Origin: Gemmatimonadota bacterium | GTDB lineage: Bacteria > JBHIER01 > G020348925 | Reading direction: 5' to 3' | DNA: 37,557 bases | Assembly: GCA_020348925.1 (NCBI GenBank) | Contig: CP070758.1 | Coordinates: 2,082,817-2,120,373, forward strand | Shown here: one piece after another, positions 1 to 37,557 of the stretch | Layout: every line of letters starts with the position of its first letter | Numbering within the stretch: position 1 is the stretch's first letter | Program-made: the position numbers and the translations under genes | The notes under the pieces: model-generated | The model's input: the letters and a program-made list of their open reading frames with translations, nothing else | Told to the model about the DNA's origin: nothing | Databases searched by the model: none

Positions 1-2
1 TG

Positions 3-3000
3 GTGGTGACCGATGACAGCGGGACGCCAGGTGTGCCTGGGGATGATTTCAACCCGACTTTTATTGGTGGGGATACGAACGGCAACAGCCAGTTGGATGT
101 GGGGGAGACGTGGACGTATGAGGCTGGTGGGACGGCCTCGGTGGGTCAGTATGTAAATTACGGGACAGTGACAGGGACCGATCCTGTGGCCGGGGAAGTG
201 GTGGACAACGATCCCAGTCATTATTTGGGGATTCAGCCCGGATTGGTGGTGACAAAGAGTCTTATTGATCCGGCTGGCGGGACAGCGGCATTGGGTGATG
301 ACGTCACCTTCCGTATCACAATGCAGAATACCGGAAATACGACCATCACCCTTCTCCCGATGAGAGACGATTATCCGGAGACGTGTTTGACACCGGTGAG
401 TGCAACCGTACCATGGAGCAGCGATAATGGATCAGTATTGACCTGGAACAATCTGGGATCATTGGCTCCCTCGAACAGTACCATCATTGATGTGACGTTC
501 AATGCTGGTGCGGCGTGTGATCCGGCCACGAACGTAGCCATCGTGGATCAGGCCAGTGACGAGCACGGGACGCCTGTTCCACCAAACCAGGACGATGCGA
601 ACCTGACGGTTACGATACCTTCTGCCAGTTACCTCTTGACGAAAACTCTCGTTTCACCTTCTGATGGGACGGCCCAAGTGGGTGAGATGATTGTTTTCCA
701 GATTTCGATAACGAACACCGGCGGATCGACGATGACGGCTGTGCCGCTCAGCGATACGTACAATCCGTCGTGTCTCGGATATATCTCGGCGTCGGTCGCA
801 CCCAGCAGCCAATCGGGGGGATCGATTGAATGGACCAACCTGGGACCTCTCACTCCCAGTGCCAGTATGACAGTGACTTTAGGTTTCACGGCCCTCAGCC
901 CCTGCGGGGCGACCGTGAATACGGCCGCGATCAACGGGGTCCAGGATGAATACGGGACGCCGTTGCCCTCTCAACAGAAAGCGGCCTCAGTGATCATCTC
1001 CTGTAACGATCAGGACGGGGACGGTGTGTGTGACGATGCGGACAATTGTCCAACAGATCCGAATTCTGCGCAGACCGATACAGACGGCGATGGTCTGGGT
1101 GATGCGTGCGATCCCTGCCCGTACGATGCATTTAACGATTACGACGGCGACGGCATCTGCGCCGATGCGGACAATTGCCCGACAATAAGCAATCCCAACC
1201 AGGCCGACAGCGACGGTGATGGTCGGGGGGATGCCTGTGACTTCAGCGATACTTTTCCGGATATCGGTACGGCCAAGACTGTCCTCGATTTTGGGGATGT
1301 CCCCTCCGGGACGTGCAGGGATACCCTGTTCGCCATTTCCAACGATGGGACTGCGCACCTGCACGTCTACAGTGTGACGACGAATTGCGACGAGTTCGTT
1401 GTGCTCCAGCCGCCGACACCTCCCTTTACGATTGCTCCCTTCGGCTGTCAGCACATTCCGATCCGGTTCTGTCCGCCTGAGAATGGGCTCGAAAGCTGCT
1501 ACCTCACCATTACGAGTGACGATCCTGACGAGAGTACAAAAATTGTCACGTTGATTGGAAACGGTTCGTCTGCGGCGGAGCCTGATATATCCCTGTCCTC
1601 TTCCAATCATAACTATGGGGATGTCTTCGTGGGTGCGACGTCACCCTGGAGTTTTTCCATATTAAATACCGAGACAACTCCGTTGCTCATCACCTCGGTC
1701 ACTTCAAGTCACATCGATTTTACGGTGACCGTGCCGTCATCCTATCCGCGAACGGTGCCAGCGGGAGGAACCCTCACTGTGACGGTCGTTTTCAATCCTT
1801 CATCTCAGGGTTTGAAGAACGGATCTCTGAGCGTCATCAACAGCGATCCTGATGAGAGTATTGCCACGGTGCTGCTCCAGGGGAACGGAATCATGTCTGG
1901 CGGTGCAGCCGCCCAGATTTATTTCCCCCAGACCTATTACGGAGCGCCTGGGTCATACGTAACCGTGGATGTCTATGCGGACAACGCGACGTATTTGGCT
2001 GAATCGATCGGTGGGGTGCAACTCAACCTGTCCTTCGATGCCAGCATATTGACGGTCACCAATGTGACGGCGACGCCCAGAACAGTTGACATGGATCTTT
2101 TCCAGTGGAACGAACCTCAATCCGGACAGGTAGCCATTATTATGGCGGATTTCTCTGGTGATGTCATCGCACCAGCCATCGGCTCTGTGGCTCGTATTAC
2201 CTTCCTCGTCAGCAGCAGTTCGGTTGTCGGGCAGAGTGTCGATTTGCAATTCACGAAATCGCTGCTATCCGACCCGTTCAGTCATTCCCTGCCAACGGCT
2301 TCGACGAACGGAACATTCATTGTCGGTGGGAGCTCATACCTGAAAGGTGATGCAAACCTCGATGGCGAGATCGATGTCTTAGATGTTGTTCTCGTATCCA
2401 ACATCATCGTTGAGAAAGTTGATCCAACACCCGAGCAGTTTGATGCTGCCGATTGCAATGATGACGGGAGCGTGGATGTGCTGGATGTTGTCGGCATTGT
2501 CAATTCAATACTGGGGACCGGGACATGTCCGCCGGTGGGAACAACGGGCAAAACCATCGGCTCTCAACCCGGTGTTTTCGGGGCGTCCGACATTTCGGTA
2601 TCAACGAATACGACCTTTGAGCTCCCAATTTTTATGGAGACGGCGACAGAGATATACGGACTTCAGTTCAGATTGAAGTTCGGTTCGGAGTTTTTTATAC
2701 CCGCTCTGCCGCGACTGACGGAACGTAGCGCGCACATGACTCTGGTCTCGAATATCACGGATGATGGGCTGATTGTGGTGATATACAGCCCTGAAGGGAG
2801 AGCCGTCCCGGCTGGAACGGAACCTGTCGTGATCATACCCTTTCGGATGCAAGATACAGGATCCGTGACGCGGAGCATAAAGATGGAATTTGAAGGGGTG
2901 ATTCTGGCGGTAAGCTGTAGGGAGAATATACCCGTGGAGATTGAACCGATCAGCTTCAAGAAGGATACCTTCGTTCCTGAAAGCTGGAGCCTGTTACAGA

Positions 3001-3257
3001 ACTATCCCAATCCTTTCAATCCTGAGACGAGCATCGGATATCATGTGCCTCGACCAGAACATGTCAAGGTGATTGTGTTCAATACTCTGGGTCAGATGAT
3101 CCGGACCCTTGTCGATGGTATGCAACAGCCTGGAGCGTATACGGTGAGATGGGATGGATATGACAATTCCGGACGGCCCCTTCCCAGTGGAATTTACTTC
3201 TATCAACTCACTGCTGGAGATTATTCTCAGACGAAACGGATGATTCTGATAAAGTAA
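3..3257 (+). CDS. T9SS-exported multidomain surface protein, 5' end missing
   Basis: The frame is open to the left edge, so the true start lies outside the window; 1084 codons are visible. Domains by residue of the visible part: end of one DUF11-like repeat (to about 65), two more DUF11-like repeats (82-335), a cysteine/aspartate-rich thrombospondin type 3 calcium-binding segment (334-416, [13 protein letters not shown] pattern), two choice-of-anchor-D/HYDIN-like Ig domains (419-630), a cohesin-like beta-sandwich (637-776), a dockerin-like pair of calcium loops (778-840, [15 protein letters not shown] and [14 protein letters not shown]), a second cohesin-like domain (858-986) and a C-terminal type A sorting domain (about 990-1084, [10 protein letters not shown], ending KRMILIK). 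Family knowledge: such C-termini direct export across the outer membrane by T9SS. The ligand is unknown; a structural or adhesive role is inferred. No enzymatic domain is visible. Confidence 0.9.
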
Positions 3258-3342
3258 CGAGAGACGCACAGAGCCTACGATTTGGACAAAGCCGGGGGCG
3301 ATTCGGGTTTGGTGATGTATCGCCCCACGGTAATTCTACTCG
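3258..3342 (+). ncRNA. Possible structured leader, degenerate GEMM-I-like
   Basis: This segment starts right after the preceding stop codon and ends about 100 nt before the diguanylate cyclase. It contains ACGCACAGAGCC, then GGACAAAGCC, then a perfect 8-bp stem GGGGCGAT (3295-3302) / ATCGCCCC (3319-3326) with a 16-nt loop, then ACGGTAA and CGATGCC. CGAG (3258-3261) can pair with CTCG (3339-3342) to close it. The order of elements resembles the c-di-GMP-I (GEMM-I) aptamer, in which ACGCACAGGGC and GGGACGCAAAGCC flank a short hairpin. The GNRA-capped P1b hairpin is missing and several core bases differ. The stem alone could also be a weak terminator for the gene upstream, although no T-run follows. 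Confidence 0.22.
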
Positions 3343-3446
3343 ATGCCATTTGTATCAGTGCACATAAAATGCTTTAGCCTGAGAACCGACTTTGAGCGGA
3401 TTCGAAGATTTTGAAAGAAAGGCCGCGTTTCAAGTAAGGAAACGAT

Positions 3447-5381
3447 GTGACGGATGAACAAAAAACAAAGAAGCAACTCGTCGCTGAGCTGAAGCACATG
3501 CAACAGCGGGTTGCGGATTTGGAGGTGTCGGAGGCCAAGTGTAAGCACGCGGAGGAGGTGCTGCGGGTTTCCCATCGCTTTCTCGGGATCGCGAACCGGC
3601 GGATGGAGATGATTCCCCTGCTGCGTGAATTTGTGGCGGAAGTCAAGAACTTCACCGGCTGTACCGCCGTAGGAATCCGCATATTGGAGGACGAAGGGAA
3701 CATACCCTACCAGGTTTTTGAGGGTTTCAGCCGGGAATTCTATGAATTCGAGAGCCCGCTTTCGGTCAATTCGGACGCATGCATGTGTATCAATGTGATC
3801 AAGGGAGATACCGACCCGGAGCGCCCTTTTTTCACCGAGGGTGGCTCCTTCTTCATGAACACCACGACGCGCTTTCTGGCCACGGTTTCGGAGGAGGAGA
3901 AGGGGCAGACCCGCAATGTGTGCAACGAGCACGGCTACGAGTCCGTGACACTCATTCCGATCCGCCTGGCGGACCGCATCCTGGGTTTGATTCACGTGGC
4001 GGATTTCCGGGAGGGGATGGTCCCTCTGGAAAAGGTGGAGGTGCTGGAGACGGCGGCCATGGAGCTGGGTACGGCCATCCAGCGGGTGCGATTGGAGGAC
4101 ATCCTGCAGCGGAGCAAGAGGGAATGGGAAAGAACCTTCGATGCCATGTCCGATTGGGTGTGTCTGATCGATCTCGAGACGCGCAGGATCGTGCGGAGCA
4201 ACCGTGTGGGAGAGCACTTTACAGGCCTCCCCCTGCCGGAGATCATTGGCGGCAACTGCTGTGCTATGGCTCACGCTTCAGAGGAACCGGTCTCGGACTG
4301 TCCGGTGGAAAAGATGCTCAGAACGCACCAGCGGGAATCGGCGGAGATTCAGGGGCCTGACGGCGACCGGTGGCTGATGGTTACGGTGGATCCGCAGACG
4401 GATGAGCAGGGAAATCTCGTCGGTGCTGTCCACATCGTCTCCGACATTACCGAAAGGAAGCGGGCTGAGAAAACACTCAGTGAACAGAAATCACTCCTGG
4501 ACGAGGTCTTCAACGGGATCAATGAGGGGATTGGAATTGTCGATGAGAACGAAACCATTCTCTTCTGCAATCCTGCCTATGCCGACATCTTCGAAGGGAA
4601 CAAGGATGATTTCGTGGGTAAAACTGTGCTCTCGTTCTTCGATGCTGAGGCGTATTCCAAAATTCTCCAAGGGACGCAAGAGAGACGAGCAGGGAAAACC
4701 ACCACGTACGAAATTCCGCTCGTCACCCTCAAGGGCAACCGGAAATTTATTCGTATTACTGCGTCCCCGCGCTACAAGGAGAATGGATCTTACGCCGGTG
4801 CTTTTGGTGCTGTTCTGGATATTACTGACCGGGTGCAGGCGGAGGAAACCATCAGGCAGTTGGCCTATCACGACGATCTGACAGGTCTTCCCAACCGGAT
4901 GCTGTTCGATGATCGCCTGTCCCTGGCCTTGGCCCAGGCCGAGCGCCATCGACAGAAATTTGCTGTCCTGTTGCTTGATCTGGATAATTTCAAGGATATC
5001 AATGATACGCTGGGGCACAGTGTGGGAGATGCATTGCTGCGCGTGATCGGGGATCGGCTGACAGGGCTTCTGCGTAAGAGCGATACTGTCGCCCGACTTG
5101 GAGGAGACGAATTTTTACTCCTGCTGCCTGAGATCGGGTGTATGGAAGACGCGGCGAAGACCGCCCAAAAAATCCTCAAGACCATCCGTGAGCCAATTGA
5201 GCTGGATGGCCGTCATCTCAATATCACCACCAGCGTCGGGATCGCTCTCTTTCCCGACCATGGTGAAGATGGAGACAGCCTCATAAAGAATGCCGATATT
5301 GCCATGTACCGTGCCAAGAATCGAGGTCGGGATACGTTCCAAAGGTACGCGAACGATTTGAAAGTTCGGACGATTGGATGA
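3447..5381 (+). CDS. GAF-PAS-PAS-GGDEF diguanylate cyclase
   Basis: This 644-residue protein is predicted to make cyclic di-GMP from two GTP. It has no membrane segment, so it is a cytoplasmic sensor enzyme. Residues 1-40 form a coiled coil, followed by a GAF domain (about 42-215), two PAS domains (about 225-340 and 350-465) and a GGDEF domain (about 475-635). The active-site motif is intact (GGDEF 552-556). RKSD at 543-546 sits five residues ahead of it, where the inhibitory RxxD I-site is expected, so product feedback is likely. There is no EAL or HD-GYP domain. The start is GTG: the ATG two bases upstream runs directly into a stop, and AAGGA at 3436-3440 is correctly spaced for GTG 3447. 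The ligands of the GAF and PAS domains are unknown. Confidence 0.93.
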   Translation: MTDEQKTKKQLVAELKHMQQRVADLEVSEAKCKHAEEVLRVSHRFLGIANRRMEMIPLLREFVAEVKNFTGCTAVGIRILEDEGNIPYQVFEGFSREFYEFESPLSVNSDACMCINVIKGDTDPERPFFTEGGSFFMNTTTRFLATVSEEEKGQTRNVCNEHGYESVTLIPIRLADRILGLIHVADFREGMVPLEKVEVLETAAMELGTAIQRVRLEDILQRSKREWERTFDAMSDWVCLIDLETRRIVRSNRVGEHFTGLPLPEIIGGNCCAMAHASEEPVSDCPVEKMLRTHQRESAEIQGPDGDRWLMVTVDPQTDEQGNLVGAVHIVSDITERKRAEKTLSEQKSLLDEVFNGINEGIGIVDENETILFCNPAYADIFEGNKDDFVGKTVLSFFDAEAYSKILQGTQERRAGKTTTYEIPLVTLKGNRKFIRITASPRYKENGSYAGAFGAVLDITDRVQAEETIRQLAYHDDLTGLPNRMLFDDRLSLALAQAERHRQKFAVLLLDLDNFKDINDTLGHSVGDALLRVIGDRLTGLLRKSDTVARLGGDEFLLLLPEIGCMEDAAKTAQKILKTIREPIELDGRHLNITTSVGIALFPDHGEDGDSLIKNADIAMYRAKNRGRDTFQRYANDLKVRTIG

Positions 5382-5393
5382 GGGGTATCATCC

Positions 5394-5407
5394 TCGTGAT
5401 ATCACGA
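5394..5407. promoter_or_regulatory. 14-bp perfect palindrome, operator-like
   Basis: TCGTGATATCACGA is a perfect palindrome 12 bases after the cyclase stop codon. It has the size of a dimeric regulator site, but no promoter is recognisable next to it. Confidence 0.25.
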
Positions 5408-5646
5408 CCTGCGCATGAGCGGAACGATCACAGAGACAAAGGAGAGAAAAAGAGCAGCTTCTTCGTGAATCGGTTCTTTTCCAATCTGCTTGAACATCAT
5501 GGCCAAAAGAGTGTGATACTTTTGAAGTTGAAAGAAATCGATTTCGAAGCCTGGGCGCCGTGCCTGGGATTCGGGAATTCGTTGTATCTCCCCAAAGAAA
5601 CTTGACGACGTACCCATAACTATATGGGGCAAAACATGTTTATGAC

Positions 5647-5676
5647 GGCCATCCCACCTTCGTGGGGATGGCCTTT
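5647..5676 (+). terminator. Rho-independent terminator
   Basis: GGCCATCCC (5647-5655) pairs with GGGATGGCC (5665-5673) around a short TTCG-containing loop and is followed by TTTT-C. It lies 265 bases after the cyclase stop. The same GGCCATCC/GGATGGCC stem recurs at 16720-16751. Confidence 0.7.
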
Positions 5677-6043
5677 TCATTGTGCCAGCCAGAGCGATTG
5701 TTCCGAGGTGCCTCAAAGAATCCAGCCCCCGTTTTCTCGTGTCTCTTTTTCGAGGGCGAACATTTTTCCCGCGATCAAGCCGGGTATTGAAAAATGGGTT
5801 GCTGAAAGGATTGAAGCGTGTTATTATTAGAGGGACTGGTTCCAAGTGGGCAGTCTCGACAGGTGGAGGGGCCGCTCAAATGATATTATGGTGGCAATAC
5901 AGAAACGGTTTTTTGAATAACTTCTGTCGAACACGGATCTGTACCGGCTGCTTTTTCGCAGCCTCTTCTGGGATGTTGTTCGATGAATTCCAAGCGTTGC
6001 ATATCTGACGATTCCTCAGGAATCAAAGCCGTGAAAGAAAATC

Positions 6044-8875
6044 ATGGATAGAGAACACCACGCTTCAATGCTTCGTTTTGTGGCTCAGGGGAAAGCCCGT
6101 TTCCTGCTGGGCGTCTCAATCGTCTTGGGATTGTACCTGACGAGCCTTTACAGCTACCTGCTTTTTCACAGTCTCGCTGAAATATTCAGCATCGTCGTGG
6201 CTTGCAGTATTTTTATGGTGTTCTGGAACTCCCGACGTTTATTGAGCAGTGGCTATTTTCTGTTCATTGGTATTGCCTATCTGTTCGTCGGGGGTATGGA
6301 TCTGCTCCATACATTGAGTTACACAGGCATGGGGGTGTTTCCGGGATATGGGACGAATTTACCAACCCAGTTGTGGATCACAGCCCGCTATCTTGAGAGC
6401 CTCTCTTTTCTCATCGCCGTGTTCTTTCTTCGTCACAAACTGAAAACCATTTTCGTGATTCTCGGTTATACTCTGACCGTTTCAGTTCTGCTGATCTCGA
6501 TTTTTTATTGGAAGATTTTTCCCGATTGTTTTGTTGAGGGGCCTGGTTTGACCCCCTTCAAGAAGATCAGCGAATATTGTATCTCTCTCATACTCCTCGT
6601 TTCGATAGGACTGCTGGTTCGGAAAAGGAGGGAGTTCGATAACCATATCTACCGCTTGTTGGTCTCATCGATCGTTCTGACCATTGCTTCGGAGTTGGCC
6701 TTCACGTTTTATGTCCATGCCTACGGCCTGCCCAATCTGATCGGGCACTTCCTCAAGATTGTGTCGTTTTATCTCATTTACAAGGCACTTATTGAGGTTG
6801 GTCTGAGTCAACCGTACCATCTCATGTTCAGAGATTTGAAGCGGAGTGAGGAAAAATATCGCGATCTGGTTGAAAATACGAGCGATGTCATCTATGCCCT
6901 TGATACCGCTGGGGTGTTGACGTACGTCAGTCCTGCAGTGGAATCGTTTATCGGATACAGTTCATTCGAGGTTCAAGGTCACAATATCAAGGAATTCATA
7001 CATGACGAAGATGTACCGATCATCACGGAGGGTCTGCGGACAGTGTTTTCAGGCCAATCTGCGGCCAACGAGTATCGGGTGTTGAGCAAATCCGGCGAAG
7101 TGCGTTGGATGCGCACTTCGAGCAAGCCTGTATTTGTAAAAAATCGTGTCGTGGGATTGAGTGGAGTGCTGACCGATATTACCGAGCGGAAGCTGGCGGA
7201 GGAGGCGCTGCGAGAGTCAGAGCGAGAGTTGGCCATCAGAAACCGGATCGCCTCTGTTTTTCTCACCATCCCAGATGAGGAGATGTACGGAAATGTGTTG
7301 GAGGTAATTGTGGAGGCCATGGAAAGTACATACGGAGTTTTTGGATATATAGATGAGTATGGGTCACTGATTATTCCCTCTATGACCAGAGACATCTGGG
7401 ATCAGTGTCAGGTTCTTGAGAAGACAATTGTATTCCCTCGCGACAAATGGGGTGGCATTTGGGGTCGCGCCCTCACACAGAAGAGAAGCCTGTATGCCAA
7501 TGAAGGCTTGAATGTACCCCAGGGGCATGTTCCCATAGCGAAGGTTCTGGTCGTACCTATTGTGTATGATAAAGAAATAATAGGGCTTTTAGAGGTTGCC
7601 AACAGGGCCAGAGACTACGGCGAAAAGGACAAGGAGTTCCTGGAAGGCATTGCGGGTTATATGGCTCCGGTTCTGAGTGCAAGATTGCAGAGAGATCGCC
7701 AGGAGGGGGAACGTCAGCATGTGGAGGAATCGTTGCGGAAGAGTGAAGAAAGATTGAAGCATTTCGTTGAATCAGCTACCGACAGTATTCTCCTCTTGGA
7801 TTCCCACTTGAACATCGTCGAGGTGAATGAAATCGGATTGAACGAATTTGGCCTGAGTAAAAACGAGATCCTTGGAAAGAATCTCTCAGAGCTTGTGCCC
7901 GACCTTCGGGAGTCAGGCAGATATGACAAGTATATGGAAGTGATGAAAACCGGGGAACCATTCATTAGAGATGATCTTATTCATCATCCTGAATTTGGAG
8001 AGAAACACGTAACCGTAAAAGTGTTTCAAGTGGGTAGTGGTCTTGGAATTATTGCTATGGACATCACCCAAAGAAAGCTCTTGGAGGAAAAGCTCACAAA
8101 AATGGCTCACGATCTGGAGAAGGAGGTTGAAAAGCGAACAAAGGAGCTGCTGAAAACGCAACACCATTTAACGCAATCGCAGAAGTTAGCGGGCCTGGGG
8201 CAATTGGCTGCCGGTGTTTCTCATGAGCTCAGAAATCCTCTGGGTATCATCAATGCATCGTTGTATTTTCTCAAGAGTACTTTTACAATCGAAAATTCTG
8301 CCTTTCACAAGCATATCAAGATCATGGAGGAGGAAGTGGAACGCTCCAGCAAAATAGTTGAAAATCTTCTGGAATTTGCCCGTCGCTCACCCTACGACGT
8401 GCAGGCGATCGATGTCAACGAGCTTCTGGAGAAGACTCTGATTCTGCTGGAGAAGGAGTTGTTGGCCAATGACGTCAGAGTCTCGACGGTCTTTGAGCCG
8501 TTACCCCAGGTGAGTTTACACCTCGATGAGATGAAACAGGTTTTTCTCAATATTTTGCTGAACGCGACGCAGGCAATGCCTGAAGGCGGCGATCTGAAAA
8601 TAAACACGCATGTTGTTCAAGGGGATGAAGGGGATGGGTACGTGAGTATTGTTTTTCAAGATACCGGAATTGGTATTTCCGAGGAGGATCTGACCAATAT
8701 TTTCAATCCGTTCTTTACGACGAAGGAAGGGGGGGTGGGGTTGGGATTGTCGCTCGTGTATGCCACTGTGAAGAGATTTGGGGGGAAAATACACATTGAC
8801 AGTCATAGAGGTGAAGGGACGAAGGTCACCCTGAAGCTCCCGCTGATCCAGGGAAGCTTTTTTTCGAAAACATAG
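6044..8875 (+). CDS. MASE3 membrane sensor histidine kinase (PAS-GAF-PAS-HisKA-HATPase)
   Basis: This 943-residue protein is predicted to sense a signal through its membrane and cytoplasmic domains, autophosphorylate and pass phosphate to the response regulator 56 bases downstream. Residues 15-260 are a multi-span integral membrane sensor of MASE3 type; HTLSYTGMGVFPG between membrane helices is characteristic. PAS (265-384), GAF (393-553) and a second PAS (565-676) follow, then a coiled coil, HisKA (713-783) and HATPase_c (818-938). The phosphorylated residue is His727 in VSHELRNP. The N-box (NILLNATQAMPEGG) and G-boxes (DTGIGI, GVGLGLSL) are intact, so it should be active. The ligand is unknown. 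The ribosome-binding site is weak (GTGAAAG), which leaves the exact start slightly uncertain. Confidence 0.93.
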   Translation: MDREHHASMLRFVAQGKARFLLGVSIVLGLYLTSLYSYLLFHSLAEIFSIVVACSIFMVFWNSRRLLSSGYFLFIGIAYLFVGGMDLLHTLSYTGMGVFPGYGTNLPTQLWITARYLESLSFLIAVFFLRHKLKTIFVILGYTLTVSVLLISIFYWKIFPDCFVEGPGLTPFKKISEYCISLILLVSIGLLVRKRREFDNHIYRLLVSSIVLTIASELAFTFYVHAYGLPNLIGHFLKIVSFYLIYKALIEVGLSQPYHLMFRDLKRSEEKYRDLVENTSDVIYALDTAGVLTYVSPAVESFIGYSSFEVQGHNIKEFIHDEDVPIITEGLRTVFSGQSAANEYRVLSKSGEVRWMRTSSKPVFVKNRVVGLSGVLTDITERKLAEEALRESERELAIRNRIASVFLTIPDEEMYGNVLEVIVEAMESTYGVFGYIDEYGSLIIPSMTRDIWDQCQVLEKTIVFPRDKWGGIWGRALTQKRSLYANEGLNVPQGHVPIAKVLVVPIVYDKEIIGLLEVANRARDYGEKDKEFLEGIAGYMAPVLSARLQRDRQEGERQHVEESLRKSEERLKHFVESATDSILLLDSHLNIVEVNEIGLNEFGLSKNEILGKNLSELVPDLRESGRYDKYMEVMKTGEPFIRDDLIHHPEFGEKHVTVKVFQVGSGLGIIAMDITQRKLLEEKLTKMAHDLEKEVEKRTKELLKTQHHLTQSQKLAGLGQLAAGVSHELRNPLGIINASLYFLKSTFTIENSAFHKHIKIMEEEVERSSKIVENLLEFARRSPYDVQAIDVNELLEKTLILLEKELLANDVRVSTVFEPLPQVSLHLDEMKQVFLNILLNATQAMPEGGDLKINTHVVQGDEGDGYVSIVFQDTGIGISEEDLTNIFNPFFTTKEGGVGLGLSLVYATVKRFGGKIHIDSHRGEGTKVTLKLPLIQGSFFSKT

Positions 8876-8931
8876 CGGGGGAGTCGTGAGGGAACATGTA
8901 GGGATAGGAGTCGGATTTCGAGGGGTGCTCA

Positions 8932-10299
8932 ATGCGTAACACTTTGAATATACTGCTGGTGGATGACGAGATCAATATGTTGGAGGTGATGAGAGATGTT
9001 CTGGAAGCTGAGGGGCACTGTGTGACAACTGTCAGCAGCGGATATGAGGCTTTGGAAAAGTGTGAGGATGATCCTCCCTTTGATCTGATCATCACCGATT
9101 TGAAGATGCCTCGAATGAACGGCATTGAACTTCTGGAAAAAGTCAGGGAGAAAGGGTCTCCGATTCCGGTTGTGATACTGACTGCACACGGAACAATTGG
9201 GAGCGCTGTGGAGGCGGTCAAGAAGGGAGCGTACGATTACATTCTCAAGCCGTTCAAGCCCGATGAAATATTTGGAATGATCGGGCGGATATTGGAGCGA
9301 AAGAATCTCTTGGACGATAACCTCTATTTTCAAAAGGAACTGAGCAAGGCATACGGGTTCGAGACCATAATTGGCACTTCGTCGGTGATGCAAGATTTGT
9401 TCGAGAACATTGAGAAGGTGGCCAGGACCGATGCTTCGGTGGTTTTAAGGGGTGAGAGTGGCACGGGAAAGGAGTTGCTCGCACATATCATTCACTACGC
9501 CAGCCGTAGGAAAAACAAGCGATTTGTGAAAGTGAGCTGTGCCTCTCTGGCCGAAGGTGTTTTGGAGAGCGAGCTTTTTGGGCATGAGAAGGGAGCTTTT
9601 ACCTCGGCCGTTACTAGCAAACCCGGAAGATTCGAGGTGGCTCACGGCGGCACCCTCTTTCTGGATGAGATCGGTGATATCCCCCTGACGACTCAGATCA
9701 AGCTGCTCCGTGTGCTCCAGACGAAAGAGTTCGAGCGAGTCGGTGGAACGCGGACGATAAAAGTGGACGTGCGATTGATTTCGGCGACCAACCAGGATCT
9801 TGAGGAGAAGAAAAAGCAAGGCACTTTTCGGGAAGATCTGTTCTATCGTCTCCATGTCGTCCCGATCCTTGTCCCTCCCTTGAGGGAGAGATCGGAGGAT
9901 ATTCCGATCCTCTCAGAATACTTTTTAAGACTGTTTTCCGATCAGACGAATAAGCGGATTCGCGGGTTTTCCCAAAAAGCTCTCGAGCTGATGTCGTCAT
10001 ATCCTTGGCCTGGGAATGTCAGAGAGCTCCGAAATTACATCGAACGAGCCACCGTTTTTTGCCAGTCAGATGTCATCAAACCTGAGGATCTTCCGCCTGT
10101 TCTGATGCACCACGGGGATACGGGGAGACTGAGCTTGAGCTTAGAATCAAGATCTCTCTGTGAACTGGAAAAAAAGTTGATACGAACCGTTCTTGAAGAA
10201 GCACAATGGAATTTGACGAAGGCGGCCGGAGCGTTGCAGATCAGCCGGGGGACACTTTACAGTAAGCTTAAGAAATACGGTCTGACTGAGAAGGCATGA
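8932..10299 (+). CDS. NtrC-family sigma54-dependent response regulator
   Basis: This 455-residue enhancer-binding protein is the evident partner of the kinase upstream (56-base gap, probable operon). Receiver domain 5-120 has the acidic pair Asp11/Asp12, phosphoacceptor Asp56 (ITDLKMP), Thr84 and the KPF lysine. The AAA+ domain (about 140-370) has Walker A GESGTGKE (174-181), Walker B LFLDE (242-246) and the sigma54-contacting loop GAFTSA (221-226) where most relatives have GAFTGA. A Fis-type helix-turn-helix lies at 427-451. Once phosphorylated it should remodel RNA polymerase-sigma54. GAGGGGTG at 8920-8927 supports ATG 8932. The likely target is the -24/-12 promoter at 10658. It belongs to the AtoC/ZraR-like group; the true regulon is unknown. 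Confidence 0.95.
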   Translation: MRNTLNILLVDDEINMLEVMRDVLEAEGHCVTTVSSGYEALEKCEDDPPFDLIITDLKMPRMNGIELLEKVREKGSPIPVVILTAHGTIGSAVEAVKKGAYDYILKPFKPDEIFGMIGRILERKNLLDDNLYFQKELSKAYGFETIIGTSSVMQDLFENIEKVARTDASVVLRGESGTGKELLAHIIHYASRRKNKRFVKVSCASLAEGVLESELFGHEKGAFTSAVTSKPGRFEVAHGGTLFLDEIGDIPLTTQIKLLRVLQTKEFERVGGTRTIKVDVRLISATNQDLEEKKKQGTFREDLFYRLHVVPILVPPLRERSEDIPILSEYFLRLFSDQTNKRIRGFSQKALELMSSYPWPGNVRELRNYIERATVFCQSDVIKPEDLPPVLMHHGDTGRLSLSLESRSLCELEKKLIRTVLEEAQWNLTKAAGALQISRGTLYSKLKKYGLTEKA

Positions 10300-10444
10300 T
10301 GGTTTGTGCCAAGAATGTGCGGAGTCCTTTTACCGCTCGCCACGAAAATGCTGCGAGTTTAAGAAGGAGTGGATACTGTGCCACTGAAGCACCGAGATGC
10401 AGAGATCCATGAAAGACAATAATAATATTTAAGACCCAAGTTTT

Positions 10445-10473
10445 ATCGTTCAATCTGTTGGATTTTGAACGAT
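10445..10473. promoter_or_regulatory. Perfect dyad, candidate upstream activator site
   Basis: ATCGTTCAA (10445-10453) and TTGAACGAT (10465-10473) are perfect inverted 9-mers separated by 11 bases, so the half-site centres are two helical turns apart. The dyad lies about 185 bases before the -24 element at 10658, a normal distance for an NtrC-type enhancer. No T-run follows, so a terminator is unlikely. GATTTTGAAC occurs here (10461-10470) and again at 10538-10547. Confidence 0.55.
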
Positions 10474-10657
10474 GCGACGTGACATCTAAGAGTTTGTTCT
10501 GCAACAACACAGAAGAACCATTCAGCTGTTACTGCCCGATTTTGAACAAAGTTTCCCCGCCGGGCCATTCCAAGTTCCTTCCCTAAAAAGTGCTTTGCAT
10601 TTCCAATTTCTTTATTACTAAGATCTTAGAGAACTATGCCGATGACCGCTGGGTTTG

Positions 10658-10673
10658 TGGCATAAGAATTGCA
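10658..10673 (+). promoter_or_regulatory. Sigma54 (-24/-12) promoter
   Basis: TGGCATAAGAATTGCA matches the sigma54 consensus TGGCAC-N5-TTGCA at all but one position. GG and GC are separated by exactly 10 bases, as required. Transcription should begin near 10684, upstream of the small ORF at 10727 and the pseudo-receiver at 10834. It lies directly downstream of an NtrC-type activator gene. Confidence 0.8.
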
Positions 10674-10726
10674 TTTTGGGAAACTCAGGTATCGTGACAA
10701 ATCCCGAAGCGGTTGGTGAGGGGTTT

Positions 10727-10837
10727 ATGAGAAGATGCGTGGGCATGAGGAGAGACATTTTTGAACCACACGGGTGGGAATGCCGATCCGAAGATGTTGG
10801 ACTTGAAATTGAAATGGGCCGACCGATCCGAACATGA
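10727..10837 (+). CDS. Possible 36-aa leader peptide, translationally coupled
   Basis: The ORF starts at ATG 10727, behind a good ribosome-binding site (GAGGGG, about 10717-10722), inside the leader predicted from the sigma54 promoter. Its stop TGA (10835-10837) overlaps the start ATG (10834) of the next gene as ATGA. The downstream start has no Shine-Dalgarno sequence of its own, which favours translational coupling. The peptide is basic at the N-terminus and resembles no family I know. It could be a real small protein or only a device to bring ribosomes to the next start. Confidence 0.4.
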   Translation: MRRCVGMRRDIFEPHGWECRSEDVGLEIEMGRPIRT

Positions 10838-11208
10838 GCAGCAAGCAATTTCATATCCTGGTGGTTGATCAGCATCGAAACAGTTTGGAAGTGTGTACGG
10901 ACCTTCTGAAATCTTGGGGGTACAGAGTGACGCAAGTCTCCATGGAGCATGATGCCATTGCACTTATGAGTGACAGGACGTTCGATCTTGTGATTGCAAA
11001 TCTCCAGATGCCTGAGATGGGAGTGAGACGCATTCTGGAACATGCCAGGGAGAAAGATCCGCCGGTTCCTGTTATCGTATTGGCTGCCTTCGGTTCCGTT
11101 GACAGGGCTGTTGAAGTGATGCGCCAGGGTGCAGCGGATTATGTCAGAAAACCCCTATCGCCAGAGAAGCTGCAATCAAAAATAGAATCGATTTTAAAGG
11201 AGAAATAA
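10834..11208 (+). CDS. Stand-alone pseudo-receiver lacking the phosphoacceptor Asp
   Basis: This 124-residue protein is a single receiver domain without an output domain. The fold is clear (HILVVDQHRN, QMPEM, VRKPLSP) and it resembles the receiver of the sigma54 activator at 8932. The catalytic set is broken. The phosphoacceptor position is Asn56 (VIANLQMP; codon AAT at 10999-11001), the second residue of the acidic pair is Gln13 instead of Asp/Glu, and the switch Thr/Ser is Ala84. Lys106 is kept. Normal phosphorylation is therefore not expected, and a binding or decoy role is inferred. The only visible promoter is the sigma54 site at 10658. No ribosome-binding site precedes the ATG, so coupling to the overlapping small ORF is likely. 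The reading frame is intact, so this is not obviously a decaying gene. Confidence 0.85.
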   Translation: MSSKQFHILVVDQHRNSLEVCTDLLKSWGYRVTQVSMEHDAIALMSDRTFDLVIANLQMPEMGVRRILEHAREKDPPVPVIVLAAFGSVDRAVEVMRQGAADYVRKPLSPEKLQSKIESILKEK

Positions 11209-11392
11209 GCTTCACCTTGAAAACCAAGAAGCGAACGATTGCCAAGAGCTCAGGAATAGTTGGAGATGATCATTTTGCGCTGTACAGAGGCACGAGCCGA
11301 ATATTACTTAAGCCGTTTTTCAACGAAAATTTCGCGGTTCTGCCCCCTGCTCATAATGGCGGAGTGGAAGGTTTCGAATCCGCCCAACCGAT

Positions 11393-11477
11393 CCCCAGTC
11401 GATGACCGGCTTATGGTGTGTCTACCATCTCAGCACTTTCATCCTATGCCGAAATCATAGGTCGGTGTCGACTGGGG
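11393..11477 (+). ncRNA. Candidate structured RNA, three-way junction
   Basis: CCCCAGTCGA (11393-11402) pairs perfectly with TCGACTGGGG (11468-11477). Inside it ACCG (11405-11408) pairs with CGGT (11463-11466). Two hairpins fill the interior: ATGGT/ACCAT (11413-11417 / 11424-11428) and CCTATG/CATAGG (11443-11448 / 11456-11461). This gives a 14-bp closing helix and two arms in 85 nt. No known family was recognised. The strand is uncertain, because a hairpin of this kind folds on either one. Confidence 0.35.
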
Positions 11478-12234
11478 AGAAGTGAAGTAAGAGAACGATC
11501 GTTTCACGGTCCCGGAGAGCTCGTTTTGGCGAAAACGTATGAAACGCAGAACGAACGATACATCGATTACGATGCAGGCGTGACAGAAGAGTGAAGGAGT
11601 TGTTTTGAGATAAATCGTCCCAGTCGATGGCTGTCGATCCATGAATTGGGATCGTACTGTCTCTTGTAAATATTTTTTTAGCGGAGTGAAAACATGGATC
11701 GCCATCGGCTGGGATACAAAAAATGCTTTGATCCTCGTCCAGGACGAGCAAAAGTGCTGGATGCGGAAAAGGGCACACATTCGAAAGCTCACCCAACCTC
11801 AATACGGTGAAGAAAACGGATACGGCAGGCGGAGAGGCGTGAACGCAGGATGTCAGGTGCGTTCGAAGCGATGCTCGATGGAAACACTCAAGTCTAAACG
11901 GTTTCTCTGTAACGGGCGATTTTGCTTTCGGAGCAAGGCGTATGCGATAAGGGGAAGGGAAGGATTTGTCCGCTTCGAGTTCTTTGAAAAAAGAGGCATG
12001 TCGGCCGCCTGCTCACCTCCTGCGCCTGTGAGAAGATCGAACGTCGGGCGATCGCCCTGCTTTCTGTTCTCTCTTGCGCAGTCCGTACGTTTGCGGTCTC
12101 TGTTGCGCGCACTGATTTGTCGCGGAATCGTGAGATGGTATGAGATCCACATCGAGGATGTTTTGAGGGTCGTATCAGTATGAGGCAGTGGGCAAGAGAA
12201 TCTCTTTTTCTCGATTTTTGGGCGTTGGATTTCT

Positions 12235-12252
12235 AAATTCATGTGTGAATTT
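12235..12252. promoter_or_regulatory. AT-rich inverted repeat upstream of DUF5654 gene
   Basis: AAATTCATGTGTGAATTT has perfect 7-bp arms and a 4-base centre, about 85 bases before the DUF5654 start. It could be an operator; no clear promoter is adjacent. Confidence 0.3.
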
Positions 12253-12336
12253 GGTGGTGACGTTTTGGTCAATGAAGAATTCATTATGATACAGAACAAA
12301 TTCCCTAAAGGTATGGTTCTTATTAAGGAGGGGGCT

Positions 12337-12570
12337 ATGAAAGGTGAAGTGACCGACAAGATTGCAGCCTTAGTAACCGCTGCTTTCGGACTTGTTGCTG
12401 CTCTGGCGTGGAACGGGGCGATTATTACTATTTTCAAGAAAATTTTCGGTGGCCAAGAAACGATTGCTTCAATGCTTATCTATGCGGTTCTTGTTACAAT
12501 CATTGCAGTTCTTGCGACCATCTGGGTCGGCAAAGCTGTTGCGAAAGCCAAAGGAGGGGAATCGTCGTAA
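12337..12570 (+). CDS. DUF5654 family small membrane protein
   Basis: The 77-residue protein has two hydrophobic helices, at about 8-30 and 43-66, with a short loop containing IFKKIFGGQ between them. The pattern AALVTAAFGLVAALAWN...LIYAVLVTIIAVLATIWVGK is that of DUF5654 proteins, small predicted inner-membrane proteins of unknown function. AAGGAGGGG at 12325-12333 selects ATG 12337; an upstream in-frame ATG would add a polar extension without such a site. It precedes an outer-membrane protein and a mechanosensitive channel, so an envelope role is likely, but no activity can be assigned. Confidence 0.8.
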   Translation: MKGEVTDKIAALVTAAFGLVAALAWNGAIITIFKKIFGGQETIASMLIYAVLVTIIAVLATIWVGKAVAKAKGGESS

Positions 12571-12579
12571 CGTACAGTA

Positions 12580-12611
12580 TCTGACGACCCGTCAGACATT
12601 CATTGTTTTTT
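12580..12611 (+). terminator. Weak hairpin terminator candidate
   Basis: TCTGACG (12580-12586) and CGTCAGA (12590-12596) form a 7-bp stem with a 3-base loop, 9 bases after the DUF5654 stop. The T-run (12605-12610) begins eight bases after the stem, which weakens the call. Confidence 0.4.
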
Positions 12612-12711
12612 GAAGATAACGAGCGAAATGAAAAACTGCAGCGTTAAACAGTACCATACCTTTAGGGAGTATTTTGAACAAACCGCACATTTACAAAAAA
12701 GGGAGTAAGAT

Positions 12712-13572
12712 ATGAAATTCTGGAGCATATTCGTTGCTGTGACGCTTACTTTATCAGTCTTCGCACCGACCGTCTGCGCCGAAGCCGATCAATGGGGAGA
12801 CTTCGGTGTGACCTACCAGGTCATTGCCGGACTCAATGTCACACAGAACACGTACGACAATTGGGCAGCCGGTGGTGAGGACGCTCTGGCCTATACTCTG
12901 ACACTCAACTCGAAAATAGAGAAAAATCGGCCCAAATATATCTGGACCGTAACCGGCGATTTCGCCTTCGGCCAGACGAAACAGGGGGACGATCCCGTAA
13001 AAAATGCCCTCGATAAAATCTCCGTGGAAGGTCTGTACACGTATAAGTTGGGCGCATATGTCAATCCCTACGTCGGCTTGGGTTTTGATACGCAGTTTAC
13101 CAAGGGGTATGATTATTCCCAGGACCCAAAGGTGTCAAGGTCGAACTTTTTGGATCCAATTTATATTATGGGTGGAGCGGGGGCGGGCTTCTTTCTCAAG
13201 CCCAATTTGAAGACGCGTCTCGGTTTGGCCTTCAAGGAGACGAGGGCCGATAAGTTTGCGAATTTTTACACTGACGACCCGGAGACACCTGCGGAGGTCG
13301 AGAAATCGCGCTTCGAGACTGGTCTCGAATCCGTTACGGACTTCAATGCGAAATTGGGGGAGAATCTTTTGTACGAAACAAAGTTGGGACTGTTCTCCGC
13401 CTTCGAGCACCTTGATGTCGTCGACATCAAGTGGGACAATAAATGGACCGCTCAGGTGGCAAAGTACGTCAGTGTTAATTTGAATATCCTTATTTATTAT
13501 GACGAAGACATTGTCAAGAAAACACAAATCAAAGAGACCCTGGCCATCGGATTGACGTATACTCTTTTTTAA
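12712..13572 (+). CDS. DUF3078-like outer-membrane beta-barrel protein
   Basis: This 286-residue protein has a signal peptide (1-23, cleavage after VCA) and then regularly alternating beta-strands that end in phenylalanine, as outer-membrane barrels do. The N-terminal mature segment with NVTQNTYDNWAAGGED matches the pattern of DUF3078 proteins, common in Bacteroidetes-like envelopes and of unknown function. A ribosome-binding site (GGGAG) lies before ATG 12712. It is a single gene between the DUF5654 gene and an MscS channel. Whether it is a porin, receptor or structural barrel cannot be told from sequence. Confidence 0.82.
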   Translation: MKFWSIFVAVTLTLSVFAPTVCAEADQWGDFGVTYQVIAGLNVTQNTYDNWAAGGEDALAYTLTLNSKIEKNRPKYIWTVTGDFAFGQTKQGDDPVKNALDKISVEGLYTYKLGAYVNPYVGLGFDTQFTKGYDYSQDPKVSRSNFLDPIYIMGGAGAGFFLKPNLKTRLGLAFKETRADKFANFYTDDPETPAEVEKSRFETGLESVTDFNAKLGENLLYETKLGLFSAFEHLDVVDIKWDNKWTAQVAKYVSVNLNILIYYDEDIVKKTQIKETLAIGLTYTLF

Positions 13573-13692
13573 CCCATGTTCCAGGGAGGGTCAGAACGAA
13601 AGGGGGTGTTGCTCAGCGAGAGAGAACGTGCAATTTTTTGAATGCGTTGTCAGGGAATATTCAACAGGGTATCAGGAAAGGAAGTATTGGGT

Positions 13693-14505
13693 ATGCAGGA
13701 TGTCTTTGAAACACTGACGTCATTTGCCACAGTCTATGTGCTGAAGGTCGTTGGGGCGATCGTTATCCTCATCATCGGTAGGATTGCGGCGAACATTGGT
13801 AAGCGTATTATTATGAAGCTGATGAGGAACCGAAACGTGGACGAAGCCATCGTAGGTTTCGTCGGCACCTTGGCGAAAACCCTCATTCTCGTAGTGGCAG
13901 TTGTGGCCGCGTTGGAAGCATTTGGGGTTAAAACCGCGTCCTTTGTCGCCATCCTCGCCGCCGCCGGTTTTGCCATCGGTTTTGCCCTCCAGGGTTCCCT
14001 GTCCAATTTCGCTGCCGGCGTCATGTTGCTCGTATTCAGACCCTTTAAAGTCGGCGATTTCATCGATGCCGCAGGAGAGAAAGGATCCGTCAGGGCTATT
14101 CGTATCTTTACGACGGAATTGGCCAGTCCGGACAATGTTCAGATTATTATCCCCAACGGGCAGATTTTCGGTTCGATCATCAAAAACTACGCCGCCAACG
14201 ACATTCGTCGGGTCGATCTGACGGCCGGCATCGGGTACGGCTCGGATATGACGAAAGCGGCCGATATTCTCCTGCGAATCCTGAAAGAGGATCCGCTGGT
14301 GCTGGACGAACCGGCACCTGTGGTGGCAGTCTCCGAGCTGGCTGATTCGAGCGTCAATTTTGTTGTGCGACCGTGGTGCAAGAAGGAGAATTACTGGACG
14401 TTATTCTTCAGAATAACCCAGAACATCAAGGAAGAGTTCGACAAGGCCGGGATCGAAATCCCCTTCCCGCAGAGAGACGTCCATATGTACAAGGAAACGG
14501 CGTAG
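13693..14505 (+). CDS. Small-conductance mechanosensitive channel, MscS family
   Basis: The 270-residue protein has the minimal MscS layout: three N-terminal membrane helices, with the third, Gly/Ala-rich pore helix at about 90-125 (AAAGFAIGFALQGSLSNFAAG), then the beta domain (RPFKVGDFI, IIIPNGQIFGS IIKN) and the alpha/beta cytoplasmic vestibule. MscS channels open on membrane tension and release solutes during osmotic downshock. I chose ATG 13693 because AGGAAAGGAAG lies just upstream and the protein then begins at the usual place. An ATG 51 bases earlier is in frame but would add an atypical tail. No terminator separates it from the OmpA-family gene 169 bases later. Confidence 0.93.
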   Translation: MQDVFETLTSFATVYVLKVVGAIVILIIGRIAANIGKRIIMKLMRNRNVDEAIVGFVGTLAKTLILVVAVVAALEAFGVKTASFVAILAAAGFAIGFALQGSLSNFAAGVMLLVFRPFKVGDFIDAAGEKGSVRAIRIFTTELASPDNVQIIIPNGQIFGSIIKNYAANDIRRVDLTAGIGYGSDMTKAADILLRILKEDPLVLDEPAPVVAVSELADSSVNFVVRPWCKKENYWTLFFRITQNIKEEFDKAGIEIPFPQRDVHMYKETA

Positions 14506-14674
14506 TTTGTGTCTTGGATGCAGGAACAGGCATTGTACTCTCTCTATTTTTTAGGAGAATGAGGAGGTGATGATAGAACGGATTGTGTTCGTAGTGATGC
14601 GTCGTATGTTTCTTGTTCATCGTAACGTGATTTCTCGTTACCAGATATGAGTGATTTCGAGGAGGGAAAAAGAT

Positions 14675-16069
14675 ATGAGAAAAACAGTATCGATACTGAT
14701 GGCAATCGGTTTTTTCGGTTTCCTGTGTCAAGCGGGAATGGCCAACGATGTCGCCCAGAAGGTGGGTGTCGGAGTAAATTTCGGTCTGGAGAAATATCGG
14801 GGCGAAGAAAAGTTCAATGAAAGCTCCACCTTCGGATCTGCCCGGGAGTTTTTTATCCGCTACGGTCTGTCATCAAAAGTCGGCGCGGTATTCAACTATA
14901 GCTTAACGGATTTGGAGACCGATTCCTTTAAAACTGAGGTCAGTCCTGCCCTGGAGTTCAAGCTCCTGTTCACGATGTTCCCTGAAAAAAGAATCAGTCC
15001 CTTTGTCTTTACTGGAGCCGGTCTCATCGATTTCACGCCCCGAGATCCTGAAGGCCATGATTTTCCGGTGCAGGAGGATGAGGATTACGGGAAGCGCAAA
15101 GCGATGGTTCTGCTGGGCGCCGGTGTCGAGTTTTTCATCAACGAATATGTCGCACTCAATGCGATGGTTGATACGCATCTTCCTTTCACCGATCAGCTTG
15201 ATGCGCAGGCATTGGGGGATTGGGATGATGGGTACTGGGGGGGGAAGGTCGGCCTGACGTTCTTTGCCGGGACTACGGACTCTGATGGTGACGGAATTCC
15301 CAACAAACATGACGCCGATCCGAAGCATCCAGAGGATTTTGACGATTTCGAGGACGACGACGGTGCGCCTGACTTCGATAACGACCGCGATGGCATACCG
15401 GATATGTACGATTGGGCTCCCCTGAGTCGAGAGGATGTCGATAACTTCGAGGATTGGGACGGTGCGCCGGATTTCGACAACGACGGCGACGGTATTCCGG
15501 ATGACAAAGACAAAGCACCGAATCAGCCGGAGGATTACGACGGCTTTGAGGATGAGGATGGCGTTCCGGACTACGACAACGACGGCGACGGTATTCCGGA
15601 CATTTACGACGGTGCGGCCAATGAGCCTGAGACCTTGAATGATTACATGGATTGGGACGGCATTCCGGATGAAGCTGCGAAGAGAGAGCCGGAACCGATC
15701 AAAGTCGACATCATGCCGGAGAAGGTCGGGGAGAAGGTTGTCCTTCGGGGGGTCAATTTTGAGACGGGATCGGCGAAACTCACCTTGAACTCCTATGCCG
15801 TACTCGATGGGGTCGTGGAAGTTCTGGGAAAACATTCCGAAATAGAGCTTGAAATTCAAGGACACACGGACAGCCAGGGGAATGACGCGTACAATCAGGG
15901 TCTGTCTCAGAGGCGGGCCGATTCGGTCATGAACTATCTCCTCCAAAATGGAGTTGCATCCTATCGGCTACGAGCTGTTGGTTATGGTGAACGTTATCCG
16001 ATTGCCTCAAACGACACGGCCGAGGGACGAGCCCTCAACAGAAGGGTTGAATTTCTGAGAACGAAATAG
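14675..16069 (+). CDS. OmpA-family protein with acidic calcium-type repeats
   Basis: The 464-residue protein links outer membrane and cell wall. It has a signal peptide (about 1-24), an N-terminal beta-barrel (about 25-200), four tandem 33-residue acidic repeats (202-333) and a C-terminal OmpA/MotB peptidoglycan-binding domain (about 350-464). The latter has GHTDSQGN, LSQRRADSV and NRRVEF, the segments that carry the conserved diaminopimelate-contacting Asp and Arg. The repeats contain DNDGDGIPD loops typical of thrombospondin type 3 calcium sites, as in OprF-like proteins. GAGGAGGG (14659-14666) selects ATG 14675. A strong terminator follows at 16099, ending this envelope cluster. Confidence 0.94.
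   Translation: MRKTVSILMAIGFFGFLCQAGMANDVAQKVGVGVNFGLEKYRGEEKFNESSTFGSAREFFIRYGLSSKVGAVFNYSLTDLETDSFKTEVSPALEFKLLFTMFPEKRISPFVFTGAGLIDFTPRDPEGHDFPVQEDEDYGKRKAMVLLGAGVEFFINEYVALNAMVDTHLPFTDQLDAQALGDWDDGYWGGKVGLTFFAGTTDSDGDGIPNKHDADPKHPEDFDDFEDDDGAPDFDNDRDGIPDMYDWAPLSREDVDNFEDWDGAPDFDNDGDGIPDDKDKAPNQPEDYDGFEDEDGVPDYDNDGDGIPDIYDGAANEPETLNDYMDWDGIPDEAAKREPEPIKVDIMPEKVGEKVVLRGVNFETGSAKLTLNSYAVLDGVVEVLGKHSEIELEIQGHTDSQGNDAYNQGLSQRRADSVMNYLLQNGVASYRLRAVGYGERYPIASNDTAEGRALNRRVEFLRTK
15278..15673 (+). repeat. Four tandem 99-bp in-frame repeats
   Basis: Four 33-codon units, each starting with D(N/S)D-x-DGIP(D/N) and ending with (E/D)DxDGxPD(F/Y) or a close variant, encode the acidic linker of the OmpA-family protein. 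The units are diverged but have identical length. Confidence 0.85.
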
Positions 16070-16098
16070 GACATCGATTCACATTCGGTGCAACGCAA

Positions 16099-16129
16099 GG
16101 GGGACGTTCGGTGCGAACGTCCCCCTTTT
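16099..16129 (+). terminator. Strong Rho-independent terminator
   Basis: GGGGGACGTTCG (16099-16110) and CGAACGTCCCCC (16114-16125) form a perfect 12-bp stem with a GTG loop, followed by TTTT. It ends the transcript of the OmpA-family gene, and rubrerythrin begins 48 bases later. Confidence 0.94.
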
Positions 16130-16176
16130 CCCTGGATTTGAAGGGCACGGCGTGCACCCGGAGAGAGGAGGTACTT

Positions 16177-16677
16177 GTGGCAACTGTTGAGAATTTGAAG
16201 GATGCCTTTGCCGGCGAGAGCCAGGCGAACAGGAAATATTTGGCCTTTGCCAAGAAAGCGGAAGCCGATGGCTATCCCCAGGTGGCGAAGCTTTTTCGCG
16301 CTGCCGCCGAAGCGGAGACCGTTCACGCCCACGCCCACCTCCGCGTCATGGGCGGTATCCAGGATACGACGGAGAATCTCCAAGCGGCCATCGAGGGCGA
16401 GGGATTTGAATTCAAGGATATGTACCCGAAGTATGTTGATGAGGCCGAAGCGGAAGGGAATAAAGCCGCAGTGGTCTCCTTCAAGAACGCTTTGGCGGTC
16501 GAGGAAATTCATCACGGTCTCTACGGAACTGCGCTGGAGGCGGTGCGCGCGGGGGATGACCTGCCGGAAGCGAAGATATTCGTCTGTTCTGTCTGCGGGA
16601 ATACGGTCCTGGACCATGCCCCGGACACGTGTCCGATCTGTGGTGCTCCCGAAGCGAAGTTTTTTGAGATCGGTTAG
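16177..16677 (+). CDS. Rubrerythrin
   Basis: The 166-residue protein has an N-terminal four-helix di-iron domain and a C-terminal rubredoxin-type iron site. Ligand motifs are visible: Glu14 (AFAGESQA), Glu47-x-x-His50, Glu109-x-x-His112 and the cysteine pairs Cys137/Cys140 and Cys152/Cys155. Rubrerythrins reduce hydrogen peroxide in the cytoplasm of anaerobes and microaerophiles, taking electrons from rubredoxin or NAD(P)H-linked reductases. I chose GTG 16177 because GAGAGAGGAGGT (16161-16172) lies just before it and the protein then has the family length; the longer frame would run through the preceding terminator. It implies an anaerobic or low-oxygen lifestyle. Confidence 0.95.
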   Translation: MATVENLKDAFAGESQANRKYLAFAKKAEADGYPQVAKLFRAAAEAETVHAHAHLRVMGGIQDTTENLQAAIEGEGFEFKDMYPKYVDEAEAEGNKAAVVSFKNALAVEEIHHGLYGTALEAVRAGDDLPEAKIFVCSVCGNTVLDHAPDTCPICGAPEAKFFEIG

Positions 16678-16719
16678 GGCTCTTTGATCGTTTCCGGAGT
16701 GTTATCCTGAAAAATTTTT

Positions 16720-16752
16720 GAGGCCATCCTGTCTTCCGGCGGGATGGCCTCT
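16720..16752 (+). terminator. Hairpin, probable terminator after rubrerythrin
   Basis: GAGGCCATCC (16720-16729) pairs with GGATGGCCTC (16742-16751), and the stem extends inward by a few pairs. The T-run after it is poor (TTCC), but TTTTT just precedes the stem, so it may work in the reverse direction or not at all. The core matches the hairpin at 5647. Confidence 0.45.
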
Positions 16753-16791
16753 TCCGCCTCGATCGATAGAAGCGGTTCCACGGAGGGCGAT

Positions 16792-17679
16792 ATGAGGGAA
16801 ACAGCGAAACCAACCGAAAAGAGACCGCTGATGTGTTGGTTCGTACTTTTGGGGGTCCTGTTCTTATCCTGTTCGGGATTTCGGGAGCTCGCTGAATCGG
16901 CCAAAGTGAAGCGTCCGGGCGTCGCATTTGCCGGGGCGAACATAACCGGATTGTCCTTTGAAAATATTGATTTCATGTTTGATATCCGTATTGTAAATCC
17001 GAATCCCGTGGGGGTGAAACTGGCCGGCTTTGACTACGATTTCCGCATTGACGACAACACCTTTGTGAGTGGTGATCGGGCGGAGAGGATTGAGATTCTG
17101 GCAGAGGGGGAGCATACGGTGCATCTACCCCTATCGATTGCGTTTTCAAGCCTGTACAGAGCTTTCCAGAGCCTGCGCGACAGTGACACCTCCTCATACC
17201 ATTTAAATTGCGGTTTTTCTTTTGATGTGCCGATTCTTGGACCTGTCCGGATCCCTGTGAGCACGAAAGGGGATCTTCCTCTTCTCAAACTTCCTCGAGT
17301 GAACCTGGAGCAACTTTCTCTGAAACATCTCGACGTGACAGAGGCTGATCTTGAGCTGGGTGTCCGGGTGCATAACCCGAACGGTTTTTCCATGCTTCTT
17401 GAGCGGTTCAATTATCAATTTCTGATCAACGGACAACCGTGGGCATCAGGAGTGGTTCGCGAAAAAATGGAAGTTTCGGAGAGGAGCGAACGCCTTGTGT
17501 CGATACCGATCTCTTTAAATTTCCTGCAAATCGGGCGCTCGGCTTATCGGATGCTTGAGGGAGATCAAGCGTTTCGCTATGAATTGAAAGGCGATTTTGA
17601 TGTGACCGGCACGCTGTCACTGTTGGAAAAAGTCAATCTCAACTTCGATCGTTCCGGGTTCACAGAGTTAATACGGTAG
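16792..17679 (+). CDS. LEA14-like (WHy domain) lipoprotein
   Basis: The 295-residue protein has a lipoprotein signal ending at Cys27 (LFLSC). Two beta-sandwich domains of LEA type 2/WHy kind follow (about 40-150 and 165-285). Each contains the family signature of an Asn-Pro pair after a strand: RIVNPNPVGV in the first and RVHNPNGFSM in the second. LEA14-like proteins are linked to desiccation and osmotic stress; the bacterial lipoprotein versions are of unclear function. GGAGGG before ATG 16792 supports this start. It is followed by an inverted repeat (17683-17712) and 540 bases before the next giant gene. Confidence 0.88.
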   Translation: MRETAKPTEKRPLMCWFVLLGVLFLSCSGFRELAESAKVKRPGVAFAGANITGLSFENIDFMFDIRIVNPNPVGVKLAGFDYDFRIDDNTFVSGDRAERIEILAEGEHTVHLPLSIAFSSLYRAFQSLRDSDTSSYHLNCGFSFDVPILGPVRIPVSTKGDLPLLKLPRVNLEQLSLKHLDVTEADLELGVRVHNPNGFSMLLERFNYQFLINGQPWASGVVREKMEVSERSERLVSIPISLNFLQIGRSAYRMLEGDQAFRYELKGDFDVTGTLSLLEKVNLNFDRSGFTELIR

Positions 17680-17682
17680 GAA

Positions 17683-17712
17683 TTGAGGGGCGAACGGTCC
17701 TTCGACCCTCAA
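17683..17712 (+). terminator. Hairpin after the LEA14-like gene, no T-run
   Basis: TTGAGGG (17683-17689) and CCCTCAA (17706-17712) form a 7-bp stem three bases after the stop codon. There is no T-run, so it may only protect the mRNA end. Confidence 0.3.
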
Positions 17713-17961
17713 CTGACTCGCCAACGGCAAAAGAGGTTATCCGTGAGGATGTTATAAGAAACGGGTATCATCCCACCCCCAAAAAAGGTCGATGCCTTGA
17801 CTCTGTCGATGAAGGTTCGTGTGGAGGTTGCGTTGACGGGATTGTCCTGAGTTCACGATGGATCTCTTCTCTTCTCCTCCGTCGCAGCGCTTTCCAAGGA
17901 GCGAATGCGGAAATCGGTCTCAGGGAATTGACATTTTTTCGACTTATCTTAAAGAAAAGAC

Positions 17962-17990
17962 TTGACTTTAGTATACTTCCTTTATTATTA
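17962..17990 (+). promoter_or_regulatory. Candidate sigma70-type promoter
   Basis: TTGACT (17962-17967), 17 bases, then TTATTA (17985-17990). It shares the CTTGAC context with the better promoters at 26469 and 31928. The -10 is poor. Confidence 0.4.
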
Positions 17991-18219
17991 TTACCTTTGG
18001 TCCATTATGATGACGTTCTTAGTGTTGAACAGTTGCCCAACAGAGGGTCGAGGACAACGTGTCATTCATCTTGAATACAAGGCAAAGCTGAAAACGATTA
18101 TTGATACCATTTTGAGGAATCTTCACCCATTTTTTAGCAACTGTGGCGAAACTTGCAAAGGACGTCTTTCTATATGTGCGTATTATGTCGGCACAGTGAA
18201 TATGATAAGGAGAGAAAGA

Positions 18220-21200
18220 ATGGATGGACTCAAACGGTACTGTGCGTTTCTTCTGACAGTCTTGCTGGTTGTGGGTGCCGGGGGTATATGGGCGGCGACC
18301 ATTGAGGTGAGTCAGCCAAACTCTGTGACAGCCAACAGTGCCTACGATCGCAATCCCTCAATAATTCATGACGGGACTTTCTATTGGCTCTTCTACACGA
18401 AGGGGGACGATACCAGTACCGGCGGCGTTCGCGGGGTGAGCTACAATCCCGACGGTGACACCTACGTGCTTTTTTACAAGAGGGCAGCCACAATTGCCGG
18501 CTTGGCCGGCGAGGCCGAGACGAAGCTCTCGCTGTCCGAATCGGCGCGTCCGGCCAATTTCGACCAGCGGGTGGTGTGTGCAACATACTTCGGCGGTAAA
18601 ATATACGCCTTTGTCTCCAGCGGGCAGTCCGGCACGAACCGCGGTTTGTACTATTACGAGTACAGCGGCGGATCCTGGGGTGGTCCCATGACGCTGATTG
18701 CCGATACGGGCGTCCCAAATCGCGGCGGACACGTCAACGTGACCAGCGATGGATCGAGGGTGTACATCGTTTGGGAGTGTTCCGACGGCACTGCAGATGC
18801 GTACACATGGGACGGCGCGACGCTCAGTTCCAAAATCGATGTGAGCAATGACAACATGCCAAAGATCACCCTGATGGGAACTACGCTCTATGTGGTCAGC
18901 ATTGAGGATGGCACCGGCGACATTGAGGTCCACTCCGCAGCATCCGGGGCGAGTCCCAGTTTCACCGGACACTCGACAGCAATCGCAGGAGCAGGACTCT
19001 ATGATCCGTGCATATTTCATGATGGGACGAATCTCTATGTGATCTCCGCACCGTACGACGGAGGTGACGACCGACAGTGGTTGCTCCAGAGTATCTATAG
19101 CGGTGGCTGGGCGGCTGCGAAAACGATCGGCTACGGCGGGTATGGTACAACGTATTGGTGGGATTATTGGCCCGTGGGATATCACGACGGCTCGGATGCC
19201 TACGTGTTCTTTACGACGGAGACGGCCAGCCCGACTTACAGTGATGGCGAGATCGCATACGTCAAGATGGATTGGAATCCTGGCAATGACCACTACTTTC
19301 ATATTCAGAATGCGATCGACCAGGCGAGCAGTGGAGACGTTATCAATGTAGCAACAGGGTCGTACACTGAGAATCTATCGATTTACAAGGAACTGACCTT
19401 ACAGGGTTATAGTATGCCCACACTGACAGGTCATCATACAGTCACGGATAATAATGTGACGATAGACGGCTTCGCCTTTGTTCCCGCCAGTTACGGGATC
19501 ACTATCGATGCGACGGCTGGTTCCATCAGCAACGTGATCATCACCAATAATGTGTTCACTCTATCGGGCTACGGTGGTGTTCATATTGGTGGGGATGCGG
19601 GATCGGCCAATCTGATATCGAATGTAACGATGAGCCACAACACGTTTGACGGTCCGGTCAGCAAGGCTGCCAATCCGTGGAAGATCGGTGGGTTCTATGG
19701 TTCTCCGGCTGGTCAGGCGGTGACGGATGTGGATTTTACGGAGAACACCGTGAACAGGTGTTCGATTCCCATCAATCTGCATGACAAGAACCTCACCGAC
19801 ATTCTGATCAAGCAGAACATATTCCGGGATACCGATGGGGTGGTGTATGTTTGGGGTGATGGGCCGGGTGGGGTGTTGTCTCAGTTTGTGTTTGAGGAGA
19901 ATGATGTGGATGGCAGCAATACGTATGGTGTGGTCCTTGGTGAGGATGGGGTTGGTGCCTATACACCCTTCGGTGATGGCAACTACGGAGCTGGTAACAA
20001 GGTGTACAACAACAGTCTGGCTAACATTCCTGGGGGGTATGGGTATGCGTCAGTGAGTCTCAAGACGACAGGAAGCCACGTGTTGGATGCTTCTGGCAAC
20101 TGGTATGGCAGTACTGATCCCGCCACCGTTGGGGCTGCAGTGAGTGCTGGTGTGGATTACACGCCTTGGTTGGGTGTTGGTACGGACACAGATGGTGGGA
20201 CGATGGGTTTCCAGGGTGATTTCTCCACCGTGTGGGTGGATGACAGCAGTCCCCAGACCGGGGCGGTAAATAGTATCCAGGAAGGCATCGATATGGTCAC
20301 GGCCAGTACTGTCATCGTGGCGCCGGGAACCTATGTAATGGATTTTATCATCAACAAGAATGATGTGGAGTTGACATCAAGTGGCGGAAAAACCGTGACG
20401 ACCATCAAGGGCGTTTCGACACTGGCTTGGGCGAATTGGCCTTTAGCCAGCCCGAACATTGACCTCCAGGCCAACAATGTCAAGATTCATGGATTCACCA
20501 TCGAGAGTCCGGAAATACCCGCCGCTGACTACTCAAGCGGCTTGGTTATGACAGGGACAAACAACGAGATCTACGATAACGATTTTGTTGTTCAGGAATT
20601 GACTCCGGCGAGTGGTGCTGGCGGTGTTTGCATCCAGACATATCGCAGTAGTACCATTCCGGGAAGCAACATCGATGGGCTGAACATCCATGACAACACC
20701 TTCAGTGGGACACCTGGCGGGGATTACGTGGCGGTGTACATCAACCACACGGCAACCTCAGCAGGAGTAGTGACGGTGAGGTATAATACCTTTACCGGCA
20801 GCCCTTGGCAGGGAGTTGTGACTGAGCGGTCGAACGTTACCATTCAGGACAACCAGATCACGAGAACATCGGCCACTGCAGGCCGGGGTATCATCGTGTC
20901 TGATTTAGGTGCTCCCGGACCTAACCCGATCAACGGCGTGAGCTTGACTGGGAACACCATAAGCGGTTTCGAGTACGGTCTGCGCACCAGTTCTGGTCAG
21001 ACGTTAACCAGCATTACGGTGGCTGGCAACACCTTCAACACCAACACTGTCCAGGTTCAGGATCGTGCTAATCAGTTGAATATCGGCGATATTTGGTCTG
21101 ATAATACCTTCGACAAAGCCGTCGGGGTTTCGGGATCTCCTACACATAACACCATCTGGAGCAATATCCAGAGTGCTATCGACGATGCCGGAACATTGGA

Positions 21201-24200
21201 CGGAGATACAGTGATTGTGGCGGCGGGCACGTATACGGAGAATGTTGTTATCAACAAATCAGTCGATCTTACTGGGGAAGATCGCACCACGACCATTATT
21301 GACGGAAACAATGCTGGAAACACGGTCACGATTACGGCTTCCAATGTAACCCTAACTGGGTTCACCGTAAAGAATGGGCATAACGGTGGTGGGAACATCT
21401 GGTCTCCATACGGAGGCGTTGTTGTCGACGGCAATGGAGGGACTTCCGCCTTGACGAACATCACCATCGACAACAACAGTATTGAGAACAATGCCGGGAA
21501 TGGTGTGTATGTTTCCGCCGCAGGACACGGAGGTACGGCAGATAATATACAGATTACGAACTGCGACATTTTCTTCAACGGTGGTTCCACATCGTTTTTC
21601 GGTGGGATCTCGCTCACATACGGATGGTTTCCTGGCAGTGGTGGTCCCACAGGAAGCTGCGATGGCCTTTCCGAACCGTACGATGAATGGCGTCGACCTA
21701 TGAACATCCTTGTTGAAGGCTGTGAAATAAAGAACAATGTATCAACAGGTTATGTCTATGGAGTGTATGTCAATGGAGGTAAAGAGAACACCCTTCGTTC
21801 GAATTTTATACACGATTTCTCGGCGAAAGGCCTGTTGATCGCTGCCAGTATGCCCTGCACATCGATTCCGTCAGAATATACAACGGTTGAGAACAACGAG
21901 ATTTACGATAATAGCCAGAATGGTGTGAAGTTGTTGAGCTGGAATAGCTATAACACCTTCGATGGGAATAAGTTTTACAACAACGGGCACGGATATACGG
22001 GAACGAATCTGGCGCGTAAGTATGGATTCAACTTTAAGGACGGCGATCACAACGCAATTACAAACAACGAATTCTATGGGAATGCCTTAGGCGGTCTTTA
22101 TCTGTGGGGCAATGGTGATCCCTCGTATACCTGGTACTATACGACCGACAATACGATTACGGGAAACATCATTAAAGATCACACAGCGGCAGGGGCTCAA
22201 GGTGTCTACGTTCCTGCAAAGGCTGGCAATCCTAATAGTGGATTTCTGAACGCTCATATTAACAACAATAGTATTACGAATAACCATACCTATGGACTCG
22301 AAAATGCAGATGCCACTCAAGATATCGATGCCTCCGGTAACTGGTGGGGGACAAATACCCCGGCCGGTGTGGCCGCAGAAGTCAGCGCCAACGTGGACTA
22401 TACCCCGTGGTTGCACAGTGGGGCAGACACCGATCCCGGGACGGCTGGTTTTCAGGGCGACTTCTCTTCAGTCTGGGTCGATGATAGCAGTCCGCAGACT
22501 GGTTCTGTGGGCCGGATCGGGGAAGCTCTCAGCATAGTGACCGGCAGCACTGTCTATGTAGCCCCTGGGACGTATAATGAGACCGTCATTCTGGATGACA
22601 CCACGCCGGACAATCTCACTCTTGCGGCTTCTGATCCCGGTAATCGCCCGGAAATTACTGGTGGTGTGCTGTTCGATAATGCTACCGACGATCTTGATGG
22701 GCTCACCCTGAGCAGTCTCGTGTTGAAGGGCGATGCGGATCCCAGCAGCCGAGAGGCAATCATCGATATGAACAACGGCGCTGCTGTGAACAATTTCACC
22801 ATGGACGGTTGCCTCTTGGACGGGGAGAATGTCGCGGTCAGTGCCAATGGGGCCAACGGCCGGTTCGGCATCGTCGGCAACAGGTTCGGAGGATCTTGGT
22901 CCGTAACGAACACCGAATTTCAAAATATTCTCGGCTGGGTAGTGATGGACATGGATGCCTCCTATGCGGGTCCGCCCTTAGGTGGGAATGAGCTTCCACT
23001 GACGACGGTAACTTTTTCGAATAACAGTATCCATAATTGCAATGGGAGTGTTGCCCTGCGCGGCAATAATGCGTCCAGAACCGGTACGGTCAATGTCTTG
23101 AACAACACCTGGGACACCATTGGTGGCAACGGCGGCCAAGCAGGTATCCATTGGGCGGCCTTGGAGGTGAATAACGCCACACACGTCACTGTCCAGGGCA
23201 ATGCAATCAACGCTGTGCAGCAGGGTGATTACGGAGAAGGGCAGGCCATTCAGTTCTGGAATGTGGATCTTCTGGATGTTCAGGGGAACACGATCGCCAA
23301 CAACTATCAGGGAATTTACCTTTACAGTGACGGCATCGGCGGTTCGTATTGCGGTACGCCCGGCTGTCCTGTGCCGGATGGGCTCATCTCATATAACGAC
23401 ATCATGGCGAATACGGACTATGGCTTAAAGATTGAGGCTGCAGCGGCCGGAGGCCCCCTTAATGCGGAGTTCAACTGCTGGGGGCATTACTCGGGCCCGT
23501 ATCATCCGACACTCAATCCTGGCGGGATTGGCAACGGTGTGAGCGACAATGTTGATTTTATCCCGTGGGGTTGCTATGATTATCCAAGCCTCATCATCAC
23601 GGTGGATACGGAGCTGTTCGAGGACGGAGGTGGCGGAGGCAATGTGAACGTCTTGAACGCGGATGGTGACGGCGTTGTCGACCCCGGCGATGTGCTCCTG
23701 GGTCATATTCTCATCGAAAATGTCGGGGGTGAAGACGTCACAGGGGTGGAATATTCAGGAGTTTACGAGCATACAGCCATAGTGATTGGAAGCGTGACCA
23801 CGACACAGGGGAATGTGACAAAAGGAAACAATCCCGGAGATACGACGGTTGTTGTCGACATTGGTACTATTGACGCTGATGGAACGGTGCTCATCACCTA
23901 TCAGGTGATCATCGACGATCCCCTGCCTCCAGGTGTGACCGCCATCACACATCAAGGTGTTGTGAAAAGTAACGAGCTTGGTTTTATGCCCACTGAGGAT
24001 ATCCACACGATGGATGGAGTGACCCGAATCGTCATCGGTGAGCCACTTCTTCATGCCTTCATCTCACCTGAGCTGAGTATTGCTAAACCCGACTCGCAGT
24101 TTGAGGTGTGCATTGAGATCGATTCAGCCACGGCTGAGATGGAGATCATCTCAGTGTACGCTCTCTTGACTTTTGACGGCATTCTCCTTGATTCGGTCAA

Positions 24201-26445
24201 GGTGCCCATTTTTGGCACCCTTCTTGACTCTTCAGGGTGGGATTTAAAGTGGCACTTTTTTCCGGGCGTGTTGGTTGACACGTTGGACATGTGGCTGATC
24301 GGTGGGGGAGGTGCAGAACCCTTGGTGGGTGCCGGATCCCTCGTCTGTTGGGAGTTCCGGGTAGGAGAAGGCGCTCCACCAGGAGACACCACGATCATCC
24401 GTTTTTCCAAATTCTGGTTCAACGAGGGCACGCCCTTAGTGGAGACGGAAAACGGATATGTGACGGTGAACCGTTCCCCCGAATTTATTACGACCTTTGA
24501 CGATACAACATATCTCATTGAAAAGCACGAATACTGTTTTGACATAGAGGCGTACGATCCTGATGGCGACAGCCTCATCATGTGGAGTCTCCTCGATCCG
24601 TACCCCTGCGATGGGGCCGAACCTGACACGGTCTACGGGCGGGGGACGGTTGCGATGGAATGGTGCTGGACGCCGCCGAAACCGGGGACGTGTGACACGC
24701 TGCGCGATACCCTCATTGTCATGAGCACCTTTGAGACGGGTCAACCGTTGTACGATACCCTGACGACGGTCTTTGTGGTCTATGACAACCTGGTTGACAT
24801 ATGGTGGCCGGATACGGTCTGGCACGCCTGCGGATGTATCGAGGTGCCGTTGTATATCATGCAGAACCTTGATTACAACGAATGCCTGGATTCCCTGGAC
24901 ATCATGTCCTTCGATATCATCCTCGATTACGACCCTGAGCTCCTGACCGTCTTTGAGGTGGGCAACGAGGGCTTGATCACCGAGGATTGGGGGGCCATGC
25001 AGTTCCGGGTTGAGGATGGGTACATCTATGTCGGCATGGGCGGAAATAGGGCCTTGAGCTACTGCGATCCGGTGCCCACACCCCTCATCTACGTTGGATT
25101 CTGTGTCGATGAGGGGGCCGAAGTGGGGGACAGTGCCTTCCTGTCGGTGGATCATGTCAAGCTCAACGAGGGCTGGCCGACGTCCTACTGGTGGAACGGC
25201 TCGATCACAGTGGTCGATTATACCATTTCCGGCACGATTACCTACTGCGATAACGCTTTTCCCATTCCGGATGTGGAGGTGAAAATCTCCCAGGACTGGC
25301 CGGCGCTTCTGTATGAGGACACGGTGTATACGGATGCCTTTGGATTCTATGAAGTTCAAAACGTTCAGGGATGTACCGATTATTGTCTGACGCCCCAAAA
25401 GCACAATTTGCCCGGCCAGGTGATCACCTCCTACGACGCTTCGCTGATGTTGAGAAGCATTGTTGGCCTGGTCGGCCTCAGCAGTTGCGATTCCCTGGCA
25501 GCCGATGTCACTTTTAACGGGGAAATATCGGCTTTTGACGCCTCAGTTCTGCTAAAATACATCGTCACCGGTTATACCGATCAACCCCTCATCCCGGAGC
25601 ATCACGCCGGGGAGTGGGTCTTTGTACCGGATCACCGATGCTACAGCGATCTGGATTCCAGTTCCGTGGATCAGGATTATGTGGGGATCATTATAGGCGA
25701 CGTGAGCCAGAACTATCCGGGCGATGGGCCGCCGAAGTTGGTGGTGAGTGTGGGGTGTCAGGTGTCCGTACCCCAGGTCACAGGAGCAACTGGAGAGACG
25801 ATACACCTTCCCATATCGGTTGAGGGCGCACAAGGTGTCTTCTCCGCAGATATGGAAGTTCGCTTCGATCCGCAACTTTTGACCGCGGTGGATGTCGATA
25901 CGACGGCGTGGACGGCCGGTTTCATGAGCGCCCATCATGTCCAGGATGGCGTGATTCGGATCGCTCTGGCTGGGGCTCGGAAATTGCAGGGCGATGGCGA
26001 GATCGCTCACCTCACGTTTCGGGTTAACCCTGCGCTCCGGGAAGGTTTGGCGTGTCCGCTGGAGCTTTCGGTCGCCTTGAATGAGGGCATCGTTCCCGAG
26101 ACCATCTCGACGGGAATGTTTACATCCGCTCGTCTTGTTCCGGAAACCTTTGCACTGGCTCAGAACTATCCGAATCCCTTCAACCCGACGACGACGATTG
26201 CCTATGCGGTACCCTTCGAACCAGGCTTGAATGACGACGGCACTCTGAAGGTTACTCTTAAGGTTTACAATGTGTTAGGGCAGGAGGTTGGGACCTTAGT
26301 GGAGGAGCATCTGGCGCCGGGGTATTACACCGTTCAGTGGGATGGGCAGACGGGTCGGGGGCAGGAGTTGGCCACTGGCATCTACTTCTATCGTATGACA
26401 GCCGGTAGGTTTACGAAGACAATGAAGATGGTCCTTCTAAAATAA
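18220..26445 (+). CDS. Giant T9SS-exported beta-helix, DUF11, cohesin/dockerin-like protein
   Basis: The protein has 2741 residues. A signal peptide (1-25) is followed by a predicted beta-propeller-like domain (about 30-357) and long right-handed parallel beta-helix stretches (about 361-1751) with repeated NN.I.nN..G strand patterns and 'VAPGTY' caps. Next come a DUF11-like domain (1798-1945), a cohesin-like domain (1946-2085), an Ig/cadherin-like domain (2088-2191), a second cohesin-like domain (2193-2334), a carboxypeptidase-regulatory-like domain (2337-2398), a dockerin-like region (2398-2501), a third cohesin-like domain (2506-2634) and a type A sorting domain (2641-2741). AAGGAG (18207-18212) selects ATG 18220 and places the signal peptide at the N-terminus. 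Parallel beta-helices often bind or cleave polysaccharide, but I see no catalytic signature. A surface-bound or secreted adhesive or scaffolding role is inferred. Confidence 0.9.
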   Translation: MDGLKRYCAFLLTVLLVVGAGGIWAATIEVSQPNSVTANSAYDRNPSIIHDGTFYWLFYTKGDDTSTGGVRGVSYNPDGDTYVLFYKRAATIAGLAGEAETKLSLSESARPANFDQRVVCATYFGGKIYAFVSSGQSGTNRGLYYYEYSGGSWGGPMTLIADTGVPNRGGHVNVTSDGSRVYIVWECSDGTADAYTWDGATLSSKIDVSNDNMPKITLMGTTLYVVSIEDGTGDIEVHSAASGASPSFTGHSTAIAGAGLYDPCIFHDGTNLYVISAPYDGGDDRQWLLQSIYSGGWAAAKTIGYGGYGTTYWWDYWPVGYHDGSDAYVFFTTETASPTYSDGEIAYVKMDWNPGNDHYFHIQNAIDQASSGDVINVATGSYTENLSIYKELTLQGYSMPTLTGHHTVTDNNVTIDGFAFVPASYGITIDATAGSISNVIITNNVFTLSGYGGVHIGGDAGSANLISNVTMSHNTFDGPVSKAANPWKIGGFYGSPAGQAVTDVDFTENTVNRCSIPINLHDKNLTDILIKQNIFRDTDGVVYVWGDGPGGVLSQFVFEENDVDGSNTYGVVLGEDGVGAYTPFGDGNYGAGNKVYNNSLANIPGGYGYASVSLKTTGSHVLDASGNWYGSTDPATVGAAVSAGVDYTPWLGVGTDTDGGTMGFQGDFSTVWVDDSSPQTGAVNSIQEGIDMVTASTVIVAPGTYVMDFIINKNDVELTSSGGKTVTTIKGVSTLAWANWPLASPNIDLQANNVKIHGFTIESPEIPAADYSSGLVMTGTNNEIYDNDFVVQELTPASGAGGVCIQTYRSSTIPGSNIDGLNIHDNTFSGTPGGDYVAVYINHTATSAGVVTVRYNTFTGSPWQGVVTERSNVTIQDNQITRTSATAGRGIIVSDLGAPGPNPINGVSLTGNTISGFEYGLRTSSGQTLTSITVAGNTFNTNTVQVQDRANQLNIGDIWSDNTFDKAVGVSGSPTHNTIWSNIQSAIDDAGTLDGDTVIVAAGTYTENVVINKSVDLTGEDRTTTIIDGNNAGNTVTITASNVTLTGFTVKNGHNGGGNIWSPYGGVVVDGNGGTSALTNITIDNNSIENNAGNGVYVSAAGHGGTADNIQITNCDIFFNGGSTSFFGGISLTYGWFPGSGGPTGSCDGLSEPYDEWRRPMNILVEGCEIKNNVSTGYVYGVYVNGGKENTLRSNFIHDFSAKGLLIAASMPCTSIPSEYTTVENNEIYDNSQNGVKLLSWNSYNTFDGNKFYNNGHGYTGTNLARKYGFNFKDGDHNAITNNEFYGNALGGLYLWGNGDPSYTWYYTTDNTITGNIIKDHTAAGAQGVYVPAKAGNPNSGFLNAHINNNSITNNHTYGLENADATQDIDASGNWWGTNTPAGVAAEVSANVDYTPWLHSGADTDPGTAGFQGDFSSVWVDDSSPQTGSVGRIGEALSIVTGSTVYVAPGTYNETVILDDTTPDNLTLAASDPGNRPEITGGVLFDNATDDLDGLTLSSLVLKGDADPSSREAIIDMNNGAAVNNFTMDGCLLDGENVAVSANGANGRFGIVGNRFGGSWSVTNTEFQNILGWVVMDMDASYAGPPLGGNELPLTTVTFSNNSIHNCNGSVALRGNNASRTGTVNVLNNTWDTIGGNGGQAGIHWAALEVNNATHVTVQGNAINAVQQGDYGEGQAIQFWNVDLLDVQGNTIANNYQGIYLYSDGIGGSYCGTPGCPVPDGLISYNDIMANTDYGLKIEAAAAGGPLNAEFNCWGHYSGPYHPTLNPGGIGNGVSDNVDFIPWGCYDYPSLIITVDTELFEDGGGGGNVNVLNADGDGVVDPGDVLLGHILIENVGGEDVTGVEYSGVYEHTAIVIGSVTTTQGNVTKGNNPGDTTVVVDIGTIDADGTVLITYQVIIDDPLPPGVTAITHQGVVKSNELGFMPTEDIHTMDGVTRIVIGEPLLHAFISPELSIAKPDSQFEVCIEIDSATAEMEIISVYALLTFDGILLDSVKVPIFGTLLDSSGWDLKWHFFPGVLVDTLDMWLIGGGGAEPLVGAGSLVCWEFRVGEGAPPGDTTIIRFSKFWFNEGTPLVETENGYVTVNRSPEFITTFDDTTYLIEKHEYCFDIEAYDPDGDSLIMWSLLDPYPCDGAEPDTVYGRGTVAMEWCWTPPKPGTCDTLRDTLIVMSTFETGQPLYDTLTTVFVVYDNLVDIWWPDTVWHACGCIEVPLYIMQNLDYNECLDSLDIMSFDIILDYDPELLTVFEVGNEGLITEDWGAMQFRVEDGYIYVGMGGNRALSYCDPVPTPLIYVGFCVDEGAEVGDSAFLSVDHVKLNEGWPTSYWWNGSITVVDYTISGTITYCDNAFPIPDVEVKISQDWPALLYEDTVYTDAFGFYEVQNVQGCTDYCLTPQKHNLPGQVITSYDASLMLRSIVGLVGLSSCDSLAADVTFNGEISAFDASVLLKYIVTGYTDQPLIPEHHAGEWVFVPDHRCYSDLDSSSVDQDYVGIIIGDVSQNYPGDGPPKLVVSVGCQVSVPQVTGATGETIHLPISVEGAQGVFSADMEVRFDPQLLTAVDVDTTAWTAGFMSAHHVQDGVIRIALAGARKLQGDGEIAHLTFRVNPALREGLACPLELSVALNEGIVPETISTGMFTSARLVPETFALAQNYPNPFNPTTTIAYAVPFEPGLNDDGTLKVTLKVYNVLGQEVGTLVEEHLAPGYYTVQWDGQTGRGQELATGIYFYRMTAGRFTKTMKMVLLK
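20095..20335 (+). repeat. Beta-helix capping/linker module, copy 1
   Basis: About 80 codons beginning GNWYGSTDPA, passing VDYTPWL and GFQGDFSTVWVDDSSPQTG and ending VAPGTY. A second copy lies at 22336-22575, and a shorter relative of its start near 23468-23580 (FNCWGHYSGP...VDFIPWG). Confidence 0.8.
22336..22575 (+). repeat. Beta-helix capping/linker module, copy 2
   Basis: About 80 codons beginning GNWWGTNTPA, with VDYTPWL, GFQGDFSSVWVDDSSPQTG and VAPGTY. It closely matches the copy at 20095-20335 in protein, and each copy separates two beta-helix blocks. Confidence 0.8.
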
Positions 26446-26468
26446 ACAGTATGAACTATAAAAAAGTC

Positions 26469-26497
26469 TTGACAAACCCGTTGTTTTTTGTTAACAT
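26469..26497 (+). promoter_or_regulatory. Sigma70-type promoter
   Basis: TTGACA (26469-26474), exactly 17 bases, then TAACAT (26492-26497). It lies 142 bases before the start of the 1419-codon gene and just after the previous stop, so this gene can be transcribed on its own. Confidence 0.7.
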
Positions 26498-26600
26498 TAT
26501 GCTTGAGAAAGTTTCAGTGTGATCATTCCGAGTCTCACAGGGATTTTGATCTGACGAGTGATATGGATGCACACGTATCCAATTGAGAAAATACCCGGTG

Positions 26601-26623
26601 TTTTGCTGCATGAGGCAGCAAAA
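26601..26623 (+). promoter_or_regulatory. Leader hairpin just before the ribosome-binding site
   Basis: TTTTGCTGC (26601-26609) pairs perfectly with GCAGCAAAA (26615-26623) around ATGAG. The AAAGGAA ribosome-binding site begins four bases later, so the hairpin may influence initiation or mRNA stability. Confidence 0.4.
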
Positions 26624-26638
26624 AAGAAAGGAATAGAA

Positions 26639-29600
26639 ATGCACGAATGCAAACAGGGTGTTCGAAAACTGAAGGATTATCCCTTGTTCTCCTATTGTAT
26701 TCAAGGATTCATAAGCCTACTTATCGCCGTTTCTCTTTTTATCGGCGGCATGGTTGTCCCTTCAACATCGTTCAGTGAGAACACGGAATTTCTCGCTCCC
26801 GGACCGATTCTTGAAGTGTACAAGGATGACATCGCTTTCGGGGATGCAGACGGGAATGGGTATCCCAGTGCGGGCGACACCTTGGAATACGAAGTGAATT
26901 TACTCAATGATGGTGATGCAGATCTCACCGGAGTATGCTTTACCGATTGGCCGGATTCAAATGTCGCCTTAATAATAGGGAGTGTTCAATCTACATCCGG
27001 ATCGATTCTCAGCGGAAACAGCCCAGGTGATGATTTTGTGCGGGTCTGTGCGGGCGATATCGCCCCTGATGATACGGTTCGAATCACATTTTTAGTAATA
27101 ATCGATGATCCGCTTCCCCCGGGTGAGTGTTTCATCTACGACCAGGGTGAAGCCATTTCGAACGAAGTGCCTGTGGAGTTGAGCGACGATCCCCAAACGC
27201 CCATGGGTGACGATCCGACGATGACGTATGTTTGCGCTTTGCCGCTTTTGGAAGCATATAAAATTGACAGCCTATATGACGATACCGATCTCAACGGACA
27301 CCCCAGTGCCGGTGATACGCTCAAGTACCGTATTCTGGTTGTAAATATTGGGAACGCGGATGCGACGCAGAGTTGTCTTATCGATACACCGGATGTGAAT
27401 ACATCGTTGGTTCTTGGAAGCGTGACAGCCACGGACGGCACCGTACTCGAGGGCAATGACCCGGGCGACATACGGTTGCGAGTCTGTTTTGGGACCCTCT
27501 CGCCGGGTGAAGAGATCACCATCACATTCTTGGTGGTTATCGATGATCCTCTGCCGCCCTCCCTGACGGAATTGGCCGACCAGGGGTGGGTCAGCTCCAA
27601 CGAGCTCCCTACGGAGCCGACGGATGACCCCGATACGCCTGAAGAGGACGATCCGACCGTCACACCGCTTACAGATGAACCCATTTTGGAAGCCTATAAA
27701 CATGACGTCCTTTTTATTGACGCCGACAGTAACGGGTATTTCAGCCCCGGGGATCTCATACTCTATTCGGTCGTCCTTTATAATTTTGGCAACGAACCGG
27801 CCACAGGCGTGGTCTATACGGATACCGTCGATGCCAATACGACACTGGTTACCGACGGCATCGGCTCCGTGTTCACGAGTCAGGGGACGGTGACTTCCGG
27901 GAACAGCCCCGGCGATGTTATCGTCGGGGTCAGCATAGGTACGATTGATCCCGGTGAGATGGTGGCGATCACGTTTCAGGTGACCATCAACGATCCGGTA
28001 TCCGCAAGTATTCTGGTCAATCAAGGATATTTTACGAGCAATGAGCTGCCGCCGGAACCCACGGACGATCCGGAGACCCCCGATGATGACGACCCGACGG
28101 AGACACCGCTTGCGGTCTACCCCGAACTTGAAGTCTACAAGGACGATATGCTCCTCATCGATGCCGATGGCAACGGTCAGTTCAGCCCGGGTGATACATT
28201 GCAGTACGAGGTGACCATTGTCAATTTCGGAGATGTCGCGGCGACGGATGTGGTCTTTACCGATACCCCTGATGCCATCACGGATCTCGTTGTGGGCAGC
28301 GTCACAACGACCCAAGGGACCATTGCGTCGGGCAACACACCAGGTGATACCCAGGTGATTGTAAACGTGGGAACGATCCTCGGTGCCGGGGGGACGGTGA
28401 CGATCACCTTCGAGGTGACAATCCCTGCGACGGTGACCCTTTCCATACAGCCGCCGGTGAGTATTGCCAAGCCGGACTCCCATTTCACCGTCTGTGTGGA
28501 TGTGGGCTGTATTGACGAGACCGAGGTGGCCGATCAGGGTGTCGTGAGCAGCTTCGAGCTCCCGGACGTCTATAGCGACGACCTCGATACCCCGGATCCG
28601 GATGATTCTACGAGGACTGATATCACGGGGGTCGTGATCAGCGGCATCTATTTTTCCTTAACTTTTGATACGACTATCATTACCTTCGACAGCACCATCT
28701 CTTTTATGAATACCTGTTTGGAATCCCTGGGATGGTTCCCGGCCTGGAATCTCGGAGTGACCCAAGACACACTCAAAGTCTGGCTCCTCGGTGGCGGGAA
28801 CACGACGACGTGCTGCGAATGTTTTGCCTATATCGGATTTCACGTCGATCCGAGTGCCACCCCGGGTGATACCTCCGAAATCCATTTCGAGGAGTGCGAG
28901 ATCAATGAAGGGGACCCGATGTGCATCACCGAGGACGGAATATTTATTGTGAATCGACCGCCTGTTTTTGCCTCTTTACCGGACACCATCTACTTCATCG
29001 AGGCTCACGAACAGTGTTTCACCGTCTCGGCCACTGATCCGGATGGTGATTTCATGGTCATGTGGGCCGTGATCGACTCGTGCGCGGACTCTACCGGAGC
29101 GGTTTTTGGAGTGACCGATACCGTAACCGGGATAGGGGAGGTGGAAGCCGATTTTTGCTGGTGTCCGATCAAAGAGGACTCGTGCGATACCGTCGATGTG
29201 ACCTTCTTTGTCAAGAGCACCATGCCGGATTCCCTCATGGATACCCTCAATGTCACCATTGTGGTCGAGAACACCTTTATTCATGGTCAGTTCCCGGACA
29301 CGTCCTATTATCCGTGCGGGTGGATCGAAATGTTCTTCTGTATCGACCCCAATTACGTCGATTGCATTGATACACTCGGTATCTTCTCCCTGGACGTGAT
29401 TCTGAGCTATGATCCGGAGTGTATTCATGTGACCGAAGTGGGACACGTGGGCACGCTCACTGAGTTTTGGGGAACAATTACGTATAATATTATCAACGGG
29501 ACCATTTTGGTCTCCCTGTCCGGCAACGATACCTTGGATTGGTGCGATACAACCCTGGCTCAACAGGAGTGTGTCGACCTCTTCTATGTCGGATTTACGG

Positions 29601-30898
29601 TCGACCCGGAAGCTGTGCCGGGGGATACGTGCTGGTTGTGCATCGAACACGTCAAGGTGAATGAGGGTTGGCCGCCAGCCTACTGGGGCGACTGCTCCGA
29701 AATCGGTTGCGCAGCCATTGCCATTGACTGCAATGCCATCTCGGGAACGGTAACGTACTGTTCCACCGGTGTGGCCGTTCCCGGTGTTGAGATGAAGATG
29801 TCCGGAGATGCCATCGATACGGTGCTCACGGACAGCAGCGGAGATTACGAATTCCCGTGTGTCTTCGCCTGCGGTGATTATTGCATCAAACCTCAGAAAG
29901 AGTGGCTGCCTCCGCAGGTGGTGAACTCCTTCGACGCGTCCATGATTATGCGCAGTCTGTGCAATCAAATCACCCTGGACTCCTGTGCCCGGATTGCTGC
30001 TGATGTGACCGGTGATGGCAACATTACTGGTTACGACGCCGCCATTCTCTTGCGGTGGAGAGTGGGTTACGAGGTCCCAGGGCGAACGGGAGAATGGAAA
30101 TTCAATCCGGACAGCATCTGCTATCATTGGCTCACGGAGGATATGCTCGACCAGGATTACGGGGCTATTGTCATGGGCGATGTGAGCCTCAACTGGCCCG
30201 GTGACGGCCCGCCCAAAATGGTTGCCGGAACCGACAGTGCAGCCCTCATCTGTGCCGGGGTGGCTGCACCTCCGGGCCGGACCTTTGTCATGCCAATTTC
30301 GGTCAAAGGAACGCCTCCGATCTACTCGGCGGATATAACCGTCACGTACGATCCTCAGATAGTTACGGCTCTTGAGGCCGCCACGGTGGATGTCACCGAG
30401 AATTTCTTGTCCGCCTTTCAAGTGGCGGAGGGCGAGATGCGGATCGCCATGGCCGGCGCTGAGCCGGTGCTGAGCGGAGGCCCGATTGCCTATATCGTGG
30501 GTCAGGTTTCCGAGGCCGTCAAAGAAGGCGCAACGAGTGATTTTGAGTTGACTGTTACGCTGAACGAAAATATCACCATCGCACACTCTGAGCGTTTTAC
30601 CGCGAAACTCCCGGTGCCGCAGGTGTACGATCTGGCTCAGAACTATCCGAATCCTTTCAATCCTGAAACGGTCATTCAATATCAGCTTCCGAAAGCCGGT
30701 CGTATCACTTTGAAAGTGTACAATATCCTGGGACAGGAGATCGTCTCATTGGTGGATGAGTTGAAGGAGGTCGGCTATTACACTGTCCGTTGGAACGGAA
30801 GGGACAGGTTCGGAGCGGAAGCGGCCAGCGGTGTGTATTATTACCGTCTCGTCGCCGGAGACTTTGTCAGCACGAAGCGCATGCTTCTTCTGAAATAG
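26639..30898 (+). CDS. T9SS-exported protein with four DUF11 repeats and cohesin/dockerin-like modules
   Basis: The protein has 1419 residues. An N-terminal hydrophobic signal (about 19-45) precedes four DUF11-like repeats starting near residues 57, 203, 349 and 496. The rest is a cohesin-like domain with an unusual start (600-770), an Ig-like domain (774-884), a second cohesin-like domain (882-1031), a carboxypeptidase-regulatory-like domain (1033-1088), a dockerin-like region (1096-1188), a third cohesin-like domain (1198-1324) and a type A sorting domain (1330-1419, [10 protein letters not shown], ending KRMLLLK). From the first cohesin-like domain on it is paralogous to the 2741-residue neighbour, module by module. 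AAAGGAA (26627-26633) selects ATG 26639; earlier in-frame starts lack a site. Many cysteines in residues 600-1200 suggest disulfides. Probable surface or secreted scaffold; no enzymatic motif seen. Confidence 0.9.
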   Translation: MHECKQGVRKLKDYPLFSYCIQGFISLLIAVSLFIGGMVVPSTSFSENTEFLAPGPILEVYKDDIAFGDADGNGYPSAGDTLEYEVNLLNDGDADLTGVCFTDWPDSNVALIIGSVQSTSGSILSGNSPGDDFVRVCAGDIAPDDTVRITFLVIIDDPLPPGECFIYDQGEAISNEVPVELSDDPQTPMGDDPTMTYVCALPLLEAYKIDSLYDDTDLNGHPSAGDTLKYRILVVNIGNADATQSCLIDTPDVNTSLVLGSVTATDGTVLEGNDPGDIRLRVCFGTLSPGEEITITFLVVIDDPLPPSLTELADQGWVSSNELPTEPTDDPDTPEEDDPTVTPLTDEPILEAYKHDVLFIDADSNGYFSPGDLILYSVVLYNFGNEPATGVVYTDTVDANTTLVTDGIGSVFTSQGTVTSGNSPGDVIVGVSIGTIDPGEMVAITFQVTINDPVSASILVNQGYFTSNELPPEPTDDPETPDDDDPTETPLAVYPELEVYKDDMLLIDADGNGQFSPGDTLQYEVTIVNFGDVAATDVVFTDTPDAITDLVVGSVTTTQGTIASGNTPGDTQVIVNVGTILGAGGTVTITFEVTIPATVTLSIQPPVSIAKPDSHFTVCVDVGCIDETEVADQGVVSSFELPDVYSDDLDTPDPDDSTRTDITGVVISGIYFSLTFDTTIITFDSTISFMNTCLESLGWFPAWNLGVTQDTLKVWLLGGGNTTTCCECFAYIGFHVDPSATPGDTSEIHFEECEINEGDPMCITEDGIFIVNRPPVFASLPDTIYFIEAHEQCFTVSATDPDGDFMVMWAVIDSCADSTGAVFGVTDTVTGIGEVEADFCWCPIKEDSCDTVDVTFFVKSTMPDSLMDTLNVTIVVENTFIHGQFPDTSYYPCGWIEMFFCIDPNYVDCIDTLGIFSLDVILSYDPECIHVTEVGHVGTLTEFWGTITYNIINGTILVSLSGNDTLDWCDTTLAQQECVDLFYVGFTVDPEAVPGDTCWLCIEHVKVNEGWPPAYWGDCSEIGCAAIAIDCNAISGTVTYCSTGVAVPGVEMKMSGDAIDTVLTDSSGDYEFPCVFACGDYCIKPQKEWLPPQVVNSFDASMIMRSLCNQITLDSCARIAADVTGDGNITGYDAAILLRWRVGYEVPGRTGEWKFNPDSICYHWLTEDMLDQDYGAIVMGDVSLNWPGDGPPKMVAGTDSAALICAGVAAPPGRTFVMPISVKGTPPIYSADITVTYDPQIVTALEAATVDVTENFLSAFQVAEGEMRIAMAGAEPVLSGGPIAYIVGQVSEAVKEGATSDFELTVTLNENITIAHSERFTAKLPVPQVYDLAQNYPNPFNPETVIQYQLPKAGRITLKVYNILGQEIVSLVDELKEVGYYTVRWNGRDRFGAEAASGVYYYRLVAGDFVSTKRMLLLK
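26808..28436 (+). repeat. Four DUF11-like repeats, about 438 bp each
   Basis: Each unit starts with LE(V/A)YK.D, continues with D.NG..S.GD.L.Y.V, VGSVT.T.GT, GN.PGD and ITF.V.I.DPLPP and ends with DDP.TP..DDPT. Copies begin near 26808, 27246, 27684 and 28124. The fourth copy is cut short at about 28436. Confidence 0.85.
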
Positions 30899-30945
30899 AA
30901 TATTTGAATCGTCCGAAATCTCGTATTCGATCATCAGCGGGAACA

Positions 30946-30983
30946 AGCCATCGGAATCATTCCGGTTCTGGTGGCTTTTTTTT
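30946..30983 (+). terminator. Rho-independent terminator
   Basis: AGCCATC (30946-30952) pairs with GGTGGCT (30970-30976, one G-T pair), with an inner GGAA-TCA-TTCC hairpin, followed by an eight-base T-run (30976-30983). It ends the 1419-codon gene. Confidence 0.9.
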
Positions 30984-30987
30984 GAAA

Positions 30988-31073
30988 GGATTGGAGGGTC
31001 CGACGGGTCAAGGATCAGACGATACAATACTCTTGCTCCAAAAATCCTCCAGCCCTTGATCCCTTGAGTCCTG
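30988..31073. repeat. Imperfect inverted-repeat element with CTTGA motifs
   Basis: The left arm (about 30988-31017, GGAGGG...GGGTCAAGGATC) and right arm (about 31045-31073, CCTCCAGCCCTTGATCCC...) are imperfect inverted repeats separated by about 27 bases. The style matches the element at 35640-35691 and sits in the same place, between a terminator and a gene start. Confidence 0.45.
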
Positions 31074-31089
31074 ATACGAACAATCCGCT

Positions 31090-31794
31090 ATGAGCATTCA
31101 AAAAAAGAGACTGACAAGATTGTACGAATCCATCGTCGGAGATATCGATGAAAGCCATTTCGAACGGCTCTGGGAGACATTCTGCCGTGCCGGACTCGAT
31201 CTTCGAAAGCGATTGCTGTGTGCCATTTCGACGCTAGTGACGATGGGAAAGAGCCGACACCTTGAATTTTTTATCGAATGGGCCTTGAGTGAGAACGTGG
31301 TCCCTGTCGAGATCAACGAGGTCATTCTTCAATCGTATCTCTTTGCGGGATACCCGGCGGCCATTGAAGGCTTGTTCGTTCTTCGCAAAGTCCTTCAGAA
31401 GAGTGGGATGTCTTTTGAAGCGTCGGATGTGGGTTATGATGTTCGTGGATGGCGGGAGCGTGGACTCAAACTGTGCAGGCAGGTCTATGGAAAGAATTTC
31501 AATCGTCTGCAAGAGAATATGGCGGAGTTGAGCCCTGAATTGGCGGAGTGGATGATTGTGGAAGGGTACGGAAAAGTACTCGACCGTCCGCAGCTCGGCA
31601 CGGTGGAACGGGAACTGTGCACCGTCGCCTCGCTGACGGCCATGGGCTGGGAACGGCAGCTTCTCTCTCACATCAAGGGAGCCCTCAATGTCGGGGCTCC
31701 GGAGGACGAAGTCAGGGAGGCAATATGTCAGACAGCACTTTTTGCCGGAGATCCCGCCTCCCAGAATGGGCTCGAACTTTTGAATCACTGTTAG
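31090..31794 (+). CDS. Carboxymuconolactone decarboxylase (CMD/AhpD-like) family protein, duplicated domain
   Basis: The 234-residue protein contains two related all-alpha CMD-like halves (about 20-100 and 155-232). Each has the pattern 'LCAISTLVTMGKSRHL...A...N..P.EI.E.I.Q...FAG.PA', the second as 'LCTVASLTAMGWERQLLSHIKGAL'. CMD proteins include decarboxylases and the AhpD peroxidase partner. The redox CxxC of AhpD is absent, so a peroxidase role is not supported; Cys occurs in each half but unpaired. The ribosome-binding site before ATG 31090 is poor. It stands alone between a terminator and the promoter of the Lon-like gene. Exact function unknown. Confidence 0.8.
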   Translation: MSIQKKRLTRLYESIVGDIDESHFERLWETFCRAGLDLRKRLLCAISTLVTMGKSRHLEFFIEWALSENVVPVEINEVILQSYLFAGYPAAIEGLFVLRKVLQKSGMSFEASDVGYDVRGWRERGLKLCRQVYGKNFNRLQENMAELSPELAEWMIVEGYGKVLDRPQLGTVERELCTVASLTAMGWERQLLSHIKGALNVGAPEDEVREAICQTALFAGDPASQNGLELLNHC

Positions 31795-32104
31795 TGTGAA
31801 ACAGTATTTCGTGTTTCTGTGTATCGAAGGACTCAGCTTCTGACACGCTTCAATTTTCTCCGTGATACTATCCAATATACAAAGGGGTGTCGAGAGGTAC
31901 TGTTTGGATTTCAGAGGACAAAAATCCTTGACTTCAAAAGCTCGTTGTGTATATTTACGTGCCGATTGAAACCTTCTTGATATATCACAAATCTTTACCT
32001 TTCACCTGGTATTCGGAGAGGAGAAAAGATCATCGACAGTCTCTATTCTTATGAATCCTTTTTGGCGAAATGATGGGACGTACGAAACGAACCGGAGGTG
32101 AGTC
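31795..32104 (+). other. Intergenic leader of the Lon-like protease gene
   Basis: No gene longer than a few codons is visible in these 310 bases. They contain a sigma70-type promoter (31928-31955) and a 16-codon mini-ORF (ATG 32051 to TGA 32099-32101) that ends inside the strong GGAGGTGA ribosome-binding site. No CIRCE element was seen. Confidence 0.5.
31928..31955 (+). promoter_or_regulatory. Sigma70-type promoter of the Lon-like gene
   Basis: TTGACT (31928-31933), 16 bases, TATATT (31950-31955). Transcription would start near 31962, giving a leader of about 140 nt. Confidence 0.65.
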
Positions 32105-34561
32105 ATGCCGAATGTGAAGAGATCGAAAGAAGTTCCTGTCAGCAAGTTGCGATGGCGATGTGATCCCCGGCGATTCAAATTTAAAACGACGGATCAACTT
32201 GATCCGTGTACCGAAATCTTGGGGCAGGAGAGGGCTCTCAGGGCGGTCAGACTCGGATTGGATATTGAGAGTGAAGGGTATAATGTCTTTGTCACAGGGC
32301 TCGCTGGAACAGGCCGAGATACAACAGTGAAAATGATGCTTGAAGAACTCAAGGAAGGCAAAACACCGAACGATATCTGCTATGTGAACAATTTCAAGAA
32401 TCCGGATATGCCGACAGTACTCTATCTCAAGGCTGGAGAGGGATGCCAGTTCAGGAGTGAGATGGATGATCTTATTCTCACGCTCAGAAAGCAGATTCCG
32501 GTCGCATTTGAAAGCGATGAATTTCAACAGAAAAGACAGGAGATCATCAATTTTCACAGAGAGCGAGAGAAGGAGATTGTGAAAGCCTTTGAGGAAAAGG
32601 TGACGCAGGCCAAATTTGCGCTGGTCCAGCTCCAAGTGGGCCCGTACACAAAACCGGAAGTGATGCCGGTCATTGATGAAAAGCCGGTGGCTCTGGATCA
32701 GTTGGAGGCGTCTGTCGCCTCGGGGGAGTTTTCCGCTGAAGAGTATGAGAAATTGAAAGAGAAGTACGAGCAATTTTCAGCAGAACTTGCCGAAGTGTTC
32801 AAGGAGACGCGGAAGATCGAGAAAGAGACCCGCACGAAATTGGTTGCGTTGGACCGTGAGGTTCTCCTGCCTATTATCAAACGTTACATTGACGATATCC
32901 GTGAAAAATTTCGATACGACAAGGTGGAACAATACTTGGTTGAGGTTCAAGAGAGCATCCTGGGCAACATAGACCTTTTTCGCGGAAAGGAGAAGGAGAA
33001 GGAGCAGGAGCAAAATATTCTCGGAATGATGGCAGCACAGCAGGGAGATCCCTTTTTGGAGTACAAGGTCAATCTTTTGGTGGATAATTGTGACACGAAG
33101 GGCGCTCCCATTGTTTTTGAGACGAATCCGGTGTTCAAAAACATCTTCGGTACCATCGAGCGAGTTTGGGATCGCCTTGGGCAGTGGCGAACCGATTTCA
33201 CAAAGATTAAGGCTGGTTCGTTTCTGAGAGCCAATAACGGGTACCTGGTTCTGAATGCCCTTGACGCTCTTGTCGAACCCGGAGTTTGGCAGGGGTTGAA
33301 ACGTTGTCTGAAGACTCATACCATTGAGATTCAGAGCTTCGATCCGTTTTATATGTTTACGACTTCCGGTATGAAGCCTGAGGCCATAGAGACAAAGGTG
33401 AAGGTGGTTATGATCGGTGATCCGCACCTCTATGAATTGCTTTATTTTCGCGATGAGGATTTTCAGAAAATCTTCAAGGTGAAGGCCGATTTTGATACCG
33501 TCATGGATAATATCGGAAAGACCCCTGTGCAGTATGCGCAATTTATTCGCAAATTGTGTCAGCAGGAGCATCTCAAGCCCTTTGATCGGACCGGTGTTGC
33601 TGAGGTTGTTGAGTATGCGGTCCGCCTGGCCGGCCGGCAAAAGAAGATTTCTGTCAAGTTCACCCAAATCTCAGATTTAATCAGGGAAGCCAGCTATTGG
33701 GCTGAAAAAGAAAGAACGAAAAGTGTGACCGCACAGCATGTCGATAAAGCATTAGAAGAAAAGTACTACCGCGTTCGAAAGATCGAGGATAAGATCCAGG
33801 AAATGATCGATGAAGGAACGATCATGATCGATACGAGGGGGAAGAAGGTGGGACAGGTCAACGGTCTGTCGGTCTACAATCTGGGTGATTACTCTTTTGG
33901 AAAACCTTCTCGGATCACGGCCGAGACGTCGATGGGGCGATCCGGGATTATTAATATTGAGCGCGAGGCAAAATTGAGCGGGAGTACTCACGATAAGGGC
34001 ATGCTCATTCTGGGCGGCTATTTGCGAGGAAAGTATGCCCAGGATAAACCGCTCACCATGAGCGCCAGCATCTGTTTCGAGCAGTCATACAGCGGTGTGG
34101 ATGGTGACAGTGCCTCCTCCACAGAAGTGTATGCTCTGTTATCCAGTCTGTCGGGGCTTCCCCTTCGTCAGGATATTGCAGTCACCGGGTCTGTGAACCA
34201 GAAGGGCGAAGTGCAACCCATCGGTGGTGTCAACCAGAAGATCGAGGGGTTTTTCGATGTCTGCAGGGCGAAAGGACTCACGGGAACTCAAGGGGTCCTC
34301 ATCCCTCATCTCAATATCAACGATCTTATGTTGAGGAAGGACGTCGTTGAAGCGGTGAAGAAGGGGAGGTTTCATATCTATGCTGTGAAGATGATTGACG
34401 AGGGCATTGAGATTCTGACAGGTGTTGAAGCCGGAAAGCGTCGTAAAAATGGAACCTTCAGGCAGGGTACGGTCAACCACTTGGTCGACAAACAGCTCGA
34501 AAAGCTGGCCCAAGGTTTGAAGAAGTTTAAAGAGGAAGAATCGAAGAAAAAGGAGAAATAA
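32105..34561 (+). CDS. Lon-family AAA+ protease (AAA_32/YcbZ-like, S16 peptidase)
   Basis: The 818-residue ATP-dependent protease belongs to the LonB-related group with an AAA_32-type ATPase. The N-terminal AAA part contains a Walker A-like GLAGTGRDT (65-73) in which the usual lysine is Arg71, and a Walker B-like LVLNALDAL. A coiled-coil insertion (about 130-270) divides it. The C-terminal Lon protease domain (about 570-780) has the catalytic dyad Ser669 (DGDSAS) and Lys712 (GGVNQKIEG), 43 residues apart as in classical Lon. No membrane helix is visible, so it is cytoplasmic. It degrades unknown, probably damaged, proteins. GGAGGTGA just before ATG 32105 is an excellent ribosome-binding site. 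trxB follows after 69 bases. Confidence 0.93.
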   Translation: MPNVKRSKEVPVSKLRWRCDPRRFKFKTTDQLDPCTEILGQERALRAVRLGLDIESEGYNVFVTGLAGTGRDTTVKMMLEELKEGKTPNDICYVNNFKNPDMPTVLYLKAGEGCQFRSEMDDLILTLRKQIPVAFESDEFQQKRQEIINFHREREKEIVKAFEEKVTQAKFALVQLQVGPYTKPEVMPVIDEKPVALDQLEASVASGEFSAEEYEKLKEKYEQFSAELAEVFKETRKIEKETRTKLVALDREVLLPIIKRYIDDIREKFRYDKVEQYLVEVQESILGNIDLFRGKEKEKEQEQNILGMMAAQQGDPFLEYKVNLLVDNCDTKGAPIVFETNPVFKNIFGTIERVWDRLGQWRTDFTKIKAGSFLRANNGYLVLNALDALVEPGVWQGLKRCLKTHTIEIQSFDPFYMFTTSGMKPEAIETKVKVVMIGDPHLYELLYFRDEDFQKIFKVKADFDTVMDNIGKTPVQYAQFIRKLCQQEHLKPFDRTGVAEVVEYAVRLAGRQKKISVKFTQISDLIREASYWAEKERTKSVTAQHVDKALEEKYYRVRKIEDKIQEMIDEGTIMIDTRGKKVGQVNGLSVYNLGDYSFGKPSRITAETSMGRSGIINIEREAKLSGSTHDKGMLILGGYLRGKYAQDKPLTMSASICFEQSYSGVDGDSASSTEVYALLSSLSGLPLRQDIAVTGSVNQKGEVQPIGGVNQKIEGFFDVCRAKGLTGTQGVLIPHLNINDLMLRKDVVEAVKKGRFHIYAVKMIDEGIEILTGVEAGKRRKNGTFRQGTVNHLVDKQLEKLAQGLKKFKEEESKKKEK

Positions 34562-34630
34562 GAAACATCTGTTTCATTCAGTATCGAGCTCATTCTCACG
34601 TGTTTCAAAGTATAGAGGAGTAAGACGATT

Positions 34631-35569
34631 ATGGAGAACCTCATTATTATGGGATCAGGTCCGGCTGGGCTTTCGGCAGCTCTCTATGCCTCACGATCCG
34701 CCCTTGAACCAATTGTTATTGCCGGAGATCAGCGAGGCGGGCAGATCACTCTGACCCAGGATATGGAAAACTACCCTGGATTTCCTGAAGGTGTCGGTGG
34801 CTTTGAACTGGCAGAGTTGATGGAGAAACAGGCTGTCCGCTTCGGGGCCAGGATTTCGTCGGACGCCGTCACCGAAGTCGATCTCTCAAAACAACCTTTT
34901 GCCGTACGCACCCGTGAGAAGAACTATGAGACGAAAGCCGTCATTATCGCGACCGGCGCATCGCCCAGAACGTTGGATGTGCCCGGCGAAAAGGAGTACA
35001 CAGGGAAAGGGGTTTCATACTGCGCCACGTGCGATGGATTCTTTTATCAGGACAAATCGGTTGTGGTGGTTGGTGGGGGGGACAGTGCCGTGGATGAAGG
35101 GTTGTTTCTGACAAAGTTTGCCTCGAAGGTGACGATCGTTCACCGGCGCAACCGGTTGCGGGCCGATCCGATTCTCCAGGAGAGGGCCAAGAACAACGAG
35201 AAGATGGCGTACATTTGGGATTCGGTCGTCAGTCAGGTGTTGGGTGATGACTCGGGCGTGAAGGGTGTTCGGCTCAAAAATGTAAAGACCGATAGCGAAT
35301 CGACGTACGATAGTGATGGTGTATTTATCTATATCGGTCACATTCCCAATACAACATTGTTCAAAGATCAGCTCGAAATGGATGAAGAGGGCTTTCTCAT
35401 CACCGACAAGCGACAGAAGACGAGTGTGGAAGGTGTCTTCGCTGCCGGCGATGTTCAGGATCCCGTTTACAAACAGGCCGTGACCTCGGCCGGAACAGGA
35501 GCGATCGCAGCTATCGAAGCGGAAAAATTTATCGCTGAATTGGAAGGAAAAGCGTATCCTGGAAAATAA
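34631..35569 (+). CDS. trxB: Thioredoxin-disulfide reductase
   Basis: The 312-residue flavoenzyme passes electrons from NADPH through FAD to thioredoxin. It shows the FAD-binding GSGPAGLSAALYASR (8-22), the redox pair Cys131-Ala-Thr-Cys134, the NADPH-binding VVGGGDSAVDE (about 148-158) and HRRNRLRA for the 2'-phosphate, and the C-terminal FAD motif GVFAAGDVQDP. Length and order are standard. GAGGAG precedes ATG 34631. It may be cotranscribed with the Lon-like protease gene upstream, since no terminator separates them. A strong terminator follows. Confidence 0.95.
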   Translation: MENLIIMGSGPAGLSAALYASRSALEPIVIAGDQRGGQITLTQDMENYPGFPEGVGGFELAELMEKQAVRFGARISSDAVTEVDLSKQPFAVRTREKNYETKAVIIATGASPRTLDVPGEKEYTGKGVSYCATCDGFFYQDKSVVVVGGGDSAVDEGLFLTKFASKVTIVHRRNRLRADPILQERAKNNEKMAYIWDSVVSQVLGDDSGVKGVRLKNVKTDSESTYDSDGVFIYIGHIPNTTLFKDQLEMDEEGFLITDKRQKTSVEGVFAAGDVQDPVYKQAVTSAGTGAIAAIEAEKFIAELEGKAYPGK

Positions 35570-35585
35570 AAACGGCGGAACGAAT

Positions 35586-35620
35586 CGGGCAGAGTCTACG
35601 TAAGCGCTCTGCCCGTTTTT
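35586..35620 (+). terminator. Strong Rho-independent terminator after trxB
   Basis: CGGGCAGAG (35586-35594) and CTCTGCCCG (35607-35615) form a perfect 9-bp stem with a 12-base loop, followed by TTTTT. Confidence 0.93.
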
Positions 35621-35639
35621 ATATAAAGATAGGTATTCG

Positions 35640-35691
35640 AGGATTCAAGTATTATGCTTAGAGAGGCCTTTCACTTGAACACTTGAATCCT
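35640..35691. repeat. Inverted-repeat element with CTTGA motifs
   Basis: AGGATTCAAGT (35640-35650) and ACTTGAATCCT (35681-35691) are perfect 11-bp inverted arms with 30 bases between. CACTTGAAC at 35672-35680 adds a third half-site. It lies 44 bases before the aldehyde dehydrogenase start and resembles the element near 31030. Confidence 0.6.
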
Positions 35692-35734
35692 TATTGAATG
35701 ATCGAGGAATAAGATTTTGAACGAAGAATAATGG

Positions 35735-37177
35735 ATGAAACTGGAGAAACCTATGAGAAGAGAATTCAAACTACTTATCGGTGAGGAGCGGCGGGAATCG
35801 AGCGAGAAGATGGAAGTGAGGAATCCATACAACGATGAGGTCGTCGGGATCGTTCACAAAGGTGCTGCACAGGATATCGATGATGCCATTGAAAAGGCGG
35901 TCAGGGCCTTTGAGGTGACGCGGCGCATGGCGTCCCATCAAAGGTCTGAAATTCTTCATACTGTGGCGCAACGGATTCAGGAGAGAAGGGATGAATTCGC
36001 CAGGACGATCTGTCTGGAAGCGGGGAAAACCATAACCGATTCAAGAATTGAGACGGATCGTGCGGTCAACACATTTACCATAGCCGCCGAAGAGGCCAAA
36101 CGAGTCGCAGGCGAAGTCATACCCCTTGATCTGCTTCCGGCCTCCGCCAACAGGCTCGGCATGACAAGGAGGTTTCCCCTCGGGCCCATGGCTGGAATCT
36201 CTCCTTTCAACTTTCCCCTCAATCTCGTGGCTCACAAGGTGGCGCCGTGCATTGCCTCGGGCAATACCATCGTTGTGAAGCCGGCTTCGACCACCCCGAT
36301 GACAGCTCTGCTCTTGGGAGAGGTCGTAGTGGAGGCCGGAATGGTGGATGGGGGGATGAGTGTCGTGCCCTGCCCGGGTTCTGCGGGTGAACCTCTGGTG
36401 ACGGATGCGCGGCTGAAAAAACTCACCTTCACCGGCAGTGCCGAGATTGGCTGGTACTTGAAAAGCAAGGCCGTCAAGAAAAAGGTGACATTAGAGCTGG
36501 GGGGCAACGCCGGGGCCATTGTGCACACCGACGCGGATCTCGATTATGCGGTGCCGCGTCTGGTCCGCGGCAGCTTTGCCTACGCCGGACAGATCTGTAT
36601 CTCGGTGCAGCGTATCTTTGTCCACAAGGACATTTACCAGAGTTTTATAGAGCGGTTTGTCGAAGAGACCGCGAAGTTAAGGAGAGGGGATCCGATAGAG
36701 GAGACGACCGACCTCAGCCCGATGATCGATGAGCCCAACGCCATACGGGCTGAGACGTGGGTGAATGAGGCGGTTGAGGGCGGTGCCACGGTGATGACCG
36801 GCGGGCAGAGAGAGGGCACCTATTATGAGCCCACCGTGCTGGTGGATACAAGGCCTGAGATGAAGGTCAACTGTATGGAAGTCTTCGCCCCCATCGTGAC
36901 CATCACACCGTACGATCGGTTTGAGGAGGCCGTGGCAGGGGTCAATGATTCGGATTTCGGACTGCAGGCCGGAGTCTTCACCCGGGACGTCAAACGTATT
37001 TTCTACGCCTACGACAACATCGATGTCGGTGGGCTCATCGTCAATGATTTTCCGACCTACCGGATCGATCACATGCCGTACGGCGGCGTCAAGGATTCCG
37101 GCTTCGGCCGGGAAGGATTGCGTTACGCCATCGAGGAGATGACGGAGCTGAAGCTGTTGGCCCTCAATCTGGCGTGA
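35735..37177 (+). CDS. NAD(P)-dependent aldehyde dehydrogenase
   Basis: The 480-residue enzyme of the aldehyde dehydrogenase superfamily oxidises an aldehyde to an acid. Catalytic residues are in place: Asn159 (SPFNFPLN), Glu254 (TLELGGNAG), the nucleophile Cys288 (AGQICISVQR) and the late EVFAPIVTI motif. The Glu-Cys spacing of 34 is standard. Overall pattern resembles the lactaldehyde, phosphonoacetaldehyde or non-phosphorylating glyceraldehyde-3-phosphate group, but the substrate cannot be fixed from sequence. ATG 35753, preceded by GGAG at 35742, is an equally good or better start and would shorten the protein by six residues. No pathway partner lies in the window. Confidence 0.92.
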   Translation: MKLEKPMRREFKLLIGEERRESSEKMEVRNPYNDEVVGIVHKGAAQDIDDAIEKAVRAFEVTRRMASHQRSEILHTVAQRIQERRDEFARTICLEAGKTITDSRIETDRAVNTFTIAAEEAKRVAGEVIPLDLLPASANRLGMTRRFPLGPMAGISPFNFPLNLVAHKVAPCIASGNTIVVKPASTTPMTALLLGEVVVEAGMVDGGMSVVPCPGSAGEPLVTDARLKKLTFTGSAEIGWYLKSKAVKKKVTLELGGNAGAIVHTDADLDYAVPRLVRGSFAYAGQICISVQRIFVHKDIYQSFIERFVEETAKLRRGDPIEETTDLSPMIDEPNAIRAETWVNEAVEGGATVMTGGQREGTYYEPTVLVDTRPEMKVNCMEVFAPIVTITPYDRFEEAVAGVNDSDFGLQAGVFTRDVKRIFYAYDNIDVGGLIVNDFPTYRIDHMPYGGVKDSGFGREGLRYAIEEMTELKLLALNLA

Positions 37178-37557
37178 GAAATTCAAATTTTAAAGAAATA
37201 CCTTTGTATTAAATGTTATACCTGCAAAGGCAGACATCCACCGTTCTAAAATATTATTATAAAATTATAGACGTGGATTCCCGCTTTCGAGAGAAGGACA
37301 AATACCTAAGCTGGGCGGTTTAATAGACCAAAGTACCGGATTTGTCATTCTGAACGGAGCAACGCGAAGTGAAGAATCTCACTCATAAGGTAAGAGATTC
37401 TTCGCCCGATAAATCAAACTCAGAATGACATCTAAGTCATATTGTTTGCCAAGAATCGCTCAATTTAGGTTTATGGTACGTTCTTTGAACCCTCAAGCAC
37501 ATTAATGGATACCGGAGTATTATATAATTATATATTTTTTCAAGGGTTTCCCGTAAG
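37178..37557. other. AT-rich intergenic tail
   Basis: I see no gene in the last 381 bases. The stretch is clearly richer in A+T than the genes before it and contains one repeat element (37343-37430). A weak 6-bp inverted repeat CCTTTG/CAAAGG (37201-37230) has no T-run. Confidence 0.6.
37343..37430. repeat. 88-bp intergenic inverted-repeat element (REP/MITE-like)
   Basis: Terminal arms TGTCATTCTGA (37343-37353) and TCAGAATGACA (37420-37430) are perfect inverted 11-mers. A second perfect pair lies inside: GAAGAATCTC (37371-37380) and GAGATTCTTC (37394-37403). The sequence resembles the 'GTCATTCTGAGCGAAGCGAAGAATCTC' intergenic repeats common in many environmental bacteria. No coding capacity, so a nonautonomous element. 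Confidence 0.8.

Follow-up and report, generated by a model that had tools for sequence, protein, structure and literature searches.

A sigma54-preceded, aspartate-less pseudo-receiver gene beside a kinase–NtrC pair: a candidate feedback element

Downstream of the genes for a sensor kinase and its presumed partner, an NtrC-type activator, lies a gene for a single-domain pseudo-receiver that lacks the phosphorylatable aspartate and whose sigma54 promoter is well supported by sequence. There is fair support for regarding it as a duplicate of the adjacent NtrC receiver, or as sharing close ancestry with it. By analogy with FixT and Osp, we propose that this sigma54-driven protein may feed back on its own kinase–activator pair, mainly via the kinase, a tentative reading that we consider possible though short of probable. 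The stronger formulation, a dominant-negative module in which NtrC would use sigma54 to express a copy of its own receiver that cannot be phosphorylated and that titrates the kinase or NtrC itself, seems doubtful to us. Positions refer to the window, that is the whole 37,557-nt stretch of DNA that was analysed (table 1), and comparisons within the genome use 30 receivers, namely the pseudo-receiver and 29 others.

Table 1. Features of the locus and of the loci compared with it, with the basis of each assignment.
Feature	Position	Strand	Basis
GGDEF protein gene just upstream of kinase gene	3447-5381		profile search
MASE3-PAS-GAF-PAS-HisKA-HATPase sensor kinase, H/N/G boxes intact, presumed NtrC partner	6044-8875	+	profiles, motifs; adjacent pair in f52
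NtrC-type sigma54 activator with a canonical receiver, an AAA+ domain (GAFTSA loop) and a Fis-type HTH	8932-10299	+	profiles, alignment
Upstream region with second genomic copy at G000:C1:2677457-2677570	10440-10553	.	73% identity
Perfect 9-bp dyad ATCGTTCAA-N11-TTGAACGAT, candidate enhancer, about 210 bp upstream of promoter	10445-10473	.	inverted repeat
Second half-site GATTTTGAACAAA, 77 bp from first	10538-10550	+	sequence
-24/-12 (sigma54) promoter TGGCATAAGAATTGCA; transcription start expected near 10684	10658-10673	+	pattern match
Possible 36-aa leader ORF, stop overlapping pseudo-receiver start (ATGA), GGTGAGG just upstream	10727-10837	+	sequence
Single-domain pseudo-receiver, aspartate-less (D12 Q13 N56 A84 K106), 124 aa	10834-11208	+	ORF, profile, alignment, fold, codons
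f52 GGDEF pseudo-receiver protein	L040 frame 4939-7743	reverse	
f52 GGDEF pseudo-receiver protein	L041:8187-10895		

The initial annotation described an intact frame coding for a receiver with Asn56, Gln13 and Ala84 and a retained Lys106, and the codons and the 30-receiver alignment agree with it on each point. The frame is complete from its ATG start, and residues 8-117 of its product match PF00072 at 3.9e-22 in a profile search. This match and a predicted (beta-alpha)5 fold make it a receiver domain, and one that ends after alpha5 without an output domain, as in single-domain response regulators. D12 (GAT), Q13 (CAG), N56 (AAT), A84 (GCT), Y103 (TAT) and K106 (AAA) align with positions DD1, DD2, D, T, K-3 and K of the other 29 receivers. 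That is, three of the five catalytic residues are gone (Gln13, Asn56 and Ala84), and Asp12 and Lys106 are retained. Pseudo-receivers are those missing one or more of DD, D, T and K, with an aspartate-less subset lacking D (PMC12632262); with Gln at DD2, Asn at D and Ala at T, the protein falls in this subset. A sequencing error was rejected as the cause of the altered residues, given the several independent codon changes. In addition, position D+8 is Val (Gly in nearly all the other aligned receivers), and K-3 and K+2 are Tyr and Leu. Such a three-fold catalytic loss is unusual in the genome, since all five positions are intact in 27 of the 30 receivers and the two remaining deviants, L063 and L049, have lost one and two of them, respectively. 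L063 is an NtrC-length frame with Gln at DD2, and the L049 receiver has Asn at both DD2 and D.

The likeness to the receiver encoded just upstream, also put forward by the initial annotation, was recovered both by search and by phylogeny. No paralogue in the genome is closer than the receiver of the adjacent NtrC, at 42% identity and 90 bits (next best, 80 bits), and the two are sisters at 96/87 in the tree of 30 receivers, where the pseudo-receiver has a branch length of 1.57 against 0.58. With NtrC orthologues from a distant family (f52) added, sister support is 63/67, inside a clade with such NtrCs at 93/89. As the pair still joins with outside NtrCs within this clade, descent from the lineage of the adjacent NtrC is likely on sequence grounds; a straight tandem duplication is the probable, not proven, origin.

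The frame also looks like a real gene. A chance ORF was rejected as an explanation, as was a piece of a longer frameshifted gene, there being no output domain nearby. Its codon score is the best of the six frames but is 0.05, compared with about 0.16-0.24 in the neighbouring genes, and its GC content by codon position (0.58/0.35/0.52) is similar to that of the NtrC and kinase genes. AlphaFold2, run on a shallow alignment of eight sequences, predicts five strands and five helices in a complete (beta-alpha)5 arrangement (pLDDT 88, pTM 0.85), and the PDB neighbours of the model are ordinary receiver domains, with LuxO-type proteins and FleR among the first. The complete predicted fold and the gene-like codon pattern thus make the pseudo-receiver look unlike debris. 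No Shine-Dalgarno was found ahead of its start codon; speculatively, translational coupling through the possible leader ORF could account for this absence. Downstream, ORF 11641-12183 was rejected as a co-transcribed gene because its composition is not gene-like. A recent duplicate that is decaying or weakly constrained, with no present function, would fit the long branch, the low codon score, the missing Shine-Dalgarno and the fact that our searches found no orthologue. Against it, the frame is intact, the core positions are kept and the predicted fold is complete at 42% identity to the nearest paralogue, and a strict sigma54 site and a dyad lie upstream; overall we regard decay as quite unlikely.

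The 534-bp gap between the NtrC and pseudo-receiver genes contains the promoter, which has the -24 GG and -12 GC of a sigma54 site and is the only exact match to TGGCAY-N5-TTGCW in the window (0.05 expected; one is reached in 5 of 100 shuffles). Across the genome there are 20 such matches, compared with 5 for the reversed control, and most are intergenic with an ORF starting downstream. The initial annotation called this the only visible promoter, a claim that stands in part. It is the sole strict sigma54 match, and a sigma70 consensus scan of the + strand upstream of the pseudo-receiver found no site, but the promoter types of this lineage may fall outside that consensus. Read-through from the NtrC gene is also possible, because no terminator-like site was found between the two genes. 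In line with the proposed circuit, the genome has two further sigma54 sites placed immediately after an NtrC-type gene. Sites at L078 (G000:C1:1401151) and L087 (G000:C1:3795521) lie just ahead of canonical receiver genes, and the one at L078 comes immediately after an NtrC-type gene as well. Elsewhere in the window, a third GATTTTGAAC occurs at 35713-35722, about 12 bp before the start of an aldehyde dehydrogenase gene; none of 100 shuffles reaches three.

As for the dyad upstream of the promoter, 5 of 300 shuffles of its region produced a perfect inverted repeat of that length. The region has one other copy of significant score in the genome (114 bp, 73% identical, E 8.8e-12), so a large repeat family was rejected. 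In that copy the dyad and spacer are kept at 17 and 16 of 19 positions and the second half-site at 17 of 19, compared with 10-12 of 19 in the middle. Such conservation in blocks at two loci would be expected of a bound site, which makes this a candidate binding region. The second copy (L093, L097) ends at an assembly gap, with the downstream gene out of view. At the other strict sigma54 sites of the genome the dyad is absent (best, 13 of 18 positions). L072 and L076 share a different dyad, AAGTGRGTC, near -170 of their sigma54 sites, likely the enhancer of another activator. These differences between sites fit one activator per dyad, and we infer that the dyad may serve as an enhancer and that the neighbouring NtrC would be its owner. 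Weak half-site matches at L100, L101 and L104 were set aside: the stretches inspected around them show no sigma54-like site, and the L104 match is within a coding frame.

Relatives of the pseudo-receiver were sought in a GTDB contig scan, in plasmids and, directly, in about 180 genomes: 59 diverse genomes, the phylum of G321 (82 genomes) and the phylum of G073 (40 genomes). The two phyla were picked by the likeness of a marker protein; in the collection searched, the class and phylum of the present genome are represented by this genome alone. Its 16S gene is present as a fragment ahead of an assembly gap and gave no placement of the organism. No orthologue was found in this set, and there is thus nothing to show that selection maintains the arrangement. 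The top matches inspected in the diverse genomes and in the G321 phylum all have the canonical residues at the five catalytic positions, with a normal Asp. NtrC itself was sought in 386 genomes. In f52, kinase and NtrC are adjacent (37-39% identity over the C-terminal 390 aa of the kinase, 52-56% for NtrC) and the pseudo-receiver is absent, which counts against the feedback model. In two f52 genomes NtrC is followed directly by a gene for a GGDEF protein with a receiver that lacks the acidic pair and retains Asp, Thr and Lys; the tree neither joins this receiver with the pseudo-receiver nor excludes the grouping.

How might such a protein act? The sigma54 promoter with its upstream dyad would transcribe the gene, most likely driven by the adjacent NtrC, and the pseudo-receiver could then occupy the receiver-docking site of the kinase through its alpha1 face, the most likely route. 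Once docked, it would damp phosphorylation of the activator, in the way that Osp and FixT restrain their own kinases. It might hold one conformation without phosphate, given the lost metal and phosphate sites and Leu at K+2, a residue counted with those that bias CheY towards active conformations (PMC12632262). The choice of kinase partner resides largely in helix alpha1 and the beta5-alpha5 loop of the receiver (PMC2991266). NtrC ranks first of the 29 paralogues in likeness to the pseudo-receiver at alpha1 and at strand beta3. At four alpha1 specificity positions, which are those altered in the rewired RR468 structures, the pseudo-receiver reads NSVL and NtrC reads NMVV (two identities and one conservative change). 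This agreement is weak, because among all pairings of the genome's receivers 11% reach at least as many identities. Having two of four identities only, together with the closer match of L063 (ESVL) and the sister support of 63/67, counts against the feedback model. The activator carries GAFTSA in place of GAFTGA in its sigma54-contact loop (GAFTHA in the f52 orthologues). NorR with serine at that loop position works and is partly active without signal (PMC2941729), so that, as a suggestion only, an activator of this kind may need extra restraint.

The pseudo-receiver might instead act on the activator, by pairing with the NtrC receiver in mixed dimers via alpha4-beta5-alpha5 and altering assembly of the AAA+ ring. 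Its kinship to that receiver, the retained Tyr103 at K-3 and Lys106, and the WhiI/BldM heterodimers and general heterodimer model (PMC12632262) all speak for such dimers. For a chosen set of alpha4-beta5-alpha5 positions, NtrC is 4th of 29 in likeness; taken singly, however, alpha4, beta5 and alpha5 place it at 10-11 of 29, no closer than many paralogues, and the switch Thr is gone. We therefore think mixed dimers improbable. The likeness at alpha1 and at the specificity positions favours kinase docking only mildly over them.

As another alternative, the two-component system could simply turn on synthesis of the pseudo-receiver as a constitutively active output that acts on an unrelated target or binds a ligand. 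A 2025 review offers this model for CmrT and describes FrzS, which works through a different surface (PMC12632262); the ShkA pseudo-receiver is reported to bind c-di-GMP (PMC7010744), and a GGDEF protein is encoded just upstream of the kinase gene. The closest kin of the pseudo-receiver is its neighbour's receiver, however, with alpha1 well kept, and this points back to the same system; a constitutive output strikes us as rather unlikely.

Aspartate-less pseudo-receivers are a known kind, and feedback of the proposed sort has published precedents in Osp and FixT. The Osp protein of Rhodobacter (Cereibacter) sphaeroides is likewise a single-domain pseudo-receiver; it is activated by CtrA, its own regulator, and blocks autophosphorylation of the kinase CckA, both demonstrated (PMC9430884). 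It has lost the acidic pair and the Lys and keeps the Asp, the residue lost here; it belongs to an alphaproteobacterial CckA phosphorelay under CtrA control, and the source does not present it as copied from its partner's receiver. In Caulobacter and Sinorhizobium, FixT is a single receiver domain that is induced by its own two-component system and inhibits autophosphorylation of the kinase FixL (PMC7078487); Caulobacter FixT differs in having a four-Cys Fe-S site and turnover by Lon, and is not part of an NtrC/sigma54 system. CmrRST of Clostridioides difficile also encodes a kinase, a normal regulator and a pseudo-receiver together, with the locus activated by its regulator (PMC12632262), although CmrT is an OmpR-family regulator and not a lone receiver, and the three genes form one operon. 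Finally, in the NtrC-like NmpRSTU system of Myxococcus xanthus, the NtrC-like regulator itself drives the operon of NmpT, a protein made up of receivers alone; NmpT contains two of them and is proposed to serve as a phosphate sink, a role opposite to that of a receiver that cannot be phosphorylated (PMC11841059).

The general feedback idea has been discussed for CmrT, in a review that calls the on/off switching of bacterial pseudo-receivers a mystery (PMC12632262). In the literature searched, we found no description of dominant-negative feedback by receiver duplication in sigma54 systems, and a copy of the activator's own receiver expressed from a sigma54 promoter would, if shown, be a new arrangement. 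If the model is true, a two-component system makes its own brake by duplicating its receiver and killing the active site of the copy. The circuit is a plausible and precedented proposal for experiment and, with the presumed kinase, activator, promoter and pseudo-receiver all within about 5 kb, is open to bench work. The same window also holds a LonB-like protease gene (32105-34561), whose link to the Lon turnover of FixT is probably a coincidence.
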